A DNA stretch of 64,000 nt from Rubrobacter calidifluminis. GTDB lineage: Bacteria; Actinomycetota; Rubrobacteria; Rubrobacterales; Rubrobacteraceae. Under the pieces are notes generated by a model. The model did not search any database and had not been told where the DNA came from. It saw only the letters and a list, made by a program, of their open reading frames with translations. The stretch spans positions 124,001 through 188,000 of the forward strand of contig NZ_JAQKGV010000005.1 in assembly GCF_028617075.1 (NCBI RefSeq). Direction: 5' to 3'. A program made the translations under genes and the position numbers. Positions 1-64,000 of the stretch are shown piece after piece. Every line of letters begins with the position of its first letter. The first letter of the stretch is position 1.

Positions 1-329
1 TCTTCCAGGTTCGCCCGGCAGAGCTCCTCGTCGAGCGCGAGCCCGAGGGCGGTGAGCTTGACCGAGATGCCGCTCTCGAGGCCGTTTCTCTCCAGGGTGT
101 CGACCACGCGTTTGTACTCCGCGAGCGTGGCGGAGGCCTGGGCCTTGTCGGTCGTGCTCTCGCCGAGCACGTCCACCGTCGCCACGCACCCCTCGGAGTT
201 GAGCGCCCTTATGACGCCCACGGCATCTTCCAGGCGGGTCCCGGCGATGTAGCGGCTTGAGACCCTGCGCACGATGGGACGCGGTATCACCGGAACCGCA
301 CCGGCCATCACCCTGTCGAAGAGCCCCAC
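1..329 (-). CDS. Proline dehydrogenase, N-terminal part (C-terminus beyond window edge)
   Basis: Only the first 109 codons are inside the window; the gene runs off the left edge. The reading starts at a GTG at 329 preceded by GGGAGG a few bases upstream. The first residues (GLFDRVMAGAVPVIPRP, then RYIAGTRLEDAV and TVDVLGES) match the N-terminus of the actinobacterial monofunctional proline dehydrogenase family, the FAD enzyme that oxidises L-proline to pyrroline-5-carboxylate. The amino-acid permease just upstream on the same strand and the divergent aldehyde dehydrogenase fit an amino-acid or amine catabolic locus. The catalytic C-terminal half cannot be inspected, so the family call rests on N-terminal similarity only. 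Confidence 0.75.
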   Translation of the reverse strand, partial: MGLFDRVMAGAVPVIPRPIVRRVSSRYIAGTRLEDAVGVIRALNSEGCVATVDVLGESTTDKAQASATLAEYKRVVDTLERNGLESGISVKLTALGLALDEELCRANLE

Positions 330-346
330 CTCACCTCCCCCGTTCT

Positions 347-1789
347 CTAGCGGTCCACCGGCGCTCGCGATGGGCCGGCCTCCCGGTTTCTCTTACCGAA
401 ATACCACGTGAGCGCGTAGGCGACCAGCACGACACCTATGCTGAGCAGGGTCAGGAGGAGTTGCGAGCGGGTGTCGGCGTTGATGCCCACGGCGACGATG
501 ACCACGACGAAGACGCCTATGGTGAGCCAGGTCAGGTAGGGGTAGAGCCACATCTTTATGGCGAGCCTCTCGGGATTCTCCCGCTCTATGCGCCGCCTGA
601 GCCTGAGCTCGGAGATGGCGATGAGGAGGTAAACGAAGAGCGCGACCGCCCCGGAGGTGTTGAGCAGGAATGTGAAAACGGCGTTCGGAGCGTAGAAGGC
701 CGCGATGACCGAGAGGTACCCGACCGCCGTGCTTATGAGTATCGACCACACCGGCACGCCGCGTCCGTTGACCCGCAGGAAAGCCTTCGGGGCGTCCCCA
801 CGCCGGGCGATGGCGTTGAGCATCCTCGAGCAGGTGTAGAGGCCGGAGTTCAGGCAGGAGAGTACCGCGACCAGCACGACGACGCTCATTATCGTGGCGG
901 CGCCGGGGAAGTTGATCTGCTCGAGCGCCGCCACGAACGGCCCGCGGGTCTGTCCCCTGGGCTCGAGCGCCGGGTCGTTCCACGGCACTATGGTCACGAT
1001 CAGGAAGATCGAGAGCACGTAGAAGAGCATGACCCGCCAGATGACCGAGTTCGTCGCCCGCGCCACGCTGCGCTCGGGCTCCCGCGACTCGGCCGCAGCC
1101 AGCGTTACTATCTCGGCGCCGACGAACGAGAAGATCAGGGTAGTAACCCCGGCGAACATCACGAGCGCGCCGTGGGGAAGGAACCCTCCGTGGGCCGTCA
1201 GGTTGGAAAAGTCGAGACCCGCCCCGGGCCAGAGCCCGAGTACATACAGCGCCCCGAGCGCGATGAACCCTATTATCGCGGCGACCTTGATCGAGGCGAA
1301 CCAGAACTCGAACTCGCCGTAGGAGCCGACCGAGAACAGGTTGGTGCCGGTCAGAAGCAGCATCAGCACCAGCGAGATCAGCCACTGGTACTGCGAGGAG
1401 AGGTCGAAGAGCCCCTGGATGATCAAAGCACCCGCCTGCGCTTCCACCGCGAGTACGATGACCCAGAAATACCAGTAGAGCCACCCGACCGCAAAACCTG
1501 CCCAGTCCCCTAGAGAGATCCTGGCATACTCCGCGAACGAACCTATCTGCGGCGAGGCGACCGCCATCTCCCCGAGCATCCTCATCACCATCACGATGAT
1601 CAAACCCGCTATCGCATAGGAGATGAACGCCGCCGGCCCCACCGTGCTTATGACCGCCCCGCTGCCCACGAAGAGCCCGGCCCCGATGACCCCGCCAAGC
1701 GAGATCATCGTCATGTGCCGCATCCTGAGCTGCTTCCGCAGCTCGGGAGCCTCTTCCCGACCCGTTCTGGTACCCGTGCTCTGTGCCAA
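347..1789 (-). CDS. Amino acid permease (APC superfamily, AAT-type)
   Basis: A 480-residue polytopic protein with about 12 hydrophobic segments. The first helix carries the APC signature MISLGGVIGAGLFVGSG and helix 3 holds GEMAVASPQIGSFAEYA, both typical of the AAT/GABA-permease branch of proton-coupled amino-acid uptake systems. The start is a TTG at 1789 with AAAGGAGGAG about six bases upstream. It lies 17 bases upstream of the proline dehydrogenase start, so the two are probably co-transcribed. The substrate is not readable from sequence; proline, GABA or a related amine is suggested by the neighbours. It shares a divergent promoter region with the aldehyde dehydrogenase. Confidence 0.9.
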   Translation of the reverse strand: MAQSTGTRTGREEAPELRKQLRMRHMTMISLGGVIGAGLFVGSGAVISTVGPAAFISYAIAGLIIVMVMRMLGEMAVASPQIGSFAEYARISLGDWAGFAVGWLYWYFWVIVLAVEAQAGALIIQGLFDLSSQYQWLISLVLMLLLTGTNLFSVGSYGEFEFWFASIKVAAIIGFIALGALYVLGLWPGAGLDFSNLTAHGGFLPHGALVMFAGVTTLIFSFVGAEIVTLAAAESREPERSVARATNSVIWRVMLFYVLSIFLIVTIVPWNDPALEPRGQTRGPFVAALEQINFPGAATIMSVVVLVAVLSCLNSGLYTCSRMLNAIARRGDAPKAFLRVNGRGVPVWSILISTAVGYLSVIAAFYAPNAVFTFLLNTSGAVALFVYLLIAISELRLRRRIERENPERLAIKMWLYPYLTWLTIGVFVVVIVAVGINADTRSQLLLTLLSIGVVLVAYALTWYFGKRNREAGPSRAPVDR

Positions 1790-1955
1790 AAGACTCCTCC
1801 TTTCTCGAACCCAACCCGGTCGTAACCCTCCCGCTGCAGCCCCTTATCCGGACAGTCAGTATAAAGTATACTTTCATCTTGATTCCAGAGCGGTGCGGCT
1901 GTATCGGTACGTGCTGCGGGTGAAAGATCGTTTAGCGAAAGCCGGAGGAGAGGGA
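1790..1955. promoter_or_regulatory. Divergent promoter region with a 12-bp perfect palindrome
   Basis: This 166-base gap separates the permease (minus) from the aldehyde dehydrogenase (plus). At 1863-1874 lies AAAGTATACTTT, a perfect 12-bp palindrome in an otherwise GC-rich stretch, placed where an operator could control both divergent transcripts. The AT-rich run from about 1858 to 1880 may also contain a -10 element. No regulator gene is adjacent inside the window, so the cognate repressor is unknown. Confidence 0.45.
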
Positions 1956-3560
1956 ATGGGAGAAGAGACGCGAGGTCTGGTCTCACGTCCGGTTCGCCGG
2001 GTAGCGTCGCGGGTTGGAGGAAGCAGGGTCGAGGGATCGCCCGGCGGGCATCTGCGCTCTACCAACCCGGCGCATCTTGATGAGGTGGTCGCGGAGGTTT
2101 CGCTCGGGGAAGCGGGCACGTTCGTCGCGGCGTGCCGGGCGGCGAGGGAGGCGCAGAGCGGGTGGGCTGAGGTGCCGGTCCCGGTGCGCTCGCGGGTGAT
2201 ACGTCGGATCGGGGATCTTATGATGGCCAACAAGGAGGCGCTGGCACGTCTGGTGACCCGTGAGATCGGCAAGCCCTACGCCGAGGCGCTCGGAGAGGTG
2301 CAGGAGATAATAGACACCTGCGACTTCTTCACCAGCGAGGGCAGGCGGCTCTACGGGCAGACCGTTCCCTCGGAGATGCCGGACAAGCAGCTGTTCACCT
2401 TCCGGGTGCCGGTCGGGGTCGCGGCGATCATCACCGCCGGCAACTTCCCGGTCGCCGTCCCCTCCTGGTACATCGTCCCGGCGCTTCTGTGCGGCAACGC
2501 GGTCGTCTGGAAGCCCGCCGAGTACTCCCCGGCGACCGCCGACGCCTTCTACGAGATCTTCACCCACGGCGGCCTGCCGGACGGGGTCCTCAACGTCGTG
2601 CAGGCCGAGGGGGCGATCGCCTTCGAGGGTCTCGAGCGGGCGCTCGAGGAGGGGCTCGTCGACAAGATCGGCTTCACCGGCTCCACGGAGGTCGGCAGGA
2701 GGATCGGCGAGCTCGCCGGGCGTCACCTGCAGACCCCCTGCCTCGAGCTCGGAGGGAAGAACCCGCTCGTCGTCATGCCCGACGCCCGGCTCGACCTCGC
2801 CGTCGAGGGTGCGCTCTTCTCGGGTTTCGGTACCGCCGGGCAGCGGTGCACCTCGCTCGGGACAGCCATCGTCCACGAGTCGGTGCACGACGAGTTCTTG
2901 AGGCGCCTTGCGGAGGCCGTCGGGGAGGCCAGGATAGGGGATCCGATGCAGGACGTGCTCTACGGCCCGATGCTCAGCGAGCGCTTCTACGAGCGTTTCC
3001 TGGGCTGGCTGGAGCTCACGAGAGACCACCACAGCCTGCACGGCTCGACCGGGACCGGCAGGATCACGAAGGAAAACCCGCGCGAGAACTTTGTCGGCGA
3101 CCCGGAGGCGGGCCTCTACTGCCACCCGACCATAGTCGACGGCATCACTCCCGAGGACGAGCTCTACAGGACGGAGACCTTCGGCCCGATCGTCGGGGTC
3201 GCGAAGTTCTCGACCTTCGACGAGGCAGTGGAGCTCGCGAACGGCCACGGCTACGGGCTGTCGGCGTCCATCTACACCGAGAACGCCAGAGAGGCCCTGC
3301 GTTTCCGCGAGCGCATCTCGGCGGGGATGCTCAGCATCAACAACTCGACCAGCGGGGCCGAGGCGCACCTGCCCTTCGGCGGCAACGGCAAGAGTGGCAA
3401 CGGCAGCCGCCTCTCCGGGATCTGGGTGCTCGACCAGTTCACCCGCTGGCAGTCGATGAACTGGGACTACTCCGGCAGGCTGCAGAAAGCACAGATGGAT
3501 CTCATCGAGCTCCCCGCGGACGAGAATTTCCGCCTCGATCCTGAGGAGGATGGCGTTTGA
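1956..3560 (+). CDS. Aldehyde dehydrogenase family protein (possible aminoadipate-semialdehyde dehydrogenase)
   Basis: A 534-residue NAD(P)-dependent aldehyde dehydrogenase. The ATG at 1956 is chosen because GGAGGAG precedes it by a few bases; longer in-frame extensions lack a ribosome site. Visible motifs are the cofactor-binding ITAGNFPVAVPSW and FTGSTEVG segments, the general base Glu in CLELGGKNPLV (about residue 264) and the nucleophile Cys in TAGQRCTSLG (about residue 298). It overlaps by four bases a downstream oxidase of the sarcosine/pipecolate oxidase family, so they are translationally coupled. That pairing suggests oxidation of a cyclic imine-derived semialdehyde such as aminoadipate semialdehyde, although betaine-aldehyde or other substrates remain possible. 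Confidence 0.9.
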   Translation: MGEETRGLVSRPVRRVASRVGGSRVEGSPGGHLRSTNPAHLDEVVAEVSLGEAGTFVAACRAAREAQSGWAEVPVPVRSRVIRRIGDLMMANKEALARLVTREIGKPYAEALGEVQEIIDTCDFFTSEGRRLYGQTVPSEMPDKQLFTFRVPVGVAAIITAGNFPVAVPSWYIVPALLCGNAVVWKPAEYSPATADAFYEIFTHGGLPDGVLNVVQAEGAIAFEGLERALEEGLVDKIGFTGSTEVGRRIGELAGRHLQTPCLELGGKNPLVVMPDARLDLAVEGALFSGFGTAGQRCTSLGTAIVHESVHDEFLRRLAEAVGEARIGDPMQDVLYGPMLSERFYERFLGWLELTRDHHSLHGSTGTGRITKENPRENFVGDPEAGLYCHPTIVDGITPEDELYRTETFGPIVGVAKFSTFDEAVELANGHGYGLSASIYTENAREALRFRERISAGMLSINNSTSGAEAHLPFGGNGKSGNGSRLSGIWVLDQFTRWQSMNWDYSGRLQKAQMDLIELPADENFRLDPEEDGV

Positions 3561-4672
3561 CCTCCCAAGACGTCATCGTCGTGGGTCTGGGGGCGATGGG
3601 AAGCGCCGTCGCCTTCCACCTGGCATCGCGCGGGCTGCGCGTGCTCGGCGTCGAGCAATACTCCCCGGCCCACGAGCGGGGCTCGAGCCACGGTCGCTCG
3701 CGCATCATCCGCCTCGCCTATTACGAATCCCCCGAGTACGTGCCGCTCTTGCTGCGGGCATGGGAGCTGTGGGAGGAGCTCGAGGAGAGGAGCGCGCGCA
3801 AGCTCCTCTCCCGGACCGGGGCCCTGATGGTCGGTTCTTCGGAGAGCGAACTCTTCCGCGGCAGCCTGCGCAGCGCCACCGAGCACGACCTGCCCCACGA
3901 AGTGCTCGACGCACAGGAGATCCGACGGCGCTTCCCGTCTCTCGATCCCCCTCCCGACACGTTAGCTCTCTACGAGGAGCGGGCCGGCTTCATCGTGCCC
4001 GAGGAGGGGGTGAAGGCCCATCTGCAACTCGCCGGATCCCTCGGAGCCGAGCTCCGTTTCGAAGAACGCCTCCTCTCCTGGGAAGAGAGGGATGGCGGCG
4101 TGCTCGTCGAAACCAGCCGGGGTTCCTACGGTGCCTCCCATCTCGTGCTCGCCCCCGGACCCTGGGCTCCACAGCTTCTCGGTGAGCTGGGTGGTTCGCT
4201 GTATGTCGAGCGGCAGGTGATGGTGTGGTTTTCGGCCTCCTGCGACGGGCTGCCGGTCATCATGTGGGAGGCCGATGACGGACGCATCTTCTACTGCATC
4301 CCGGAGGGTCCGGAGAGGATCAAGGCGGCGCTGCATCACGGAGGCAAAAGGACAACCCCGGAGACGCTGGACCGCCGGGTGCAGGAAGAGGACGTGGAGG
4401 CGATAAAGGGATATCTGAGGAAGTACGCCCCCGCCCTCGCAGGAGCCCTCGTAGAGAGCTCCGTGTGCATGTACACCAACAGCCCGGATCTTCACTTCGT
4501 GGTGGGGCCCCACCCGCGCCATCCACGGATCATCCTCGCCTGCGGTTTCTCCGGGCACGGCTACAAGTTCTGCGGGGTTATCGGGGAGGTCGTAGCCGAC
4601 CTGGTGACCGAAGGCAGGACGGGTCATCCCATAAAACCCTTCTCCCCCGCCCGGCTCCAGCCTCAAGCCTGA
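3557..4672 (+). CDS. FAD-dependent amine oxidase, monomeric sarcosine oxidase / pipecolate oxidase family
   Basis: A 371-residue flavoprotein of the MSOX/PIPOX/DAO fold. The N-terminus carries the dinucleotide-binding VVGLGAMGSAVAFHLASRG, followed by the family signature SSHGRSRIIRLAYYE at about residues 43-57, and near the end CGFSGHGYKF, which frames the covalent-flavin region of this family. It starts at a TTG that overlaps the aldehyde dehydrogenase stop (TTGA), with GAGGAGG seven bases upstream. The family oxidises secondary amines (sarcosine, N-methyltryptophan, L-pipecolate) to imines with O2. With the coupled aldehyde dehydrogenase, an L-pipecolate or lysine degradation step is plausible but not proven. 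Confidence 0.85.
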   Translation: MTSQDVIVVGLGAMGSAVAFHLASRGLRVLGVEQYSPAHERGSSHGRSRIIRLAYYESPEYVPLLLRAWELWEELEERSARKLLSRTGALMVGSSESELFRGSLRSATEHDLPHEVLDAQEIRRRFPSLDPPPDTLALYEERAGFIVPEEGVKAHLQLAGSLGAELRFEERLLSWEERDGGVLVETSRGSYGASHLVLAPGPWAPQLLGELGGSLYVERQVMVWFSASCDGLPVIMWEADDGRIFYCIPEGPERIKAALHHGGKRTTPETLDRRVQEEDVEAIKGYLRKYAPALAGALVESSVCMYTNSPDLHFVVGPHPRHPRIILACGFSGHGYKFCGVIGEVVADLVTEGRTGHPIKPFSPARLQPQA

Positions 4673-4734
4673 CGCCTTTTCACCCCCTCCTCGTCCCCCG
4701 GCGGTGTATGTTGTGGCGGAACGAAGGAGCACGC

Positions 4735-4851
4735 ATGCAGGACGACAACGTCACGCTGACGGGCAGGCTCCCAGGAGTAGGGGAAGCAGAGGTCGGGCAG
4801 AAGAGAGGAGATGCGCCACTGGCATCCTGCGACGCCCGCCTCGCCAACTGA
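4735..4851 (+). CDS. Possible small ORF of 38 codons, unknown
   Basis: A short reading frame MQDDNVTLTGRLPGVG... preceded by a good ribosome site (GAAGGAG, spacing about six). No domain, signal or membrane segment is recognisable and the frame is short enough to arise by chance. It sits in the 285-base gap between the oxidase and the convergent GST-like gene, a gap that otherwise holds only a hairpin terminator near its right end. Confidence 0.25.
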   Translation: MQDDNVTLTGRLPGVGEAEVGQKRGDAPLASCDARLAN

Positions 4852-4874
4852 GGCGTACGGGACGAAAAGAAGGA

Positions 4875-4915
4875 GATAGGCCGGCCAGGCGGCAGGTAGG
4901 GGGAACCGGCCTATC
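4875..4915 (-). terminator. Inverted repeat, probable terminator of the GST-like gene
   Basis: GATAGGCCGG at 4875-4884 pairs with CCGGCCTATC at 4906-4915 across a 21-base loop. Read on the minus strand it follows the stop codon of the GST-like gene by about 40 bases and is followed by a pyrimidine-rich TCCTTCTTTTCG stretch, consistent with an intrinsic terminator. Confidence 0.5.
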
Positions 4916-4957
4916 CAACACCCCTGATACGCTCCAGACCCTCTCCAGGTTGCGAGC

Positions 4958-5554
4958 TCAGAGGGCCTTTCTGTAATTCTCCCGCGCCTCAATACGCCCG
5001 ATCCAGGAGAACACCCGCGGCCATCCTTCCAGGGATAGCTCCCCGCTCTCCTCAAGCTCCCGCAGACGGACGAAGTTACCAGCATAGGCGATGTCCGCCA
5101 GCGAGAAGGATCCCGCCAGATATTCCCGTCCCTCCAGGCGCGCCTCCAGCTCCGAGAGATGATCCTTCAGCCTCCGCATCCCTTCCGCGATGCGCTCCTC
5201 CGGGAGGCCCCTCCGTCGTCCGGAGGCGGCCAGGAAGACCGCCGGGAAGAACTTCGCGTCGGCGAAGGCCATCCAGATCCTGGCTTGCGCCCTCGCCTTC
5301 GGGTCCCCGGGCATGAGCGGGGAATCTGGGAAGATTTCGTCGAGGTACTGGTTTATCACGTTGGACTCGTAGAGCGACTCGCCGTTCACGACGATCACGG
5401 GAACCTTCCCCGTGGGGCTCGCCTCCAGAAACTCCCTGCTCTTGTTCGCGAGGTCCACCTCGCGCGTCTCGAAATCCACGCCCTTCTCGTGCAGGACCAT
5501 CCTGGTCCGCCGGGCGTAGGGTCAGGCCTGGGTGTTGTACAGTCGGATCTCCAA
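4958..5554 (-). CDS. Glutathione S-transferase-like protein with in-frame TGA at the active-site position (candidate selenoprotein)
   Basis: Read through a TGA at 5524-5522, the frame encodes 198 residues with a thioredoxin-fold GST N-domain (IRLYNTQA-x-PYARRTR, then the cis-proline motif TGKVPVIV and ESNVINQYLDE) and an all-helical GST C-domain. Translation should begin at the TTG at 5554, which has AGGAGGT about seven bases upstream. The first downstream ATG (5500) has no ribosome site and would delete the first strand and active-site loop. The TGA replaces the residue that is Ser or Cys in GSTs of this shape (U-P-Y-A-R). Directly after it lies a hairpin matching bacterial SECIS rules. Alternatives are a TGC-to-TGA nonsense mutation or a sequencing error. 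No sel genes are in the window. Confidence 0.6.
5479..5524 (-). other. Candidate bacterial SECIS element following the in-frame TGA
   Basis: On the minus strand the UGA (5524-5522) is followed by 18 nucleotides and then a 5-nt apical loop AGGAU (5503-5499) closed by the perfect stem GGACC/GGUCC (5508-5504 with 5498-5494). A second helix CGCCC/GGGCG (5516-5512 with 5483-5479) encloses it. Bacterial SECIS elements are known to place the apical loop roughly 16-37 nt after UGA with a G among the first two loop bases; both conditions are met, and the loop resembles the AGGUCU loop of E. coli fdhF. Confidence 0.5.
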
Positions 5555-5687
5555 CCTCTACACCTCCTGAAATATCGCCTTCGAAATGTTCACCCCAGTA
5601 TACGGGCTGCCCCAAGTTTACCCCCACCCGCCCGTGGGAATGGAATCTTCCCATCGCTGTTCGTACCACTTCAGGAGGAGAGAGAAA

Positions 5688-6809
5688 TTGGCCGGGAACC
5701 GGAGAAACCTCGCACGGATAATAGACTCCCTCCTCGAGAGGAGGGGGCCGCTCCTCTCCGCCTACCTGAACGTGAACGCCGAGGCCCCCGAGAACCAGGG
5801 GAGGGCCTACCTGGTCCGGCTGAGAGACGCCATGGACGACCTGGGCGCCCCTGAAGAGTTGCGGGAGAGGATCGGGGCCTCCCTCGAGGAGAAGACGCAC
5901 CCCCGAGCGAGGACGCTCGCGATCTTCGGGGACGCGGACGGGTCCTTCGAGGTCTACCGGCTGCAGGTCGACCTGCCAGAGTCTTTCCGCTGGGGAGAGC
6001 CCGACGTCTCTCCGCTGGTGCTCGCGCTCGACGAGTACGAACCTTACGGCGCGGTGGTCCTCGACGCGGAGAGGTTCCGATTCTTTGTAGTCTCACCACT
6101 CGCCACGCCGGAGGCGGAACGGTCCGTGAAGGGCAACGGCTTCCTGGAGCTGGATATAAGGCCCAGCGAACCCTACCCCAGGAGCCACGGCTCGAGAGAC
6201 GCTGACCCGGCGGGTCGCACGCAGCAGGAGCTGGCGCACCGCTACTACAAGGAGATGGGCGAGCTCGCCCGAGACGTCACCTTCCGCGAGGGGGTGCGGC
6301 GTTTGATCCTGGCCGGCCCTCAAGAGGTACGCTCGGGCTTCCGCGAGGCGATGCCCGGCGAGATTCAGGACAGAATCCTCGCCGAGGGGCACGTAGACCT
6401 CGGAGCCCCTGAAGGAGAGCTGATCGAACTCCTCGAAGATCTCAGAAAACAGGCCGTCTTCGAGCACGACAAGGAACTGCTCGAAGAAGTCCGGGAAAAC
6501 GGTGTGTGGGGCCTGGATGAGGTGCTGGATGCCCTGCAGGAGCAGAACAGGATCTATCACCTGATCGCACTCTGGGATATCGAGGGTGAGGTCCGCTGGT
6601 GCGACGACGACTCGCTCGCCATCCAGGACATCACCAGCGAGGAGTGCCCCTTCTGCGGCCGGAAGACCCGCATGCGGCCCACGAGAGACGCCCTCGTGGC
6701 CCTCGGCCGAAAACGGGGAGCCCAACTAGACCTTCTGCGCGGCGAGAACCAGAATACGACCCTGCTGCGGGAGGAGTTCGAGGGGATCGCCGGGCTCACC
6801 CGTTTCTGA
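5688..6809 (+). CDS. Bacterial aeRF1-like (baeRF family) protein
   Basis: A 373-residue protein. The TTG at 5688 is taken as start because AGGAGGAG lies seven bases upstream; earlier in-frame starts lack one. The N-terminus (LLERRGPLLSAYLNVNAE) and the central acidic alpha/beta segment (YGAVVLDAERFRFFVVS) match the bacterial homologues of archaeo-eukaryotic release factor 1, and the C-terminal part follows the L7Ae/Pelota-like third domain. A CPFC pair near residue 343 suggests a partial zinc knuckle. Members of this group are proposed to act at stalled ribosomes or in tRNA/peptide release, but most are uncharacterised. It is divergent from the GST-like gene, sharing a 133-base promoter region. 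Confidence 0.6.
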   Translation: MAGNRRNLARIIDSLLERRGPLLSAYLNVNAEAPENQGRAYLVRLRDAMDDLGAPEELRERIGASLEEKTHPRARTLAIFGDADGSFEVYRLQVDLPESFRWGEPDVSPLVLALDEYEPYGAVVLDAERFRFFVVSPLATPEAERSVKGNGFLELDIRPSEPYPRSHGSRDADPAGRTQQELAHRYYKEMGELARDVTFREGVRRLILAGPQEVRSGFREAMPGEIQDRILAEGHVDLGAPEGELIELLEDLRKQAVFEHDKELLEEVRENGVWGLDEVLDALQEQNRIYHLIALWDIEGEVRWCDDDSLAIQDITSEECPFCGRKTRMRPTRDALVALGRKRGAQLDLLRGENQNTTLLREEFEGIAGLTRF

Positions 6810-6909
6810 GAGTCCCCCGGCGGCGAGATTGACCGTGGTTTGCCTCTCCTTTATGCTACCTGCATAAACGTTCGTACGTTTCTGGGTGGGACAAGGGGAG
6901 GTATGGGGG

Positions 6910-8523
6910 GTGTTCCAGCAGATACTCAACCCTACGGGCAACCTCGGGGCCACGGTCGCTCTGGCGCTGGTACCGCTGGTGGTTCTGTTGCTCCTGCTAG
7001 CCGTCTTCAGGGTTACGGCCTGGCTCTCGGTGATAATTGCCTCGGTGGTGACGTTCATAATCGCCGTGGTCGTCTGGCAGGCGCCGGTGGGCAGCGCGCT
7101 GCACGCCTACGCCTACGGAGCCGCCACGGGCGTCTGGTCCGTCGACTGGATCACGTTCTGGGGAGTCGTGATCTTCAACACCCTCGTCGTGACCGGCTCC
7201 TTCGAGAAGCTGCAGGGATGGCTCATCCAGCAGGCCACGGCCGACGTGCGGGTGCAGACGCTGCTCCTGGCCTGGGCGTTCGGGGCCCTGCTGGAAGGGC
7301 TCGTGGGCTTCGGGTACCCCTGGGCCCTCGTCGCCCCCATTCTCATCACGCTCGGGATCCGTGACCTCGACGCCATACGCGTCGCCGCGATAGCAAACAA
7401 CGCCCCGGTCTCCTTCGGGGCCCTCGGGGTGCCGATCATCGCGCTCTCTACGGTGACCGGGCTGCCGCTTCTTGCGCTCTCCGCCTCGATCGGCAAGATC
7501 GTCGCGCTCCTGGCTCTCCTGCCGCCGTGGGTCCTGATCTACCTGGTCACCGGCAGACGCGGCCTCAGGGACGGCTGGCCGCTCGCGATCGTGGGCTCGC
7601 TCGCCTACATCGCCGGGCAGTATCCCACCTCGCAGTACCTCGGTCCTTACCTGCCGGACATCATCGGCTCGATCGTCTGCTTCGCCGCCCTTCTCGGCCT
7701 GCTCAAGGTCTGGCGACCCCGCACGGTGCTGGGATTCGGCGGGACGCCGGTCGAGGAGAACGCCGCCTACAGCGAGGCCTCCCGGGCCCCCGCCCTCAGC
7801 GGTGGGGAGCTCGCGAGGACTTTCGCACCGTTCATCATACTGCTCCTGGTCGTCGTGCTGTGGACCGGTCCCTGGTCGCCGCTTCCGGGAGTAAGCCTCT
7901 TCTCCGTCGAGGTGCAGGCCAGATCCGCCATAACGCACGAAGCCGTCTCCTCGGCATTCAACTTCGCCCCGTTCGTAGGCGGCACGGCGATACTCGTCTC
8001 CTGGATCATAATGCTCGCGGTACTCCGGCCCAGCGCCGCCGACCTGAGACAGGTCTTCTCGCGCACCTTCTCGCAGATGTGGGGCGCCCTGCTGGTGGGC
8101 ATATTCATCTTCGGGCTCGCCTACGTGTTCATCTACTCCGGCATGGCGCCGTCCCTGGCCTACGGGTTCTCGCGCATCGGGCCGGCGTTCATAGTCCTCG
8201 CCCCGATACTCGGCTGGATCGGGGTCGCGCTTTCTGGCTCGAACACCTCGACGAATACAATGTTCGGCGCGGTGCAGGCCACGGCCGGAAAGCTCCTGGG
8301 CTTCCCTGTCCTCCTCGCCCCTTCCCTCGGCTCGGTCGGAGCCGAGGTCGGAAAACCCGTCGCCCCGCAGACTGCGAGCGTGGGCGTCTCCACGAGCCGC
8401 TTCGTCCGCAACGAGGGCGAGGTGATCCGGCACAACATGGGCTGGACCCTCATACTCCTGGGGTATCTGATCGTAGTCGGGCTCTTCTACTACTTCGTGC
8501 TGCCGGGCGTGATGAGGCTGTGA
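6910..8523 (+). CDS. L-lactate permease (LctP family)
   Basis: A 537-residue membrane protein with about 13-14 hydrophobic segments. The GTG at 6910 is preferred: GGGGAGGT sits seven bases before it, and the resulting start FQQILNPTGNLGATVAL aligns with the usual LctP opening (WxQxYDPxGNLWLS). Typical internal features include GFGYPWALVAPILITLG, NNAPVSFGALGVP and the late SGSNTSTNTMFG and VGKPVAPQTASVG motifs. The family catalyses proton-coupled uptake of lactate or glycolate. The lactate-oxidising LutABC genes at 50-52 kb in the same window provide the intracellular sink. Confidence 0.92.
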   Translation: MFQQILNPTGNLGATVALALVPLVVLLLLLAVFRVTAWLSVIIASVVTFIIAVVVWQAPVGSALHAYAYGAATGVWSVDWITFWGVVIFNTLVVTGSFEKLQGWLIQQATADVRVQTLLLAWAFGALLEGLVGFGYPWALVAPILITLGIRDLDAIRVAAIANNAPVSFGALGVPIIALSTVTGLPLLALSASIGKIVALLALLPPWVLIYLVTGRRGLRDGWPLAIVGSLAYIAGQYPTSQYLGPYLPDIIGSIVCFAALLGLLKVWRPRTVLGFGGTPVEENAAYSEASRAPALSGGELARTFAPFIILLLVVVLWTGPWSPLPGVSLFSVEVQARSAITHEAVSSAFNFAPFVGGTAILVSWIIMLAVLRPSAADLRQVFSRTFSQMWGALLVGIFIFGLAYVFIYSGMAPSLAYGFSRIGPAFIVLAPILGWIGVALSGSNTSTNTMFGAVQATAGKLLGFPVLLAPSLGSVGAEVGKPVAPQTASVGVSTSRFVRNEGEVIRHNMGWTLILLGYLIVVGLFYYFVLPGVMRL

Positions 8524-8527
8524 GGGG

Positions 8528-8971
8528 CTACCCTTCCCTCACGACCTCATCCAGCCTCTCCAGCACCCCCTCGTAGACGCGCCTTATCCCTGCCGGGGCG
8601 AAGATCCGCTCGAAGATGCCGGCCACTCCCCGCGCCCCGTCCCATTCCACGACGACCCGGACCCGGGTCCTGTCCTCACCCTGCGAGGAGAGACGCCAGG
8701 TGGTCACGAAAGAGGAACCCTCGTCGCTCTCTCTCAGCGTACTCCCCGGGTCCGGTTCCTCTACACGCATCCGGAACGGTCGCTCGCGCCCGGCCCGCAG
8801 CCGGTAGCGCACCACCGTTCCGGCGCCCCTCCCCCCTTCCTCGACGGCGTATTCCGAGAAGTTTTCGGTGAGTATGTGGGGGCGCTTCTCCTGGAAGTCC
8901 GAGATGAACTCGTAGACCCTCTGCTGTCCTGCGGAGACCGTCCTCTCGGCGGTAGCCTTCACGTGCGCCAC
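8528..8971 (-). CDS. SRPBCC-fold (START-like) protein
   Basis: A 147-residue small helix-grip protein. The GTG at 8971 is chosen because AGGAGGTG precedes it by seven bases. The pattern of an N-terminal VKATAERTVSAGQQRVYEFISDF segment, several amphipathic strands and a C-terminal long helix (GIRRVYEGVLERLDEVV) is that of polyketide-cyclase/START-like SRPBCC proteins. No catalytic residues can be named; the ligand is unknown. It converges on the lactate permease gene with only four bases between the stop codons. Confidence 0.7.
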   Translation of the reverse strand: MAHVKATAERTVSAGQQRVYEFISDFQEKRPHILTENFSEYAVEEGGRGAGTVVRYRLRAGRERPFRMRVEEPDPGSTLRESDEGSSFVTTWRLSSQGEDRTRVRVVVEWDGARGVAGIFERIFAPAGIRRVYEGVLERLDEVVREG

Positions 8972-9067
8972 TGGGGAGCACCTCCTCTTGAAGCTATCTT
9001 CCATGACCGGTCCAGGATCTTATACTCCATTACCCGCAAGAAGGTCTCCCGAACCCCGGGATCCTGG

Positions 9068-9073
9068 TAGAGT
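9068..9073 (+). promoter_or_regulatory. -10 element TAGAGT of a likely leaderless transcript
   Basis: TAGAGT lies six bases before the GTG start at 9080, leaving no room for a ribosome site. The same -10/start spacing recurs at several other genes in this window, which supports leaderless transcription here. Confidence 0.4.
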
Positions 9074-9079
9074 CTCTGT

Positions 9080-9745
9080 GTGGGAGGTTACGAAGAGATC
9101 TGGCAGCACTTCCGGCAGGCCGGAGAACTGGAGTTCGGCGGCCATACGGACCCTGCCTGGCGACACGGACACACCACCTCTGCCTCCTTCGTCGTGCGGG
9201 TGGACGCGAACGCTCTGTGCGATCGCCTGAAGCCGGTACGCGAGTTACTGCAGTGTTTCCCGTTCGTCTCCATGCACCCGGACGATCTCATGCACATAAC
9301 GCTCCTCATGCTCGGCTTTCCGGTCTCGTCCCCCCGGAGCGGGGACGAGATCTCTCACGAGAAACTCCGGGAGCTGGAGGACAGGGCACGTAGCGCGCTC
9401 TCGGGGGCGTCCCCCTTCATAGTCCGGCTCTCCAACCTCAACGCCTTCCCCTCGGCGGTATTCGTCGAAACACACTCCGGGGGCAGGCTGGAACGGTTGC
9501 AGGAACTTCTGAGCACGGAGTGCGGGATGAAACGCCCTCTGGGCCCGCCGCATCTCACGCTGGCATACTTCCACGCCCCGGAGGGTTCGCCCGTGCCGGA
9601 GAGCCTCGTAGACGCCATCGGGGGCTTCCGGGACTGGTACGTCGGTGAGGTGTGGGTTGACCACGTCGAGCTGACCCTGCTCGACCTCAGATCCGCGCGT
9701 CCGGAACTCAGGTCCGCGGGCAGGGTGCCGCTCGCCGCCCGTTAG
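9080..9745 (+). CDS. 2'-5' RNA ligase family (2H phosphoesterase) protein
   Basis: A 221-residue protein with two H-x-T motifs, HITLLML (about residue 73) and HLTLAYF (about residue 158), spaced as in the duplicated 2H phosphoesterase fold that includes LigT/ThpR and cyclic-phosphodiesterases. This fold hydrolyses or ligates 2',3'-cyclic-phosphate type bonds. The natural substrate here cannot be deduced. The GTG start at 9080 has no ribosome site but a -10 element at 9068. Its stop overlaps that of the convergent SixA gene by four bases. Confidence 0.75.
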   Translation: MGGYEEIWQHFRQAGELEFGGHTDPAWRHGHTTSASFVVRVDANALCDRLKPVRELLQCFPFVSMHPDDLMHITLLMLGFPVSSPRSGDEISHEKLRELEDRARSALSGASPFIVRLSNLNAFPSAVFVETHSGGRLERLQELLSTECGMKRPLGPPHLTLAYFHAPEGSPVPESLVDAIGGFRDWYVGEVWVDHVELTLLDLRSARPELRSAGRVPLAAR

Positions 9746-10245
9746 GTCCCGAGTGCGCGCAGCACCTTCGGCGGCAGGTGCCAGACGAGCACGCCCCTCC
9801 CGGCTTCTGGCCCCTCCTCGAACCTCACGAACAGGGCTCCGCCCTTCTTTATCCTCAACCGGGCGGGCTCCGCCCGTCCGAAGACCAGGTACCCGGCTAC
9901 CGCGTGGATGTTTGGCCGGTGTCCGACAAGAACCATCGATCCCACCTCCTCCCGCTCCTTCAAGACGCCGAGCACCTCTTCTGGGGAACGGTCGGGTTCG
10001 AGCTCCGGGCACGCTTCCGGCGTCGGCCAGCCGTGTTCCGCCAGGATCTCCGCCGTCTGCCAAGCCCGCACGAACGGGCTGCTCAGCATGAGCCCGACCC
10101 CGGACACCAGCCTCGTGAGGCCCACGGCCGCCGCCTCGAACCTCCTGCGTCCCCCGGGCGTCAGGGGGCGTCCTGAGTCATCCGGCCACCGGGAAGCGTC
10201 CCTTCCGTGGGCGACGGCGTGGCGTACGAGGTAGACGTCCATCAT
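9742..10245 (-). CDS. sixA: SixA-type phosphohistidine phosphatase
   Basis: A 167-residue member of the histidine phosphatase (RHG) superfamily. The catalytic LVRHAVA motif is at residues 6-12, followed by PLTPGGRRRFEAAA, SSPFVRAWQTAEI and the second histidine in VGHRPNIH. The small size and lack of extra insertions match SixA, which removes phosphate from phosphohistidine. It begins one base upstream of the stop of the CYTH-CHAD gene and is the last gene of the polyphosphate block. Such placement beside Ppk and CHAD genes is common in actinobacteria, suggesting a link with polyphosphate or histidine phosphorylation. Confidence 0.85.
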   Translation of the reverse strand: MMDVYLVRHAVAHGRDASRWPDDSGRPLTPGGRRRFEAAAVGLTRLVSGVGLMLSSPFVRAWQTAEILAEHGWPTPEACPELEPDRSPEEVLGVLKEREEVGSMVLVGHRPNIHAVAGYLVFGRAEPARLRIKKGGALFVRFEEGPEAGRGVLVWHLPPKVLRALGT

Positions 10246-10246
10246 G

Positions 10247-11827
10247 CTATCCTACCCCTCCCGCCCGCTGCATCTTCTCCATCTTCCGCACCAGCCGCTT
10301 CCAGCGCCCGCCCGCCAAGCGTCCGAGGGTCTCCGGGAGCGCGCCGCGCAGTTCCCCTGCCCTACGATCGCAGGAGCAGGCCACGTACCCTGCGACAAAG
10401 AGCGTCTGCGGGAGGAGGTCCCCGCCTCGCGAAGCGGGGATCCCCCGCATCTGCCGGGCGCAGACCACCGCGTCCTGATGCTCCCCGAGCACATCCTGCA
10501 CCTCCTTGAGCCGCCTCAAGTACTTCCTCGCGGGCCCGCCGTACACCGGGACGAAAAACTCCAGCGCGTAGCGCAGCCTCCGGACACGCCTGCGCAGCCG
10601 GTGGTGATCCCCGGCGGAAGGACCGGCGCCGAGCCTCTCTTGTGCCCTGCACACCCTACGGTACAGCGCCTTCAAGATCTCCGGGGCTACCTCCAGCAGC
10701 GGGCGGCGCGCCGCCACCGAACTCGTGGGGCCGGCGCGCAGCAGATCAGCGAAGGTCTCGACGAAGCGGGCGTAGCGCCGGGAGTTGAGCGCGCGGAGCA
10801 GCTCGGAGCGAGCCTTCTCCCTGCGCCTTTCGAGCACGCCGCGCAGCTCCGATATAGCCCCTTCCACTTCCCGAAAGCCATCCGGAGACAGCTCCTTGAG
10901 TCTCTCCAGCTGCACGTCGAGATCGCGCACCTCACCAAGGAAGTCCAGGATCCATCTGATGTCCTCCTCCATCGCCCTCAACCGCACCGGCAGAGCCCTG
11001 TCGAAGATCCTGATCGCCGCCCTCACCCTCCTGCCCGCGACCCGCATGTCGTGCAGCTCCTCCGGATCCTCCCCGAGCCGGACTCCACCCTCGTGGGAGA
11101 GGAACCTGGCAAAGTGGACCCGCAGCACGGCGAACGCAGCCTCACCGGCGGTCGAATCCATGCCGAAGACCCGGGGCCCGAACTCCGGCGGTCCCGGAGC
11201 CTCCAGCCCCACGGCGGACAGACCGACCCGGAACTTCGAAGCCATGGCGGGCTCGAGGCAGCAGCCTTCCCGGAGATCTCTCACGAAGGGTTCGATCACG
11301 GGGAGGGCATCGTCTTCGGTCTCGACTTCGACCCGCGACATCTCCGCGGCCACCCCACCGCCGGGCGAGATCACCCGGGTTTCGTCTAGCACCACCTCAC
11401 CAAACCGCACATCCCCCCGACGCAGGGCGTACACGCGCCGCCGGGTCCTGGCTTCGAACAAGGGTCTCAGCCCCCTCGGCCCCGCCAGGTTCCCGACCCG
11501 CTCGCCCACCGGCCCCACCCCCTTGCGCAGCCCGCCATCCAGCGGTTCGGAGATCTCCCGCCTTCGTCTGAGACCGGATCCATCGCCGGGGGTGAGGGCC
11601 TTCATCGTCGCCTCGGCCCCACCGTCCCCGAAACGGCGCACGCGCACCGCGTACCCGGCCCGGAAGATGCGCCAGCCAGCGGTGTCGTAGTAGGTGTCGG
11701 TCAGCTCCCGCTCACCTTCAGAAACCACCGTCAGCGCCCCTCGCGAGCCAGACTCCTCGAGCCAGCGGGTCACCGCCTCCAGTCCGGTGGCGTCGAACTG
11801 CCACTCCACCTCCCGATGGTCACCCAT
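10247..11827 (-). CDS. CYTH-CHAD fusion protein
   Basis: A 526-residue protein. Residues 1-200 form a CYTH (triphosphate tunnel) domain with EVEWQFDA replacing the usual ExExK opening, YYDTAGWRIFRAGYAVRVRR and ATMKALT. Residues from about 230 form a CHAD domain, an all-helical bundle rich in conserved His, Arg and Lys (ELHDMRVAGRRVRAAIRIF, HRLRRRVRRLRYALEFF). CHAD domains bind polyphosphate and CYTH enzymes act on inorganic triphosphate or polyphosphate. The ATG at 11827 is seven bases after the ppk stop, implying co-translation. The N-terminal ExExK signature is incomplete (E-V-E-W-Q), so catalytic activity is uncertain. Confidence 0.88.
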   Translation of the reverse strand: MGDHREVEWQFDATGLEAVTRWLEESGSRGALTVVSEGERELTDTYYDTAGWRIFRAGYAVRVRRFGDGGAEATMKALTPGDGSGLRRRREISEPLDGGLRKGVGPVGERVGNLAGPRGLRPLFEARTRRRVYALRRGDVRFGEVVLDETRVISPGGGVAAEMSRVEVETEDDALPVIEPFVRDLREGCCLEPAMASKFRVGLSAVGLEAPGPPEFGPRVFGMDSTAGEAAFAVLRVHFARFLSHEGGVRLGEDPEELHDMRVAGRRVRAAIRIFDRALPVRLRAMEEDIRWILDFLGEVRDLDVQLERLKELSPDGFREVEGAISELRGVLERRREKARSELLRALNSRRYARFVETFADLLRAGPTSSVAARRPLLEVAPEILKALYRRVCRAQERLGAGPSAGDHHRLRRRVRRLRYALEFFVPVYGGPARKYLRRLKEVQDVLGEHQDAVVCARQMRGIPASRGGDLLPQTLFVAGYVACSCDRRAGELRGALPETLGRLAGGRWKRLVRKMEKMQRAGGVG

Positions 11828-11834
11828 CACGCGA

Positions 11835-13925
11835 TCAGCCGGGGTCCGATAGCAGGATCGCCTGGCTGTCCAGCAGTTCCTCTCCTTCCCCCGGGCGCAG
11901 GCGCTTGAAGGTTCCATCGGGCCTCATCTCCCAGGCGTTCGCCGTATCGGAGAGCTGGAGGTCCAGGATGCGCCTGACGCGCCTGCGGTGCCGCTCCTCC
12001 CTGAGCGGGAAGACCTGCTCGACGCGCCGGTCGAGGTTGCGTTGCATCATATCCGCGCTGCCGAGCAGCAGCTTCTCGTCCTCCCCCTCGCCGAAGGCGA
12101 AGACCCGGGCGTGCTCCAGGAAGCGCCCGACTATGGAAACCACCCGGATGTTCTCGCTCACACCCTCTATCCCCGGCCGCAGGCAGCAGATGCCACGTAC
12201 GATGAGATCGACCCTCACCCCGGCCTGCGAAGCCCGGTAGAGGGCCTCGATGATCTGCGGGTCGGTGAGCGAGTTCATCTTCCAGGTGATGCGGGCCGCT
12301 CCGCCGCCCCTGGCGCGTTCGATCTGCTCCTCCACAAGCCGCATCATCCCTTCCCGCAGCGTCAGCGGGGCCACGAGCAGGGTGTTGTACTCCCGCTGCG
12401 AGGAGTATCCGGTGAGGTAGTTGAAGAGATCCGAGGCGTCCTCGCAGAGCCCGGGATCGTCGGTGAAGTAGGAGAAGTCGGTGTAGACCCTGGCGGTCGA
12501 GGGGTTGTAGTTGCCGGTACCGAGGTGAACGTAGCGCCTGAGACCCTGTCCCTCCCTCCTGACCACCAGACATACCTTCGCGTGAGTCTTCAGACCCACA
12601 AGCCCGTAGGCCACGTGGACCCCCCGGGCCTCGAGCTGGCGGGCCCAGGTTATGTTGGGCTCCTCGTCGAAGCGAGCCTTGAGCTCCACCAGCACGGCGA
12701 CCTGCGTCTGCTCGTCGCGCGCGCTCTCGAGCGCCTCCACTATAGGCGAGTTCGCTCCCACCCGGTAGAGGGTCTGCTTTATCGCGAGCACGTTCGGGTC
12801 CTCGGCCGCGGCCCGGACGAACTCCACGACCGGGGCGAAAGAGTCGTAAGGATGGTAGAGCAGGATGTCCCCCTGGCGGATCGCCGAGGTGATGGAGCTG
12901 GCGCTGCGGATCGCGTCGGGCACCCGGGGAGCTATGGGCGGGTAGAGCAGATCCGCGCGTTCGAGGTGTACGAGCTTGTCAAAATCTCCCAGACCTATCG
13001 GCTCCGGGACCGCGTACACCGACTGGCGGTCTATCCTCAGGTTGATCGCAAGCCATTCCCTGAGCTCCTCTGGCATCTCCTCGGTCACGACCAGCCGCAC
13101 GCTCTGGCCGAACCAGCGTCCTTCAAGCTCGTCCTCTATGGCCTGCAGGAGGTCCGCGGCCTCGTCCTCCTCGATCACGAAATCCGCGTTGCGCGTCACC
13201 TGGAAGACGTAACTGGCAGCCACCTTCTTGCCGGGGAAAAGCTCCTCCAGGTTCGCCGCTATGACCTCCTCTACACGCACGAGCCGGATCTCGGGTCTCC
13301 TGCCGTTCTGGACCAACTCCTCCCCGGAGAGCCGCATGAAGCGGTCTATCGTCGTGGGCACCTTCAGCCGGGCCATCACCCGTCGCCCTTCATCCTCGAT
13401 CACGACCAGCAGATTAAGCGAGAGGTTGGAGATGTGCGGGAAAGGATGTGCTGGATCTATCGCGAGCGGTGTCAGGACCGGGAAGATGTCCCTGACGAAC
13501 CTCTCCTTGAGCTCCTGCTTCTCGGCCTTGCGCAGCCTGGCGTAGGGAACGAGGTTTATCCCCTCCCTGCGCAGCGCCGGCAGGAGCACCCTCTCGAGCA
13601 CCTCCCGCTGCTCGGCCATGAAACTCCTGGTGTGCTCATGGATGCGTGCGAGCTGCTCCTCCGGAGTCATGCCGTCCGGCACCGGGTTGGGCAGTTCCGC
13701 AGCGACCTGCTGCTGCAGCCCCGAGACCCGGATCATGAAAAACTCGTCGAGATTCGTCGCAGAGATCGCCACGAAGCGCACCCGCTCCAGGAGCGGATGC
13801 CGTTCGTCCCACGCCTGCGCCAGCACCCGCTCGTTGAAAGAGAGCCAGGAGAGCTCCCGGTTGACGTAAAGCGAAGGGTCGGAGAGGTTAACCTTCCGCT
13901 CTTCTCCACCCATCGTCCCGGTCAA
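11835..13925 (-). CDS. ppk1: Polyphosphate kinase 1
   Basis: A 696-residue Ppk1, the ATP-dependent synthase of inorganic polyphosphate. The N-domain reads YVNRELSWLSFNERVLAQA, the head domain ATNLDEFFMIRVSGLQQQV, and the catalytic core has HPYDSF, GLKTHAKVCLVVRRE (the autophosphorylated His lies in this H-K motif) and HLGTGNYNPSTA. A second phospholipase-D-like half follows (SADMMQRNLDRRVE). The TTG at 13925 is preferred because it overlaps the ppx stop (TTGA) and has GGAGGTGA upstream; an ATG four codons later is the alternative. Order ppx-ppk-CHAD-sixA on one strand indicates a polyphosphate operon. Confidence 0.95.
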   Translation of the reverse strand: MTGTMGGEERKVNLSDPSLYVNRELSWLSFNERVLAQAWDERHPLLERVRFVAISATNLDEFFMIRVSGLQQQVAAELPNPVPDGMTPEEQLARIHEHTRSFMAEQREVLERVLLPALRREGINLVPYARLRKAEKQELKERFVRDIFPVLTPLAIDPAHPFPHISNLSLNLLVVIEDEGRRVMARLKVPTTIDRFMRLSGEELVQNGRRPEIRLVRVEEVIAANLEELFPGKKVAASYVFQVTRNADFVIEEDEAADLLQAIEDELEGRWFGQSVRLVVTEEMPEELREWLAINLRIDRQSVYAVPEPIGLGDFDKLVHLERADLLYPPIAPRVPDAIRSASSITSAIRQGDILLYHPYDSFAPVVEFVRAAAEDPNVLAIKQTLYRVGANSPIVEALESARDEQTQVAVLVELKARFDEEPNITWARQLEARGVHVAYGLVGLKTHAKVCLVVRREGQGLRRYVHLGTGNYNPSTARVYTDFSYFTDDPGLCEDASDLFNYLTGYSSQREYNTLLVAPLTLREGMMRLVEEQIERARGGGAARITWKMNSLTDPQIIEALYRASQAGVRVDLIVRGICCLRPGIEGVSENIRVVSIVGRFLEHARVFAFGEGEDEKLLLGSADMMQRNLDRRVEQVFPLREERHRRRVRRILDLQLSDTANAWEMRPDGTFKRLRPGEGEELLDSQAILLSDPG

Positions 13926-14824
13926 GACTTCACCTCCTCCGGGTTGACATCCCCCGCAAGGGCGAGCAGTGCACCCTCCCTCAGACCCCCGCGAACGACC
14001 CTCATCTCCGGCCTGCCGAAGTGCTCCAGGATCGCCGTGAAGGTCGTCACCGCCGCCGGCAGCACCCGCGCCCGCTCCGGCGTGAGCCCGTGCTCGCGCG
14101 CGAGCACGGCCGAAGGAACCTTCGTGATCTCCTGCACGAGATTCCTGAGCCGTTCGACCGTCAGCCTCTCCCTGGTTATCTTGAGGATCGCCCGTGCCGA
14201 ACCTCCGACGGCCAAGACCGTCACCCGCGGCGCGAGGCTCCACCCCGGCATCATCCCTCTGACGTGCTCCTCCAGAGCCCGCAGTTCCTTTTTTCCGGCC
14301 GGATCACCACCCACGAAGCACTCCGTGGTGCGGTTGGAACCGAGCGGCAGCGAGACCTCCATGAGCGGACCGCGGCAGGCATCACCGAATATGAGCTGTG
14401 CGGAACCCCCGCCGAGGTCCACGACGAGCGCCGGCCCCTCCAGCGAGTTTCCAGCCGCCGAGACCGCCCCCCTGAAACCCAGCTCCGCCTCCTCCTCCCC
14501 TGAGATGAGATGCATCTTCAAGCCGGTCAGCTCACGTACCCGCTCGCCGAGCTCGTAGCCGTTCTCAGCGTCCCGGACGGCGCTGGTGGCAAGGATGAGC
14601 GATTCCGACGCCCCGTTCATCGCAGCCATCCGGGCGAAGAGGCCTATCACCTCTGCCGCCAGGGAGAGCCGCTCCGGCTTGATGCGGCCGGTCCTGGCCA
14701 CTCCATCGCCGAGCCGGGCGGAGATCTTCTCCCCTGCCACCGGAATGACCTGCCCACCCTCCACCTCCCCAACCAGCAGGTGTATGGTGTTCGATCCAAC
14801 GTCTATGACCGAATGACGGCTCAA
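13922..14824 (-). CDS. ppx: Exopolyphosphatase / guanosine pentaphosphate phosphohydrolase family (Ppx/GppA)
   Basis: A 300-residue actin-fold phosphatase. The first phosphate-binding loop is VIDVGSNTIHLLVGEV, the catalytic Glu region is ATSAVRDAENGYE followed by ISGEEEAELGFRGA, and the second loop is VVDLGGGSAQLIFG. The short form lacks the HD-like C-terminal domain of E. coli Ppx, as is usual for actinobacterial Ppx proteins. It starts at a TTG (14824) preceded by GGAGGGG and ends overlapping the ppk start, so synthesis and degradation of polyphosphate are encoded together. A TATGAT -10-like element lies about 35 bases upstream. Confidence 0.92.
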   Translation of the reverse strand: MSRHSVIDVGSNTIHLLVGEVEGGQVIPVAGEKISARLGDGVARTGRIKPERLSLAAEVIGLFARMAAMNGASESLILATSAVRDAENGYELGERVRELTGLKMHLISGEEEAELGFRGAVSAAGNSLEGPALVVDLGGGSAQLIFGDACRGPLMEVSLPLGSNRTTECFVGGDPAGKKELRALEEHVRGMMPGWSLAPRVTVLAVGGSARAILKITRERLTVERLRNLVQEITKVPSAVLAREHGLTPERARVLPAAVTTFTAILEHFGRPEMRVVRGGLREGALLALAGDVNPEEVKS

Positions 14825-14941
14825 GGCCCCTCCACGCCGTTGTGAGCACCGTGCCTATCATACCGCCCCCATCCGGTGCAGGGTATGGGCAGACTGCTCG
14901 AAGTCATCCCCTACCATGAAGCAGTCGGCGTCCGGCAGTTG

Positions 14942-15406
14942 CTAAAAAACCACTCCCTTGGCCCGGGCTATCGCGTCGGCGAGCTCATCCGGACGATGTG
15001 AGCCCACCAGCACTTCCCGTCCGTCTTCGAGCGTGATCCTGACCCCCCTGTCGCCCGAGACGGTGTACGCCCGGCCGCCGGGGCACCAGCGGATACCCCA
15101 CCCGCCATAATCGGCCAGCGGCCGGTACCTGACTACCTGCCAGGAGGTTATCTCCCGGATGGGGATCCGGCGCCGCAACAGAGGCCGGAACCGGATCTCC
15201 AGACCCTCAGGCCCCACCCTCACCGAGAGCCGCGCGGCGGCAAGCAGAGAGGTGACAGCAGTGCAGGAGAGTCCCTCCACGAGGACCCGCTTCCTGCCGC
15301 CGGCCCGCCACCACAGCACGTGGAAGGCCGCTCCCGATGCCAGGGCCACCCGGAGAAGCCGGTTCCGCCACGCCCACTGCTCCTCGGCGAAGTAGACCGC
15401 GCTCAC
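14942..15406 (-). CDS. Membrane-anchored PH-like domain protein, unknown function
   Basis: A 154-residue protein with two hydrophobic segments (about residues 15-35 and 43-58) followed by a bacterial PH-like region (VRVGPEGLEIRFRPLLRRRIPIREI, then WQVVRYRPLADYGGWGIRW and RGVRITLEDGREVLVGSHRP). This arrangement matches small DUF-type PH_domain membrane proteins of actinobacteria. Role unknown. It is on the same strand and 22 bases upstream of nothing related; the adjacent sortase gene (stop at 15429) precedes it, so the two may be co-transcribed. The 117 bases between it and ppx show no clear feature. Confidence 0.6.
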   Translation of the reverse strand: MSAVYFAEEQWAWRNRLLRVALASGAAFHVLWWRAGGRKRVLVEGLSCTAVTSLLAAARLSVRVGPEGLEIRFRPLLRRRIPIREITSWQVVRYRPLADYGGWGIRWCPGGRAYTVSGDRGVRITLEDGREVLVGSHRPDELADAIARAKGVVF

Positions 15407-15428
15407 GCGACGGCTCCGAGCGACCCGC

Positions 15429-16001
15429 TCAGCTCACGCTCACGAGCTCGCCCTGCACGACGAGGCGGTGGGTGTAGGTCGGGAGCGTGCAGCTCTGCAG
15501 GCTCACCACGGTCTTGCCGGGGACCGGCTGCATGATGCTAAGGTTGTCCGGCGAGACGACGACCCTGCGGAAGACGCGGTAGGTGTAGCGGGTGCCGTTG
15601 GCGTCGGTGATGATGATCTCGTCGCCCTTGTGCAGCTTGTTCAGATCGTAGAAGAGGAGGAAACTCCCCGTTCCCGCGTACCCGAGCCGGTGGCCGGCTA
15701 TGTAGGTGTTCGACCCGGACTGCCAGGGGTAGCCGGTGCTCGAGATGTGCAGCGCCCCGCGGTTCAGGTCCTCCTCGTCGGTAGTCGGTCCGTTGTAGAC
15801 CGGCACGTCGTGCACCCGAGCCATCGCCGGCACCGTAAGCCGCATGCTGGTGTTGTCCGGCGCACCGTGGGCCGCGTAGGCCGAGAGCGGATTGCCAAAC
15901 ATCGCATAGCTTATTATCGTGAGCCCGGCCAGGATCATGACCAGAGAGAGCAGGCTGCCGAAGAGCACCCTCCCTCTCCTTCTTCTGCGGTAGGTCCTCA
16001 T
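15429..16001 (-). CDS. Class E sortase
   Basis: A 190-residue membrane-anchored transpeptidase. The ATG at 16001 has GGAGGAGGGAAG in front of it. A cationic N-terminus (RTYRRRRRGR) and one membrane anchor precede the beta-barrel catalytic domain. Catalytic residues are visible as His in YIAGHRLGYAG, Cys in VSLQSCTLPTY and Arg in THRLVV. Class E enzymes of actinobacteria anchor LAxTG-type surface proteins to the wall; no such substrate is recognised in this window. It lies divergent to the transhydrogenase operon across a 151-base gap. Confidence 0.88.
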   Translation of the reverse strand: MRTYRRRRRGRVLFGSLLSLVMILAGLTIISYAMFGNPLSAYAAHGAPDNTSMRLTVPAMARVHDVPVYNGPTTDEEDLNRGALHISSTGYPWQSGSNTYIAGHRLGYAGTGSFLLFYDLNKLHKGDEIIITDANGTRYTYRVFRRVVVSPDNLSIMQPVPGKTVVSLQSCTLPTYTHRLVVQGELVSVS

Positions 16002-16139
16002 CTTCCCTCCTCCGGCAACGTCCTTCCGGAACGGACGGTGAAAAGGATACACCAGATGGATAACAGCCCGGTTACAGAAAGATTCCTCGCAGGTTACATT
16101 TCCAGCTCTGACCAAGGTGTAAAGAACCATACGGTACGA

Positions 16140-16145
16140 TAGAAT
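16140..16145 (+). promoter_or_regulatory. -10 element TAGAAT seven bases before the pntAA start
   Basis: TAGAAT followed by exactly seven bases and ATG at 16153. An ATG inside the -10 box itself (16144) is therefore unlikely to be the start, and the transcript is predicted to be leaderless. Confidence 0.5.
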
Positions 16146-16152
16146 GCTCCCC

Positions 16153-17430
16153 ATGAAACTGGGGGTCCCGAGGGAGAGATCCGAGGGAGAGAACAGGGTC
16201 GGGCTCGTACCGGAGACGGTCGCGCGGCTTGCACGCCTGGGGTTCGAGGTTCTGGTCGAGACGGGTGCGGGCCGGGAGTACAATCCGGATTCCGCCTATG
16301 CGGAGGCTGGAGCGCGGGTGCTGCAAGCCCGGGAGGAGGTATACGGCGAATCCGACGCCGTGATCAAGGTGCTCCGTCCCTCCCCGGAGGAGGCCGAGCT
16401 GATGCGTGAGGGGCAGCTCCTCGTCTGCTTCCTCAACGGCCCGATGTACCCGGAGCTCGTCGAGAGGCTCGCGGCAAGGGGCGTGACGGTCTTCTCGCTC
16501 GAGGCCATCCCGCGCATCTCGCGGGCGCAGTCGATGGATGCGCTCTCCTCGATGAGTTCGATCGCGGGCTACAAGAGCGTGCTGCTCGGGGCGAACGCGC
16601 TCGGCAAATACCTGCCGATGATGACCACGGCCGCCGGGACCACGAGGGCCTCGAAGGTCCTGGTGCTCGGGGCCGGGGTCGCCGGGCTGCAGGCGATAGC
16701 CACAGCCGGCAGGCTCGGCGCCGAGGTCACCGGTTTCGACGTCCGCCCGGAGGTCAAGGAGCAGGTGGAGTCCCTGGGCGCCCGCTTTCTGGAGCCCGAG
16801 AGAGAGGAGCCGGAGGAGGAAGAGGAGCCCTACGAGGAGTACGAGCCGAAGGGGCTTGCCAGGATCATGGTCGCGCTGGGCTTCAACTCCTTCGCCGAGC
16901 CCCCGGAAGAACGGGAGAAGAACGGGCGAAAGACCTCCGCCGAGGCCGAGTCGATGAAGAGGACCGGCGGCTACGCCACGCTCCAGCCCGAAGAGAAGCA
17001 GCGGCAGGACCGGGAGCTCATCCGCAGGGAGCTGCACACGACGGACCTCGTCATAACCACGGCCCAGATACCGGGGAGGAGGGCTCCGATCCTCATAACG
17101 CGCGAGATGGCAGAGGAGATGGCGCCGGGATCCGTGATCGTCGACCTCGCCGCCGAGAGCGGGGGCAACTGCGAGCTCACCGAGGCCGGCAAGACCGTCG
17201 AGCATCGGCTGGTCAAGATCATGGGTCCGGTCAACGTCCCAGGCATGATGCCCATCCACGCGAGCCAGCTCTACTCGCGCAACATGGAGAACGTGATAAA
17301 ACACCTCGCCCCGGAGGGAGAGCTCTCGCTCGATTTCGAGGACGAGATCACCGCCTCCGCTTGCATCGCGCACGCCGGGAAGATCAGCCACGCGCCCACC
17401 CGCGAGGCGCTGGAGAGGGGGCGGGGCTAG
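16153..17430 (+). CDS. pntAA: NAD(P) transhydrogenase subunit alpha part 1
   Basis: A 425-residue dI subunit of the proton-translocating transhydrogenase, which binds NAD(H). The start MKLGVPRERSEGENRVGL matches the family; the NAD site is VLVLGAGVAGLQAIATAGRLGA, and VDLAAESGGNCE and PVNVPGMMPIHASQLYSRN are conserved. Between FDVRPEVKEQVESLGARFLE and the usual YATLQPEEKQRQDRELI there is an acidic, charged insertion of about 50 residues not seen in typical PntAA. The gene begins a three-gene operon with one-base and four-base overlaps. Confidence 0.93.
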   Translation: MKLGVPRERSEGENRVGLVPETVARLARLGFEVLVETGAGREYNPDSAYAEAGARVLQAREEVYGESDAVIKVLRPSPEEAELMREGQLLVCFLNGPMYPELVERLAARGVTVFSLEAIPRISRAQSMDALSSMSSIAGYKSVLLGANALGKYLPMMTTAAGTTRASKVLVLGAGVAGLQAIATAGRLGAEVTGFDVRPEVKEQVESLGARFLEPEREEPEEEEEPYEEYEPKGLARIMVALGFNSFAEPPEEREKNGRKTSAEAESMKRTGGYATLQPEEKQRQDRELIRRELHTTDLVITTAQIPGRRAPILITREMAEEMAPGSVIVDLAAESGGNCELTEAGKTVEHRLVKIMGPVNVPGMMPIHASQLYSRNMENVIKHLAPEGELSLDFEDEITASACIAHAGKISHAPTREALERGRG

Positions 17431-17738
17431 TGTCGAGCACGCTCCTTCTCTCCGAGTTCGCCGTCTTCGTCATCGCCGCCTTCCTGGGCTTCGAGCTGAT
17501 CACGCGTGTCCCCAGCCTGCTGCACACCCCGCTCATGAGCGCGACGAACGCCATCCACGGGATCGTGCTCGTCGGGGCGATCCTCGCGCTCGCCGCCCCC
17601 GGCGACACCTTCACGAAGGTCATAGGCTTCATCGCGGTCGTCTTCGGCTCGATGAACGTGATGGGCGGCTACTGGGTCACCAACCGCATGCTCGAGATGT
17701 TCCGCGCCCGACCGGCGAGGAGGAGACGCCGCCGGTGA
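17430..17738 (+). CDS. pntAB: NAD(P) transhydrogenase subunit alpha part 2
   Basis: A 102-residue membrane subunit with three hydrophobic helices (SEFAVFVIAAFLGFELI, NAIHGIVLVGAILALA, KVIGFIAVVFGSMNVMGGYWV) and the family motif HTPLMSATNAIHGI. It forms part of the proton channel (dII). The GTG start shares its G with the pntAA stop (TAGTG). The C-terminus ends in a short poly-Arg stretch (ARPARRRRRR), an unusually basic tail. Confidence 0.93.
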   Translation: MSSTLLLSEFAVFVIAAFLGFELITRVPSLLHTPLMSATNAIHGIVLVGAILALAAPGDTFTKVIGFIAVVFGSMNVMGGYWVTNRMLEMFRARPARRRRRR

Positions 17739-19153
17739 TAGCCGCCCCCGCCTTCCTCGCCTACCTGCTCGCCGCCGTTCTCTTCATCTTCGGTATCCGC
17801 CGGCTGCGCTCGGCCGAGACCGCCCGCTCGGGCAACTCGATCTCCGCCTTCGGGATGCTCATCGCGCTCGGCACCACGCTTTTCATCACCGGGACGCTGA
17901 GCCTTCCGGAGATCCTCGCCGGGATGGTCATCGGCGGGGCGATAGGCGCCGTAAGCGCCCAGAAGGTCAAGATGACCGCGATGCCTCAGATGGTCGCCGC
18001 GTTCAACGGGGTGGGCGGCGGTGCGGCCGCCCTGATCGCGCTCTCCGAGTTCTACCAGACCGATGTGCTCGGCACCCGTCCGGAGACGCTCGTCGGCTCG
18101 ATAACCGCGGTCCTGAGCATCCTGATCGGCTGCGTGAGCTTCGCCGGGAGCGTCATCGCATTCTCCAAGCTGCAGGACCTCTTCCTCACCGGCTCGGTCT
18201 CCTTCCCGCTGCAGCGCACCGTGAACGCCGTGGTCCTCCTCGTCGCGCTGCTGTGCGGTGCGAACGCGATCTCCGGCGGGGCGATACTACCGTTCCTCTC
18301 CCCCTTCGCCTCGATCGCCGTCCTGTTCCTCCTCGCCCTCGGGCTCGGGGTGCTCCTGGTCGTCCCGATAGGCGGGGCGGACATGCCGATCGTCATCTCG
18401 CTCCTGAACGCCTTCACCGGGCTCGCGGCGGCGATGAGCGGGTTCGTCCTGAGCAACTACGTCCTCATCATAAGCGGGACGCTCGTCGGCTCCTCGGGTA
18501 CCATCCTGACCCGACTGATGAGTAGCTCCCTGGGAAGACCGCTGGGCAAGATCCTCTTCGCCAGCGTCTCGGGGGCGGCGGCGAAGAAGTCCGGAGAGCG
18601 GGAGGAACGCCCGGTCAACGCGGCGAGCCCCGAAGACGTGGCCGCGCTCCTGAACTACGAGGCGGAGAAGGTGATCATGGTCCCCGGTTACGGCCTCGCC
18701 GTCGCCCAGGCGCAGGGGGCCATGGCAGATCTCGCCCGCCTGCTGGAGGAGCGCGGCAAGGAGGTGAAGTTCGCCATCCACCCGGTCGCCGGGAGGATGC
18801 CGGGACACATGAACGTGCTCCTCGCCGAGGCCGACGTCCCCTACGACCGGCTCTACGACATGGAGGACATAAACGACGAGTTCGCTGAGACGGACGTCGT
18901 CATCGTCGTCGGCGCCAACGACGTCGTGAACCCCGCCGCGAGCGACCCAGAGGTGGAGAGCCCCATCTCCGGCATGCCCGTCCTCGACGTGAAGTCCGCC
19001 CGACACGTCGTCTTCGTCAAACGCTCCCTCTCCCCGGGCTTCGCCGGGGTGGACAACCCGCTCTTCTACGACACCGAGAAGACGATGATGCTCTTCGCCG
19101 ACGCCAAGCAGGGCCTGCAGGATATCATCGCGGCCGTAAAGAGCGGCCAGTAG
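17735..19153 (+). CDS. pntB: NAD(P) transhydrogenase subunit beta
   Basis: A 472-residue subunit with nine or so membrane helices (dII) and a C-terminal NADP(H)-binding dIII domain. Conserved segments include MPQMVAAFNGVGGGAAALIA, GGADMPIVISLLNAFTGLAAA, then in dIII VIMVPGYGLAVAQAQGA, HPVAGRMPGHMNVLLAEA and IVVGANDVVNPAA. Four-base overlap with pntAB. The assembled enzyme uses the proton gradient to reduce NADP+ with NADH, supplying NADPH. Confidence 0.95.
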   Translation: MIAAPAFLAYLLAAVLFIFGIRRLRSAETARSGNSISAFGMLIALGTTLFITGTLSLPEILAGMVIGGAIGAVSAQKVKMTAMPQMVAAFNGVGGGAAALIALSEFYQTDVLGTRPETLVGSITAVLSILIGCVSFAGSVIAFSKLQDLFLTGSVSFPLQRTVNAVVLLVALLCGANAISGGAILPFLSPFASIAVLFLLALGLGVLLVVPIGGADMPIVISLLNAFTGLAAAMSGFVLSNYVLIISGTLVGSSGTILTRLMSSSLGRPLGKILFASVSGAAAKKSGEREERPVNAASPEDVAALLNYEAEKVIMVPGYGLAVAQAQGAMADLARLLEERGKEVKFAIHPVAGRMPGHMNVLLAEADVPYDRLYDMEDINDEFAETDVVIVVGANDVVNPAASDPEVESPISGMPVLDVKSARHVVFVKRSLSPGFAGVDNPLFYDTEKTMMLFADAKQGLQDIIAAVKSGQ

Positions 19154-19187
19154 CGACCTTCAGACCCGCCGTTCCGGCGAGGTGATC

Positions 19188-20099
19188 CTACCTTCTGCCG
19201 CGTTTCCGCACGTAGCGCATCAGACCGTCGACGAGCATCGGGTAGTTGCCCGCCAGGTCGTAGTGAACGCCCTCTTCCCGGTCGATCTCCTCGGCGCGAA
19301 GCTCCTCATCACCCTTGCTCTCGAGCGCGGCGACGATCTCGTCGCGCTCCGCTCCCCGCTCCATTCTTTCCTCGACGAAGAGCAGCCAGTCCTCCAGGCG
19401 CTGCTCCAGCTCGTTCAGGTGACGCCCGACGTCCTCGTAGCAGCCGAAGTGCGTCGGACGGAGGCTCGCGGGGGAGATCCGTCGGATCTTCTGGATGCTC
19501 TCCCTCCAGGCCTCGACGTCCACCTCCGGCGGCGGCGTGGGCGGGCGGATGTAGGAGCGTCCCGGCATCCGGATGCCGGCGACGTCCCCGGCGAAGAGCG
19601 TCCCGCTCTCCGGCTCGTGGTAGGCCAGGTGGTGGTAGGCGTGTCCCGGAGTGTCGTGCGCGACCAGCACCCCGCCGCAGTCGAGCTCTATCTCCTCCCC
19701 CTCGCCCGGCAGCGCCTCGAGCCTCTCCTCCGGCACCGGACGCACCTCGCCCCACAGCTCGTCCATCCTCTCGCCGTAGATGCGGGTCGCGCTCGCCAGA
19801 AGCTTCGTGGGGTCTGCGAGGTGCGGGTAGCCCACCCGGTGCACGTAGAATCTCGCCCGGGGCAGCATCTCCGCCAGATGACCGGCGGCCCCGGCGTGGT
19901 CGAGGTGGACGTGGGTGAGGAAGACCTGGGTCACCTCCTCCGGTGCGACGCCACGCTCCCTGAGCCCGCCCTCGAGCGCCTCGAGGCAGGTGGTGGGACC
20001 GGTCTCCACCAGCGCCGCCGCGCCCTCGCCGCGCAGAAGATACGAGGCTATGATGTGCTCGGTGCCGAGGAAGTTCAAATCGATGGTCTCTATTCTCAT
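19188..20099 (-). CDS. MBL-fold metallohydrolase
   Basis: A 303-residue metallo-beta-lactamase-fold enzyme. The metal motif THVHLDHAG is at about residues 63-71, with the third and fourth ligands in HDTPGHAYHHLAY and LFAGDVAG, and the last His in RPTHFGCYED. The C-terminal helical region (LNELEQRLEDWLLFVEERME) is typical of the glyoxalase-II/MBL-like hydrolases of this length. The substrate is unknown. It starts from ATG with a GAGGGGGAAG ribosome site and is divergent from the phosphoglycerate mutase gene. Confidence 0.85.
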   Translation of the reverse strand: MRIETIDLNFLGTEHIIASYLLRGEGAAALVETGPTTCLEALEGGLRERGVAPEEVTQVFLTHVHLDHAGAAGHLAEMLPRARFYVHRVGYPHLADPTKLLASATRIYGERMDELWGEVRPVPEERLEALPGEGEEIELDCGGVLVAHDTPGHAYHHLAYHEPESGTLFAGDVAGIRMPGRSYIRPPTPPPEVDVEAWRESIQKIRRISPASLRPTHFGCYEDVGRHLNELEQRLEDWLLFVEERMERGAERDEIVAALESKGDEELRAEEIDREEGVHYDLAGNYPMLVDGLMRYVRKRGRR

Positions 20100-20194
20100 C
20101 TTCCCCCTCTGCAGGTCGCCACAGACCCGGATTATACAGGGGCTCTCTGGTAGACTCGCTGTGGCTTCTTTGGAGTAGAGGAGGACCTTCTGAG

Positions 20195-21403
20195 ATGGAC
20201 CTGAACCTCATGCGCGAGCTCTCCGTCAAGACCGACTCGAAGATCGTGCTGCTCGTCATGGACGGGCTCGGGGGGCTCCCGATGGAGCCCGGCGGCAGGA
20301 CCGAGCTCGAGGCGGCGGACACCCCGAACCTCGACACCCTCGCCGCCGCCTCGGACCTCGGTCTCTCGCGCCCGGTCGCGGCCGGGGTGAGCCCGGGCAG
20401 CGGCCCGGGACACCTGGGCCTCTTCGGGTACGACCCGCTGCGCTACCGGGTCGGACGCGGCGTCCTGAGCGCTCTGGGCGTCGGCTTCGACCTCAAGGAG
20501 AGCGACCTCGCCGCCCGGCTCAACTTCGCGACCAAAGACTCCTCCGGCAAGATCTCCGACCGGCGCGCCGGGCGCATCCCCTCCGAGAAGGGCGAGGAGC
20601 TGGTGAAGAAGCTGAACGCGGGCGTCGAGATAGAGGGCGTCGAGACCTTCGTCCTGCACGAGAAGGAGTACCGGGCCGTGGTGATCTTCCGGGGCGAGGG
20701 CCTCTCGGACGCGCTCTCGGACTCCGACCCGCAGCGCACCGGCCTCGAGCCGCTCCCCGTAAAGCCGACCGACGACTCGAAGGAGGCAGAAAGGAGCGCC
20801 CGGATCGCGGGCGCTTTCATCGAGCAGGCGAACGGGATCCTCGCGGACGACCACCCGGCGAACACCGTCCTGATGCGCGGCTTCGGGATGCATCCGGCCC
20901 TCCCCTCCTTCGACGAAACCTACCGGCTCGACGCGGGCGCTATCGCGGTCTACCCGATGTACAGGGGGCTGGCCCGGCTCGCCGGGATGCAGCTCCTTAA
21001 GACCGGGAGCGAGATAGCCGACGAGTTCTCCGCGCTCGAGGAGAACTGGGAAAACCACGACTTCTTCTTCGTCCACGTCAAGCCGACCGATTCCGCCGGC
21101 GAGGACGGCGACCACGAGAGGAAGTCGCGCGTCATCGAGGCAGTCGACGCCCAGATCCCACGCCTCCTCGACCTCGGGCCCGACGTGCTCGCGGTGACCG
21201 GCGACCACGGCACCCCCGCCAAGCTCAAGAGCCACTCCTGGCACGGCGTCCCGTTCCTGCTCCACTCCCCCTACACCCTGCCCACTGCAGACTCCTTCGG
21301 CGAGCGGGCGTGCGCGGGCGGCTCGCTCGGGGTCTTCCCGGCCGAGGAGATAATGGGCCTGCTGATGGGACATGCCCTCAAGCTCCAGCGCTACGGGGCG
21401 TAA
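20195..21403 (+). CDS. apgM: 2,3-bisphosphoglycerate-independent phosphoglycerate mutase, archaeal type
   Basis: A 402-residue alkaline-phosphatase-superfamily enzyme interconverting 3- and 2-phosphoglycerate in glycolysis. Metal and catalytic residues are visible in VLLVMDGLGG, the nucleophile Ser region GVSPGSGPGHLGLFGYDP, FVHVKPTDSAGEDGDHERK and VTGDHGTPAKLKSHSWHGVP. Length and motif order match the archaeal-type ApgM rather than GpmI. AGAGGAGGAC lies upstream of the ATG, and a TAGACT -10-like box is about 45 bases further up. Confidence 0.93.
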   Translation: MDLNLMRELSVKTDSKIVLLVMDGLGGLPMEPGGRTELEAADTPNLDTLAAASDLGLSRPVAAGVSPGSGPGHLGLFGYDPLRYRVGRGVLSALGVGFDLKESDLAARLNFATKDSSGKISDRRAGRIPSEKGEELVKKLNAGVEIEGVETFVLHEKEYRAVVIFRGEGLSDALSDSDPQRTGLEPLPVKPTDDSKEAERSARIAGAFIEQANGILADDHPANTVLMRGFGMHPALPSFDETYRLDAGAIAVYPMYRGLARLAGMQLLKTGSEIADEFSALEENWENHDFFFVHVKPTDSAGEDGDHERKSRVIEAVDAQIPRLLDLGPDVLAVTGDHGTPAKLKSHSWHGVPFLLHSPYTLPTADSFGERACAGGSLGVFPAEEIMGLLMGHALKLQRYGA

Positions 21404-22073
21404 GCTCCCCGCGGAGCTGGCGGCGCTCGAGCGCGAGATCGTCTCCTGCCGTCGCTGCCCCAGGCTCGTAGCCTGGCGAGAGCAGGTGGCACACGAGAAG
21501 AAGGCCGCCTACCGGGGCGAGGAGTACTGGGGGCGTCCGGTCCCCGGCTTCGGGGACCCGCAGGCGCGGGTCGTGATCGTGGGCCTCGCCCCCGCCGCCC
21601 ACGGCGCGAACCGTACCGGCCGCATCTTCACCGGCGACCGTTCGGGGGACTTCCTGTTCGCCGCGCTCCACCGGGCGCACCTGGCGAACCAGCCAACCTC
21701 CACCCACCGAAAAGACGGGCTCACGTTGAAGGGGGTCTGGATCTCCGCCGCCGTCCGCTGCGCCCCGCCGCAGAACAAACCCACCCCCGCAGAGCGTGAC
21801 GCGTGCCTGCCCTACCTCGAGCGCGAGCTGGAGCTCTTGCCCGAGGCCAGGGTCTTGCTATGCCTGGGAGCCTTCGCCTGGGACGTGGCGCTGCGCCTCT
21901 TCGCGGTGCGCCCAAAGCCCAAATTCGCCCACGGCGCCGAGCACAAAGCCGGGGACATCGTGCTACTCGGCTCCTACCACGTCTCCCAGCAGAACACCTT
22001 CACCGGCGTCCTCACCCCGGCGATGCTCGACGAGGTTCTGCGGCAAAGCAAGGAGCTCTCCGGGGTGGGATGA
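21372..22073 (+). CDS. Uracil-DNA glycosylase, family 5 (UdgB-like)
   Basis: A 233-residue Fe-S uracil-DNA glycosylase. Cysteines occur at CRRCPRL and in RCAPPQNKPTPAERDAC, consistent with the 4Fe-4S cluster of family 4/5 enzymes. The active-site motif VGLAPAAHGANRTGRIFTGD, with Ala in place of the family 4 Glu, and the later GSYHVSQQNTF indicate family 5. These enzymes excise uracil and hypoxanthine and are widespread in thermophiles. It overlaps the end of apgM by 32 bases, so the two are translationally linked. Confidence 0.88.
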   Translation: MPSSSSATGRKLPAELAALEREIVSCRRCPRLVAWREQVAHEKKAAYRGEEYWGRPVPGFGDPQARVVIVGLAPAAHGANRTGRIFTGDRSGDFLFAALHRAHLANQPTSTHRKDGLTLKGVWISAAVRCAPPQNKPTPAERDACLPYLERELELLPEARVLLCLGAFAWDVALRLFAVRPKPKFAHGAEHKAGDIVLLGSYHVSQQNTFTGVLTPAMLDEVLRQSKELSGVG

Positions 22074-22114
22074 TCACCCCGTTCCGGGGAAAACGCACCG
22101 CCACGCTCGGCTGC

Positions 22115-22120
22115 TAGAAT
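22115..22120 (+). promoter_or_regulatory. -10 element TAGAAT seven bases before a GTG start
   Basis: TAGAAT, seven bases, then GTG at 22128. No ribosome site fits in the interval, so the lipoprotein transcript is probably leaderless. Confidence 0.5.
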
Positions 22121-22127
22121 TATCCGG

Positions 22128-22637
22128 GTGTTCGGGAAAGCATGGCATAGCGTGGTCGGCGTCCGTGGGGTGGCCCTCGTCGCGGTCGTGGCGCTGTTCT
22201 TCCTTTCCGCCTGCTCCCAGCGTAGCACGGGAGAAGTCCCCGGGGCGCCCGGGGGAACCTCCACGATCTCCGCGAGCAGCGCGGCGCAGGTCACGATCCG
22301 GACTTCCTCCGCCCCCGCCGCCACGATCAGGAGGGGAGATACCACGTCCGGGACCACCGCTCCCGCCCGGAAGGTCACGCTGAGCATAGAGGGTGACCGG
22401 GGGGTGAAGTTCTCCGGGCTCTGCGAGGCAGGGGGAGAGGAGACGGTCATAAGCGGGACCGTCCCCAAACTCTTCAGCTACAGGCTGCACGGCCAGGATC
22501 TCTCCTGCAAGATACAGAAGCAGGGAGGCAAGGGCGCGCTGAGGGTGACGCTCCTCGTGGGCAACACGACCCGCTCCGTACAGCAGACCAGCGCACACAA
22601 GGGGACCATCCACGTCTCCTACTCCGGTGGAAGATGA
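22128..22637 (+). CDS. Secreted lipoprotein, unknown function
   Basis: A 169-residue predicted lipoprotein. The N-terminus has a hydrophobic stretch (VALVAVVALFFLSAC) ending in a lipobox-type Cys at about residue 29. A Ser/Thr/Ala-rich linker follows, and then a short beta-rich domain (KVTLSIEGDRGVKFSGLCEAG, SGTVPKLFSYRLHGQDLSC) with two cysteines that could form a disulfide. No named domain is recognised. The gene overlaps or abuts the HD-domain gene downstream. Confidence 0.65.
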   Translation: MFGKAWHSVVGVRGVALVAVVALFFLSACSQRSTGEVPGAPGGTSTISASSAAQVTIRTSSAPAATIRRGDTTSGTTAPARKVTLSIEGDRGVKFSGLCEAGGEETVISGTVPKLFSYRLHGQDLSCKIQKQGGKGALRVTLLVGNTTRSVQQTSAHKGTIHVSYSGGR

Positions 22638-22693
22638 ATCCGGCCCGCGGCGACGCGGCCGTACACACAGCTCGAAGAGGGAGGAGGATGAGC

Positions 22694-23248
22694 ATGGACC
22701 GTGAGGAAGCCTGGAATCTCGTCCGCCGCTGGACCGAGAGCGAATCGCTGCGCAAGCACATGCTCGCGGTGGAGGCCGCCATGCGCGCCTACGCCCGCAG
22801 ATTCGGCGAAGACGAGGAGAGGTGGGGCATAACCGGGCTTCTGCACGACCTGGACTACGAGAAGCACCCCACCCCGGAGGAACACCCCATGACGGGGGTG
22901 CGAGAGCTGGAGCGGCTCGGCTACCCGCAGGACGTCATCGACGCGATAAAGGGACACGCGACCTACCTGAACTTCCCGCGCGAGACGCTCATGGCGAAGA
23001 CCCTCTACGCCGTGGACGAGCTCACCGGGTTCATCGTGGCCTGCGCCCTGGTGCGGCCACAGGGCCTGGAAGGCCTCGGAGCGAAGAGCGTGCGAAAGAA
23101 GATGAAGCAGAAGTCCTTCGCGGCGAGCGTCAACCGCGAGGACATAGTCCGGGGAGCCGAGGAGCTCGGCGTCGACCTGAACGAACACATAGAGTTCGTC
23201 GCCTCCGCCCTGCGGGAGAGAAACGGCGAGCTGCACCTCGTCGCCTGA
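22694..23248 (+). CDS. HD-domain protein
   Basis: A 184-residue HD-superfamily protein. LRKHMLAVEAAMRAYARRFG supplies the first metal His and GLLHDLDYEKHPTPEEHP the HD pair. The fold hydrolyses phosphate esters, but no substrate-specific motif is recognised. The ATG at 22694 is preferred over the one at 22688 because the AGGAGG ribosome site would leave no spacing for the earlier start. Confidence 0.8.
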   Translation: MDREEAWNLVRRWTESESLRKHMLAVEAAMRAYARRFGEDEERWGITGLLHDLDYEKHPTPEEHPMTGVRELERLGYPQDVIDAIKGHATYLNFPRETLMAKTLYAVDELTGFIVACALVRPQGLEGLGAKSVRKKMKQKSFAASVNREDIVRGAEELGVDLNEHIEFVASALRERNGELHLVA

Positions 23249-23320
23249 AGAGAGGGGCTTCCCCGGCACCTCTCTGCTAGGATACTGTTCCCCGGAAACG
23301 GAGGGGAGGAAGAGGACAGG

Positions 23321-24382
23321 ATGAGGGTGATGGTCATCTTCGGGGGAAGGAGCGGGGAGCACGAGGTCTCCCTCGCCTCGGCCCGGGCCGTCATCGCGGG
23401 GCTCGAAGGCCGCCATGAGGTGGTGCCGGTCGGGATAACCCGCGAGGGACGCTGGCTCCTCGGGGGGGATCCCATGCGGGAACTGGAGGAGAGACGCGCC
23501 GCAGACGGGGAGACCCCACGCGCGGGCCGCCTCCCGGCGACATCCCCTGCACGGCTCCCGTCCTCGCTGGAGGGTGATGTGGTCTTTCCCGTCCTGCACG
23601 GCCCTTACGGGGAGGACGGCAGGCTGCAGGGGCTGCTGGAGATGGCCGGCATCCCGTACGTGGGCTCCGGGGTGCTCGCGAGCGCGGTGGCGATGGACAA
23701 GATCACGATGAAGAAGGTCTTCGCCTACCACGGGCTGCCGCAGGTGCGTTGGCTGGGGTTCTCCCGCGAGCGGTGGGCGCGGGACCGCGAGACGATAACC
23801 CGCGAGATCGAACGTTCTCTGGGATACCCCTGCTTCGTCAAGCCGTCGAACCTGGGATCGAGCGTCGGGATAAACAAAGCCCGTGACAGAAAGTCCCTGA
23901 CCCCGGCGGTCGAAGAGGCCGCTTCCCTGGACCGACGGGTGATCGTCGAGGAGGCCGTCGACGCCCGGGAGGTGGAGGTCGCCGTGCTCGGCAACGAAAA
24001 CCCCGAGGTCTCGGTCCCCGGGGAGATAGTGGTCAAGGACAACGAATTCTACGACTACGAGGCGAAATATACCGAAGGGGAAAGTGAGCTGCACGTCCCC
24101 GCCCCGGTGAACGGTGGAACGTCAGAAGAGGTGGGTCGGGTTGCCAGATCGGCCTTCGAGGCGATCGACGCCGCCGGGATGGCCCGGGTGGACTTCTTCC
24201 TCGAGCGCGGCACGGACCGCCTGCTCATAAACGAGATCAACACGATCCCCGGCTTCACCCCCACCAGCGTCTACGCCCGGCTGTGGGCCGCGAGCGGCCT
24301 GCCGTACGAACACCTGCTCGACCGTCTCATAGGGCTGGCCCTCGACCGCCACGGAAGAGAAGCGCCCGAGTCCTCCGCCTGA
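23321..24382 (+). CDS. ddl: D-alanine--D-alanine ligase
   Basis: A 353-residue ATP-grasp enzyme making D-Ala-D-Ala for peptidoglycan. It opens with VMVIFGGRSGEHEVSLASA, has VVFPVLHGPYGEDGRLQGLLE, the ATP-grasp core (CFVKPSNLGSSVGINKA) and the metal-binding DFFLERGTDRLLINEINTIPGFTPTS. Length is usual for the family. A TAGGAT -10-like box at about 23277 and a GGAGGGGAGG leader precede the ATG. Three bases separate it from the MscS gene. Confidence 0.95.
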   Translation: MRVMVIFGGRSGEHEVSLASARAVIAGLEGRHEVVPVGITREGRWLLGGDPMRELEERRAADGETPRAGRLPATSPARLPSSLEGDVVFPVLHGPYGEDGRLQGLLEMAGIPYVGSGVLASAVAMDKITMKKVFAYHGLPQVRWLGFSRERWARDRETITREIERSLGYPCFVKPSNLGSSVGINKARDRKSLTPAVEEAASLDRRVIVEEAVDAREVEVAVLGNENPEVSVPGEIVVKDNEFYDYEAKYTEGESELHVPAPVNGGTSEEVGRVARSAFEAIDAAGMARVDFFLERGTDRLLINEINTIPGFTPTSVYARLWAASGLPYEHLLDRLIGLALDRHGREAPESSA

Positions 24383-24385
24383 GGT

Positions 24386-25327
24386 ATGTTCCAGGCCCAG
24401 ACCTCCACCGCGCTCGGGGACGCGGCCACCCGCCGCCTCCAGGGGGCCGGAGGGCTGGCAGAGAATCTGCTCGACTACCTGAAGAGCTCCGAGTTCGTCG
24501 GGAACGTGATCTCGGCGGTCGCGCTAATCGTGCTCGCCGCCCTCTTCTACAGGCTCGCCTCGGGGCTCATCCCACGCCTCTTCCGGCTGGGGCGGCCCAG
24601 CGAGGAAGAAGCACTGGACGAGGCAGGCCTGGCGAGGATAAAGCGGCAGGATACCGCCATCACGCTCGCGCGCAACATCCTGCGCTACAGCGTCTTCGGG
24701 ACCGTCGCGCTCATCATCCTGAGCATCTTCCTGCGCCAGACGCTCCCGGCAGTCGCCGGGGCTTCGGTGCTGGCTGCAATCATAGGCTTCGGGGCCCAGA
24801 GTTTCCTCCGGGACATAATCGCAGGCTTCTTCATCCTCTTCGAAGGGCAATATGGTGTGGGCGACTTCGTCCGGCTGGAGCCGACGAAAATCTCGGGCCT
24901 GGTCGAGGAGTTCGGGCTGAGGACCACCAAGCTCAGGACCCCCTCCGGTGAAGAGGTTTTCATCCCGAACGGCTCAATCCTCGGCGTCACCAACTACGTC
25001 TCGGGCCAGCAGCGCTTCATCGTCGAAGTCCTGCTCAGAGACGCCGGGGCAGCCGCCAGGGTGCTCGACTCGCTCAGTGAGAGCGCCGGTCTCTACGTGA
25101 TCCCACCCCGCCTCGTGAGCCGCGAGGATCGGGATGGCATGGTACGCCTGAGAATACGCGCCGGCGTGCTGCCCTCAACGGAATGGATAGTCCGAGAGGG
25201 GCTCGTCGAGCGCATAAAGGCCGCGGCCGGCGAGGATGCCCTGCTCTCCGATCCACTGGTCTACGACGTAGACAGCGCGAGCCTGGGCCGGATAAGACAC
25301 CTCATACCCAGGAGCGGACAGCCCTGA
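24386..25327 (+). CDS. MscS-family mechanosensitive channel
   Basis: A 313-residue protein with three membrane segments. The pore-lining third helix and beta domain show ASVLAAIIGFGAQSFLRDIIAGFFILFE, then YGVGDFVRLE and TTKLRTPSGEEVFIPNGSI, which are the MscS signature regions. It protects against hypo-osmotic shock by opening under membrane tension. A possible frameshift-free start lies at the ATG at 24386, three bases after ddl. Confidence 0.92.
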   Translation: MFQAQTSTALGDAATRRLQGAGGLAENLLDYLKSSEFVGNVISAVALIVLAALFYRLASGLIPRLFRLGRPSEEEALDEAGLARIKRQDTAITLARNILRYSVFGTVALIILSIFLRQTLPAVAGASVLAAIIGFGAQSFLRDIIAGFFILFEGQYGVGDFVRLEPTKISGLVEEFGLRTTKLRTPSGEEVFIPNGSILGVTNYVSGQQRFIVEVLLRDAGAAARVLDSLSESAGLYVIPPRLVSREDRDGMVRLRIRAGVLPSTEWIVREGLVERIKAAAGEDALLSDPLVYDVDSASLGRIRHLIPRSGQP

Positions 25328-25339
25328 AGCCATCCTCCG

Positions 25340-25987
25340 TTACCTCCCGGAGGGACGGTCCCAGTCCTTATGCAGGTAGCCATTCCTCTCGGCCTTTTGC
25401 TGGTTCTCGCGCTCACGCTCCATCCTCTCGGCAGCACGCCTCAGTAGTCCCTCAAGCCTCTCCAGCCGCTCTTTCTCGGTGGGAAGCTCAAGGATCTGCT
25501 GGCGTACCTCGGCCTCGAAGTCTATGCGCCCGGCGATGGCGAAGGAGAGGTTCTGGTAGGGTGGCTCTATCTCTATCCCGACCGATCCACCCGTGGCGGC
25601 TTTCACGACGCGCTCGAGCAGCGAGACGCATTCGCGGGCGAGCGATTCGATCTCCTCGTCCCTCTCCGGCTCTTCCTCGATATACTCGATCTCCCCCACG
25701 TAGTAGGGCTTCCCGGTGAGGATGTTGTTGAGCCTGAAACGCCGCGATCCCTCGACGAGGATGTTCATCCGCCCGTCCTCGAAACGCTCCAGTACCTCGA
25801 CGATCCGCGCGGTGCAACCCACCTCGCGCGTCCCGGACTCGTCGGAGAGCACCATCCCGAACTCTCTGTCCTCCTCCAGACACTCCCCGATCATCTGCTT
25901 GTAGCGCTCTTCGAAGATGTGCAGCGGCAGCGGGGCTCCGGGCATGAGCACGACGTTGAGCGGGAAAAGAGGTATGTCCTCAGCCAC
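25340..25987 (-). CDS. Lon N-terminal (substrate-binding) domain protein
   Basis: A 215-residue stand-alone LON substrate-binding domain (PUA-like) protein without ATPase or protease domains. It begins AEDIPLFPLNVVLMPGAPLPLHIFEERY, continues with CTARIVEVLERFEDGRMNI and ends with a coiled-coil-like tail (EKERLERLEGLLRRAAERMERERE). The GTG at 25987 fits best with AAGGAG six bases upstream. Its function in bacteria is unclear. Confidence 0.88.
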   Translation of the reverse strand: MAEDIPLFPLNVVLMPGAPLPLHIFEERYKQMIGECLEEDREFGMVLSDESGTREVGCTARIVEVLERFEDGRMNILVEGSRRFRLNNILTGKPYYVGEIEYIEEEPERDEEIESLARECVSLLERVVKAATGGSVGIEIEPPYQNLSFAIAGRIDFEAEVRQQILELPTEKERLERLEGLLRRAAERMERERENQQKAERNGYLHKDWDRPSGR

Positions 25988-26041
25988 CACGCACTCCTTT
26001 CCGGTCTCGTCGAAAGGGATTCTACCCCACTCGGTAAACGC

Positions 26042-26079
26042 CGGGGGCCACACGCCTCGGCCGAGGCGTGTGGCCCCCG
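26042..26079. terminator. 38-bp perfect palindrome, terminator at the end of the respiratory operon
   Basis: Positions 26042-26079 form a perfect inverted repeat with two 19-base arms and no spacer (GGGGGCCACACGCCTCGG in the left arm). It lies 17 bases past the stop of the small membrane protein that ends the operon. The T-tract on the minus strand is weak (GTTTACC), so termination is the likely but unproven role; a recombination or protein-binding site is the alternative. Confidence 0.6.
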
Positions 26080-26095
26080 CGAACCACCCCGATCC

Positions 26096-26248
26096 TTACT
26101 CGTTCTTGCTGATCCAGTAGGTGAAGAGCAGGCTCCCGCTGAAGATACACAGCACCAGGAAGAATCCGATGAACAGGTTCAGCGGCCCCCCAGTCAGGGG
26201 TTCAGTGGGCTTACTTGCCAGAAGAGCCAGGAACGGCGCTACCTCCAT
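26096..26248 (-). CDS. 50-residue single-span membrane protein of the respiratory operon
   Basis: A short gene starting at ATG 26248, inside the end of the upstream CydA-like gene, with AGGGGGTGA about seven bases upstream. The protein has one hydrophobic helix (LFIGFFLVLCIFSGSLLFTYW, residues 25-45) and a charged tail (ISKNE). It overlaps the upstream stop by 38 bases, which implies translational coupling. Small one-helix subunits such as CydX stabilise bd-type oxidases, so an analogous role is inferred; there is no sequence evidence for homology to CydX. Confidence 0.65.
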   Translation of the reverse strand: MEVAPFLALLASKPTEPLTGGPLNLFIGFFLVLCIFSGSLLFTYWISKNE

Positions 26249-27578
26249 TGTTCTTCACCCCCTTCACGAGGCTGCTACCCGCCGGGCAGGTCTTGGGCGT
26301 AAGCTTCTGCTCGAGCGTGATACAGCCGTTGATCAGGTAGCCGGGGTTGTTGTCCAGCCGGCGGGCCGACTCGCGTGTGGATCCCATGTCTATCATCGTC
26401 AGCACTATGGTGACCGCGCAGACGATCAGCATGTACTGGCTCCACCGGCTCGCCCTGCCCCAGTGGAACCCGGTCGCCGAGGCTTTCAGGTAGAGCCCCA
26501 CCGCAACGAGTCCGACGAGCATCAGACCGATGAGGCCGATGAACTTCCACGGATACATAGCCCCGAGCGGTATCTGAGAGTTGCCGAAGACGAGTCCCAC
26601 CTGTGGCGCTATGTTCCCGGTGAACGGTATAACGTTCAGAATTGAGAACAGCGCCGTGAAGCCCAGGGCGCCTATCGTGATCTTGCGGGTCGTCTCCATA
26701 GGCTTCACCGCGAAGCGCAGTTTATGCACGAAGTACGAGACCGACGCTATCCCGAGTATCGCGAGCAGGATCATCAGCACGTTGAAGTGCCAGGCCTCGT
26801 TGCCGAGCATCATCACGTCGAAGGCCTTCGGGGAAGCCTCGCGGATGGCCTTGAGATAACCGTAGCCGATCACCGGCTGCAGCAACATGAAGCCGAAGCC
26901 CCACAGAAGGCCCCAGTGACCCATCCAGTCGTAGTATTCCCGGTCCTCCTGTTTGGTGCTCTTGAGATAGCGCCAGCCAGCCCAGCCGGCGATCAAAAAC
27001 CCGACGTAGGAGAAGTTCCCGATGAAGCGGTGCATGTTGAGCGGGATGAACGTCGGGTCGAGGTAGGTGCGCGCCACGTCCTGTATCGGAGCCTCCGAAG
27101 GCGTGAGCATGTAGGACGCCACCACGTCGATCATCGTCATCTGGATGAGCCCTATACCGCCCGCCACGATGCCGAAGACTATGTGGACCGTCTTGCGGTA
27201 GGCGAGCTTGTCCCAGGTGTTGTACCAGGCGTAGATGACGATTATGACCCCGAGGAACAGGAACGCCTCGAAGATGAACACCCAGAAGAAGATGTTCTGC
27301 AGATAGGAGAAGAACACCGGGAAGAGCGTGATGAGCGCGAGCACGAACGCTATCGCGAGCGCCCCTCCCGACGCGAAGAGCAGCACGATGAAGCGGGCGA
27401 GGTTGCGTGCGAAGCGCTCGTAGCGCTTCTGCTTGGTGATCATGCCCAGGTACTCGGCGGTGGGGGCAATGAGCGCCGACCCGAGAATGAACGTCGCTAT
27501 GAGCACGTGCGTCTGCACGAGCGCGCCAATAACGACGTTCTTACCGATTACCGGTACGTTGAGATCACCTATCGGCAT
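26211..27578 (-). CDS. CydA-like cytochrome bd-type subunit, second copy (retains the CydA Glu)
   Basis: A 455-residue, roughly nine-helix protein. Features aligning to CydA are His in VQTHVLIATFILGSAL (helix 1), Glu in IFEAFLFLGVIIVIYAWYNTWDK (the position of the essential active-site Glu, and the W-D-K/R that follows it), His in LNMHRFIGNFSYVGF and the LLQPVIGYGYLKA segment. The GRGRQPW motif and quinol-binding Q-loop of canonical CydA are absent. The C-terminal NNPGYLINGC resembles the end of the first copy. It starts four bases before the split cytochrome b subunit ends, fifth in the operon. Role: oxygen reduction is plausible. Confidence 0.8.
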   Translation of the reverse strand: MPIGDLNVPVIGKNVVIGALVQTHVLIATFILGSALIAPTAEYLGMITKQKRYERFARNLARFIVLLFASGGALAIAFVLALITLFPVFFSYLQNIFFWVFIFEAFLFLGVIIVIYAWYNTWDKLAYRKTVHIVFGIVAGGIGLIQMTMIDVVASYMLTPSEAPIQDVARTYLDPTFIPLNMHRFIGNFSYVGFLIAGWAGWRYLKSTKQEDREYYDWMGHWGLLWGFGFMLLQPVIGYGYLKAIREASPKAFDVMMLGNEAWHFNVLMILLAILGIASVSYFVHKLRFAVKPMETTRKITIGALGFTALFSILNVIPFTGNIAPQVGLVFGNSQIPLGAMYPWKFIGLIGLMLVGLVAVGLYLKASATGFHWGRASRWSQYMLIVCAVTIVLTMIDMGSTRESARRLDNNPGYLINGCITLEQKLTPKTCPAGSSLVKGVKNNGGSAVPGSSGK

Positions 27579-27581
27579 CTA

Positions 27582-28067
27582 TCAACCTCCTGCGCCGGGG
27601 AAGTTCATGACCCGGCTGATCCCGAGGAGCATGTTCAGAACTATCGTCGCGATTATGAGGAATCCGACCACTATAGCGAACGGGCGCCTGGTCAGGCTGT
27701 AGCTGGGCGTCCGGTCGAGCCAGGGCAGAGCGAAGAGCAGTATGACAAACAGCAGCGGCACGATGACGGCCCCGAACGAGATGAGGGCGTATCCGGGGAA
27801 GAACATCAGCATCTGCTCGTAGAAGAAGAAGAACCACTCCGGCCGGGGCACGTACGTGTGCGTGGCCAGGTTCGCCGGATGAGTCAGCGGCGCCGGCGAA
27901 ACGTACGAGAGGACACAGATGGCGATCAGAAGCACCGTCGAGACGTAGCCATCCCGGAGCACCTGCCCGGGGAAGAACGCCATCGTCTCGTCCGGACGAT
28001 CGTAGACGTTATCCTCGGTTATTACCTCTTCCTCTACGGGCCTGGATTTTCCTGGCGCTACTTCCAT
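27582..28067 (-). CDS. Cytochrome b C-terminal subunit (subunit IV-like)
   Basis: A 161-residue protein with three membrane helices. It carries PRPEWFFFFYEQMLMFFPG, the counterpart of the PEWY quinol-oxidation motif with Phe in the last place, and PWLDRTPSYSLTRRPFA, typical of cytochrome b C-terminal domains. Together with the next gene it makes a split cytochrome b as in b6f complexes. It sits third from the end of the operon, three bases from the second CydA-like gene. Confidence 0.88.
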   Translation of the reverse strand: MEVAPGKSRPVEEEVITEDNVYDRPDETMAFFPGQVLRDGYVSTVLLIAICVLSYVSPAPLTHPANLATHTYVPRPEWFFFFYEQMLMFFPGYALISFGAVIVPLLFVILLFALPWLDRTPSYSLTRRPFAIVVGFLIIATIVLNMLLGISRVMNFPGAGG

Positions 28068-28150
28068 GGCCTAAAACCCTCTCCTCTCGCCTTCCGACCC
28101 GATCTACCAGCCATTATGCGGCAAAACGACGACCCGTAAAGTAAGAACTC

Positions 28151-28918
28151 TCACTCCTCCTCCTCTTCGAGCTCATAGCGGCTGTACTCCTCGGCCTGGC
28201 GGTTCTCGCGCAGCTTGGTCAGACGGTTTGTGTACTCGAACTCTGCGCCGAATTCACCGTGACGCCGCAGGAGAAAGAGATGTATTCCGATGAAGGGAGC
28301 CAGGAGAGCCGGCAAGAGCCACACGTGGATGGCGAAGAACCGTGAGAGGGTAGCCGGCCCCACCACGTCCCCGCCAAGGAGGAAGTGGATCACCCAAGGT
28401 CCGATGAAGGGCGTGTAGGACCCGATCTTCATCCCGACGACCGACGCCCAGAAGCCGTCCTGGTCCCACCGGAGGAGGTAACCGGTGAACGCCAGCCCGA
28501 CGGTGAGGAGCAGCAGGACCACACCGACCACCCAGTTCATCTCCCTCGGCGCCTTGTAGGAGCCGGAGAAGAACGTGCGCGCCATGTGAAGCCCGATGAC
28601 GGCCATCAGGAAGTTTGCCGACCAGTAGTGGATGCCACGGATGAGCTTCCCGAAGTAGACGTCGTTCATTATGTAGTAGATCGAGTTCCAGGCGTGGTCC
28701 GTGGTGGGCACGTAATAGAACAGCAGCAGGATCCCGGTGAGAAACTGCAGCGTTATGAGGAATAGGGTCGCGCTCCCCAGCGTGTAGAGCCACGCTCCCC
28801 TCTTCGGGACCGGCTCGTACAGGAAGTGCTCCAGCATCGTTACGATGCCGGTGCGATCCTCCATCCAGTCCACCAGCGACCTTCCGAGTTCGGAAGTCTG
28901 GGTTCTTATCCTGCCCAT
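28151..28918 (-). CDS. Cytochrome b N-terminal subunit (b6-like)
   Basis: A 255-residue, four-helix cytochrome b. Two pairs of heme-ligand His are visible: GIHYWSANFLMAVIGLHMAR and RFFAIHVWLLPALLAPFIGIH. No cysteine occurs in the protein, so the covalently bound heme ci of plant b6f is not expected. The C-terminus is unusually acidic (YELEEEEE). Between it and the next gene is an 83-base gap without an obvious terminator. Confidence 0.92.
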   Translation of the reverse strand: MGRIRTQTSELGRSLVDWMEDRTGIVTMLEHFLYEPVPKRGAWLYTLGSATLFLITLQFLTGILLLFYYVPTTDHAWNSIYYIMNDVYFGKLIRGIHYWSANFLMAVIGLHMARTFFSGSYKAPREMNWVVGVVLLLLTVGLAFTGYLLRWDQDGFWASVVGMKIGSYTPFIGPWVIHFLLGGDVVGPATLSRFFAIHVWLLPALLAPFIGIHLFLLRRHGEFGAEFEYTNRLTKLRENRQAEEYSRYELEEEEE

Positions 28919-28940
28919 CGAAGCTCCTCCCGCTTCCTCT

Positions 28941-29651
28941 CTAGGCCACGAACGGACGCTGGAAGCCGTTCTTGCCGCCGACGTTCACGTACTTGTGCCG
29001 CACATAGAGCACACCATCCTGGTCGACCCTGTGCTCCATGTGGTAGAGGCCCCGCGGCGGTGGACCGCCCATCCAGTTACCGTTTATGTCGTAGAGCCCC
29101 CCGTGGCACGGGCACAGAAAAGCCTGCTGGTCCTTAATCCAGCGCACCGGACAGCCCAGGTGGGCGCAGGAGCTGCTCATGACGTTGAGCTTCTGCTCGG
29201 CCTCCTTTATCTGTTCCTGGGAGAGTGGCTTTTTGAGCCCGTGGAGGACGAATCCCGGCGGCTGGCTCTTGCCTATCTTGTCGGGTCCCACGCCCGTAGG
29301 TACGTTCTGGATTATCGGGGCTTTCCATGAGACGTAGACGGCGTTCTCCACGTCCCAGCGGGTGTTGCCGACCCCGCTCTCCTTCTGGATCTTGTCGCTG
29401 CCGTAGATCTGGGAGATCGGGAAGGAAACCTTGTATAGCTTCGGGGTGGTATCGTGCGGGATCTCCTCTATGGACCCCAGCTTGATCCACCTCTGGGAGA
29501 CATCGGTCTTGCCCTCGAAGTCTGCCTGAATGACGGGCTGGAGCAGGTAGGCAGCCGGCGGTATGGTTAGTATCGCACCGATTACCACACCCATGGCTCC
29601 GAAGCCCAGGAAGTCGCTGCGGGTGATGGGATCTTTCTGTAGCTCTGCCAA
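28941..29651 (-). CDS. Rieske iron-sulfur protein
   Basis: A 236-residue Rieske subunit. One N-terminal transmembrane helix (GAMGVVIGAILTIPPAAYLL) anchors the protein and the cluster-binding motifs are CAHLGC and CPCHGGLYD near residues 180-203, with GGPPPRGL after them. It transfers electrons from quinol at the cytochrome b site to the next acceptor. A long insertion (about residues 100-165) separates the anchor from the cluster fold. It follows the first CydA-like gene by 47 bases. Confidence 0.93.
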   Translation of the reverse strand: MAELQKDPITRSDFLGFGAMGVVIGAILTIPPAAYLLQPVIQADFEGKTDVSQRWIKLGSIEEIPHDTTPKLYKVSFPISQIYGSDKIQKESGVGNTRWDVENAVYVSWKAPIIQNVPTGVGPDKIGKSQPPGFVLHGLKKPLSQEQIKEAEQKLNVMSSSCAHLGCPVRWIKDQQAFLCPCHGGLYDINGNWMGGPPPRGLYHMEHRVDQDGVLYVRHKYVNVGGKNGFQRPFVA

Positions 29652-29698
29652 CCTCTGACGTCCTTTCTCCGGTACCCTCTGCTCCGATGCGTTTCAGG

Positions 29699-31051
29699 CT
29701 ACCTGCCGAAGTTGGTCGGCGGCGGACCCCCGTTCACCGTATACCCCGGCTGATTATATACCGTGTATGGATCCCGGGAGTTGGACTTCATGAGGCCCAT
29801 GCTCAGGGCCGTGGTCGCAGCGATCACCCCGAGCGCCATTATCGTGATCCGGTACCAGACGCCGGGGCTACCGTAACGGAAGCGCAACCTGCCGCGCACG
29901 TAGGCGACGAACGCCCCGAAGGTCGCCACGGCCATCACCGCCATCGCGATGTAGCGCACCCAGAAGACCGGGAACATCGCGGGCGGGGCGATCGAGTAGA
30001 GGCCCGCTATCGTGGCGACGAGACCGAATGCCCTTATGGCCACCTGTCCTCCCCGGTCGGGATGTCGCACGGCCCCGAGGTACATCCCCAGGTTCGAGAG
30101 CACGAAGAGCGCCACCACCAGGATCAGGTTGAAGTACAGCAGGTGCGAGGTGAAGCTACCCGCCTGCGGCCCTTCCCCCACCAGGCGGTCGAAGGAGCCG
30201 GGGTTCTGCGAGCTGACCGGGTTCGCCGGCTGAGCCCCCTTCATGGCGTAGGCGAGCCCGAAACCGACGAACGGCTGCAGCAGCAGAAAGCCCACGCCCC
30301 AAGTCAGCCCGAGCGAAGAGGCCCAGTCGTAGAAGGCTTTGTCCTCTGCGCTCTTCGAGCGCATGTACCTGAAGGCAGCCCAGGCCGCCAGGGCAAAGGC
30401 CGGCCAGGAGAGGTTCGCAACGGTGCGGTGCAGGACCATCTCCGTGAGCATCGGGTTGAATATCCCCTTGAAGGCCGAACCTATGCTTGCGATGTTGCCG
30501 CTCGTGAGCCTGCCGTTCGGTCCTCCTCCGTCAACCATGAACGTGTCCACGCCGCTGAGTATGACCATCCACACCCAGATGGCAAAACCGGAGAGGAAGC
30601 CGAGCGCGATGTGCCGCCTCTTGTTCAGGACGCTGTAGCGGTCCCACTTGTAGTAGTAGGAGTACATCGCCCAAAGCGAGGCGACCATCGCGATCATGGC
30701 GATCACCGGAAAGAAGTAGAAGAAATGCGTGAAGAGCGAGGCCGTGACCTGCGGGTAGAACCCCACCAGGAGCACGACGAAGAGTACCGCGAAGGTCGCC
30801 CCAGTGCTGAACGTGAGTACGTTGAACCGGATCATCGAGTGGGCGAGCTTGTCCATCCTCGCGCTTCCGGTCCGGGCGCCCCAAGCCTGCAGAACCGGCG
30901 AAGCTATCGCGAAGCCGACGAAGAGCTCCGCGAAGAATATGTGTATGAGGATCACGATCGCCGTAAAGGCCCGGGGGGAGAACTTTATCCCCTGATAGAC
31001 GTCCACCTGAGCGAGAGTCGCGTGCAAACCCGAGAAGATCAACGCACCCAC
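29699..31051 (-). CDS. CydA-like cytochrome bd-type subunit, first copy (lacks the CydA Glu)
   Basis: A 450-residue, about nine-helix paralogue of the second CydA-like gene. It keeps His in VILIHIFFAELFVGFAIAS and LHRTVANLSWPAFALAAW and the LLQPFVGFGLAYAM segment, and ends with the shared NQPGYTVNGG motif. At the position of the essential CydA Glu it reads FFPVIAMIAMVASLW, so the residue is missing. No GRGRQPW motif and no CydB partner. A catalytic-plus-structural pair (CydA/CydA-prime) is the simplest reading. It is the second gene of the operon. Confidence 0.8.
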   Translation of the reverse strand: MGALIFSGLHATLAQVDVYQGIKFSPRAFTAIVILIHIFFAELFVGFAIASPVLQAWGARTGSARMDKLAHSMIRFNVLTFSTGATFAVLFVVLLVGFYPQVTASLFTHFFYFFPVIAMIAMVASLWAMYSYYYKWDRYSVLNKRRHIALGFLSGFAIWVWMVILSGVDTFMVDGGGPNGRLTSGNIASIGSAFKGIFNPMLTEMVLHRTVANLSWPAFALAAWAAFRYMRSKSAEDKAFYDWASSLGLTWGVGFLLLQPFVGFGLAYAMKGAQPANPVSSQNPGSFDRLVGEGPQAGSFTSHLLYFNLILVVALFVLSNLGMYLGAVRHPDRGGQVAIRAFGLVATIAGLYSIAPPAMFPVFWVRYIAMAVMAVATFGAFVAYVRGRLRFRYGSPGVWYRITIMALGVIAATTALSMGLMKSNSRDPYTVYNQPGYTVNGGPPPTNFGR

Positions 31052-31069
31052 AGGATCAACCCTTCCTCT

Positions 31070-31714
31070 CTAAACGCTCCCGGAGCGGTCCGCAACAGAT
31101 TCACTCCGCAGGCGCCGCTCACCCGCCCGTCGCATCACAGCCTGCGGTATCGCCCTCGGCTCGAGCCTGCGGTCCACTATGTAGTAGGTGGCGCCTGCCG
31201 ACTGAAGCGCCTCCCTTATGGGCCGGATGAGACGCCTCTGCTTGGTGCTGGCGAAAACGAGCACCTTGCCCAACTCGAACTGCTCGCCCCAGATGTCAGC
31301 CTCCTCGCGCGGAGGTTCCATGTCGGTGAGTATGGGGGCCACACCGACACGCAGGGAGGAGGCTGCGATGAGTATAGCCGCGAGCGAGATGAAGAAGACC
31401 AGAGCCGGGACACCTATGGGAGGTGTTATGAGGGCGAAGAAGATCCCGATCAGCACGAACACTATCGAGAACCCGATCGGCACCTCCAGACCCCGCCGGT
31501 CGTCGGGCACCACGATATAGCGGGTGCCGGGAGGAAAAGGTTCGGGCTCATCGGGGTTCTTGCGCTTGAGGATTACCGTGAGGTCGTCGCGCTCCACCCC
31601 AAGGTCTCTTATCTCCTTGATGGCCCGGTTGAGCGGCTCCCCATCATCTATGACGCCCACGACCGTGTATTCGGGTTCGGGCTTGGGTGCCTCCTGCCCC
31701 TTCTCCAAACTCAT
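31070..31714 (-). CDS. Two-helix membrane protein with stress-protein-like N-terminus, first gene of the respiratory operon
   Basis: A 214-residue protein. The N-terminal 65 residues (YTVVGVIDDGEPLNRAIKEI, DLTVILKRKNPDEP) resemble the general stress YflT/17M domain; two adjacent membrane helices follow (VPIGFSIVFVLIGIFFALI, ALVFFISLAAILIAASS). The C-terminal soluble part (GKVLVFASTKQRRLIRPIREAL) has a similar alpha/beta character. GGAGGT abuts the ATG at 31714, so a TTG two codons later may be the true start. It precedes the CydA-like gene by 18 bases and may assist assembly; function unknown. Confidence 0.55.
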   Translation of the reverse strand: MSLEKGQEAPKPEPEYTVVGVIDDGEPLNRAIKEIRDLGVERDDLTVILKRKNPDEPEPFPPGTRYIVVPDDRRGLEVPIGFSIVFVLIGIFFALITPPIGVPALVFFISLAAILIAASSLRVGVAPILTDMEPPREEADIWGEQFELGKVLVFASTKQRRLIRPIREALQSAGATYYIVDRRLEPRAIPQAVMRRAGERRLRSESVADRSGSV

Positions 31715-31745
31715 ACCTCCAACTTCGAGCCCCGCTTGTGGCGCG

Positions 31746-31751
31746 ATTCTA
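31746..31751 (-). promoter_or_regulatory. -10 element TAGAAT of the respiratory operon
   Basis: Read on the minus strand, TAGAAT lies about 32 bases before the first gene, with a GGAGGT ribosome site in the leader. It sits in the 174-base divergent region shared with the gene at 31889. Confidence 0.4.
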
Positions 31752-31875
31752 GCGGAACCAGCTTATCATTGCTCACCCCTCGCGAACCACCCCCGACGGA
31801 CACCGGAGAAGTAAATTTTTCACACCTCCTGGCGATCTCCTCCCTGGTACCCCCGCCTACCAAGCCAGGCTCGTT

Positions 31876-31881
31876 TAGAAT
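31876..31881 (+). promoter_or_regulatory. -10 element TAGAAT seven bases before an ATG
   Basis: TAGAAT, seven bases, ATG at 31889: the same spacing as at pntAA and the lipoprotein gene, indicating a leaderless transcript. Confidence 0.5.
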
Positions 31882-31888
31882 GTGTCTG

Positions 31889-32593
31889 ATGGAGACTCGA
31901 AGAGAAGACATCGGGTGGGGCGAGACGGGCCACCCGGAAGGGAAGGGACCTGGCAAACGCGGGCTGTGGCCCTGGATGAAACGCAACTACTCGCTGCTCT
32001 CACGGCTGTTCTTCGTGCTGGTGCTCACCCTCTCCGCCTCGCTCGTCGTCTCCAACTTCATCTACGGGCTGCACAAGGAGCCGAAGGTACTGACGGCCAG
32101 GGAGCTGCGCTCGGGGCACCTGCCACAAAACGTACACCCGGGCGACTACGTGGCGGTCCGTGGCACCCCGGACTACGGCAGCCACTTCAAGACCTATGGC
32201 ACCCCGGCTTCGAAGATAGCGGTCTCTTCGCGCTACGAGGTCTCCTATTTCTACTTCAGGCTCAAAGAGACCGGCAACCACCTCCTGATCCAGACCAGCA
32301 AAGGAGCACCGGGGACGCTGGCCCAGGGCGTCCCGGACGTCAGCGAGCGCGGGACGCGGGTCTGGAAGGGCAAGCTCTCCACGGTGGGCAGCGTCATCTT
32401 CCCGAGCACGACCCAGGCTGCGCTCGAGCAGGCCCACCTACCACGCGACCGTAGCATCCCAGTGGTGGAGACCGGCGAGACACCCGCCTACTACCGCAGG
32501 ATCTTCCCCACCTACTCCATCATCTTCGCCGTATGGGCCCTCTCGGTGGTCTGGCTGCTCTGGCGTCGCAACACACCGCTCGTCCGGCACTGA
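31889..32593 (+). CDS. Two-span membrane protein of unknown function
   Basis: A 234-residue protein with a membrane helix near residues 45-65 (LFFVLVLTLSASLVVSNFIYG), an extracytoplasmic central domain (VHPGDYVAVRGTPDYGSHF, SRYEVSYFYFRLKETGNHLLIQ) and a second helix near the C-terminus (TYSIIFAVWALSVVWLLWRR). The central region, with a PGDYV and G-T-P motif, recalls E3-ligase-like/GIDE-type or OB-like membrane proteins, but I cannot assign a family. It is divergent from the respiratory operon and could be functionally linked. Confidence 0.65.
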   Translation: METRREDIGWGETGHPEGKGPGKRGLWPWMKRNYSLLSRLFFVLVLTLSASLVVSNFIYGLHKEPKVLTARELRSGHLPQNVHPGDYVAVRGTPDYGSHFKTYGTPASKIAVSSRYEVSYFYFRLKETGNHLLIQTSKGAPGTLAQGVPDVSERGTRVWKGKLSTVGSVIFPSTTQAALEQAHLPRDRSIPVVETGETPAYYRRIFPTYSIIFAVWALSVVWLLWRRNTPLVRH

Positions 32594-32595
32594 AC

Positions 32596-32630
32596 GGTTT
32601 CCCAGAGTCGCAATAGGGGTAGGAAACCCC
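32596..32630 (+). other. Small inverted repeats after the membrane-protein gene
   Basis: GGTTTCC (32596-32602) can pair with GGAAACC (32622-32628), or GGGGT with ACCCC (32616-32630). No T-tract follows, so a terminator role is uncertain. The rest of the gap to 32743 shows nothing else beyond the ribosome site of the next gene. Confidence 0.25.
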
Positions 32631-32743
32631 TGACAGGCGTACTCGCGCCCGGGAGATTCCGGGATGCGTCTCTTGAGTTCCACCCGGGATCTCTGGTGGC
32701 GCTCGCAGGAATACCGGCCAGGCTGCAGAGAAAGGAGCCATCA

Positions 32744-33208
32744 GTGAGTGAGCAGGAAACCAAGAGGACGGCGCAGGGTCCGGCCCAACAGGCGGACCAC
32801 GCGGCGCGCCCCAGCCCGCTGCAGGGCGAGCGCGGGGGGACGAGCATATCCGAGACCGTCGTGGCTAAGGTCGCGGGCATCGCGGCACAGGAGGTGGATG
32901 GCATCCGGATGGGTGGCGCCACCTCACAGGCCGTCGGCGGCTTCATCGGCAGCATCACCGGCGGGAGTCAGACGCAGGGGGTCTCCGTCGAGGTCGGTCA
33001 AGAGGAGGCTGCGATAGACCTTGTGATGTCTACCGAATACGGCAAGTCGATCCCGCAGCTCACCGAGGCCGTACGCCGCAACGTCATAAACCGCATCGAG
33101 AACCTCGTCGGCCTGAGGGTCACGGAAGTCAACATAACTGTTGGCAACATCTTCTTCCCGCAGGAGGAGGAGAACGGAGAGACCCAGCGGGAGGAGCAGG
33201 GCGGCTAG
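32744..33208 (+). CDS. Asp23/Gls24 family envelope stress protein
   Basis: A 154-residue protein. The GTG at 32744 is preceded by AAAGGAG at a six-base spacing. The Asp23 core runs from GTSISETVVAKVAGIAAQEVDGI through VSVEVGQEEAAIDLVMSTEYG to NVINRIENLVGLRVTEVNI. Extra disordered, charged segments flank it on both sides. The family is linked to envelope stress and alkaline shock. Its stop codon overlaps the convergent otsA stop by four bases. Confidence 0.88.
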   Translation: MSEQETKRTAQGPAQQADHAARPSPLQGERGGTSISETVVAKVAGIAAQEVDGIRMGGATSQAVGGFIGSITGGSQTQGVSVEVGQEEAAIDLVMSTEYGKSIPQLTEAVRRNVINRIENLVGLRVTEVNITVGNIFFPQEEENGETQREEQGG

Positions 33209-34674
33209 GGCGGGCTCTCTCTGCCCGCCTCATCCTCAGGGAGGCAGGCCTGCATGTCGCCCATCTGTGCAGTAACCCAGTCCTCGATGGTGTTCTTTTC
33301 GACGGCCCGCCTCAACAGGCGGGCCCTCTCACGCCGTTCCGTCTCGGGCATGGTCAGCGCCCGGTAAAGTGCCTCGGCCTGCTCGTCGATATCGAAGGGG
33401 TTGACGCTAAGGGCGTACTCTCCGAGCTCCTCGTGGGCCCCGGCGGTCTCGGACAGGATCAGGATACCATCTTTCTGGTTCGCCACGCTCGCCTCCTTGG
33501 CGACCAGGTTCATCCCGTCGCGCACGGCGTTGACGAGCAGCACGTCGTAGTTCTTGTAGGCGGCGACCGAGCGAGGGAAGTTATCCTGCATGGAGAGCTC
33601 TATGGGGCGCCAACCTCCACCACCCCACCTCCGGTTGACCTCCTCCGCACTTTCCTCTATGGCCCTGGCGTAGGCCGCGTACTCCGGCACCCCACCGCGG
33701 GAGGGTTGGAGCAGGGCGAGGAAGGTAACTTCGCCGCGCATCTCGGGATGGCGCTCCAGCATGCGCCCGTAGGCCAGAAATCCACGCACGATGTTCTTCG
33801 ACAAATCCATTCTGTCGACCCGCAGAACGAGCCTGCCGGGCAGCCTCTTCACGAACTCCTCCTGCTCGAGGACGGCCTCGCTGCGCGAGAGCTCCTCGAA
33901 CTCCGCCGGGTCTATGGAGATAGGATAGTGTCGCACCCACACGCGTCTGTCCTCATGGAGCACCATACTCTCGTCCCGGTCCACCCTGGCGCCGAGCACG
34001 TCTGCGACCGTATCCAGGAAGTTGCGGGCGTAGCGCGCGGTGTGGAAGGCCAGAACGTTCGTCTGCAGCAGGCTCTCCAGAATCCCCTCTCTCATGTAGC
34101 GGGGAAGTACGCGCCACTCCTCGGGCCCGGGCCACGGGATGTGCACGAAGAGGGAGACGAAACCATCTTCGCCGAGGCGTTCGCGCAGGAAGAGAGGGGT
34201 CATGTAAAGCTGGTAGTCGTGCAGCAGCACGGCGTCGGCCTTCTCGCGGCGCGCGAGCTCGGCGGCGGCTTCGGCGAAGTTACGGTTCACCGCCAGGTAC
34301 CCCTCCTCCCAGGCGGCTCTGGTCCCCTCCCCGAGCTGGGGATGGTAGGGGAGATCGTAGAGCCCATGCTGCACGAACCAGAGCAACGGGTTGGCTATCC
34401 GGTTGTACATCATGTCGTAAGCGCCCTCGTCGTGCTCGACGAGCCTCACCCGCAGCTCCTCGACCTCGAGCACCTCTCCCCGGCGGGCCACCTCGACGTC
34501 CTCCGGGGTCGTGGCCGAGGCGAGCCAGACGGAGCCCTCGCTGCGACGCGCCACGGCGGTGAGGGCGGTCACGAGCCCCCCCGCTCCTCTGCTATACGTC
34601 CTCTTGCCGGACTCGTCGCGGGAGAACGTGAATGGCCCCCTGTTGGACACTATGACGAAACGACCGCCGGGCAT
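33205..34674 (-). CDS. otsA: Trehalose-6-phosphate synthase (GT20)
   Basis: A 489-residue GT20 glycosyltransferase that joins UDP- or ADP-glucose to glucose 6-phosphate. Signature parts are FVIVSNRGPFTF, AGGLVTAL, LHDYQLYMTPLFLRE, the IPWPGPEEWRVLP acceptor loop, VLRVDRMDLSKNI and VRDGMNLVAKE. The sugar-phosphate loop differs from E. coli OtsA (HDYQLY for HDYHLM). No trehalose-6-phosphate phosphatase is in the window. It follows treT by 38 bases on the same strand, so both trehalose routes are probably expressed together. Confidence 0.92.
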   Translation of the reverse strand: MPGGRFVIVSNRGPFTFSRDESGKRTYSRGAGGLVTALTAVARRSEGSVWLASATTPEDVEVARRGEVLEVEELRVRLVEHDEGAYDMMYNRIANPLLWFVQHGLYDLPYHPQLGEGTRAAWEEGYLAVNRNFAEAAAELARREKADAVLLHDYQLYMTPLFLRERLGEDGFVSLFVHIPWPGPEEWRVLPRYMREGILESLLQTNVLAFHTARYARNFLDTVADVLGARVDRDESMVLHEDRRVWVRHYPISIDPAEFEELSRSEAVLEQEEFVKRLPGRLVLRVDRMDLSKNIVRGFLAYGRMLERHPEMRGEVTFLALLQPSRGGVPEYAAYARAIEESAEEVNRRWGGGGWRPIELSMQDNFPRSVAAYKNYDVLLVNAVRDGMNLVAKEASVANQKDGILILSETAGAHEELGEYALSVNPFDIDEQAEALYRALTMPETERRERARLLRRAVEKNTIEDWVTAQMGDMQACLPEDEAGRESPP

Positions 34675-34712
34675 CTCACCCCCTCGAAAGCGCTGCCGGG
34701 ACTCCCTCTTCT

Positions 34713-35963
34713 CTACACCCCCAGTAGTTTAGCGAAGAGCCGGAGATCGTCGCGCAGCAGACGCGGTATCAGGAAGTTCGCCCGCACGTGCTCCTTGCCC
34801 CTCCGGCCCATCGTGTAGGCGAACTCCGGGTCCCGCAACAGCTTGACGCAGGCGGCGGCGGCCTCCGGCACGGTGTCTATGAGGATGCCCCCTCCCCCTT
34901 CGAGCTGCATCGGGATCCCCCCGACCCGGCTCGCGACCACCGGCCTTCCCTTCCAGAGCGCCTCGGTGACGACCAGGCCGAACCCCTCCCGGATGGATTT
35001 CTGGATCACGACGTCGGCCAGCGACTGGAAGGCGTTCACCTCGATGGCCCCGACGTTGGTGAGGTTGGAGAAGAGGAAGATGTCCTCGTCTCCGGCGGCG
35101 TAGCTCGTCGTCTTGTACCAGTACTCCCACCCCTCGGGGTCGTCGTGAGCCATCGAACCGACCAGAACGAGCTGTATCTCCGGGATCTCCTCCTTGACCA
35201 GCCGGTAGACGTCTATGACGCCCAGAGGGTCCTTCCAGGGATCGAAGCGCGAGACCTGGAGCAGGAACGGCCTCTCGGCATCCACCCCGAACTGACTGAC
35301 GATGTAGCTCGCGTCGTCGGCCGAGAGCGCCATGTTCTTGGGGGAGAGCGGGTCTATGGCCGGTGGCACGATCGCGAGGTTCGGCAGCTCGAGGTCCGGC
35401 GGGGTGTAATCCCGCATCGTGTAGACCTGCGCGTCGTAATCCTTTATGTAGGGCGAGAGGTAATCGAGCACGGCCCGGTTGGGCGTGGAGGAGTCTATGT
35501 GGCAGCGCCAGATCCAGCGAGTCCGCTCGGAGAGTCCCTGTGAGAAGTGCCTTATGAGGAGGGGCTGCGGATCGTGCACGAAGATTATGTCCCACTCCTC
35601 TCCGGCCTCCACCAGCGCCCGCGCCGACTGCCGGTTGTATTCCTCGTATATCGCCCTATCCTCGACGGAGAGCTCGTAGTCGGCCCCCTGCAGAGCGTTG
35701 TGGAAGCCCTTCGTGACGTTGAAGAAGGGCTCGGCCCCAAACATCACTCCCCACTCTACCTCGAGCCCCGCGTCGCGGGTGAGCGGGACGAGGGTGTAGA
35801 GGATCTCCGCGACCCCGCCGCCGAAGCTGGTCGCGTTGATGTGCAGCACGCGCCGGCCCTCAAGCCGCAAGCGGAGCTCTTGTATCTCCTCGTAGAGCTC
35901 GCGGCGGACTATGCTGCGGTAGTCCGCGAGCGCCTTGTTCCCGGGGTTTACGCGCTGCAGCAC
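34713..35963 (-). CDS. treT: Trehalose synthase TreT (GT4 trehalose glycosyltransferring synthase)
   Basis: A 416-residue GT4 enzyme that makes trehalose from an NDP-glucose and free glucose. The N-domain has VLHINATSFGGGVAEILYTL and FNVTKGFHNALQG, characteristic of TreT; the C-domain has LLQVSRFDPWKDPLGVIDVY, VLVGSMAHDDPEGWEY and the E-x7-E region IREGFGLVVTEALWKGRPVVA. The GTG start at 35963 has a weak GAGAGGG site. TreT is found in thermophilic actinobacteria such as Rubrobacter, where trehalose is a compatible solute. Confidence 0.93.
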   Translation of the reverse strand: MLQRVNPGNKALADYRSIVRRELYEEIQELRLRLEGRRVLHINATSFGGGVAEILYTLVPLTRDAGLEVEWGVMFGAEPFFNVTKGFHNALQGADYELSVEDRAIYEEYNRQSARALVEAGEEWDIIFVHDPQPLLIRHFSQGLSERTRWIWRCHIDSSTPNRAVLDYLSPYIKDYDAQVYTMRDYTPPDLELPNLAIVPPAIDPLSPKNMALSADDASYIVSQFGVDAERPFLLQVSRFDPWKDPLGVIDVYRLVKEEIPEIQLVLVGSMAHDDPEGWEYWYKTTSYAAGDEDIFLFSNLTNVGAIEVNAFQSLADVVIQKSIREGFGLVVTEALWKGRPVVASRVGGIPMQLEGGGGILIDTVPEAAAACVKLLRDPEFAYTMGRRGKEHVRANFLIPRLLRDDLRLFAKLLGV

Positions 35964-36011
35964 CGTACCCTCTCAGCGACGGAAGATGGCAACCGACTCA
36001 CGCAGCGTAGT

Positions 36012-36032
36012 TTATTGTTCCCTGCGCAATAA
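36012..36032. promoter_or_regulatory. Inverted repeat upstream of treT
   Basis: TTATTG at 36012-36017 and CAATAA at 36027-36032 form a spaced palindrome in the 88-base gap upstream of treT, an AT-rich island where an operator for the trehalose genes could lie. Confidence 0.3.
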
Positions 36033-36051
36033 GCAAGTAGCGCGGGGTAAA

Positions 36052-36504
36052 CTAGCGGTCCCTCCTGCCACCCTCCTCCTGCAGGCGTCGGATCATCTTC
36101 AGCCGCGTCCCTTCGGGGGTGGAGTTGAGGATCACCTCGTCGACGAGCCCGCGGATGACCGCCAGCCCGAACCCTCCCTCGCCATCCGGAGAACGCGTGA
36201 GATCCTCGACGTCGAACCCTCCCCCCTCGTCCATGACCGTAATCTCGACGAACCCCGGACGGGCGAAATACTCTATCTCGAAAGAGTCGACCGAAGCGTG
36301 CCTGATGACGTTGGTCGCCGCCTCGGTGACGGCCAGCTTGAGATCGTAGACGTCCTCGGGGCCGAACCCTGCGAGCTGACCGATCCGCGCAACGACCAGC
36401 CGGGCGAGCAGGATATATTCCGGGTGACTCGGAAGCTTGAGCGAGACGGGCTCAGAGAATCCCCTCCCGGCCCTGCTCTCGGACCTCGTGGTCTCCCGGT
36501 TCAT
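36052..36504 (-). CDS. RsbW/SpoIIAB-type anti-sigma regulatory serine kinase
   Basis: A 150-residue GHKL-fold ATPase. The N box is in LAVTEAATNVIRHASV, the G1 box is MDEGGGFD and the G2 box GEGGFGLAVIRGLVDEVIL. This matches anti-sigma-B kinases that bind ATP and a partner-switching sigma factor. No sigma or anti-anti-sigma gene is adjacent in the window; the treT-otsA genes follow on the same strand and could be part of an osmotic or general stress regulon. Confidence 0.85.
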   Translation of the reverse strand: MNRETTRSESRAGRGFSEPVSLKLPSHPEYILLARLVVARIGQLAGFGPEDVYDLKLAVTEAATNVIRHASVDSFEIEYFARPGFVEITVMDEGGGFDVEDLTRSPDGEGGFGLAVIRGLVDEVILNSTPEGTRLKMIRRLQEEGGRRDR

Positions 36505-36552
36505 CCGCTCTTCGAGCCTCCAGTGTCTCGGTCGTGACGGTCGTTCCCGTAA

Positions 36553-36569
36553 AAAGTTCGGCGAACTTT
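36553..36569 (-). other. Hairpin AAAGTTC-GGC-GAACTTT in the rsbW leader
   Basis: A 7-bp perfect inverted repeat with a 3-base spacer. In the minus orientation it is followed by TTTTT, so it could act as an attenuator or terminator between the NlpC gene and rsbW, about 50 bases before the rsbW start. Confidence 0.35.
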
Positions 36570-36587
36570 ATGCTTGCTGGCGTATCT

Positions 36588-36614
36588 TTACCCATCTGCC
36601 CCCCACAGTTAACC
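36588..36614 (-). promoter_or_regulatory. SigB/SigF-like promoter upstream of rsbW
   Basis: Minus-strand GGTTAA (36614-36609), a 15-base spacer and GGGTAA (36593-36588) resemble the GTTT/GGGTA pattern of stress sigma factors. Placement about 85 bases before an anti-sigma kinase is consistent with autoregulation. Confidence 0.35.
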
Positions 36615-36675
36615 AGCCCGCGAGGGAAAATATCCTCCCCGGAAACCGGACCCCCAGCAAAACCCCACAAAACAA

Positions 36676-36698
36676 GGGGGGAGTACACCCCTCCCCCC
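36676..36698 (-). terminator. Intrinsic terminator of the NlpC/P60 gene
   Basis: GGGGGGAG (36676-36683) and CTCCCCCC (36691-36698) form an 8-bp perfect stem with a seven-base loop, about 22 bases after the stop at 36720. In the minus orientation it is followed by TTGTTTTG, completing a canonical intrinsic terminator. Confidence 0.75.
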
Positions 36699-36719
36699 TT
36701 CCACCCGGTGCGTGCCGCT

Positions 36720-38537
36720 CTAGAGCAGGTGCCGGTAGCCCACCGTGTACTGGGAATAGATGGGATCATACCGGACCACCGTCCCCGGATAGGGAGCGTC
36801 GATCATCTGCCCGTCCCCGACCACTATACCGACGTGGGTTATCTCGCCTCCGCCGTCGAAGTTCATGAAGACGAGGTCTCCGGGACCGGGGCTGGAGACC
36901 GGCGTGCCGTAGGAGTACTGCCCGGCCGCAGAGTGCGGCAGGTAGATGCCGAAGTGGGCGTAGACCTCCATCGTGAGCCCCGAGCAGTCCACCCCCTGCC
37001 GCGAGGCTCCCCCCCAGACGTAGGGGACCCCGAGCCACGTCCTGGCCTCCTGGACGACCGCATATCCGGAGCTGGAGTCAGCCCGCCCCCCGGACGGGGC
37101 CGAAGAGTATGCTTCGGAGGACTGGGAAGACCCGTGGGAAGCGCTCCCGCTCGACGCCACGTCTCCGGAGGAAGAGACCGTCGAGCCCGGGGGCGGGGAG
37201 GAAGCTTCGCCCGAGGTCACAGGAGAAGAGGCGAGACTCGTAGAGGTATGGGCCGCCGGATCCGGGCTTGGCGGAGGCGATGAAGTCCTGCCGGAGGAGT
37301 CCGCGCTGGAAGTGTAAGCCGTACCTTCGCCCGGGGAAGCCGTGGAGGATTCGCCCGGGGAAGCCGCGGAGGAGACCGGAGCGGTGGAGGCTGCATAATT
37401 GCTCTCTTTCGCCGCCGCCTCCGCAACAGCCTCTTCTGCGGCCCGACGCCTGGCAGCGGCCCGCTCCGCTGCAGCCCGCTCGGCCGCTGCCCGCTCGGCC
37501 GCCGCCTGCTGGATGGCCGCCCTGCGCGCCGCAATCCGGGCCTCCATGCGCGCCTTCCGGACGGCGGCGAGCCTCGCCTCGAGCACCGCCCGGGCCGCCT
37601 CACGCTCCTGCACGAGACGGCTCTCGCCCAGCCTGCCTCCCGGTGGGGAGGAGTCTGCACCGGGACCGTCTGTACGCCCTATCACCCTGCGCACGTCCAC
37701 CTTTTTCTCGGCAGCCTTCTGCGCGGCTCGTTGCAGCACCACGGCCCGGCGTGCCGCCTCTTCGGCCTTTTGCCTCTCCACCTTCGCCGCCTCCCCGGCC
37801 GAGGTGGCCCGCACCCTGCTCAAGGGGACCGGGCTGGCGGCGACCACGGGCGCCGGAGAGGCATGGCGCAGGGTCCGTCGGGCGGCTTCGGCCTGCTTCC
37901 GCGCGAGGGACGCCTGGCGCTCCTGACGCGTCTCTATCTGCCGGGAGATACGGGCGTTGAGGGAGTTGAGGTAGGCAGCGGTCTCCCTGCGCAGCCGTTC
38001 AGCCTGCTCTCGTCTCGCCTCGGCCTCCCTAAGGACGGCGCTCTGCCGCCGACGTTGCTCCTCGAGCGCGGTCTTTTTCGAGACCAGCGCCTTCTCTGCC
38101 GCGCGCATCTTCTCGTAGCTCTCCCGTTGCTGGATAAACGCGTTGACCAGCATGTTCAGCCGGGAGGCGAACTCCGAAAAGGTGCGGGTTCCGACGAGCA
38201 CGTCGACAAACCCAACGTTTCCACTCCTGTAGACCCGGGCGGCCTGCTCCCTCAGGACCTCACGGGAGGACTCGAGCTCCCTCCGCGCTCGCTTCAGCGA
38301 CCGGTCGGTCCTGTCCAGCCTGACATCCAGGCGGTTGAGCCGGTACAGGGCATTGTTGTAGGCCTCGTACGCCGCCGCAGACTTCCGTCCAAGCTGATCG
38401 AGCCTCTGCTGCACCGCATCTATACCGGCCCGCTCCCCCTTCAACCCGGCGGGAGAGGCCCAGGCAGGGTTTACTCCCGCGAACAAACCGGCCGCAGCCA
38501 GAACCGTCGCTAAAACCAAGCTCCCCCTCCGAGGCAT
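36720..38537 (-). CDS. Secreted NlpC/P60 peptidoglycan endopeptidase with coiled-coil N-domain
   Basis: A 605-residue secreted protein. A signal peptide (RGSLVLATVLAAAGLFAGV ... AWA) is followed by a long coiled-coil region (about residues 30-215), Ala/Arg-rich helices with repeated AAERAAAERAAA units, a Ser/Pro-rich disordered linker (about 385-495) and the C-terminal NlpC/P60 domain. Catalytic Cys and His are seen in GVDCSGLTMEVYAHFG and ITHVGIVVGDG. The plan matches RipA-type hydrolases that separate daughter cells. The 241-base leader upstream is unusually long; a GGGGGAACC/GGTTATCCCC hairpin occurs in it. Confidence 0.9.
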   Translation of the reverse strand: MPRRGSLVLATVLAAAGLFAGVNPAWASPAGLKGERAGIDAVQQRLDQLGRKSAAAYEAYNNALYRLNRLDVRLDRTDRSLKRARRELESSREVLREQAARVYRSGNVGFVDVLVGTRTFSEFASRLNMLVNAFIQQRESYEKMRAAEKALVSKKTALEEQRRRQSAVLREAEARREQAERLRRETAAYLNSLNARISRQIETRQERQASLARKQAEAARRTLRHASPAPVVAASPVPLSRVRATSAGEAAKVERQKAEEAARRAVVLQRAAQKAAEKKVDVRRVIGRTDGPGADSSPPGGRLGESRLVQEREAARAVLEARLAAVRKARMEARIAARRAAIQQAAAERAAAERAAAERAAARRRAAEEAVAEAAAKESNYAASTAPVSSAASPGESSTASPGEGTAYTSSADSSGRTSSPPPSPDPAAHTSTSLASSPVTSGEASSPPPGSTVSSSGDVASSGSASHGSSQSSEAYSSAPSGGRADSSSGYAVVQEARTWLGVPYVWGGASRQGVDCSGLTMEVYAHFGIYLPHSAAGQYSYGTPVSSPGPGDLVFMNFDGGGEITHVGIVVGDGQMIDAPYPGTVVRYDPIYSQYTVGYRHLL

Positions 38538-38778
38538 GATCCAGGCACCCTCCCTTGATCTACAACCTGCTTCTCCGGCCCTCCGTGACCAGACCTCAGG
38601 GGATAACCAAAGGTTCCCCCTCCGCGTAACAACTTTAAATTAGCGCCGCCCGGCCCCGCAACGCCCGGATCGCGCGCCGTCCCTGCGAAACACACGCCAA
38701 AACGCAACCTGTCTTGCCCGGACCATACCTCTACCCCAGATGATGTTGTTTCCCTCCTGATACATTTTTTAACAATTT
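38538..38778 (-). promoter_or_regulatory. Long leader region of the NlpC/P60 gene
   Basis: A 241-base gap. On the minus strand it contains GCGGAGGGGGAACC at about 38623-38610, reminiscent of the opening of c-di-AMP (ydaO) riboswitches that often precede such hydrolases, and it can form a short GGGGGAACC/GGTTATCCCC hairpin. The second conserved half of that riboswitch (GGGGUGAAU and CCCGAAUCCG) is not seen, so no riboswitch is claimed. The distal 30 bases are AT-rich with A and T runs. Confidence 0.3.
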
Positions 38779-39306
38779 TTAATCTTTGCGAGCATCCGGG
38801 AGATAGCGCAGCCGCCGAAAGGCGCTCCAGAAGCGGCGTTTGGCGTCGGGGTCCTCAAGGGCGGCGGTTATGGAGGGCAGGACCAGACCGGCGATAGATG
38901 GGGTCCAGGGGAAGCAGGTTCCCGGGATGGCCTCCGAGAAGGAATTACGGGCGAGGGGGTGGTGGATCGAGTCTATCTCGCGTCCCGGCGTGTCGCCAAC
39001 GGCGACGAGCATCCGGGGCTGGAGGGAGAGTATGCAGAGGATGAGAGCCTCTCCGGAGAAGAAGCACACCGAGGCGTCCCGCAGGCCGACGGCATCGAGG
39101 CTCAGGGAGAGGGCCTTGAGGGCCCGGGGGCCGGCATTCGGCTCCACCACGAGGAGGACTCCGGACGTGGGATCTCCCGAAAGCCGGAGGAGACCCTGCC
39201 TGTCGGCGATTTCATCCAGGCATGAGCTCTCCGCGAGGAGCTTGGCCTCGTAATCCGCCCTTTCGCTTTCAGGCGGAGGGGTCTTTTCTCTCTTCGAGTG
39301 AGACAC
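38779..39306 (-). CDS. Hypothetical protein, possibly uracil-DNA-glycosylase-like fold
   Basis: A 175-residue protein. The pattern GVLLVVEPNAGPRALKALSLSL, ILSLQPRMLVAVGDTPGREID and the late RNSFSEAIPGTCFPWTPSIAG resembles the order of strands and loops in UDG-superfamily enzymes, but none of their catalytic signatures is clear. It overlaps the end of the CDP-alcohol phosphatidyltransferase gene by 38 bases and is the last gene of that operon. Confidence 0.5.
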   Translation of the reverse strand: MSHSKREKTPPPESERADYEAKLLAESSCLDEIADRQGLLRLSGDPTSGVLLVVEPNAGPRALKALSLSLDAVGLRDASVCFFSGEALILCILSLQPRMLVAVGDTPGREIDSIHHPLARNSFSEAIPGTCFPWTPSIAGLVLPSITAALEDPDAKRRFWSAFRRLRYLPDARKD

Positions 39307-39895
39307 GGCGCACGTAGAGTATCCGCTGGAAAGAGGTTATGAGGGCGCCGAGCGCCACGGCCCACACGCCGACGTTGAGGATGCCCAGGATGGCGCAGCC
39401 CGAGAGGAGCACGACCCTGCCCGCTCTCTCGAGCAGCCCGACCTGGCACTCGTACCCGAGGCCCTCGGCGCGGGCCCTGGTGTACGAGGTGAGCAGAGAG
39501 AAGGTCATCGCCAGCCCCGTCAGCAGGACCTCCACCGGCCGGGAGAAGCTCGCGTAGAAGAACATGATCCCGACGAAGACCGCCGACTCCGAGAAGCGGT
39601 CGAGCGTCGAGTCGAGGAAGGCCCCGAAGGGACTGCTGCGGTTGGACTGCCGGGCAACCGCACCGTCAAGCGCGTCGAACAGACCTGCGGCCAGCATGAC
39701 CGCCCCCGCCACCCTCGTGCGCCCATCGCCGAACAGCAGGGCGGCGACCAGCGAGAGTATCCAACCCACGACGGTGAGCGTGTCCGGACGCACCTGGAGC
39801 GAGGAGAGGAGGCGGATCAGAGGCCCCAGGAAAAACTGGCGCAGGGATTCCTTGAAAGACACCGGCCGGCGCGGCTCACGACGTGGCAGGCTCAC
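39269..39895 (-). CDS. CDP-alcohol phosphatidyltransferase family protein
   Basis: A 208-residue, about six-helix membrane enzyme. The CDP-alcohol signature is intact: FDALDGAVARQ and GAFLDSTLDRFSE supply the D-G-x2-A-R-x8-G-x3-D-x3-D residues. It transfers a phosphatidyl group from CDP-diacylglycerol to an alcohol such as inositol phosphate or glycerol phosphate; specificity is undetermined. It starts seven bases after the stop of the AI-2E family gene. Confidence 0.9.
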   Translation of the reverse strand: MSLPRREPRRPVSFKESLRQFFLGPLIRLLSSLQVRPDTLTVVGWILSLVAALLFGDGRTRVAGAVMLAAGLFDALDGAVARQSNRSSPFGAFLDSTLDRFSESAVFVGIMFFYASFSRPVEVLLTGLAMTFSLLTSYTRARAEGLGYECQVGLLERAGRVVLLSGCAILGILNVGVWAVALGALITSFQRILYVRRVSLEERKDPSA

Positions 39896-39902
39896 GTGTT
39901 AT

Positions 39903-41027
39903 CTACCTCTCCTTCTCTTCCAGGCTCTCTCCGGCCTCACCCGAGACAGGCACGACCGGGGCGATGCTCCATGGCTCGAAGACCAGTGTACCCCGAAGAT
40001 ACCTCGCGGTGGCGGCCACTATGGCCACCACCGGCACGGCGAACAGAGCACCGGCAACACCGTAGAGCGCCGTGGCGGATAGCATGGCGAACATGACCCA
40101 GAGTGGGTGTACCCCCACCGAGCTGCCCATGATCTTCGGGACCAGCAAATTACCCTCGAGCTGCTGCGCGAGCAGGAAGAGCAGCGCGACCACGAGCGCC
40201 TTTATCGGCCCGTCGAGCAGGGCGAGGACGACGGCCGGCACCGCTCCCAGAAAAGCCCCGAGGACGGGGATGAGCTCTGTGAATCCCACCCAAGCCCCTA
40301 TGAGCAACGCGTAGTCGCCGCCGGTAAAAAAGACTATGGCCCACCCTATCGTGCCCATCAACAAGCACAGCAGAATCTGCGCCCTCAGGTAACGGGCGAG
40401 AGAGTCCTCAACCGCGTGGAACAGCCCGACCGTCTGCTCTCGCACTGTCTCCGGAATCATCCCGAGGGCCGCCCCCACCACCCGCTCCCGATCAAGCGCC
40501 AGGTAGATCGACACGATGAGCATCAGGAACAGGTTCAACACCGCACCGAAGATCCCGAACACGCCCCCGATAAACCCCAGCGCTCCTTTGAGGATCGTCC
40601 CCGCGGGCGGCAGGTTGTCCCTTACCAGGCGAACCACCGAGTCCCGGTCAACCAGCGCCACCCGCTCCCCGATATATGGCAGATGCCGGATCCAGGACAG
40701 AAACGAGGTGGCCTGCTCGACGATCACCCGCGGGTTCTCGAAGAGCGCCTGCACCTGCCTTATGGCCGGCACTATCACCACGAGCAGCGCGGCGGCTGCT
40801 GCGAAGACCAGCGCCAGGTAGACCGTCAGAACCGAGACCAGACGCGGCATACCCCTTCTCTCCATCCCACGCACGAGAGGGTTTAGCGCGTAGGTGAGCA
40901 CCATAGCCATCAGAAAGGTGAGGAGCACCCCGCTTATCTGACGCACCAGGGCCACCAGCACCACGAGCGCGGCAGCGAGCAGTACGTACTGCAGATATTG
41001 GGATACAAGCAGTTTCTTCTCCGACAC
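39903..41027 (-). CDS. AI-2E family transporter (PerM-like)
   Basis: A 374-residue membrane protein with about eight helices. The GTG at 41027 (SEKKLLVSQYLQYVLL) follows GGAGAG; more upstream in-frame codons have no ribosome site. Conserved parts include LTYALNPLVRGMERRGMPR, the NLFLMLIVSIYLALDRERV stretch, and GFTELIPVLGAFLGAVPAVV and GSSVGVHPLWVMFAM near the end. Family members export small molecules or ions; the autoinducer-2 name is historical. It is divergent from the M23-like gene. Confidence 0.88.
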   Translation of the reverse strand: MSEKKLLVSQYLQYVLLAAALVVLVALVRQISGVLLTFLMAMVLTYALNPLVRGMERRGMPRLVSVLTVYLALVFAAAAALLVVIVPAIRQVQALFENPRVIVEQATSFLSWIRHLPYIGERVALVDRDSVVRLVRDNLPPAGTILKGALGFIGGVFGIFGAVLNLFLMLIVSIYLALDRERVVGAALGMIPETVREQTVGLFHAVEDSLARYLRAQILLCLLMGTIGWAIVFFTGGDYALLIGAWVGFTELIPVLGAFLGAVPAVVLALLDGPIKALVVALLFLLAQQLEGNLLVPKIMGSSVGVHPLWVMFAMLSATALYGVAGALFAVPVVAIVAATARYLRGTLVFEPWSIAPVVPVSGEAGESLEEKER

Positions 41028-41151
41028 CAGCTCTCCAGGATACAGGAAGACAGCAGCGCGGGGAGCACCCTGCCTCGGGAAACCCCGCCTAGCAAGTTTA
41101 CAGCCCCGCGGCCCATCTGTATAATCGGCCGCCAGCATGGGGAGGATGCGG

Positions 41152-41958
41152 ATGCACAGAACACAACATGTTGTTGAAGGTGTTGTTGAAGGAAGGCCCG
41201 AACTTCGGGTGCTCACCCGTCCGAAGAAGTATGAGGAGGAGCGCACAGCCGCGGACCCACCCCGGCGCAAGAAACGCCACCGGAAGTCTTCGGTCTTCTG
41301 GCGCCGCAGGATGACGGCAGCCGGCCTTCTCGCGCTCGTCGCGGCGCTTGTGACGGCGGTGATTCTGGGGGCCGGGCACGGTAGGGCGGCCTCCCTGAAG
41401 GAAGCCTCTCCCACCCTGATCCTCGCCCGGGCCGGCGGACTCGATATCTCCACACCCATACGCCCCCGGCAGATAGAGGGTCTGGGATACCATCCAGCCG
41501 GTAACGGGCTCGTCCCACTCTCCCCCCGCGGCCGGAACCTCTCGGGCAACCCGCTGATCACCATCCTCTCGGGCGAGGCCGGCAGCCCGGTGGGCTACTT
41601 TCTGATGGCATCCGCGGGACGTCAGGGTCCGGAGACCGGCGCCCTCGACGTGGGGGCGAAGGCCGGAGCTCCGGTCTACGCTCCGGTCTCCGGGACCATA
41701 ACCGCCGTGCGGCCCGACCCACTTCTGGAGGGGGCTAGCGTCATAGAGATACAGCCCGACGGCTCTCCGCAGGAACGGGTCGCCGTTGCAATGCTGGGGA
41801 GGATAAAAAACGGCGTCGGGGTGGACAGCCCGGTCGAGGCCGGCAGGACACGTCTGGGTACCGTGGCAGACTCCTCATCCGTCATGAAAAACCAGCTCTC
41901 CTCCTACACGAAAGGGCCTGGGGATCACGTGACGGTCTCGGTCTACAGGCTGGACTAG
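41152..41958 (+). CDS. Membrane-anchored degenerate M23 (LytM-like) domain protein
   Basis: A 268-residue protein. The ATG at 41152 is preferred because GGGGAGG ends six bases before it; TATAAT is at 41120-41125. A basic N-terminus precedes one membrane helix (AAGLLALVAALVTAVILGAG) and a LytM-like beta domain (GALDVGAKAGAPVYAPVSGTI). The usual metal ligands are altered: the first His before the G-x-D is absent (QGPETGALD) and the H-x-H pair is replaced by VAVAMLGRI. It is therefore probably an enzymatically inactive peptidoglycan-binding or amidase-activating homologue. Confidence 0.6.
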   Translation: MHRTQHVVEGVVEGRPELRVLTRPKKYEEERTAADPPRRKKRHRKSSVFWRRRMTAAGLLALVAALVTAVILGAGHGRAASLKEASPTLILARAGGLDISTPIRPRQIEGLGYHPAGNGLVPLSPRGRNLSGNPLITILSGEAGSPVGYFLMASAGRQGPETGALDVGAKAGAPVYAPVSGTITAVRPDPLLEGASVIEIQPDGSPQERVAVAMLGRIKNGVGVDSPVEAGRTRLGTVADSSSVMKNQLSSYTKGPGDHVTVSVYRLD

Positions 41959-42023
41959 CCGGAAGCCAGGAAAGTCCAGGGCTTCGAGACGTAACGTGCG
42001 ACGCCCCTGAGCTGACCTGCGTG

Positions 42024-42029
42024 TATCAT
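42024..42029 (+). promoter_or_regulatory. -10 element TATCAT eight bases before the M50 start
   Basis: TATCAT, eight bases, ATG at 42038, with no ribosome site; another candidate leaderless start. Confidence 0.45.
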
Positions 42030-42037
42030 TAGAGGCC

Positions 42038-42679
42038 ATGTTCGTGAGCCTCTTCTCCCAGAACCCCGCGGCCGCCATAGCGGTACTCCTGGGCTTCGTC
42101 GTGGGCATCACGCTGCACGAGGCGGCCCACGCCTGGAGTGCGATGGCGCTCGGAGACGACACGGCCTACCGCCAGGGGAGGGTCACGCTCAACCCGGTCT
42201 CACATCTGGACCCGCTAGGCAGCGTCATGTTGCTCATAGCGGGTTTCGGCTGGGGCAGACCCACCCCCATCACCCCGTCCAAGATGCGCGGCGGTATTCT
42301 CGGCCCGGTCGCCGTGGCCGCAGCCGGCCCCCTCTCGAACCTGCTCATCGTGGCGATCTGCGCCCTGCTCTTCCGCCTGCCCCAACTTCAGGGCGGCTAC
42401 GTAGCCCTCATAGTCGTCTCGGTGGCGTTCGTCAATGCGCTCCTGTTCGTCTTCAACCTCATCCCCATCCCCCCTCTGGACGGGTCCAGGGTGGTCTTCC
42501 CTTTCCTGCCTCGCTCGCTGGACGGCTTCGTGGCTTTCATGAACCAGTACGGCCCCCTCATACTGCTCGCCCTCTTTCTCCTGCCCTGGCTCCTGCCCTC
42601 GCTCTCAGTCTTCAGCTACATACTCAGCTTCAGCCAGCCGATACTACACGCCTTCGGCCTGCCTTCCTTGTTCTACTGA
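42038..42679 (+). CDS. Site-2 protease family (M50) membrane metalloprotease
   Basis: A 213-residue polytopic protein with about five helices. The zinc motif HEAAHAWSAMALGDD (HExxH) is in helix 2 and NLIPIPPLDGSRVVF supplies the conserved distal Asp. It has no PDZ or CBS domain, as in the compact S2P family of actinobacteria. It cleaves substrates within the membrane, but the substrate is unknown. Confidence 0.9.
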   Translation: MFVSLFSQNPAAAIAVLLGFVVGITLHEAAHAWSAMALGDDTAYRQGRVTLNPVSHLDPLGSVMLLIAGFGWGRPTPITPSKMRGGILGPVAVAAAGPLSNLLIVAICALLFRLPQLQGGYVALIVVSVAFVNALLFVFNLIPIPPLDGSRVVFPFLPRSLDGFVAFMNQYGPLILLALFLLPWLLPSLSVFSYILSFSQPILHAFGLPSLFY

Positions 42680-42695
42680 GAGGAGAGAAGAGAAA

Positions 42696-42709
42696 CGGGG
42701 CACTCCCCG
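42696..42709 (-). terminator. Hairpin CGGGG-CACT-CCCCG followed by a pyrimidine tract on the minus strand
   Basis: In the minus orientation, CGGGG AGTG CCCCG is followed by TTTCTCTTCTCT, a terminator-like arrangement. It lies between convergent genes and could end either the histidine kinase transcript or a short RNA started near 42772. Confidence 0.45.
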
Positions 42710-42778
42710 GCACCGCAGGGAGGGGGGGATCTACGGCCCGGGAAGCTGCCCCATCCGTATTTTACCCACTGAGCGCCG

Positions 42779-42816
42779 ATCATAACACTCGGGGCAAGTT
42801 AAGATTGCGTTAAGAT
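42779..42816 (-). promoter_or_regulatory. PhoP-box-like direct repeat with -10 element, minus strand
   Basis: GTTAAGAT occurs at 42798-42805 and 42809-42816 on the plus strand, 11 bases apart, giving TTAAC-N6-TTAAC on the minus strand. Twelve bases downstream (minus) is TATGAT (42784-42779). The geometry matches Pho-box-activated promoters of the Bacillus PhoP type. It overlaps the histidine kinase stop and points toward a region without an ORF. Confidence 0.4.
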
Positions 42817-44576
42817 ACTTTACGCTCTTTACTCTCGACCCGGTCCTGCATGGGCAAGGAGACCGAGAAGGTGCTTCCCTGTTCCGGCCTGCTCCGTACT
42901 GTGATCTCACCGCCGAGATGGTCGATGATCTCACGGGCGAGGGCGAGGCCGAGGCCGGTACCGTCGGCCCGGGAGGAGCCCTGGGCGCGGTAGAAGCGGT
43001 CGAAGATGTGTTGCTGTTCGGATTCTGGGATGCCGCAGCCGTAGTCTTTGACGCTGATGACGGCGTGCCCGTCTTCACGTTTGAGCGCGAGTTCGACCGG
43101 AGAGTTTCCTTCGGAGTACTTTATGGCGTTGTCCACGAGTATGGCGAGCGTACGGTGGAGCTGGGTGGGGTCCGTCTCCACCGGGGGCATTCCCTCCTCC
43201 ACCTCCACGTTTATCTCGCGTCCGGCATAGGAGAAGTCCCGGCGCAGCTCGTAGAGGATTTCCTCGAGATCAACCTCCTCCGTGCGGAAGGTCAGGGCCC
43301 CGGAGTCTATGCGGCTGAGGTCCAGGAGCGTACGGGCCAGGTTCTGCAGGCGTTCGGTCTGGGAGCGCATGTCCTTGAGGAAGGCCTGCCTGACCTCTTC
43401 GTCCTCCTCGTCCTCGAGCATCTCCAGGTAGCCGGAGAGGGCGAAGATGGGCGTCTTCAGCTCGTGGGAGGCGTTGGCTATGAACTCTGCCTTGGCCCGC
43501 TCCACCTGGCGTTGCTCTGTGATGTCGCGCATGATCGCGAGCGCGCCGTCGTCCAGCGGCGCGGCGCGCACCTCGATCACCTTTCCCTTCGCCTCCACCT
43601 CGGAGGTTATCGGGCCTCTCTCCCGACTCTCTGCGAGTATCTCCTGCAGTCGGGAGTGGAACTCCCGGCCGGAGGACTCCAGGAGCTCCCGGGCCCGTGG
43701 GTTCAGGAAGGTTGCGTTGAGGTCCGCGTCCACCCCGATGACCGCGTCGGTCATCCCGTCGAGGATGGCCTTGCTCCGCTCCTTCTCCTGCTCCACCTGC
43801 CGGAACGCACCTTCCAGAGAAGATGCCATGGCGTTGAACGTCGCCCCAAGATCTCCGACCTCGTCCTTGAGCGTAGTCTCTATCCGTTCGCTGAAGTTCC
43901 CCGCCGCCAGCCGGTCGGCCGCGATCCCGAGCCGGGTGACCCGCCGGGCGATCATGTCAGCCGCTATGTAGCCCGCGAGCCCGGTTATCACCAGCGCCAG
44001 GATGCCGGCTATCATCGCCAGGCGCTGGATGTTACCGAGGGCCGCATCCGCGTTTAGTATGTCGCTCTGCGCGTAGAACTTGAGGAAGACGATGGCCTTG
44101 TCCTTACCCTGGGCCGGGACCGCGTAGGTGTAGACTTCCTGTCCCTTGCGCACGCCGAGCTGGATCGTGTGCGGCGGGCTCTGCTGCGGGCGGCGGGTCT
44201 TTATGGCCTCCCTGACCGTCGTCGGATTCCAGCCTTCGCTGAGGTTGCCCGCCACCTGTTTACCGTTCTGCACGATACCCCACTGCACGTCGTGGCTCGC
44301 CGCGAAGTTCTGCAGGCGCGAGTAATCGAAGTGTGGGTTGCGCTGGATCTCGCGCTGGAACTGCTCGCCGACCTGCTGGAAGTTCGCCTGACTCGCCCGG
44401 TAGAGCGTCTCGGCCAGTATGGGCTTGACGACCTCGTAGGCCGTCGCCCCCGCGAACGCCGCGACCAGCACGAAGAGTGCCGTGAGCCAGGCCCGGATGC
44501 CTACCCGCGGCCAGCCCGCACCCTTGCGGCGCGGCGCACCTTCCTTTTTCCGGGCTCGTTTCCTACCGAAAAACAT
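42810..44576 (-). CDS. PhoR-like sensor histidine kinase (HAMP, PAS, HisKA, HATPase)
   Basis: A 588-residue membrane sensor. One helix near residues 25-50 (ALFVLVAAFAGATAYEVVKPI) and another near 195-215 (AGILALVITGLAGYIAADMI) enclose an extracellular sensor. A HAMP segment follows (LAAGNFSERIETTLKDEVGD), then a PAS domain, the H box ANASHELKTPIFALSGYLEML and the N, G1 and G2 boxes (VDNAIKYSEG, VKDYGCGIPE, GTGLGLALAREII). It overlaps the response regulator gene by 14 bases. PhoR-like function is inferred from domain order. Confidence 0.92.
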   Translation of the reverse strand: MFFGRKRARKKEGAPRRKGAGWPRVGIRAWLTALFVLVAAFAGATAYEVVKPILAETLYRASQANFQQVGEQFQREIQRNPHFDYSRLQNFAASHDVQWGIVQNGKQVAGNLSEGWNPTTVREAIKTRRPQQSPPHTIQLGVRKGQEVYTYAVPAQGKDKAIVFLKFYAQSDILNADAALGNIQRLAMIAGILALVITGLAGYIAADMIARRVTRLGIAADRLAAGNFSERIETTLKDEVGDLGATFNAMASSLEGAFRQVEQEKERSKAILDGMTDAVIGVDADLNATFLNPRARELLESSGREFHSRLQEILAESRERGPITSEVEAKGKVIEVRAAPLDDGALAIMRDITEQRQVERAKAEFIANASHELKTPIFALSGYLEMLEDEEDEEVRQAFLKDMRSQTERLQNLARTLLDLSRIDSGALTFRTEEVDLEEILYELRRDFSYAGREINVEVEEGMPPVETDPTQLHRTLAILVDNAIKYSEGNSPVELALKREDGHAVISVKDYGCGIPESEQQHIFDRFYRAQGSSRADGTGLGLALAREIIDHLGGEITVRSRPEQGSTFSVSLPMQDRVESKERKVS

Positions 44577-45261
44577 ACCCGACGCCCCGCGCGGTGTGGA
44601 TGAACTCCGGGTTGCGAGGGTCGCGTTCGATCTTCTCGCGCAGGTGGCGGATGTGCACGTCTACCGTACGTTCGTCGCGGAACTCGTCCCCCCAGACCCT
44701 GGTCAGCAGGGCGCTGCGCGAGAACACCCTGCCGGGGTTGGAGGCCAGCGTGACGAGGAGCTCGAACTCGGTGTAAGTGAGATCGACTTCCCGGCCCTCG
44801 ACCGACACCCGGCGGCTGGGGATGTTTATCTTCAACCCATCGTAGCTCAGCTCGTCCTGGCGCTGTCCCGCCGGCACCGAGACCCGGCGCATGATCGCCC
44901 GCACCCTCGCCACCAGCTCTCTCACGGCGAAGGGCTTGGTCACGTAGTCATCAGCGCCGAGCTCCAGGCCTACCACCCGGTCTATCTCGTCGTCCTTCGC
45001 GGTGAGCATGATGATCGGCACGTCGCTCTGCGCCCGGATCCTGCGGCACACCTCGGTGCCGTCCAGCTTTGGCAGCATGATGTCCAGGATGATCAGGTGC
45101 GGCTGATAGGCCGGGAAGGCCTCGAGTGCCTCTTCACCGTCGCCTGCGGTGCGCACCTCGAAACCCTCGCGCTCGAGCGCGCGGGTGAGCATCTTCTGGA
45201 TGGAGGGCTCGTCGTCTACCAGAAGGATCTTACGGGTGACTCCCTGTACGCTCTGAACCAC
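44563..45261 (-). CDS. OmpR/PhoB-family response regulator
   Basis: A 232-residue two-domain regulator. The receiver has KILLVDDEPSIQKML, the phospho-acceptor Asp in LIILDIMLPKLDG and MLTAKDDEIDRVV, ending with DYVTKPFAVREL. A winged helix follows (VDLTYTEFELLVTLASNPG ... RTVDVHIRHLREKI). It is co-transcribed with the sensor kinase. Upstream, the 88-base gap contains a TAGCATGCTA palindrome near 45328-45337 overlapping a TAGAAT -10-like box. Confidence 0.93.
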   Translation of the reverse strand: MVQSVQGVTRKILLVDDEPSIQKMLTRALEREGFEVRTAGDGEEALEAFPAYQPHLIILDIMLPKLDGTEVCRRIRAQSDVPIIMLTAKDDEIDRVVGLELGADDYVTKPFAVRELVARVRAIMRRVSVPAGQRQDELSYDGLKINIPSRRVSVEGREVDLTYTEFELLVTLASNPGRVFSRSALLTRVWGDEFRDERTVDVHIRHLREKIERDPRNPEFIHTARGVGYVFR

Positions 45262-45349
45262 TCTCCCTGTGCCTCTTCTCTCGCCACGGGATCAAGCCGG
45301 TTGCACGTCGTGCCCTGCACCTCGATTCTAGCATGCTAATGGGGATACA

Positions 45350-47122
45350 TTAACCGCTGAACGCGCCAGAGAGCATCTCCAGGACGGCGTCGAGGAGGTC
45401 ATCTTCCCTCTCGATGCGCACCACCTTCAGCGGGACGCGCCTCCTGAGATAACCTGCCACGATCCGCAGCTCGTCCGGACCCCGGACGGGCTCAACCCAC
45501 CGGCCGCCGAGCACTCCTCTGGCGAAACGGCGGACTTTCTCTTCCTCCCCAAGGCAGAAGGTGCGGTATCCGGCGAGCCTCCCGCTTCGGAAGGTGAAAG
45601 CCTCCACGCAGCCGGACTCGGAGGCCGCAGAGAGCACCGCGCACACGCCCTCCGCGCCTATCGCGGCCCGGGTGGCCCTGAGCCTCTCGATTCCGAGGAT
45701 GAGGTCCCGCAGACGGGCCGCGCCCTCGAACTCGAGCCGGGCGGCGAGCCGGTCACGCTCCCGCCGGAGAGCCTCAAGCTTCTCCTCCCCGCCCCGGCCG
45801 CGCAAAAGCGCGGCGATCTCCTGGACCACCTCCCTGCGATACTCTTGCTCGTCCATCCCCGAACACGGCCCGCAGCGTCCCATCTGCCCGTAGAAGCAGG
45901 GACCATCCCCCTCACCCGGGCACCGCCTCAGGGGAAAGATCCTGCCGAGGGCCTCGATGCAGCAATCCACCATGCCGGCGCTGCCGTAGGGACCGAGTAC
46001 GATCTCCTCTCCTCCGCCGGGTGCGGCGACCCTCTCCGGCACCGGGTACCTCTGCGAGAGATCCAGCCTCACGTACCACCCCGCCCGCTCAACACGGCCG
46101 GCCGCGTTGTAACGGGGCAGAAGGCGCCGGATCTCCCGCGCCTCGAGCAGCAGCGCCTCGAGCTCACTCTCCGTCCGCCGGTACCGCACCCCGGCGGCCT
46201 CCTCGACCAGGCGGGCCACCTTGCGTCGGCCGTCCCCGCCGCTGAAGTAGCTCCCGACCCGCTTCCTGAGGTCCTTGGCCTTCCCGACGTAGAGGACCTC
46301 CCCCCGCCGGTCCACGAAGTAGTAGACCCCCGGCGCATGCGGGAGATCCCGCGGGATGATGTACCGCTTGCTCCTCCTCCGCCCTCTCCGCAGAGATGCG
46401 GCCTCCCCCACCGTGGTCACCCCCATCTCATCGAGCAGCGGAAGAAGCCTCAGAAAGACCCTGGCGGTCGCCGAAGCATCGGCGAGCGCCCGGTGGTTGG
46501 GGTTCGGCCCGATGCCGAAGTACTCGACGAGCGAGGCGAGCCGGTACCGCCGCAGCCCGGGCACGAGCAGACGGGCGAGTTTCAGGGTGTCGAGCGCGGG
46601 GGCCTGCAGCGCCCGCCCGAGCGCCGCCTCGACGAACGCGCAATCGAAGCGCACGTTGTGCCCCACCAGCACGGCCCCTTCGGCGAACCCCTCGAAGCGG
46701 GAGGCCACCTCGCTGGCGGGTGGGGCCCCACGGACCATCTCGTCCGTTATCCCGGTGAGCCTGACCACGAAAGGATCTATGGAATGCCCGGGGTTCGCGA
46801 GCGAGGCGAACTCCTCGACGTTGCGCCCGCCCCGCAGCCTGACCGCTCCTATCTCCGTGATCCCACCCTCGCGCGCCGAGGATCCCGTCGTCTCCACGTC
46901 GAAAACCACGTACTCGGCCTCGTCCAGCTCGAGGGAAGCGAGGTTCACGACCCCGAGCATCCCCTGCTCGTCCCACGCGAACCGGCCATCTCCGGCCACC
47001 AATCGCTCCACGAGGCCCCTTGCCTCGCCGTTGGCGTCGGGGATGGCGAGAAACTCCCTTGCTATCTCCTCGGGTGATGCAGCCCCCCGGCTTCGGAGAA
47101 AGCCGTAGAGGTTAGAGGACAC
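45350..47122 (-). CDS. DEDDh exonuclease fused to UvrC-like GIY-YIG endonuclease domain
   Basis: A 590-residue two-part nuclease. Residues about 70-235 are a DnaQ-like 3'-5' exonuclease (YVVFDVETTG, VGHNVRFDCAFVEA, HRALADASATARVF). Residues from about 255 are a GIY-YIG domain (APGVYYFVDRRGEVLYVGKAKDLRKR) followed by a UvrC/UvrB-interaction-like region with RRCPGEGDGPCFYGQMGRC cysteines and EALRRERDRLAARLEFEGAARLRD. Such fusions (Cho/UvrC-like) occur in actinobacteria and are inferred to act in nucleotide excision repair. The start overlaps the HhH gene end by 11 bases. Confidence 0.9.
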   Translation of the reverse strand: MSSNLYGFLRSRGAASPEEIAREFLAIPDANGEARGLVERLVAGDGRFAWDEQGMLGVVNLASLELDEAEYVVFDVETTGSSAREGGITEIGAVRLRGGRNVEEFASLANPGHSIDPFVVRLTGITDEMVRGAPPASEVASRFEGFAEGAVLVGHNVRFDCAFVEAALGRALQAPALDTLKLARLLVPGLRRYRLASLVEYFGIGPNPNHRALADASATARVFLRLLPLLDEMGVTTVGEAASLRRGRRRSKRYIIPRDLPHAPGVYYFVDRRGEVLYVGKAKDLRKRVGSYFSGGDGRRKVARLVEEAAGVRYRRTESELEALLLEAREIRRLLPRYNAAGRVERAGWYVRLDLSQRYPVPERVAAPGGGEEIVLGPYGSAGMVDCCIEALGRIFPLRRCPGEGDGPCFYGQMGRCGPCSGMDEQEYRREVVQEIAALLRGRGGEEKLEALRRERDRLAARLEFEGAARLRDLILGIERLRATRAAIGAEGVCAVLSAASESGCVEAFTFRSGRLAGYRTFCLGEEEKVRRFARGVLGGRWVEPVRGPDELRIVAGYLRRRVPLKVVRIEREDDLLDAVLEMLSGAFSG

Positions 47123-48131
47123 GCGTCTCCGCTCTCTTGGCGGCCTCGGCTATGGTTCTCGCCTGCCTCTCGGTTATGCCGGGGATGCTCATCAGGTTCT
47201 CGTAAGTATATTCATCGTCGAGGAGCCCGCTCGCCAGCACCCTGTCCCGGGTCTTCATACCCACCCCGGGCAGGATCTCGGTGTGGAAGATCTTGCCGCG
47301 CTGGATCCTGAGCTGATCCACCCCGGCGAGCCTCTCACCGTCGATGAGTATCCTCCTGAGGGTCCTGGCGAAGAGCTCGACCTGCTCGGGATGGTAGACG
47401 CTTCGCCCCATCAGCGCCGGCGTCATCGGCAGGGGATGCAGCAGGTTGGCGTCCCGCACGGTGGTGTGCCCCGGCGGCTCGTTCGGGCTCAAAGGGTCCG
47501 GGTCACCGAGCCTCTGCGCCCGCAGCGCGTGCTCGAAGACCTGCTCCTCGAGATCTCCTTCGAGGTCGAGCTCGGTCACCACGGGCCTGCCCCGGAAGCG
47601 GTCGTTGCGGTTCGCGGCGTACAGGAAGACGCGTCCGCTGCGCTCGTTCTCGTAGAAGGTGACGATCGCCCTGGCGCGCTTCTCACCGATCCCGGGCAGC
47701 CGCGCCAGGGCTTTCACGTCGCTCTCGTCTATCATCCGGCGCAGCCCTTCCGGCTCTATGGCCTCCGCAGCCTTCGCCGCGGCCCTCCGGTCCACCCCCC
47801 TCACGCGCTCGAGCATCCCCTGTACGCTGTCGGGGAAGACGCCGCGGCGGAGGTGGTTGATCTTGCGCACGGCCGTGAACTCGCTGTACTCCTCCCAGCG
47901 CCAGACGAACTCCCGCACCCGCTCCACCGCCGCGTAGTCCTCGGGGACGAACTCTATGGTCACCGCGTCGCCGATGTAGCGGCCGTTGGCGCCGGCAAGC
48001 GTCTCGGCGTCGCGCATCACCTGTACCTTGACCGAAGGGGAGTAGAAAGAGAAGTGCACCGGCACGCCCGGCGCAACCTCCTTCATCAGGCGCAGCCTGA
48101 AGATCTTCTCCTCTGGTTCCGATCCCAGCAT
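47112..48131 (-). CDS. Helix-hairpin-helix protein of unknown function
   Basis: A 339-residue protein with two helix-hairpin-helix motifs, LARLPGIGEKRARAIVTF (about 139-156) and LMSIPGITERQARTIAEAA (near the C-terminus, about 314-332), flanking an uncharacterised middle region. The N-terminal 100 residues (PVHFSFYSPSVKVQVMRDAETLAGAN) are not recognised. HhH pairs bind DNA non-specifically, and the downstream gene is a repair-type nuclease, so a DNA-repair role is inferred. Its start follows the minus-strand TAGAAT at 48146-48141 by nine bases and appears leaderless. Confidence 0.6.
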   Translation of the reverse strand: MLGSEPEEKIFRLRLMKEVAPGVPVHFSFYSPSVKVQVMRDAETLAGANGRYIGDAVTIEFVPEDYAAVERVREFVWRWEEYSEFTAVRKINHLRRGVFPDSVQGMLERVRGVDRRAAAKAAEAIEPEGLRRMIDESDVKALARLPGIGEKRARAIVTFYENERSGRVFLYAANRNDRFRGRPVVTELDLEGDLEEQVFEHALRAQRLGDPDPLSPNEPPGHTTVRDANLLHPLPMTPALMGRSVYHPEQVELFARTLRRILIDGERLAGVDQLRIQRGKIFHTEILPGVGMKTRDRVLASGLLDDEYTYENLMSIPGITERQARTIAEAAKRAETRVL

Positions 48132-48136
48132 CGGGA

Positions 48137-49384
48137 TTACATTCTAGCACCCTGCCCCAGCAGAACCTCCTCCCGCAGCACGATCGCCTCGACCTCTTCC
48201 CCGGGCCGCACCTCGGCCCCGGGACCGATCAGGGCGAGCGCGTCCGCCTTCGTGAGCGAGCTGACGAGCCCGGAGCCCTGCGCCCCGGCGGACTCGGCGC
48301 GCCAGCCCCTCCCGGTGCGCAAGAGCCGCACCCGTATCGCGTGCAGCCTCCCCACCCGGTTGTGCACCATCTCGTCGAAGTACACCTTTATCCGCGGCCG
48401 CCTCGCATCCTCCCTGCGCCCGGCCATCTTCATCAGCGCCGGACGTACGAAGACCTCGAAGCAGACCATCGCGCTCACCGGGTTGCCCGGAAGCCCGAAG
48501 ACCCTGACCCCCTCCCGACGACCGAAGAAGAGCGGCTTCCCGGGCTTGAAGTTTATCCCCCAGAAGACCTGCTCGACGCCGAGGTCGCGCATCGCGGCCT
48601 TCACCAGATCCTTCTCCCCCACCGACACGCCGCCGCTGGTCAGGACCACATCCGCCTCCGAGAGCGCCTCCTCGACCGCAGAGCGCAGCGTACCCTCATC
48701 GTCGGAGGCGGCATACAGCCTGCGTGCCACCGCTCCCGCTTCCTGCGCCTGCGCGACGAGCGCGTAGGAGTTGGAGTCGTAGATCTCCCCCGGCTCGAGC
48801 CCCCTCTCACCCGGCTCGACGAGCTCGCTCCCGGTCGAGAGGACGACCACCCGGGGCCTCCCGAATACGGGAAGCTCCGCGTACCCCTGGCTCGCGGCGA
48901 GCGCTATCTCGGGTGCTCCGATCTCGGTCCCTGCGCGCAGGATCACCTCGCCCGCACGCACGTCCTCGCCGCTCCGGCGTACGTTCTGCCCGGGACGCGC
49001 CGGCTTCTTCAGCTCGAACTCCTCGCCCCAGCCGCTCGTGTTCTCGACCATCACCACCGCGTCCGCCCCCTCGGGGACGACGCCGCCGGTGAAGATCTTG
49101 ATCGCCTCCCCCTCCCCGACTTTTTTCTTCGACGGGCGGCCCGCCGGGGCCTCGTCCACCACCCGGAACACCCGCCCGGCCCCGGCGTCACGGCTCCTCA
49201 GGGCGTAGCCGTCCACCGCCGAGTTGTCAAAAGGCGGAGAGTCGAACTTCGCCACCAGATCCTCCGCGAGCACGAGCCCCCGCGCCTCGGACAGGGGCAC
49301 CCCTACCGCAGACGACCGCGGGGTGTTCTTCAGGATGATCTCCACGGCCTCTCCGTAATCCAGGAGCCTGTCGAAAGTCTGCAC
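48137..49384 (-). CDS. moeA: Molybdopterin molybdenumtransferase
   Basis: A 415-residue MoeA that inserts molybdate into adenylylated molybdopterin. The GTG start has GGGAGAGG upstream. Visible parts are PPFDNSAVDGYALRSRDAG, FTGGVVPEGADAVVMVENT, GEIYDSNSYAL, the catalytic DVVLTSGGVSVGEKDLVKAA and VFGLPGNPVSAMVCFE. It follows the lut genes by 27 bases, which may be operon extension rather than a functional link. Confidence 0.95.
   Translation of the reverse strand: MQTFDRLLDYGEAVEIILKNTPRSSAVGVPLSEARGLVLAEDLVAKFDSPPFDNSAVDGYALRSRDAGAGRVFRVVDEAPAGRPSKKKVGEGEAIKIFTGGVVPEGADAVVMVENTSGWGEEFELKKPARPGQNVRRSGEDVRAGEVILRAGTEIGAPEIALAASQGYAELPVFGRPRVVVLSTGSELVEPGERGLEPGEIYDSNSYALVAQAQEAGAVARRLYAASDDEGTLRSAVEEALSEADVVLTSGGVSVGEKDLVKAAMRDLGVEQVFWGINFKPGKPLFFGRREGVRVFGLPGNPVSAMVCFEVFVRPALMKMAGRREDARRPRIKVYFDEMVHNRVGRLHAIRVRLLRTGRGWRAESAGAQGSGLVSSLTKADALALIGPGAEVRPGEEVEAIVLREEVLLGQGARM
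48141..48146 (-). promoter_or_regulatory. -10 element TAGAAT nine bases before an ATG
   Basis: Minus-strand TAGAAT followed by nine bases and ATG at 48131. It lies within the last codons of moeA, so the HhH gene may have its own leaderless promoter. Confidence 0.4.
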
Positions 49385-49411
49385 GACGACCTCTCCCTTC
49401 GATGTCGAACT

Positions 49412-50071
49412 TCAGGACCCGGGCTGCCTCACCAGCACCGCGTGCACCTCCCCGGGACCGTGCACGCCGACGGTGAGCGTCATCTCGATGTCCCCGGAGC
49501 GGCTGGGGCCGGTGTGGAAACAGAGGTCGGGGGGCATCCGCCCCCCTTCGTACTCCCCGAGAGCCTCCTCCAGCGTGCCGAGCAGCCTCTCCTCCGGCAC
49601 GAGCACCACGTGCACCGGCGGAAGGAGCGTGGCGAGCCTCCCCCCGCCGCTCTCGAGCAGCAGGCTCCCGGTCTCGGCGAGCGCCCACCTCGCCTCGGTC
49701 ACTCCTGCGTCCGCCTCCTCCAGGGACCTCCGTTCTGCACCGCCCCGGTAGACGGCCACCTCCAGCCCGGCCTCTTCGAGGCCCAGCCCTTCCAGAAACT
49801 TCCCATCCCACCGCACGACCCGCCGCGCACCTCTCCCCCGCAGCACCTCGAGCACGTAATCACGCGCCTCCTCGATGCCGGATGCACGCACCGCGTGCCC
49901 GCCGACCGCTTCGAACTCCCGGACGAAGCGCTCCGCCGGGTCTTCATGCCCCTCTTTTCTTCCCCCGTCCGCGCGTGGTGTCCAGGCCACGTCCGGAGCG
50001 CGGGTCGGATGGTAGCGCCCGGCGCGGGTGCGGTGCCGTATCCCTTCTAGGAATTCTTCCCTCCTCGCCAC
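49412..50071 (-). CDS. lutC: Lactate utilization protein C (LUD domain)
   Basis: A 219-residue LUD-domain protein. The GTG at 50071 is chosen because GGAGG lies about five bases upstream; it overlaps the lutB stop by 25 bases. Conserved parts include the central GVTEARWALAETGSLLLESGGGRLATLLP and HVVLVPEERLLGTL, then LCFHTGPSRSGDIEMTLTVGVHGPG. LutC acts with LutA and LutB in oxidation of L-lactate to pyruvate without a flavin lactate dehydrogenase; no Fe-S motif is in this subunit. Confidence 0.9.
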   Translation of the reverse strand: MARREEFLEGIRHRTRAGRYHPTRAPDVAWTPRADGGRKEGHEDPAERFVREFEAVGGHAVRASGIEEARDYVLEVLRGRGARRVVRWDGKFLEGLGLEEAGLEVAVYRGGAERRSLEEADAGVTEARWALAETGSLLLESGGGRLATLLPPVHVVLVPEERLLGTLEEALGEYEGGRMPPDLCFHTGPSRSGDIEMTLTVGVHGPGEVHAVLVRQPGS

Positions 50072-51519
50072 CAGATCCTCCCCTCCCGCCAGAGCTCGCG
50101 GAAGCTCTTCTCCGCCAGGTGCGGGATCTCGCGGGACTCCGCCCATCCCTTCAAGGGCCCGGGGAGGGACCGGGCGACCCCGTCCCTGAGCAGCGGCCCC
50201 TGCACGCCCCGCGCGGCTTTCGCCCCGATCCCGTAGAGTCCGGGACGCCTCATCCCGAATTCGAACGCGTCGAAGGCGAGGCGCTGCGCTCTGCCGGAGA
50301 TTCCCGTTTCGGCCTGCCTGCGGCGCAGCCTGAGCAAAAGCTCGTGCAGCGGGATGCCGACCGGGCACGCCTCCCAGCACGCCCCGCACAGGCTGGAGGC
50401 GTGCGGGAGGTCCTTCGCCTCCTCGTCCCCCTTGAGAAGTGGTGTTATCACCGCCCCGATGGGCCCGGAGTAGGTCGAGCCGTAGGCGTGGCCCCCGGTC
50501 TGACGGTAGACCGGGCAGACGTTGAGGCACGCCCCGCAGCGGATGCAGTAGAGCGCCTCCTCGAACTCCCCACCGAGGAGGCTGGAGCGGCCGTTGTCGA
50601 GCAGCACCAGGTGGAACTCCTCCGGCCCGTCGGGCTCGTCCTCACCCTTCGGCCCGCTCACGAAGTCGGTGTAGACGGTCATCTTCTGGCCCGTGGCGCT
50701 GCGGGCGAGGAGCCTGAGGAAGACCGCGAGATCCTCGAGGCGCGGCACGACCTTCTCTATGCCCATCACCGCCACGTGCACCGACGGGACGCTCGCGACC
50801 AGCCCCTCGTTGCCCTCGTTGGTCGCGGTGACGACGGTCCCGGTCTCGGCGACGCCGAAGTTGGCCCCGGTTATCCCGATGTCCGCCGAGAGGAATTTCT
50901 GCCGCAGCCGCTCGCGGGCGAAGTACACGAGATCCTCCACGTTGGGCGGCAGGGGGTGGCCCGCCTCCTCCGAGAGGACCTCGGCGGCCCGGTGGCGGCT
51001 CATGTGCAGGATCGGGGCGACGATGTGCGAGGGCGGCTCGCCGGCGAGCTGCGCGATCCACTCCCCCAGGTCCGTCTCGACGATCTCGAGCCCGAGCTCG
51101 GGATACTCCTCCTGGAGGCGGCGGTTGAGCTCTATCTCCTCGGTGGCCATGCTCTTGGATTTGGTGATGAGTTTCGCGCCGCGGCGCCTCGCCAGTTCCC
51201 CGATATACCGGACGGCCTCCTCCCCGTCGTTCGCGAAGAAGACCTTCCCGCCCCTCTTCTCGACGGCGGAGGCCATCCGTTCCAGATGGCGGTCGAGGTT
51301 GGCCATCGTCTCCTGTTTGATACGGTAGGCGCGCTCCCTCAGCTCGGGTGCGTCCGGCAGGGCGGAGAGGGCAGCGTTGCGGTTTCGGATCGTGTTCTTC
51401 GAGTGCACCGCCACCGCCGAGCGCAGCCGCTCGTCCTTCACGGCCACCCTCGCCCGCTCGTTGAAGCCCTCGACCCGGCTCTCGAGCCCCTCCCCCGGGC
51501 GTCCCGCCTTCGCCGCCAT
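50047..51519 (-). CDS. lutB: Lactate utilization protein B (4Fe-4S, LUD)
   Basis: A 490-residue iron-sulfur LUD protein. Two cluster motifs are visible: CIRCGACLNVCPVYR (about residues 324-338) and CGACWEACPVGIPL (about 383-396). The LUD fold precedes them (FADAWITGANFGVAETGT-type segment, here ADIGITGANFGVAETGTVV). Start ATG at 51519, two bases after lutA. It is the electron-transfer and catalytic subunit of the LutABC lactate oxidation complex. Confidence 0.95.
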   Translation of the reverse strand: MAAKAGRPGEGLESRVEGFNERARVAVKDERLRSAVAVHSKNTIRNRNAALSALPDAPELRERAYRIKQETMANLDRHLERMASAVEKRGGKVFFANDGEEAVRYIGELARRRGAKLITKSKSMATEEIELNRRLQEEYPELGLEIVETDLGEWIAQLAGEPPSHIVAPILHMSRHRAAEVLSEEAGHPLPPNVEDLVYFARERLRQKFLSADIGITGANFGVAETGTVVTATNEGNEGLVASVPSVHVAVMGIEKVVPRLEDLAVFLRLLARSATGQKMTVYTDFVSGPKGEDEPDGPEEFHLVLLDNGRSSLLGGEFEEALYCIRCGACLNVCPVYRQTGGHAYGSTYSGPIGAVITPLLKGDEEAKDLPHASSLCGACWEACPVGIPLHELLLRLRRRQAETGISGRAQRLAFDAFEFGMRRPGLYGIGAKAARGVQGPLLRDGVARSLPGPLKGWAESREIPHLAEKSFRELWREGRIWWRGGKNS

Positions 51520-51521
51520 CC

Positions 51522-52259
51522 TCAGACCTCTCCCCGCCCCGGGTCCAGAACCTGCGCCAGGTGCAGCACCCGTGTGTCGTGCCCGGTGCGCCGCAGCCGC
51601 CCCTCCAGGTGCAACAGGCAGCTCGGATCGCAGGAGATCAAAGTATCCGCCCCGCTCTTCTCCAGAGCCCGGATCTTCTGGTCCGCCATCGCCGCGGAGA
51701 CCTCGGGCATCTTCACCGAGAACGTCCCCCCGAACCCGCAGCAGAGCTCCTCGTCCTCCCAGTCGAGCAGTTCGAGCCCGGAGACGCCGCGCAGTATCCG
51801 CCGCGGCTCTTCCAGCACCCCGAGCTCGCGCCGCTGGTGGCAGCCGGCGTGGAAGACGGCCCTACCGGAGTACGAGGCTCCCGGATCCTCCATCCCAATC
51901 ACGTTGGCCAGGAAGTCCGAGAACTCCCTGACCCTGCCGCCCAGGGCCTCCGCGCGCCCTCGCTCCTCCGGCGTCTCCTCGAAGAGGAGCGGGTAGTAGC
52001 GCGAGACCATCGTCGAGCACGACCCGGACGGGCATACGACGTAGTCGAAGTCCTCCCGCTCGAAGACGTCGAGGAAGCGCCGGGCCACGCCGCGCGCCTC
52101 GTCGAAGAATCCCGAGTTGAACGCCGGCTGCCCGCAGCAGGTCTGACCCTCCGGATAGACGACCTCGACTCCCAGGCTGCGCAGGACGCGCACGGTAGCG
52201 ACCCCGACCTCCGGCCGGATGAGATCCACGAAGCACGGCACAAAGAGCGCCACCCTCAA
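51522..52259 (-). CDS. lutA: Lactate utilization protein A (CCG-motif Fe-S)
   Basis: A 245-residue protein with two CCG cluster-binding repeats (QTCCGQPAFNSGF and HAGCHQRRELG ... ELCCGFGGTFSVK). It begins VALFVPCFVDLIRP and ends with CDPSCLLHLEGRLRRTGHD, as in the LutA family. First gene of lutABC. A TAGAAT -10 box lies about 40 bases upstream on the minus strand. Lactate permease at 6.9 kb could supply the substrate. Confidence 0.93.
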   Translation of the reverse strand: MRVALFVPCFVDLIRPEVGVATVRVLRSLGVEVVYPEGQTCCGQPAFNSGFFDEARGVARRFLDVFEREDFDYVVCPSGSCSTMVSRYYPLLFEETPEERGRAEALGGRVREFSDFLANVIGMEDPGASYSGRAVFHAGCHQRRELGVLEEPRRILRGVSGLELLDWEDEELCCGFGGTFSVKMPEVSAAMADQKIRALEKSGADTLISCDPSCLLHLEGRLRRTGHDTRVLHLAQVLDPGRGEV

Positions 52260-52440
52260 CGAAAGGCACCCCCGATCACACGCTTTCCTTCGGAGATCAT
52301 TCTACCGCGGTGGGCTTCGCGGAAGGCACCCTCAGGGCTTCCAGAGTCCCGCCCGGTGCCCCCGCGATCCGAGACCGCTGGAAACACGCCATGCAACCGG
52401 GAGATAATGCGGGAGAAACGACGTCAGGGGGTAAGATCCG

Positions 52441-52506
52441 ATGTCGAAGAAGCTGGCGGCCGAAAACCCGCCGGACGCCGGCAAGGGGTGGGGTGGATCG
52501 CGTTGA
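52441..52506 (+). CDS. 21-codon upstream ORF overlapping the histidine kinase start
   Basis: MSKKLAAENPPDAGKGWGGSR is preceded by AGGGGGT and ends in a TGA that overlaps the kinase TTG start (TTGA). The arrangement would couple kinase translation to translation of this leader. It could equally be the original N-terminus of the kinase separated by a frameshift. No attenuator codon bias is apparent. Confidence 0.35.
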   Translation: MSKKLAAENPPDAGKGWGGSR

Positions 52507-54086
52507 TCTCGGGAACGCACCTCAAAAACAAGGCGTCTCTGTACACGCTCCTGGTCGTTTCGTCGTGGTGCATCGCGGCCTTCGGGTTCGCCGCGCTGGC
52601 GAAAGACACCCCGGCGCGCGCCCTGACGACCCATCTCTGCTACTGGTCGACCGCCACGTTCGCCTTCGGCAGCGCGGTGTGGGCCGCGCGGCAGAACGGA
52701 GGCAGGGAGAGAAGATTCTGGGCGCTGTTCGCAGCCGGTCTTCTCACCAGCTTCTGCGGATACCTGCTGTGGCAGATGGGTCCGGACGGCGCAAGGCTCG
52801 CGCTCCCGAGGGATCTCTCGTACACCCTCTCCTACCTGCTCCTCTTCGTGGCGCTCCTCTACCTGCTCGGGCTCTACACCCGGGGCATAGCCCCTCTGGC
52901 CCCGCTCGACGCCCTGAGCGTGATGTTCTCGTCGGGCATGGTGGTATGGTACTTCTTGCTCGCTCCGGCAGCGCCGGTCCACGGGAAGAGCCCCGGGGAG
53001 ATCGCAGACACCCTCTCGGGGCCGGCGATAGACGCCGGGTTGCTCTTCCTCTGCCTCACGCTGCTCTCGAGCCGCAGCAAACCAGGCTTTTCGGGCTGGC
53101 TCGCGGGGGGATTTCTGGCCCTGGTGGCCGGAGACCTCGCCTGGGCCGGGCTCGAACCCTTCAAACCCTACGAGCCCGGCAGGTGGCCGGAGCTGCTGTG
53201 GACCCTGGGGCTGGTGCTGTTCCTCGCGGCGGCTCTGAGAGCATCCTCGGAGCCCCAAGACAGCCAGAGAACGGGGATCAGCCCCTGGCGGGTGTTCCTG
53301 TTCTGGGCGGGACCGCTCTCCCCGGCCGTGCAGTACGCCTTTTTGCTCGCCTGGGCGACGCTGCACCCGCCGGTGCCGGCGTACGTGAGCTGGACGGGGG
53401 TGGGGCTCATGCTCTACCTCGCGCTGCGCATCTCCGCCCTCTCCTACATAAACCGCTCCCTCAGGCTCGAAGCCGAGAGAGACGCCGTACGTCGGGAGCA
53501 GAGAAGGATCTCGAGCGAGCTGCACGACTCGCTCAAACAGAACGTCTACGGGGCGACGCTCCTGCTGGAGACCTGCAGAAAAGCGAGGGACCAACGAACC
53601 TCCAAGAGGCTCCTCGAAGAGGCGCTCTCCGCCTGCAGAGAGTCCGGACACCTGCTCGAAAGCTCCATCGAGGAGCTGCACGCCCGCTGCGAAAACTCCG
53701 GGGTGGAACTCGACGCCCTCCTGCAGAGGACGCTGCGGGACATAAGCAGCCACTTCGGAGTCCACACCCACCAGGACCTGCGCGCGGATTGCGGCACGCT
53801 GGACACCACCCGGCGCGCCGCCGCCTACAGGATAGCCGCTGAAGCGCTCTGGAACGCGGCGAAGCATTCCAGGGCCTCCAACGTCTGGCTGGAGTCCAGG
53901 AAAGTCGGCCGGGTGCTGCTGCTCCGGGTGCGCGACGACGGGAGGGGCTTCGATCCCACCTCTCCAACCCCGGGAGTCGGGCTCTCGCTCATGAGGAACC
54001 GGGCGGAGGAGGCGGGAGGCACCCTGGACATCTTCTCCTCCCCGAACAGGGGCACCACCGTACAGGTGAGGTTCGAGCTTGGATGA
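52503..54086 (+). CDS. NarL-family membrane sensor histidine kinase
   Basis: A 527-residue sensor with about eight membrane helices in the first 300 residues and no soluble sensor domain, which points to sensing within the membrane. The HisKA_3 segment is REQRRISSELHDSLKQNVYG (His at about residue 344), followed by the N box AAEALWNAAKHSRASNV, G1 RDDGRGFDPTS and G2 GVGLSLMRNRAEEAGG. The TTG start at 52503 overlaps a 21-codon upstream ORF. The stop overlaps the response regulator ATG by four bases (ATGA), so the pair is one operon. Confidence 0.85.
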   Translation: MISGTHLKNKASLYTLLVVSSWCIAAFGFAALAKDTPARALTTHLCYWSTATFAFGSAVWAARQNGGRERRFWALFAAGLLTSFCGYLLWQMGPDGARLALPRDLSYTLSYLLLFVALLYLLGLYTRGIAPLAPLDALSVMFSSGMVVWYFLLAPAAPVHGKSPGEIADTLSGPAIDAGLLFLCLTLLSSRSKPGFSGWLAGGFLALVAGDLAWAGLEPFKPYEPGRWPELLWTLGLVLFLAAALRASSEPQDSQRTGISPWRVFLFWAGPLSPAVQYAFLLAWATLHPPVPAYVSWTGVGLMLYLALRISALSYINRSLRLEAERDAVRREQRRISSELHDSLKQNVYGATLLLETCRKARDQRTSKRLLEEALSACRESGHLLESSIEELHARCENSGVELDALLQRTLRDISSHFGVHTHQDLRADCGTLDTTRRAAAYRIAAEALWNAAKHSRASNVWLESRKVGRVLLLRVRDDGRGFDPTSPTPGVGLSLMRNRAEEAGGTLDIFSSPNRGTTVQVRFELG

Positions 54087-54691
54087 GGGTGCTCCTCGTC
54101 GAAGACCACCCCACCATGAGGCTGGGCATCCGGGCAGCCCTCGGTCTCGCCGACGATGTAGAGGTAATCGCAGAAGCCATAGGCGCCGGGGATGCCCTCC
54201 ATCTCAACCAAAAGCTCAAACCCGACGTCGTGCTGCTCGACCTGCACCTCGGAGGGGAGCCCAGAGGCGCTGAGATCTGCCGCAGGATTAAAGAACTTCC
54301 AGACCCACCCCGCATCCTCGTATACTCCGCCTACAACTTAGAAGAAGACATCCTCCTTTGCAGGCTCTCCGGTGCCGACGGCTATCTGCACAAGAGCGAG
54401 GGACCGGAGAAGCTCCTCGAAGCCTTGAGGGAGGTCCACCGCGGCGGAAGGTTGTGGCTGGAGGGAAGGGAGGAGGGCCATCCCGGCCTGCAGGATGTCC
54501 CGGGCATCACCCATCTGACGCCCAAAGAGAAGGAAGTTCTCCTCCTCTTGCTGGAGCGCTGCTCCAACGCCCAGATCGCGGAGCAGCTCTACATCTCCGA
54601 GCGTACGGCCAAGTTTCACGTGAAGAACATCCTCAAGAAGCTCGGCTTCTCCTCGCGCAGGGAGCTCTTCCGGCACCTCACCGGCAGTTAG
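54083..54691 (+). CDS. NarL/LuxR-family response regulator
   Basis: A 202-residue regulator: receiver domain (VLLVEDHPTMRLGIRAAL, phospho-acceptor in DVVLLDLHLGGEPRGAEI) and a C-terminal LuxR-type helix-turn-helix (LTPKEKEVLLLLLERCSNAQ, IAEQLYISERTAKFHVKNIL). It is immediately upstream of two GGACAG/CTGTCC inverted repeats at 54704-54757, which lie in front of the cysteine-rich gene. NarL-type regulators bind inverted heptamer pairs, so these are plausible targets. Confidence 0.92.
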   Translation: MRVLLVEDHPTMRLGIRAALGLADDVEVIAEAIGAGDALHLNQKLKPDVVLLDLHLGGEPRGAEICRRIKELPDPPRILVYSAYNLEEDILLCRLSGADGYLHKSEGPEKLLEALREVHRGGRLWLEGREEGHPGLQDVPGITHLTPKEKEVLLLLLERCSNAQIAEQLYISERTAKFHVKNILKKLGFSSRRELFRHLTGS

Positions 54692-54703
54692 GCGCTCGCA
54701 AAA

Positions 54704-54723
54704 GGACAGGTCGCAACCTGTCC
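54704..54723. promoter_or_regulatory. Inverted-repeat operator 1 (GGACAGGT-cgca-ACCTGTCC)
   Basis: Perfect 8-bp arms with a four-base centre, 13 bases after the response regulator stop. Its half-site GGACAG also recurs in operator 2, so this is probably one of two sites for the same regulator. Confidence 0.55.
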
Positions 54724-54738
54724 CCCGATCGTCGAAAA

Positions 54739-54757
54739 ACTGTCCCGAAAGGACAGT
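54739..54757. promoter_or_regulatory. Inverted-repeat operator 2 (ACTGTCC-cgaaa-GGACAGT)
   Basis: Perfect 7-bp arms with a five-base centre. Its right edge meets the expected -35 position of the TAGGCT -10 box at 54779-54784, a class-II activator geometry. The centre-to-centre distance to operator 1 is about 35 bases. Confidence 0.55.
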
Positions 54758-54778
54758 GTGCCGGCGATGGGCAGCTGG

Positions 54779-54784
54779 TAGGCT
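54779..54784 (+). promoter_or_regulatory. -10 element TAGGCT of the cysteine-rich gene
   Basis: TAGGCT lies about 40 bases before the GTG at 54826 and AGGAGGAGGG (54811-54820) is a strong ribosome site in the leader. No good -35 is present, as expected for an activator-dependent promoter. Confidence 0.35.
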
Positions 54785-54825
54785 GACGCCGGCGCACCGG
54801 AAAGATCGGCAGGAGGAGGGCCAGG

Positions 54826-55923
54826 GTGAAAACTCTCGAGCGACACCTGATCCTGGGCTTCGACGCCGGGTGTATGACGTGCAGCGACCTGGCGCATAGC
54901 ATCGAGGAGGCAGCAGGGGGCAGGCTCGAGGTCAGAAGCCTCCACGACCCGCAGGTCGAGCACTGGCGCAAGCAGGCCCTCGGAGAGAACGCTCCGTGGG
55001 CTCCGACCTTAATCGAGGTCAGGGGCGGACAGGTCAAAGCCTGGACCGGGCTGAGGATGGGGTTGGTCTTGAGCAGAAAGCTCGGTCCTGTCACAACGTG
55101 GCGGGTAATGCAGGTTTTGAGCGAAGTCAGAGGACCCAAAAGTGCTGCTGAGAGGATAAACCGTAGACAGTTTATCAAAGGTGTGGGCGGTGCTACCGTT
55201 GCGATGTCAGTACTGTCAGGTACCAATTTGTTCTCTGCTTCTGCAGAAGCAGAGGAGCACTGGGTTTCTGAACTCTCCTTTGCTTCATCCAAGGAGCTCT
55301 CTCATAGACAGGCCATATCGGCCTGGAATCAGCTATCTCGAGAAAAATACTTGCAACACTTGTTAAACGTCCAGGCAGTAAGGGAAAATCCGAGTGCGAG
55401 TCGTTTAAGTGAGAAGCTAGGATCTAGTGCTGAAGGTAAACATACCCCATACTTGTCTACCGGCACTGTTCAGGGGGTTCGCCATGAGCTGGTCGGGGGC
55501 GGTTCTTTGTTAGCCCTTTCCTATCTTTTAGGCGATGCACTTATAGTTTCTTATCAGCTCAGCAGAAAAGGCAAAAGATACAAACAATCCTCCAAGGTAA
55601 TCGTAAGAGTAAGCGAAGAGTACGCCTGGATTCTGGCCTCGGCAGAGGATGACAATATTGCTCAGGCTCCCATAGTTGGAGCGGAACCTAATGTTTCTAC
55701 GCAGTCAAGCAGATGCCGGAACAGTAGATGTCCCTCTTGTTATAGATGCGAATGTGTAAGCTTGAGTCTTAGATGCGCTTTTAATTGCTGTGCACCTTGT
55801 GGTCTCTCTTGCTCGAACCCATGGACTTGCTTAGGCTGTGTGGGAGTATACTGTCCCGTATGTCTGAGCGTAAATAAATGTTGCACCAAGCGCGGATGCG
55901 CATATGTGTGCGTTGGGCCATGA
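54826..55923 (+). CDS. Chimeric thioredoxin-like / Tat-signal / cysteine-rich bacteriocin-like precursor
   Basis: A 365-residue protein in three parts. Residues 1-93 are a thioredoxin-like domain with CMTC (GFDAGCMTCSDLAHSIEE), and use high-GC codons like the neighbours. From about residue 105 the DNA is visibly AT-richer. A twin-arginine signal follows (INRRQFIKGVGGATVAMSV, Arg-Arg at about 113-114), with an AxA-type site in SASAEA. Then about 150 residues of unassigned sequence, and the final 69 residues contain 18 cysteines (CRNSRCPSC ... CCTKRGC). That order, Tat signal then central domain then cysteine-rich tail, resembles halocin C8 precursors. An in-frame ATG at 55108 would put the Tat signal at the N-terminus and give a 271-residue precursor. 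Confidence 0.7.
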   Translation: MKTLERHLILGFDAGCMTCSDLAHSIEEAAGGRLEVRSLHDPQVEHWRKQALGENAPWAPTLIEVRGGQVKAWTGLRMGLVLSRKLGPVTTWRVMQVLSEVRGPKSAAERINRRQFIKGVGGATVAMSVLSGTNLFSASAEAEEHWVSELSFASSKELSHRQAISAWNQLSREKYLQHLLNVQAVRENPSASRLSEKLGSSAEGKHTPYLSTGTVQGVRHELVGGGSLLALSYLLGDALIVSYQLSRKGKRYKQSSKVIVRVSEEYAWILASAEDDNIAQAPIVGAEPNVSTQSSRCRNSRCPSCYRCECVSLSLRCAFNCCAPCGLSCSNPWTCLGCVGVYCPVCLSVNKCCTKRGCAYVCVGP

Positions 55924-55979
55924 TGACTGGCATAAGCGAGGTATACTAAACCAATCGGCAGAAAGGTGGCGAAGGATCG

Positions 55980-56414
55980 TTGAGCGACCAAAGTGAACCG
56001 CAAGGCTCGCCGTCCGGTTTGCCTCGTTTGGGGATGACCATCTGGGGGATTCTCGCATTAGCCATTACAATGGGTTTGGTGGCGCTGGCGTGGAACAGTA
56101 CCGGGGCTGCTACAGGCCTCGTGCAGATGAGGATCTTTCTGGTGGGCTGGGCCGTGGCCGCCGTGATGACCGTCGCGGTAAGGCTCTTGTCCGGTACGAT
56201 CTCCCGGAGGGATGGTCGTGGGTCTGGCTCGTTGACGGCCATGGAGCTCTCATACCACCTGGTCGTGGGGTGCGCGGTGGGGCTGGCCATCGGCACGACA
56301 GACTGGAGCAACCTGCAGATCGTCGGGTGGTGGCAGCTATGGTGGACGGTTCCGCTCGTTTTGGGCTACCTGGGCAATCTGGCGGCTCTCCGGAGACGGA
56401 GGCAGGGACGATAA
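55980..56414 (+). CDS. Four-helix membrane protein, candidate immunity or accessory protein
   Basis: A 144-residue protein starting at TTG 55980 with AAAGGTGG and GAAGGA upstream. Four hydrophobic helices are predicted (about residues 20-40, 48-70, 86-104 and 118-136) with a short basic C-terminus (RRRRQGR). No domain is recognised. It follows the cysteine-rich gene by 56 bases and precedes the ABC transporter, so it could confer self-protection or aid export; this is inference from position alone. A TATACT -10-like box is at 55942-55947. Confidence 0.65.
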   Translation: MSDQSEPQGSPSGLPRLGMTIWGILALAITMGLVALAWNSTGAATGLVQMRIFLVGWAVAAVMTVAVRLLSGTISRRDGRGSGSLTAMELSYHLVVGCAVGLAIGTTDWSNLQIVGWWQLWWTVPLVLGYLGNLAALRRRRQGR

Positions 56415-56454
56415 GATGGACTCCGGACGGTAAGCCGAGCCGGATGGCACTCGC

Positions 56455-57216
<762 letters not shown>

Positions 57217-57221
57217 GCCCG

Positions 57222-58835
57222 GTGGGCACGTGGAGGCTGCTCTACAGGCTCAAGATGAAGACGCTCTTCAGGTTCTCCTCCGACGAGAGGGGCAACCAGC
57301 GGATGGCCGGCTACGTCCTCGTTGTGATCGGGCTGCCCCTGATCTTCCTGCTGATGATCGGCTCGTTCTTCACGCTCTTCAGGAGCCTGCAGGGTTCGGT
57401 CGCCGGCCGCCACGAGTCCTTCGTGCTGCTCGCGAGCACCTTCGGCGGTGTGGGCGCGTTCGCGCTCTTCGCGGGATTCGGGCGCTCGGTGCAGGTGCTC
57501 TACCTCTCACGGGATCTGACGCCGCTGCTCGCGATGCCCTTCAAATCCCGGACGGTCTTCGCGCTCAAGTTCTGGGAGAGCGCACTCGGTGGCTCACTGC
57601 TCGTGGGTGTACTCGGGCTCCCGATCCCGCTGGCCTACGGGCTGGCGACCGGGGCCTCCATCCTCTTCTATCCCGTCCTTCTCCTCGTGCTCGCGCTGCT
57701 CGCGGTCGTTGCAAACGCCATCGGGATGCTCTTGGTGATGCCGTTCATGAGGCTGGTCTCCCCGGGCAGGGCCCGGGAGATCCTCTACGCCACAGGAATA
57801 ATCCTCGGGGTGGCCGTGCTCCTCGGCGTGTTGTTCTTCGGCGACCATCCGGGGCAGAAGATGCTCGACTTTCCGCTCCTCACGATCCCGCCCGGAAGCT
57901 GGGCCGCCGCGGCCGTCACCGGGGCGGCCTCCCTGAGTGCCACCACCCTTCTCGGAGGTCTGGTACCGCTCGCCGCCGCGACGGCCGCGCTGTACTTCCT
58001 CTGCCTGTTCGTCGCCGGTCACCACTACGCCTCGGGGGTCTCCCGCGCCGCCGAATTCGCGGCCGGAGCTCGCCGGCGTCGGAGAAGGGCCATAGAAGGG
58101 AGGAGTGAGCTTCCCCTTCTTCCGCGAGACGTAGGGGCGGTGGTGAAGAAGGACCTGCTCTCGCTGCGTCGGGATCTCAGGATCTCCGCGAGCCTCCTGA
58201 TCCCGCCGGCGTTCGGGCTCTTCTACGCCCTGACGAACGATTTCCAGAAAACAGGAATCCTCGGCCTCGCACCGTATCTCCTGGCCGCGACCCTCTCCGG
58301 AGCCAGCACGGGACTCTGGGGGAACCAGATACAGAACGTGGGCTTCGAAGGACGAGCCTACGCTCTCATCCTCTCCTCTCCCATACCGGCGAAGAGGTTT
58401 CTGTTCGGCAAGTGGGTGAGCGGCGCTCTGGTCGGCTCGCTGCTCGCCGCGGTGACGGAGCTGGCGCTCTGGCTACTCTCCGGTCCAGGACGACCGGGGT
58501 TCGCGGCCGTAGGCCTGATCTTCGGGATCGCCTCGGCGGTCGTCTTTTCATGCTACGCCACGGGCGTCGGGGCGCTCTATCCCCGCTTCGACTGGGAGAA
58601 CCCCCAGCAATCACTCACCGGGATGGGAAGGGTGGCGCTGGGCGGAGGGGTCTTCGGGTTGCTCGTGCTCGGAGCACTCTGTCTCGCAGCCGGCTACCTG
58701 CTCTCGCTCACGATACCCCCACCGGCCGCCTGGTGCGCGGCCGCCCTGCTGTGGGTTGCGGTCACCTGCACCGTCGCGTACGTCGTCTTCAGATCCGGAA
58801 CGCGGCATCTGCAGGAGATCGAGTGGCGGCTATAA
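57222..58835 (+). CDS. ABC-2 type transporter permease
   Basis: A 537-residue protein with about 12 hydrophobic helices, starting at GTG 57222 with GGAGGAG eight bases upstream and eight bases after the ATPase stop. Helices such as MAGYVLVVIGLPLIFLLMIG and AVVANAIGMLLVMPFM and a late VVFSCYATGVGALYPRFDWEN are typical of the large ABC-2 permeases that pair with this ATPase class. The substrate is unknown; export of the cysteine-rich product or drug resistance are both possible. Its stop overlaps the convergent nadE stop by six bases. Confidence 0.85.
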   Translation: MGTWRLLYRLKMKTLFRFSSDERGNQRMAGYVLVVIGLPLIFLLMIGSFFTLFRSLQGSVAGRHESFVLLASTFGGVGAFALFAGFGRSVQVLYLSRDLTPLLAMPFKSRTVFALKFWESALGGSLLVGVLGLPIPLAYGLATGASILFYPVLLLVLALLAVVANAIGMLLVMPFMRLVSPGRAREILYATGIILGVAVLLGVLFFGDHPGQKMLDFPLLTIPPGSWAAAAVTGAASLSATTLLGGLVPLAAATAALYFLCLFVAGHHYASGVSRAAEFAAGARRRRRRAIEGRSELPLLPRDVGAVVKKDLLSLRRDLRISASLLIPPAFGLFYALTNDFQKTGILGLAPYLLAATLSGASTGLWGNQIQNVGFEGRAYALILSSPIPAKRFLFGKWVSGALVGSLLAAVTELALWLLSGPGRPGFAAVGLIFGIASAVVFSCYATGVGALYPRFDWENPQQSLTGMGRVALGGGVFGLLVLGALCLAAGYLLSLTIPPPAAWCAAALLWVAVTCTVAYVVFRSGTRHLQEIEWRL

Positions 58836-60557
58836 CTTCGGGCGGCGCTCGCGGTAGCGGTTCGTGATCGGCATCCTGCGATCGCGTCCGAAGGCCCGGC
58901 TCGTCACCTTTATGCCGATGGGAGCCTGGCGGCGCTTGTACTCTGCGGCGTCGACCATCCGGACCACCCGGCGCACGTCCTCCTCGTCGTAGCCTTCGGC
59001 CACTATCTCGCCCACCCCCTTGTCCTCCTCGATGTACGCCTCGAGGATCGGGTCGAGAACCTCGTAGGGTGGCAGTGAGTCGGTGTCCTTCTGGCCCTCG
59101 CGCAGCTCGGCGGAGGGTTCTTTGGTCAGGACGGACTTCGGGATCACCTCACGACCCTCGGTCTCGTTGATGTGGCGGCAGATGCGGTAGACGAGCGTCT
59201 TGGGAACGTCCTTGATGACCGCGAAGCCGCCGGCCGAGTCGCCGTAGAGGGTGGAGTATCCGACGCTCATCTCGCTCTTGTTGCCGGTGGAAAGAAGGAT
59301 CCAGCCGAACTTGTTCGAGAGCGCCATGAGGACGTTGCCCCGGATGCGCGACTGCAGGTTCTCCTCGGTTACATCCTCGGGTAGCCCCCGGAAGGCGTCG
59401 GCGAGCATCTCCCCGTACGCGGAGAAGGCGGGCTCTATCGGGATCTCGAGCACTTCTATGCCGAGGTTCTTGGCAAGCGCGAGCGCGTCGGTGTTGCTCC
59501 CTTGGGAGGTGTAACGGCTCGGCAGCAGCACACCGGTCACGTTCTCCGGTCCCAGGGCGCGGGCCGCGATGGCCGCCGAGAGCGAGGAGTCCACCCCGCC
59601 GGAGAGCCCGAGGACGGCCCGCGAGAAACCGTTCTTCTGGAAGTAGTCCCTGAGGCCCAGCGTCAGCGCCTCCAAAACCTCGCCCTCCTCGGGCAACAGC
59701 TCCTCGACGCGGGGCTCGATTCCCTCCTGCGGTTTTTTCTGTATGAGGCTTGGCCCCTCGACGACGACCGGCGATCCACCCGGGTTCTCCTTGCGCGGAC
59801 GTGGGTCGTGGAGGCGGTGGATCAGGGCCTCCTCCGGGTGGATGTCCAGCACGAGCAGGTCCTCCTCGAACTGCCGGGCGCGGGCCAGAAGCCGCCCCTG
59901 CGGGTCTATGGCCACCGAGTGGCCGTCGAAGACGAGCTCGTCCTGACCACCGACCAGGTTGCAGAAGAAGACGTAGCAGCCGTAGTCAGAGGCCCTGACG
60001 GCGAGCATCCGCTCCCGGAAGAGCCCCTTGCGCCGCGAGTAGGGCGAGGCGGAGATGTTGATGAGGACGCTGGCCCCCGCGAGCGCCTGCTCACGAGCCG
60101 GCCCCCCCGGGTACCAGATGTCCTCGCAGACGTTCACGCCGGCCAGCGATCCGTCCACGCTGAGGACCGGGACGCCCTCGCCCTCCCGGAAGTAGCGGTT
60201 CTCGTCGAAGACCCCGTAGTTTGGCAGGTAGTGCTTGTGGTAGCGGTGGAGGACCTCACCGCCGGAGACTAGGGCGCAGGAGTTGTAGAGGTCTCCGGCG
60301 AGATCGACGAAACCCACGGCCGCGATCACGCCCTCGGGCACCCGTCCGGCAAACTCTTCGAGCCCTTCCAGGTTGGCCCGGATGAAGTCCGGACGCAGGA
60401 GCAGATCTTCGGGGGGATACCCGGTGATCGTCAGCTCGGGGAAGGCGACGAGGTCGGCTCCATCCTCCAACGCACGTTCCAGGGCGGACGCCGCCTTCTC
60501 GACGTTGCCCCAAACGTCGCCTACCGTGGTGTTGATCTGGGCGAGAGCGACCCTCAT
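58830..60557 (-). CDS. nadE: Glutamine-dependent NAD+ synthetase
   Basis: A 575-residue two-domain enzyme. The N-terminal nitrilase-like glutaminase has Glu in VAFPELTITGYPPEDLL, Lys in HYHKHYLPNYGVFDENRYF and the nucleophile Cys in GVNVCEDIWYPGG. The C-terminal synthetase has the ATP P-loop LGLSGGVDSSLSAAIAARA and NKSEMSVGYSTLYGD. Both halves are complete. The ATG at 60557 follows TATCAT (60571-60566) by eight bases. Confidence 0.95.
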   Translation of the reverse strand: MRVALAQINTTVGDVWGNVEKAASALERALEDGADLVAFPELTITGYPPEDLLLRPDFIRANLEGLEEFAGRVPEGVIAAVGFVDLAGDLYNSCALVSGGEVLHRYHKHYLPNYGVFDENRYFREGEGVPVLSVDGSLAGVNVCEDIWYPGGPAREQALAGASVLINISASPYSRRKGLFRERMLAVRASDYGCYVFFCNLVGGQDELVFDGHSVAIDPQGRLLARARQFEEDLLVLDIHPEEALIHRLHDPRPRKENPGGSPVVVEGPSLIQKKPQEGIEPRVEELLPEEGEVLEALTLGLRDYFQKNGFSRAVLGLSGGVDSSLSAAIAARALGPENVTGVLLPSRYTSQGSNTDALALAKNLGIEVLEIPIEPAFSAYGEMLADAFRGLPEDVTEENLQSRIRGNVLMALSNKFGWILLSTGNKSEMSVGYSTLYGDSAGGFAVIKDVPKTLVYRICRHINETEGREVIPKSVLTKEPSAELREGQKDTDSLPPYEVLDPILEAYIEEDKGVGEIVAEGYDEEDVRRVVRMVDAAEYKRRQAPIGIKVTSRAFGRDRRMPITNRYRERRPKL

Positions 60558-60565
60558 GCCCCGTA

Positions 60566-60571
60566 ATGATA
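60566..60571 (-). promoter_or_regulatory. -10 element TATCAT eight bases before the nadE start
   Basis: Minus-strand TATCAT, eight bases, ATG at 60557; another candidate leaderless transcript. Confidence 0.45.
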
Positions 60572-60605
60572 GCGTCCCCGGCGGTCATGCGCCGCCCTTC
60601 TGGTT

Positions 60606-60611
60606 TAGAAT
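60606..60611 (+). promoter_or_regulatory. -10 element TAGAAT nine bases before an ATG
   Basis: TAGAAT, nine bases, ATG at 60621. Divergent with the nadE promoter in a 63-base gap. Confidence 0.4.
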
Positions 60612-60620
60612 CGCCTGCTG

Positions 60621-61094
60621 ATGGGGCTCTCGCAGCACGGCTCTCCTCTGATCCCGGCCGCGCTCTCCGGCGCAGCCGGGGCGGCCCGTATGCTCCGGGA
60701 GGCGTGCGCCGCTTCGGATGGCCTGCGGCTGCGGACGACGGGAGAACTGGCCGCGGACATCCTGCGGGAGCTTCGTGCGCTGGAAGAAAACGCCCCCCCA
60801 CCTTCTCCCCACCTCCTCGCAGAGGCCGCGGGAAGCTGCGCGGACCTCGCCACCCTCGCGGCCTGCGCGCTGCCGCACATCGGCGAGGAACACCTCTCGC
60901 AGGTGGCGGCCGCGGTGCACCTGGCGTCCGGCTCGGCGAAAGCGCTCGGGGCTCTGGGCTGCTCCTCGCCCGAAGATTACGTGCTCCGCGACGCGCGGAG
61001 CGCCGCCTGGCGCGCGGAGCTCGCCGCCGGGCAGGCGGACGAGGCGCTTCAGCAGGCCGTCTCTTCGCGGAAGACGGCGCCGGGGTCCGCGTAG
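60621..61094 (+). CDS. Hypothetical protein, unknown
   Basis: A 157-residue, Ala- and Leu-rich helical protein (ELAADILRELRALEENAPPP, VAAAVHLASGSAKALGALGC). No membrane segment, signal or named domain. It is probably expressed from a leaderless promoter at 60606. Its 3' end overlaps the convergent NUDIX gene by 46 bases, which makes either end call slightly uncertain. Confidence 0.55.
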   Translation: MGLSQHGSPLIPAALSGAAGAARMLREACAASDGLRLRTTGELAADILRELRALEENAPPPSPHLLAEAAGSCADLATLAACALPHIGEEHLSQVAAAVHLASGSAKALGALGCSSPEDYVLRDARSAAWRAELAAGQADEALQQAVSSRKTAPGSA

Positions 61095-61708
61095 CCGCCG
61101 AGGGCGGCCCTCACCGCGCGAACCACCCGGGCGAGGTATCCATCCTCGTTGGGGACGAACTCCTCGAGCGCGACCGTCTCCCTCCCGCTCCCATTTGGCC
61201 CCCAGAATCTCGCCCCCACCCTCTCCCCGGCCAGGAGGTGATCGATCCCGTCGAGCGGGAGGCGGTAGACGGCCGAGACCTCCTCGCGCTGCAGGCTCAT
61301 CGTCCGCGGAGGGAGGCCCTCCGGGAGCAGGAAGACCTCGTGCAGCTCGCGGTCCATACCGCCCGGGATCTCCTGTTCTATCCTCCTGGTGCCGAGCCGG
61401 ACGAGGTCCCGCGGAGCCACCCGCACCCCGAGCTCCTCCGAGAGCTCCCTCAGTCCCGCCTCGATCACGCCCTCCCCGCTGCGGAGGTGACCGGCGCAGG
61501 TGACGTCCAGGTATCCCGGGAAGGTATCCTTCTGCGGGGCCCGGCGCTGGACGAGGAGGAAGGAGCCCTCTTCGTCCTCACCCGAGATCCAGCAGTGGAA
61601 GCAGCGGTGCCAGAGGCCGCGGCGATGGGCCTCGCTCTTCCAGAGGACCTCCCCGGTCGGGTTGCCGGCGGCGTCGAGAATATCTATCTTCTCATCCACA
61701 GAGACCAA
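61049..61708 (-). CDS. NUDIX hydrolase, Idi/YfcD-like
   Basis: A 219-residue NUDIX protein. The box GHLRSGEGVIEAGLRELSEE (from about residue 73) matches G-x5-E-x7-R-E-U-x-E-E-x-G-U exactly. The N-terminal segment VDEKIDILDAAGNPTG and HRRGLWHRCFHCWI matches the IPP-isomerase-like/YfcD group, whose substrates are often unknown. The extended C-terminus (EDGYLARVVRAVRAALGG) is unassigned. Confidence 0.88.
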   Translation of the reverse strand: MVSVDEKIDILDAAGNPTGEVLWKSEAHRRGLWHRCFHCWISGEDEEGSFLLVQRRAPQKDTFPGYLDVTCAGHLRSGEGVIEAGLRELSEELGVRVAPRDLVRLGTRRIEQEIPGGMDRELHEVFLLPEGLPPRTMSLQREEVSAVYRLPLDGIDHLLAGERVGARFWGPNGSGRETVALEEFVPNEDGYLARVVRAVRAALGGYADPGAVFREETAC

Positions 61709-61737
61709 GCATACACACCCGAGAAGGAGCGGACACG

Positions 61738-62778
61738 ATGGTCAAGGTGGCCATAGCGAGCTATCTCCCGCAGGATCAGGTACAGAGGATAGAGAAGCTC
61801 GACCCCGCCATAGAGGTCCTCTACGATCCCGAGGTGGTCCCTCCCCCGCGCTGGCCCGGGGACCACGTGGGCCCCGCCGACTGGATCCCCTCCCCCGCGC
61901 AGAGGGAGCGGCTGCTCGGCATGCTCGCCGAGGCCGAGGTCCTCTACGACTTCCCGCGCGAGAAGGGGGCTCCGATCCCGGACCTGCCGGCGCTCGCCCC
62001 GCGCCTGCGCTGGGTGCAGGGGAGCATGGCCGGCGCCGGGGAGGTGGCGAAGAGGGCCGGGCTCCTCGAGAGCGAGGTGGTGGTGACGACCGCAAGCGGG
62101 GTCTACTCCCCGTACCTGGCGGAGTTCGCGCTCCTGGCGATGCTCGCCCACGCCAAGCGCCTCTTCCGGCTCCAGAGGGACAAGGCGGCCAAAAGGTGGA
62201 ACGAGGAGCCCGTGGACACGCTGGAGGGAAAGACGCTCTGCATCGTCGGCCTCGGGAACATCGGCCGGGCCATCGCCTCGCGAGCCCGGCCCTTCGGGGT
62301 GCATACGACCGGCGTCAAGCGCACGGTGCGAGAGGACGACCCCGCCCGCGGATACGCCGACGAGCTCTACGCGACGGAAGACCTGCACGATGCCCTCTCC
62401 CGGGCCGACTACGTCGCCGTGACGCTGCCCGCGACACCGGAGACCACCCGCCTGATAGACCGGCGTGCGATCTCGGCGATGCGGCGGGGGGCATACTTCA
62501 TCAACGTCGGGCGCGGGTCGGTGGTGGACGAGGGAGCGCTCGTCGAGGCCCTGCGCGAGGGACACCTTTCGGGGGCGGCGCTCGATGTCTTCGAGACCGA
62601 GCCGCTCCCCGCCGGGAGCCCCCTGTGGGAGATGGACGAGGTCATCGTGAGCCCGCACGCCACGGACAACGTCCCCGAAGCCGACCGGCGCCAGACGGAC
62701 CTCTTCTGCGAAAACCTCCGCCGCTACCTCGCGGGGGAGCCGCTCGAGAACCAGCTGGACAAGAGGCTGCTCTACTGA
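61738..62778 (+). CDS. D-2-hydroxyacid dehydrogenase
   Basis: A 346-residue NAD-dependent enzyme. The Rossmann motif is CIVGLGNIGRAIASRARPFG, and the catalytic Arg, Glu and His are in NVGRGSVVDE, FETEPLPAG and VSPHATDN. Substrate specificity is not evident. Starts at ATG 61738 and is divergent from the NUDIX gene by 29 bases. Confidence 0.92.
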   Translation: MVKVAIASYLPQDQVQRIEKLDPAIEVLYDPEVVPPPRWPGDHVGPADWIPSPAQRERLLGMLAEAEVLYDFPREKGAPIPDLPALAPRLRWVQGSMAGAGEVAKRAGLLESEVVVTTASGVYSPYLAEFALLAMLAHAKRLFRLQRDKAAKRWNEEPVDTLEGKTLCIVGLGNIGRAIASRARPFGVHTTGVKRTVREDDPARGYADELYATEDLHDALSRADYVAVTLPATPETTRLIDRRAISAMRRGAYFINVGRGSVVDEGALVEALREGHLSGAALDVFETEPLPAGSPLWEMDEVIVSPHATDNVPEADRRQTDLFCENLRRYLAGEPLENQLDKRLLY

Positions 62779-62828
62779 GCGGCCTCTTGCGGGAGGCGCG
62801 CCGGATGTTATATTTCGTTCGAGGAGTC

Positions 62829-64000
62829 ATGGACCCAGCCGAGACATCGAGTACCGGCGCGCCTCCCCCGGGGAGGCGCACCCGCAAAACCCACCCGCAC
62901 CGGAGGGCCCTCTGGAAGGTCTAGCTCTCCAGGGTGCGAAACTCTTCTTCGCGCTGCTCCTCATCGCCCTGAACGGTCTTTTCGTCGCCGCGGAGTTCGC
63001 CCTCGTACGTCTCAGAGCGACCCAGGTCGACGAAATGGAGCATAAGGGCGGGTTCACCGCCCGGCTCGTCGGGGAGGCCACCGACCGTCTCGACACCTAC
63101 CTCGCGGTCTGCCAGGTCGGGATCACGCTGTGCTCCGTCGGGCTCGGCGTGATCGGGGAGCCCGCCGTGGCGTACTTCCTCGAGCCGGTCCTCGTAGCGG
63201 TGGGGCTCTCTGCATCGGCGGCTCTCTACGCCGGACCTGTGATCAGCTTCCTCATAGTCACGGCGCTCGTCGTGGTGCTCGGCGAGCTGGCCCCGAAGAC
63301 CGTGGCGATCCAGAAGGCCGAGGGGACCTCGCTCGTCACGGCGCTGCCGATGAGGCTCTTCTACTACGCGTTCTTGCCCCTGGTGGTGCTCTTCAACGGG
63401 GCGGCCAACGCCCTCACCCGCACGCTCGGCATCCCGCCGGCCTCCGAAGGCGAGGAGAGTCCTTCGGAGACCGAGATCCGGGCGCTCGTCCAGCAGTCGG
63501 CGAGGCACGGGATGCTCGAGCAGGAGGAGAGCGAGATGGTCGGCGCGATCTTCGAGCTCAACGACAAGGTGGCGCGCGAGATCATGGTACCCCGCCCCGA
63601 CGTGGTGGCGCTGCCGGACGGGATGCCTTTCAGGGAGCTGCTCTCGGTGGCGGCCCGCGGCCACTACACCCGCTACCCGGTCTACGAACAGGAGGACCCC
63701 GACCGCGTCATCGGCGCGGTGCACGTCAAGGACGTGCTGCGGGTGGTCGACCAGACGGGCAGCGCGGATGCGGATCTCACGGCCCGCGACCTGATGCGGG
63801 AGGTTCTCGTCGTCCCGGAGAACCGGCGCATAGACGACATCCTGGAGGACTTCCAGCGGGAGGAGCTGCAGCTCGCGGCGGTCATCGACGAGTGGGGTTC
63901 TTTCGAGGGGATCGTCACCATCGAGGACATCCTGGAAGAGATAGTCGGCGAGATCCGGGACGAGTTCGACCAGGAGGAGCCGCAGGTCCTCAAGCTCCCC
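62829..64000 (+). CDS. CNNM/CorC-type transporter with CBS domains; apparent frameshift near 62865, 3' end beyond window
   Basis: A DUF21 (CNNM) membrane domain (FFALLLIALNGLFVAAEFAL, VCQVGITLCSVGLGVIGEP, VVVLGELAPKTVAIQKAEG) followed by a CBS pair (AREIMVPRPDVVALPDG, VVPENRRIDDILEDFQREEL, TIEDILEEIVGEI) is open to the right edge. No ATG, GTG or TTG starts this frame before the first membrane helix. The plausible start is ATG 62829 in another frame (DPAETSSTGAPPPG), which joins the correct frame only with a one-base shift in the C5G4 run at 62865-62873. This suggests a deletion, sequencing error or, less likely, frameshifting. Family members transport Mg/Co or related ions. Confidence 0.7.

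Follow-up and report, generated by a model that had tools for sequence, protein, structure and literature searches.

A GST-like gene of Rubrobacter calidifluminis with a predicted selenocysteine codon at the active-site position

GST-like selenoproteins and the Rubrobacter gene

Lists of selenoproteins have included GST-like members since 2005, and the kind is already known. In the accessible parts of the sources, GST (COG0625) appears as a prokaryotic selenoprotein family with four genes from the Sargasso Sea (PMC1088965), twelve GST selenoprotein genes are counted in the GOS set (PMC2398784), and a row for GST selenoproteins is given both in a 2022 review (PMC9312934) and in a 2026 review, the latter with PF13409 and the example MEK9676863.1 (PMC13188914). 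The same accessible text describes the roles of selenoprotein families of such kind as largely uncharacterised (PMC13188914). Selenium has also been placed at the active-site residue of GSTs in the laboratory, as the available portions of one study and one review report (PMC10812501; review PMC10778597), and the matches in the open-licence literature on Sec-containing GSTs point to an engineered enzyme. When the active-site Ser13 of a soybean tau GST was chemically converted to Sec, transfer to CDNB was abolished and strong peroxidase activity was gained, according to the part of that report available (PMC10812501).

The gene described here lies on the minus strand of a 64,000-nucleotide stretch of the R. 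calidifluminis genome, referred to below as the window; the assembly comprises 3.09 Mb in 54 contigs and is 96% complete. Like the members of the GST-like selenoprotein family, it encodes a GST superfamily protein and has an in-frame TGA, a SECIS-like hairpin and Cys-containing homologues; the reported examples differ in being marine metagenomic or known by accession only, so that the comparison with the window protein is one of descriptions. The engineered seleno-GSTs likewise have selenium at the GST active-site residue, but they are laboratory products, whereas the window protein is natural. The clade in the Rubrobacteraceae seems to be new: it was not found in the open-licence literature on Rubrobacter selenoproteins and Sec-containing GSTs, and the term GST does not occur in the available text of a 2006 selenoprotein survey covering Rubrobacter.

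The locus reads as one gene with a ribosome site, a TTG start, an in-frame TGA and a TGA stop (Table 1). The initial annotation had placed a strong AGGAGGT and a TTG at 5554 upstream of the in-frame TGA at 5524-5522, with the frame resuming directly into a complete GST, and both statements were borne out: the coordinates were confirmed, the frame stays open from the in-frame TGA to the terminal one, and a profile search of the 198-aa protein obtained by decoding the internal TGA as Sec returned GST_N_3 (E 6e-22), GST_N_2 and GST_C_2. The match to PF13409 (E 8.6e-21) gives the combination of a PF13409/COG0625 GST domain with a predicted Sec. An ordinary list of ORFs shows at this gene only a 180-aa remnant beginning at the ATG at 5500. 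We place the probability that this is a GST superfamily selenoprotein, with Sec predicted from sequence at UGA codon 11 and read via a downstream hairpin, at roughly 0.94, and what looks like a gene interrupted by a stop codon is almost certainly intact, its product being a GST-like enzyme with active-site selenium. A genus mate (G026) also carries the gene.

The divergent neighbour, at 5586-6809 (+), encodes a baeRF_family10 (release-factor-like) protein. At the locus of a Rubrobacteraceae relative (L051) the GST gene adjoins a lactate permease, and no baeRF-type ORF of at least 150 aa is present at the equivalent place.

Table 1. Features of the gene and of the selenocysteine machinery; positions are those of the window unless a contig (C16) is given.
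Feature	Position	Strand	Remark
Ribosome-binding site AGGAGGT	5562..5568	(-)	7 bases ahead of start codon
CDS, predicted GST-like selenoprotein	4958..5554	(-)	TTG start 5554-5552, stop TGA 4960-4958
In-frame TGA, codon 11	5522..5524	(-)	predicted Sec codon, catalytic position; TGA in 16/16 covered orthologues
Predicted bacterial SECIS core, 6-pair hairpin with GGA loop	5494..5508, loop 5502-5500	(-)	19 bases from UGA to loop
Longer consensus hairpin, 10 pairs with bulges	5488..5512	(-)	predicted on alignment
Rejected alternative start ATG, codon 19	5498..5500	(-)	end of SECIS loop / start of 3' arm
selA	C16:75877-77190		own genome
selB	C16:77231-79030		own genome
tRNA-Sec, anticodon UCA	C16:79068-79158		own genome

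Conservation of the in-frame TGA across the class

A search of the class identified an orthologue (at least 57% identity) in 17 of 39 genomes, and codon 11 is covered in 16 of these, the copy of G030 being cut by a contig end that leaves the position uncovered. TGA is found in all 16, and Cys or Ser in none; the clade in the Rubrobacteraceae would be Sec-only, with no Cys form among the covered orthologues. Fourteen loci are intact, each with a single TGA, at codon 11, and with a TTG, GTG or ATG exactly 10 codons upstream of it, a recurrence well outside what chance would give. Two of them (L022 and L023) have identical coding sequences, leaving 13 distinct loci, and in every one of these a ribosome-site match of 5-7 bases lies ahead of the upstream start. 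Among the aligned orthologues, protein identity to the window protein ranges from 57 to 88%. The ratio pN/pS (Nei-Gojobori proportions) was 0.42 for codons 2-10, 0.13 for codons 12-18 and 0.35 from codon 19 to the end, and values below 1 on both sides of the TGA indicate coding constraint, or purifying selection, on either side of it. Nucleotide identity was 0.67 in codons 1-10 compared with 0.29 in the 30 bases preceding codon 1. A divergent paralogue in G035 (L059, C105:4700-7300), with 41% identity to the window protein, has a TGA at 1030-1032, at the same position, followed by an identical hairpin core.

Some copies look broken. In that of G019 (L064) a frameshift follows the TGA, and that of G035 is split over two contigs, with the TGA on fragment L060 and the remainder elsewhere (L036, also G035). 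Broken or truncated copies in 3 of the 17 orthologue genomes (G019, G035 and G030) are what might be expected of a dead GST gene whose TGA reflects a nonsense mutation or a sequencing error. Such a pseudogene is refuted by conservation, since the same TGA is found in every covered copy (16 of 16), protein identity being 57-88%, and selection is purifying on either side of it; we regard a pseudogene as next to impossible. The initial annotation had allowed that resequencing might reveal TGC, TGG or TCA; retention of TGA in 16 of 16 independent assemblies excludes sequencing error in practice.

A shorter protein might instead begin at the ATG at 5500, where the 180-aa frame is open, and the upstream part would then be a leader or noise. 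The initial annotation had argued against this start for want of a ribosome site, an argument that now extends across the clade: ahead of codon 19 none of the 13 distinct loci has a match longer than three bases (GGA), and in L032 the codon is ATA. Protein-level conservation extends over the 10 codons that precede the TGA and the 7 that follow it, every intact locus has the upstream start with its ribosome site, and the shorter product would, judging from the predicted structure, lose beta-strand 1 and the active site. Initiation at 5500 is therefore extremely improbable, and the longer frame through the TGA is the one considered below.

Beyond the class, no TGA form was detected in a sample of 396 genomes from the phylum (queries: the single protein, threshold 1e-20, and a profile, threshold 1e-12). 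An exact peptide-pattern scan of contigs yielded four loci, of which three were Rubrobacteraceae or Rubrobacter records and one was a distant Sphingomonas GST.

The predicted SECIS hairpin and the selenocysteine machinery

A SECIS-like hairpin, which the initial annotation had not included, was found here downstream of the UGA. According to the available part of the 2005 description, a bacterial SECIS is a stem-loop that follows closely on the UGA and has G in a small apical loop (PMC1088965), and the locus has a downstream stem-loop of six pairs whose small apical loop is GGA. The predicted hairpin starts 14 bases past the UGA (13 bases intervening), and the GGA loop is present in 17 of 17 loci inspected. 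Pairing was counted over the paralogue L059 and 14 orthologues, 15 distinct rows in all, with fragment L060 left out: 98.9% of cells in the core were paired, compared with 94.3% in shuffles, and 2 of 500 shuffles reached as high a value. L032 contributes one unpaired cell to the core.

One of the six pairs varies, being G-C in 11 rows, C-G in 2, A-U in 1 and G-U in 1, and fragment L060 has a G-A mismatch there. Both bases of this pair stand at third codon positions (of Arg16 and Val20), and the changes therefore leave the protein unaltered. Double changes are confined to this pair; at least two are independent (C-G and A-U), which is not many, and the 17-protein tree leaves undecided whether the change in L033 and L064 had a shared or a separate origin. 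The number of pairs changed on both sides was reached in 190 of 500 shuffles, because only one pair varies in this way. Synonymous differences are also scarcer in the hairpin codons, with a mean of 0.14 over 5 eligible codons compared with 0.41 over all 126 eligible columns (permutation p 0.005), in a stretch where the protein motif that the hairpin overlaps is itself strongly conserved. Folded alone, the window sequence was moderately better than its shuffles (z -2.3).

The initial annotation had named selA, selB, selD and tRNA-Sec as the genes to look for elsewhere in the genome, and all four are present. The genes for SelA, SelB and tRNA-Sec lie in a row (C16:75877-79158), with scores of 518 bits for selA (cut-off 268), 335 for selB (cut-off 242) and 69.7 for tRNA-Sec (gathering 47), and selD (L017, G000 C2:170543-171460) scored 352 (cut-off 125). 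The selD gene has an in-frame TGA near its N-terminus, reading AG-stop-ASK, and SelD is thus probably itself a selenoprotein. Across the class, selA was found in 32 of 39 genomes and in 22 of 22 of good quality; among the 17 genomes with the GST-like gene, 15 had a match, the two without one being G030 (79% complete) and G037 (75% complete). Since selA occurs in every high-quality genome of the class, presence of the gene and presence of the machinery cannot be correlated within it.

These genes bear on a further reading, in which the ribosome passes the TGA without Sec, either by read-through or by reassignment of the codon to Cys or Trp. Cys would be chemically fitting, as homologues have Cys at this position. 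However, the gene's own stop is also TGA, the full Sec machinery is present together with a second known Sec gene, selD, with a TGA of its own, and the hairpin is conserved beyond the needs of the protein; we consider this reading very improbable. The candidates rejected were accordingly a pseudogene, a sequencing error, code reassignment and a start at 5500, on the grounds of conservation, ribosome sites, the TGA stop and the machinery.

From the conserved frame and TGA, the covarying hairpin, the machinery and the Cys-containing homologues, all drawn from sequence comparison, we infer that the usual bacterial route very probably inserts Sec at codon 11. Translation would begin at the TTG at 5554; at the UGA of codon 11, SelB with Sec-tRNA(UCA) would bind the hairpin just downstream and Sec would be inserted; the ribosome would then continue, and the protein would terminate at the second UGA. 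The proposal of the initial annotation that this GST uses Sec is in this way supported by TGA in 16 of 16 copies, the hairpin and the machinery, and it stands as a prediction.

Active site, fold and possible chemistry

The TGA occupies a position that is Cys or Ser in other GSTs, as the initial annotation had held, and an alignment of homologues of the kind it had called for shows Cys at this position outside the class. The nearest relatives there (G140 and G329) have Cys, as do SspA and human GSTO1, while the Arabidopsis tau enzyme GSTU23 has Ser. Ser was found in 12 homologues from the window's own family that are more distantly related, one alignment row (L050) being without coverage, and in the Sphingomonas GST (L054) Asn is aligned. 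In GSTO1 the predicted Sec aligns with residue 32 of 1eem_A, the Cys of CPFAERTRLVL, which we take to be catalytic; the window protein differs from omega-class GSTs in having Sec for Cys, in being bacterial and in its length of about 198 aa. With UXX-star proteins, glutaredoxin-like selenoproteins in which Sec presumably lies near the N-terminus, it has a glutaredoxin-like domain in common (NF041212, 29 bits), but this score is under the cut-off of 66 and the window protein has a helical GST C-domain.

The predicted structure of the window protein (pLDDT 91, from a 14-row alignment) has the thioredoxin-like N-domain and helical C-domain of the GST superfamily. The folds closest to the model are tau-class GSTs and SspA, with the tau GST 1gwc_A at Z 25.7 over 194 aligned residues and 1.5 A, and the structure matches (VIA-align) span GST classes broadly, with no one class singled out. 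Helix 1 starts at residue 12 in the model, which would put residue 11 at the helix cap. The selenol would accordingly be located in the GSH site, capping helix 1 at its N-terminus, in the place of the Cys of omega and SspA-like GSTs and of the Ser of tau GST.

The best sequence matches among solved structures are SspA chains (6v91 and 4qq7), and, together with the Cys that SspA has at the Sec position, this raises the possibility that the selenoprotein is an SspA-like regulator instead of an enzyme. The window protein scored 84.9 bits with the SspA equivalog NF007016, far under the cut-off of 314, and a regulator would have no obvious need for Sec; we think this role unlikely. The Cys-type relatives and the peroxidase result with the seleno tau GST make a selenol-based oxidoreductase or peroxidase the likelier role. 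The protein would thus rather probably be a redox enzyme working with a low-molecular thiol, as a thiol transferase, peroxidase or reductase via a selenenyl intermediate, and not a classical conjugating GST.

As to the thiol, the genome contains two YbdK-type glutamate-cysteine ligase-like genes, L065 (G000 C9:84286-85110) and L066 (C14:90156-90986), of which L065 is over the cut-off of NF010043 and both are over that of TIGR02050. The GSH-synthetase domain PF02955 had no match in the same genome, which weakens the case for GSH, and we are unsure of GSH as the partner. According to the accessible text of a study of polyhydroxyalkanoates in Rubrobacter, which cites Johnson 2009, glutathione is produced in extraordinarily high amounts by members of this genus (PMC8146576).

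The TGA-bearing genes of this kind are easily missed or annotated as truncated. The compact SECIS of the clade is one in which synonymous covariation is open to direct testing. It is possible, if doubtful, that the clade represents a natural glutathione-peroxidase-like selenoenzyme kept by the lineage on a tau/omega-type GST scaffold, a Sec-only natural counterpart of the engineered seleno-GSTs, and the clade could reveal whether the GST scaffold serves as a peroxidase in nature.

Follow-up and report, generated by a model that had tools for sequence, protein, structure and literature searches.

A gene of Rubrobacter calidifluminis encodes a 365-residue precursor in which a constant leader of thioredoxin fold precedes a twin-arginine signal segment, a middle region and a tail with 18 cysteines, and in which everything behind the leader belongs to an exchangeable cassette. 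The gene lies in the window analysed here, a stretch of 64,000 nucleotides of contig NZ_JAQKGV010000005.1. We consider the precursor probably bacteriocin-type and part of a polymorphic toxin-immunity locus. The initial annotation, made from the DNA letters and their open reading frames, had proposed a CxxC domain, a Tat signal and an 18-cysteine tail; the reading frame proved real with all three parts present, and a search for the three-part fusion in related genomes found the same order in about 30 genes. A bacteriocin role is also the best reading of the locus, given that the leader also carries fulvocin-C-related cargo, that circular bacteriocins are encoded next to such loci and that candidate immunity genes are present. 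The features are as follows.

52578..54086, + strand: sensor histidine kinase with HisKA_3 and HATPase_c; start uncertain; homologue linked at other family loci
54083..54691, + strand: LuxR-type response regulator (profile match)
54704..54756, + strand: two inverted repeats, GGACAGGT-N4-ACCTGTCC and CTGTCC-N5-GGACAG
54826..55923, + strand: precursor gene, 365 aa, GTG start, AGGAGG-type ribosome site, with homologues
54826..55115, + strand: constant leader, residues 1 to ~97, a DCC1/thioredoxin-fold domain with FDAGCMTC
55116..56002, + strand: swapped cassette, GC 0.48, unrelated to the sequence that sister genome G001 has here
55159..55251, + strand: twin-arginine signal segment, residues 112-142 (motif match, family alignment)
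55252..55710, + strand: middle (pro-)region, alpha helix and beta meander, common to cargo types A, B, C and I
55711..55920, + strand: type A cysteine-rich tail, 18 Cys (Cys count, conservation in relatives)
55980..56414, + strand: small multi-transmembrane (TM) protein of 144 aa, candidate immunity protein for type A; starts at TTG or at a later ATG
56455..57216, + strand: ABC transporter ATPase (profile match)
57048..58835, + strand: ABC permease, PF16949; start uncertain, probably ~57250

Leader, signal segment and tail

The leader is a thioredoxin fold with a DxxCxxC motif and is DCC1/thioredoxin-like. Its AlphaFold model (pLDDT 83.6) has the order beta-alpha-beta-alpha-beta-beta-alpha. 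Matches to PDB folds were weak (best E 6e-3), yet nearly all were thioredoxins, protein disulfide isomerases and glutathione transferases, among them 1zma, a bacteriocin transport accessory protein. Against true DCC1-like (PF04134) proteins the leader profile reached 80% in hhalign (E 1.4e-5) over the CxxC region, with unrelated controls at most 3%. These results bear out the thioredoxin-like front domain with CMTC that had been proposed at first. The leader shares the DxxCxxC motif and the fold with DCC1-like thiol-disulfide oxidoreductases, but it is fused ahead of a signal peptide and remains sub-threshold in Pfam, where the PF04134 gathering cut-off is 27.8 bits and all tested family members score below it (best 19.4 and 15.5). 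A fold search with the whole precursor model returned the thioredoxin matches of the leader and none besides; phmmer against PDB with the whole precursor gave only chance matches to ribosomal proteins.

The two leader cysteines, C16 and C19, are invariant across the family members aligned, and this bears on an earlier suggestion that the domain serves as a redox helper for the cysteines of the tail. They are equally invariant where the cargo has few cysteines or none (the M23 type and types G and H, with 0-3 Cys near the cargo C-terminus in L011, L016, L017, L021 and L022), which disfavours a role solely in cargo disulfides. A wider version, in which the leader is an active oxidoreductase or isomerase that mainly forms cargo disulfides in the cytosol before Tat export, would be compatible with a bacteriocin-type precursor. 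The invariant CxxC, the thioredoxin fold and the ability of the Tat route to carry folded proteins argue for it, but the same persistence of the motif before cysteine-poor cargo leaves it a possible, rather doubtful account.

Behind the leader, the motif N112-R113-R114-Q-F-I-K passes NCBIfam TIGR01409 at 17.6 bits (cut-off 16.7) and falls just under the cut-off of Pfam PF10518, so that the proposed Tat signal held up in the HMM check; NRRQFIK also accords with the S/T-R-R-x-F-L-K pattern of Tat-substrate signals, and TatC is encoded in the host genome. The precursor would be exported by Tat, with signal peptidase cleaving after A140 or A142 and the leader left inside. In the family alignment a true RR occurs in only about 4 of 31 members, the second arginine being mostly G or A (SRGQFLK); since most relatives carry RG or RA where our precursor has RR, the route of the family as a whole may be relaxed Tat or Sec.

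The precursor has 20 cysteines: C16 and C19 of the CMTC motif and 18 others within residues 297-365, and at least 18 of 20 falling in a fixed 69-residue window has p about 1e-11 under random scatter. The tail is dense in cysteine, contains several CxxC pairs, and keeps its cysteines in homologues from another genus of Rubrobacteraceae and from Arthrobacter, where the conserved blocks include an NCCAPC core and W.C.GC..V.CP.C...N.CC. Neither middle nor tail was matched in Pfam, NCBIfam or PADLOC, and the plasmid search returned no match to the type A middle-tail. The structure model of the tail fell below pLDDT 40 and was not used.

Exchange of the cassette behind the leader

Comparison with the sister genome G001 locates the exchange. 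The flanks, 9 kb in total, are near-identical (50002-55115 at 98.6% and 56003-60000 at 98.8%), whereas 55116-56002, spanning signal, middle and tail, has no counterpart; in its place G001 has 1378 bp of unrelated sequence, within which lie one short ORF bearing a signal and another that is alpha/beta-hydrolase-like. Composition breaks at the same place: the precursor ORF is a mosaic, host-like at GC 0.64 over residues 1 to ~97 and 0.48 in the remainder, its low-GC part being the lowest-GC 700 bases in the whole 64 kb. The maximum-likelihood change point falls at 55105 (0.64 to 0.48, 2lnL 21.8, while 500 codon shuffles gave at most 12.5) and agrees with the alignment break within ~10 bases. Judged from this alignment and from base composition, the 3' half of the precursor gene is exchanged at the leader/signal junction, because the flanks are near-identical, the segment between them is unrelated and GC drops at nearly the same point. 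Since both breaks mark the point where the thioredoxin domain ends, the signal peptide is exchanged together with the cargo. In G001, the alpha/beta-hydrolase-like ORF (L031:8364-9194) is out of frame with the short leader ORF and may be a decayed fusion.

Exchange is seen in other genomes too. Among the four paralogues of G009, identity is 74-96% in residues 1-100 and drops to 22-30% in the remainder. A second site lies between an SDR gene on its upstream side and a pair of opposite-strand genes on its downstream side; it is occupied by type B cargo in G021, by type C in G035 and G031, and by type G in G025. Two orphan B-type TM genes persist in G025 besides its type G cargo and look like leftovers of a displaced B cassette. 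By eye, an IS701-like transposase (L034:10217-11452) lies between two of the G009 paralogues. In G002, the third genome of the genus, the assembly of contig C120 ends 12 bases into the precursor gene; leader copies that are almost identical may interrupt assemblies and conceal cargo.

The comparison shows which parts stay and which change: the putative operator, the ribosome site and the leader are kept, whereas the Tat signal, the pro-region, the cargo and usually the candidate TM immunity gene are replaced.

Cargo types and their partner genes

Matches occurred in 17 of 99 relatives searched, nearly all of the same family (Rubrobacteraceae), and the leader was present in 16 of 396 sampled genomes across the phylum, 15 of them in Rubrobacteraceae. 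Further members came from Arthrobacter, Kibdelosporangium, Actinocatenispora, Nocardiopsis, Fodinicola, Virgisporangium and Prauserella in a scan covering 84,980 species, and from Streptomyces and Rubrobacter radiotolerans in a plasmid search. Across the family, residues ~1-97 and the signal segment are conserved and the sequence behind them is divergent, forming at least seven cargo groups without mutual similarity detectable by blastp or hhalign. The groups are listed here.

Types A, B, C and I: one superfamily with a common middle and different Cys tails (blastp groups)
Type E: L007, L010, L014, L028 (blastp group)
Type G: L011, L015 (blastp group)
Type H: L021, L022 (blastp group)
M23 peptidase: L016, L017 (PF01551, E 1.1e-10)
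Fulvocin-C-related: L030, L063, L064, L066-L068 (NF033852, E 1.7e-26 for the Streptomyces gene)
L018/L026 (blastp group)

Types A, B, C and I form one group in hhalign, at 83-99% where significant; between the remaining groups hhalign gave nothing convincing beyond this superfamily and a weak link of type E to halocin. Some individual loci have features of their own. The RefSeq/PGAP start of the Streptomyces fulvocin-related gene (L030:5977-6954) is 6250, which omits the conserved leader lying in frame upstream. A tyrosine-recombinase-like gene, identified by eye, follows the Arthrobacter type A gene (L062:7691-11283) and suggests that this locus is on a mobile element. In two genomes an S8 subtilase and a bacterial Ig-like protein adjoin type I cargo (L029:5537-7965 and L043:10387-12965), the subtilase being a candidate processing protease.

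Each of the 18 Rubrobacteraceae genes with cargo of type A, B, C, E, G, H or I has a small multi-TM ORF that begins within 250 bases downstream; no such gene follows directly in the M23 type, L026, the Arthrobacter type A gene, Nocardiopsis or the six fulvocin-type genes. These TM genes resemble each other within a cargo type (z 38-56 for A, 42 for B, 16-43 for C and 11-17 for E) and reach z at most 6.9 between types, although the rank test is only indicative, as the pairs are not independent. Homology covers three of four TM genes of type C and three of four of type E, with C_G035 and E_G005 as outliers; the two type I genes have no match to each other, and divergence is too great for a verdict on the G and I pairs. 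Homologues of the 55980-56414 protein immediately follow type A cargo in G010 and G011 (z 38-56). Since the type A cargo-TM pairs sit in three different neighbourhoods, the two genes of a pair move as a unit. Orphans occur among the TM genes of types A, B, E and H; those of type A are in G001 and on contig C9 of G000. The lone type A TM gene that G001 keeps without type A cargo fits an orphan immunity gene and fits a general component also. In G009, a leaderless, interrupted type C cargo lies between type C partner genes (L034:6416-7761). The TM genes are probably immunity genes, mostly specific for their cargo type. The middle region had been read at first as the immunity part; it is common to types with different Cys tails, and the downstream membrane protein is the better candidate.

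Upstream, the inverted-repeat pair at 54704-54756 is almost unique in G000, stands directly 3' of the histidine kinase-response regulator pair, and is likely a response-regulator operator. The paralogues have a kinase-regulator pair as well as an operator in common. In G009, GTATGAGAAAAATTCATACCGAAATTCATAC occurs five times, ahead of all four copies and of a decayed leader remnant beside a circular bacteriocin operon, and nowhere else in the genome; two occurrences in G000 and one in G001, of this sequence or a close variant, are likewise confined to loci of this kind, and a backward control gave zero. A circular bacteriocin gene (PF09221, E 3.9e-12), whose operon also contains a SpoIIM/DUF95 gene, adjoins paralogous leader loci in G000, G001 and G009.

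Known systems and competing explanations

The cassette structure resembles that of polymorphic toxin-immunity systems (CDI, Rhs and T7SS toxins), which likewise join a constant N-terminal trafficking part to exchanged C-terminal cargo; an immunity gene stands alongside, and both cargo and immunity genes occur as orphans. From the gene comparisons, the present family shows features by which such systems are recognised, namely a constant N-terminus with exchanged cargo, and orphan cargo together with putative orphan immunity genes. It differs in having a DCC/thioredoxin leader before an internal Tat-type signal, and in cargo that consists mostly of small Cys-rich peptides partnered by membrane proteins. 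The portion of the survey PMC3482391 considered here mentions neither Tat, thioredoxin nor Rubrobacter, and in the literature we found no paper that joins a DCC-type domain with bacteriocins and none that describes the leader.

Halocin C8-like precursors (TIGR04449) were the likeness named originally. They share the order of twin-arginine signal, middle of ~150-190 aa and C-terminal Cys-rich peptide, and a short gene directly downstream, and to this extent the comparison stood. They differ in lacking an N-terminal thioredoxin-fold domain and in carrying the signal N-terminally, where ours is at residue 113 behind a folded domain; our tail has 18 cysteines in another spacing. The tail likeness did not stand: the TIGR04449 halocin_C8_dom gave no match at E<=10 to the middle-tail of our precursor or of its Arthrobacter and G010 homologues, whereas haloarchaeal proteins matched at 5e-12 and 9e-13, and the 396 genomes sampled across the phylum contain no match to the model. 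A weak likeness to halocin C8 is limited to sister cargo type E (hhalign 34-57%, E 8e-5 to 4e-4); the middle of types A-C reached 1-8% against haloarchaeal precursors. Homology of this middle with halocin C8 is not claimed, the pooled alignment giving 18% at best. Halocin C8 is a fair architectural analogue. For fulvocin C-related proteins (NF033852), the shared leader and signal precede such cargo in Streptomyces, Kibdelosporangium, Prauserella and others, and our own middle and tail have no match to the model.

From the bacteriocin-family sister cargo and neighbours we infer that the cargo is toxic to neighbouring cells, and the sequence of events would run as follows. Operator sharing is seen directly, and the linked kinase and regulator probably control the locus. 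The cytosolic leader may help folding or targeting after translation; the signal would export the pro-region and Cys-rich tail, with signal peptidase removing leader and signal. A protease could then free the disulfide-rich tail, which would act on the membrane of competing bacteria, and the 144-aa membrane protein (55980-56414) would protect the producer, perhaps assisted by the ABC transporter. Killing, export, cleavage and any redox role are presumed steps. Against this reading stand a tail that matches no library family, members that lack a TM gene, the unrelated TM genes within types C, E and I, the type A TM gene that G001 has without its cargo, the scarcity of true RR and the want of a family member with known activity. 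A broader proposal, which we advance tentatively and with less confidence than the bacteriocin role itself, is a new polymorphic antibacterial class in actinobacteria: its fixed part would be, rather than a secretion-apparatus domain, a leader of thioredoxin fold that stays in the cytosol, acts as a folding chaperone and anchors the recombination by which Tat-exported, disulfide-rich bacteriocins are interchanged along with their membrane immunity proteins.

The leader might instead be a general export or folding module and the tail a signal that is secreted or a peptide of the envelope, to which the linked histidine kinase might respond. M23 peptidase and Cys-poor proteins among the cargo and the linked kinase-regulator pair would suit such a module, but membrane partners that are type-specific or orphaned, and fixed sites at which cargo is exchanged, typify toxin-immunity systems, and sister cargo and neighbours belong to bacteriocin families; we think it unlikely. 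M23 enzymes can be bacteriolysins as well. That the 18-Cys tail is an exported metal-binding or structural protein seems more improbable still: its cysteine density, its CxxC pairs and the lack of a toxin-family match would fit, but cassette exchange, partner genes and locus company do not, nor do the few cysteines of other tails at the same locus. An assembly chimera or two separately translated genes, which the sharp GC break within the ORF, the end of the G002 contig at the precursor gene and the PGAP start behind the Streptomyces leader might suggest, is almost certainly wrong here and refuted for the family by in-frame leader-cargo fusions in about 30 genes, with the leader-signal-type A order open in frame in Arthrobacter too.

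If the bacteriocin-type reading is true, cassette-swapping toxin-immunity logic extends to small Tat-exported disulfide-rich bacteriocins, and the leader with its downstream TM gene becomes a sequence handle for actinobacterial antimicrobial peptides and immunity genes that homology searches miss. It also raises the question why a thioredoxin-fold domain precedes an internal signal peptide whatever the cargo chemistry.

The circularin A/uberolysin-type circular bacteriocins (PF09221) beside the paralogous loci are unrelated to the precursor in leader, peptide and maturation. They include amylocyclicin-like class IId peptides at L032:~12590-12840 (contig C9 of G000), L033:12503-12754 and L035:1166-1513, accompanied by ABC, SpoIIM/DUF95 and a 620-aa membrane protein, and lie next to paralogous leader genes.
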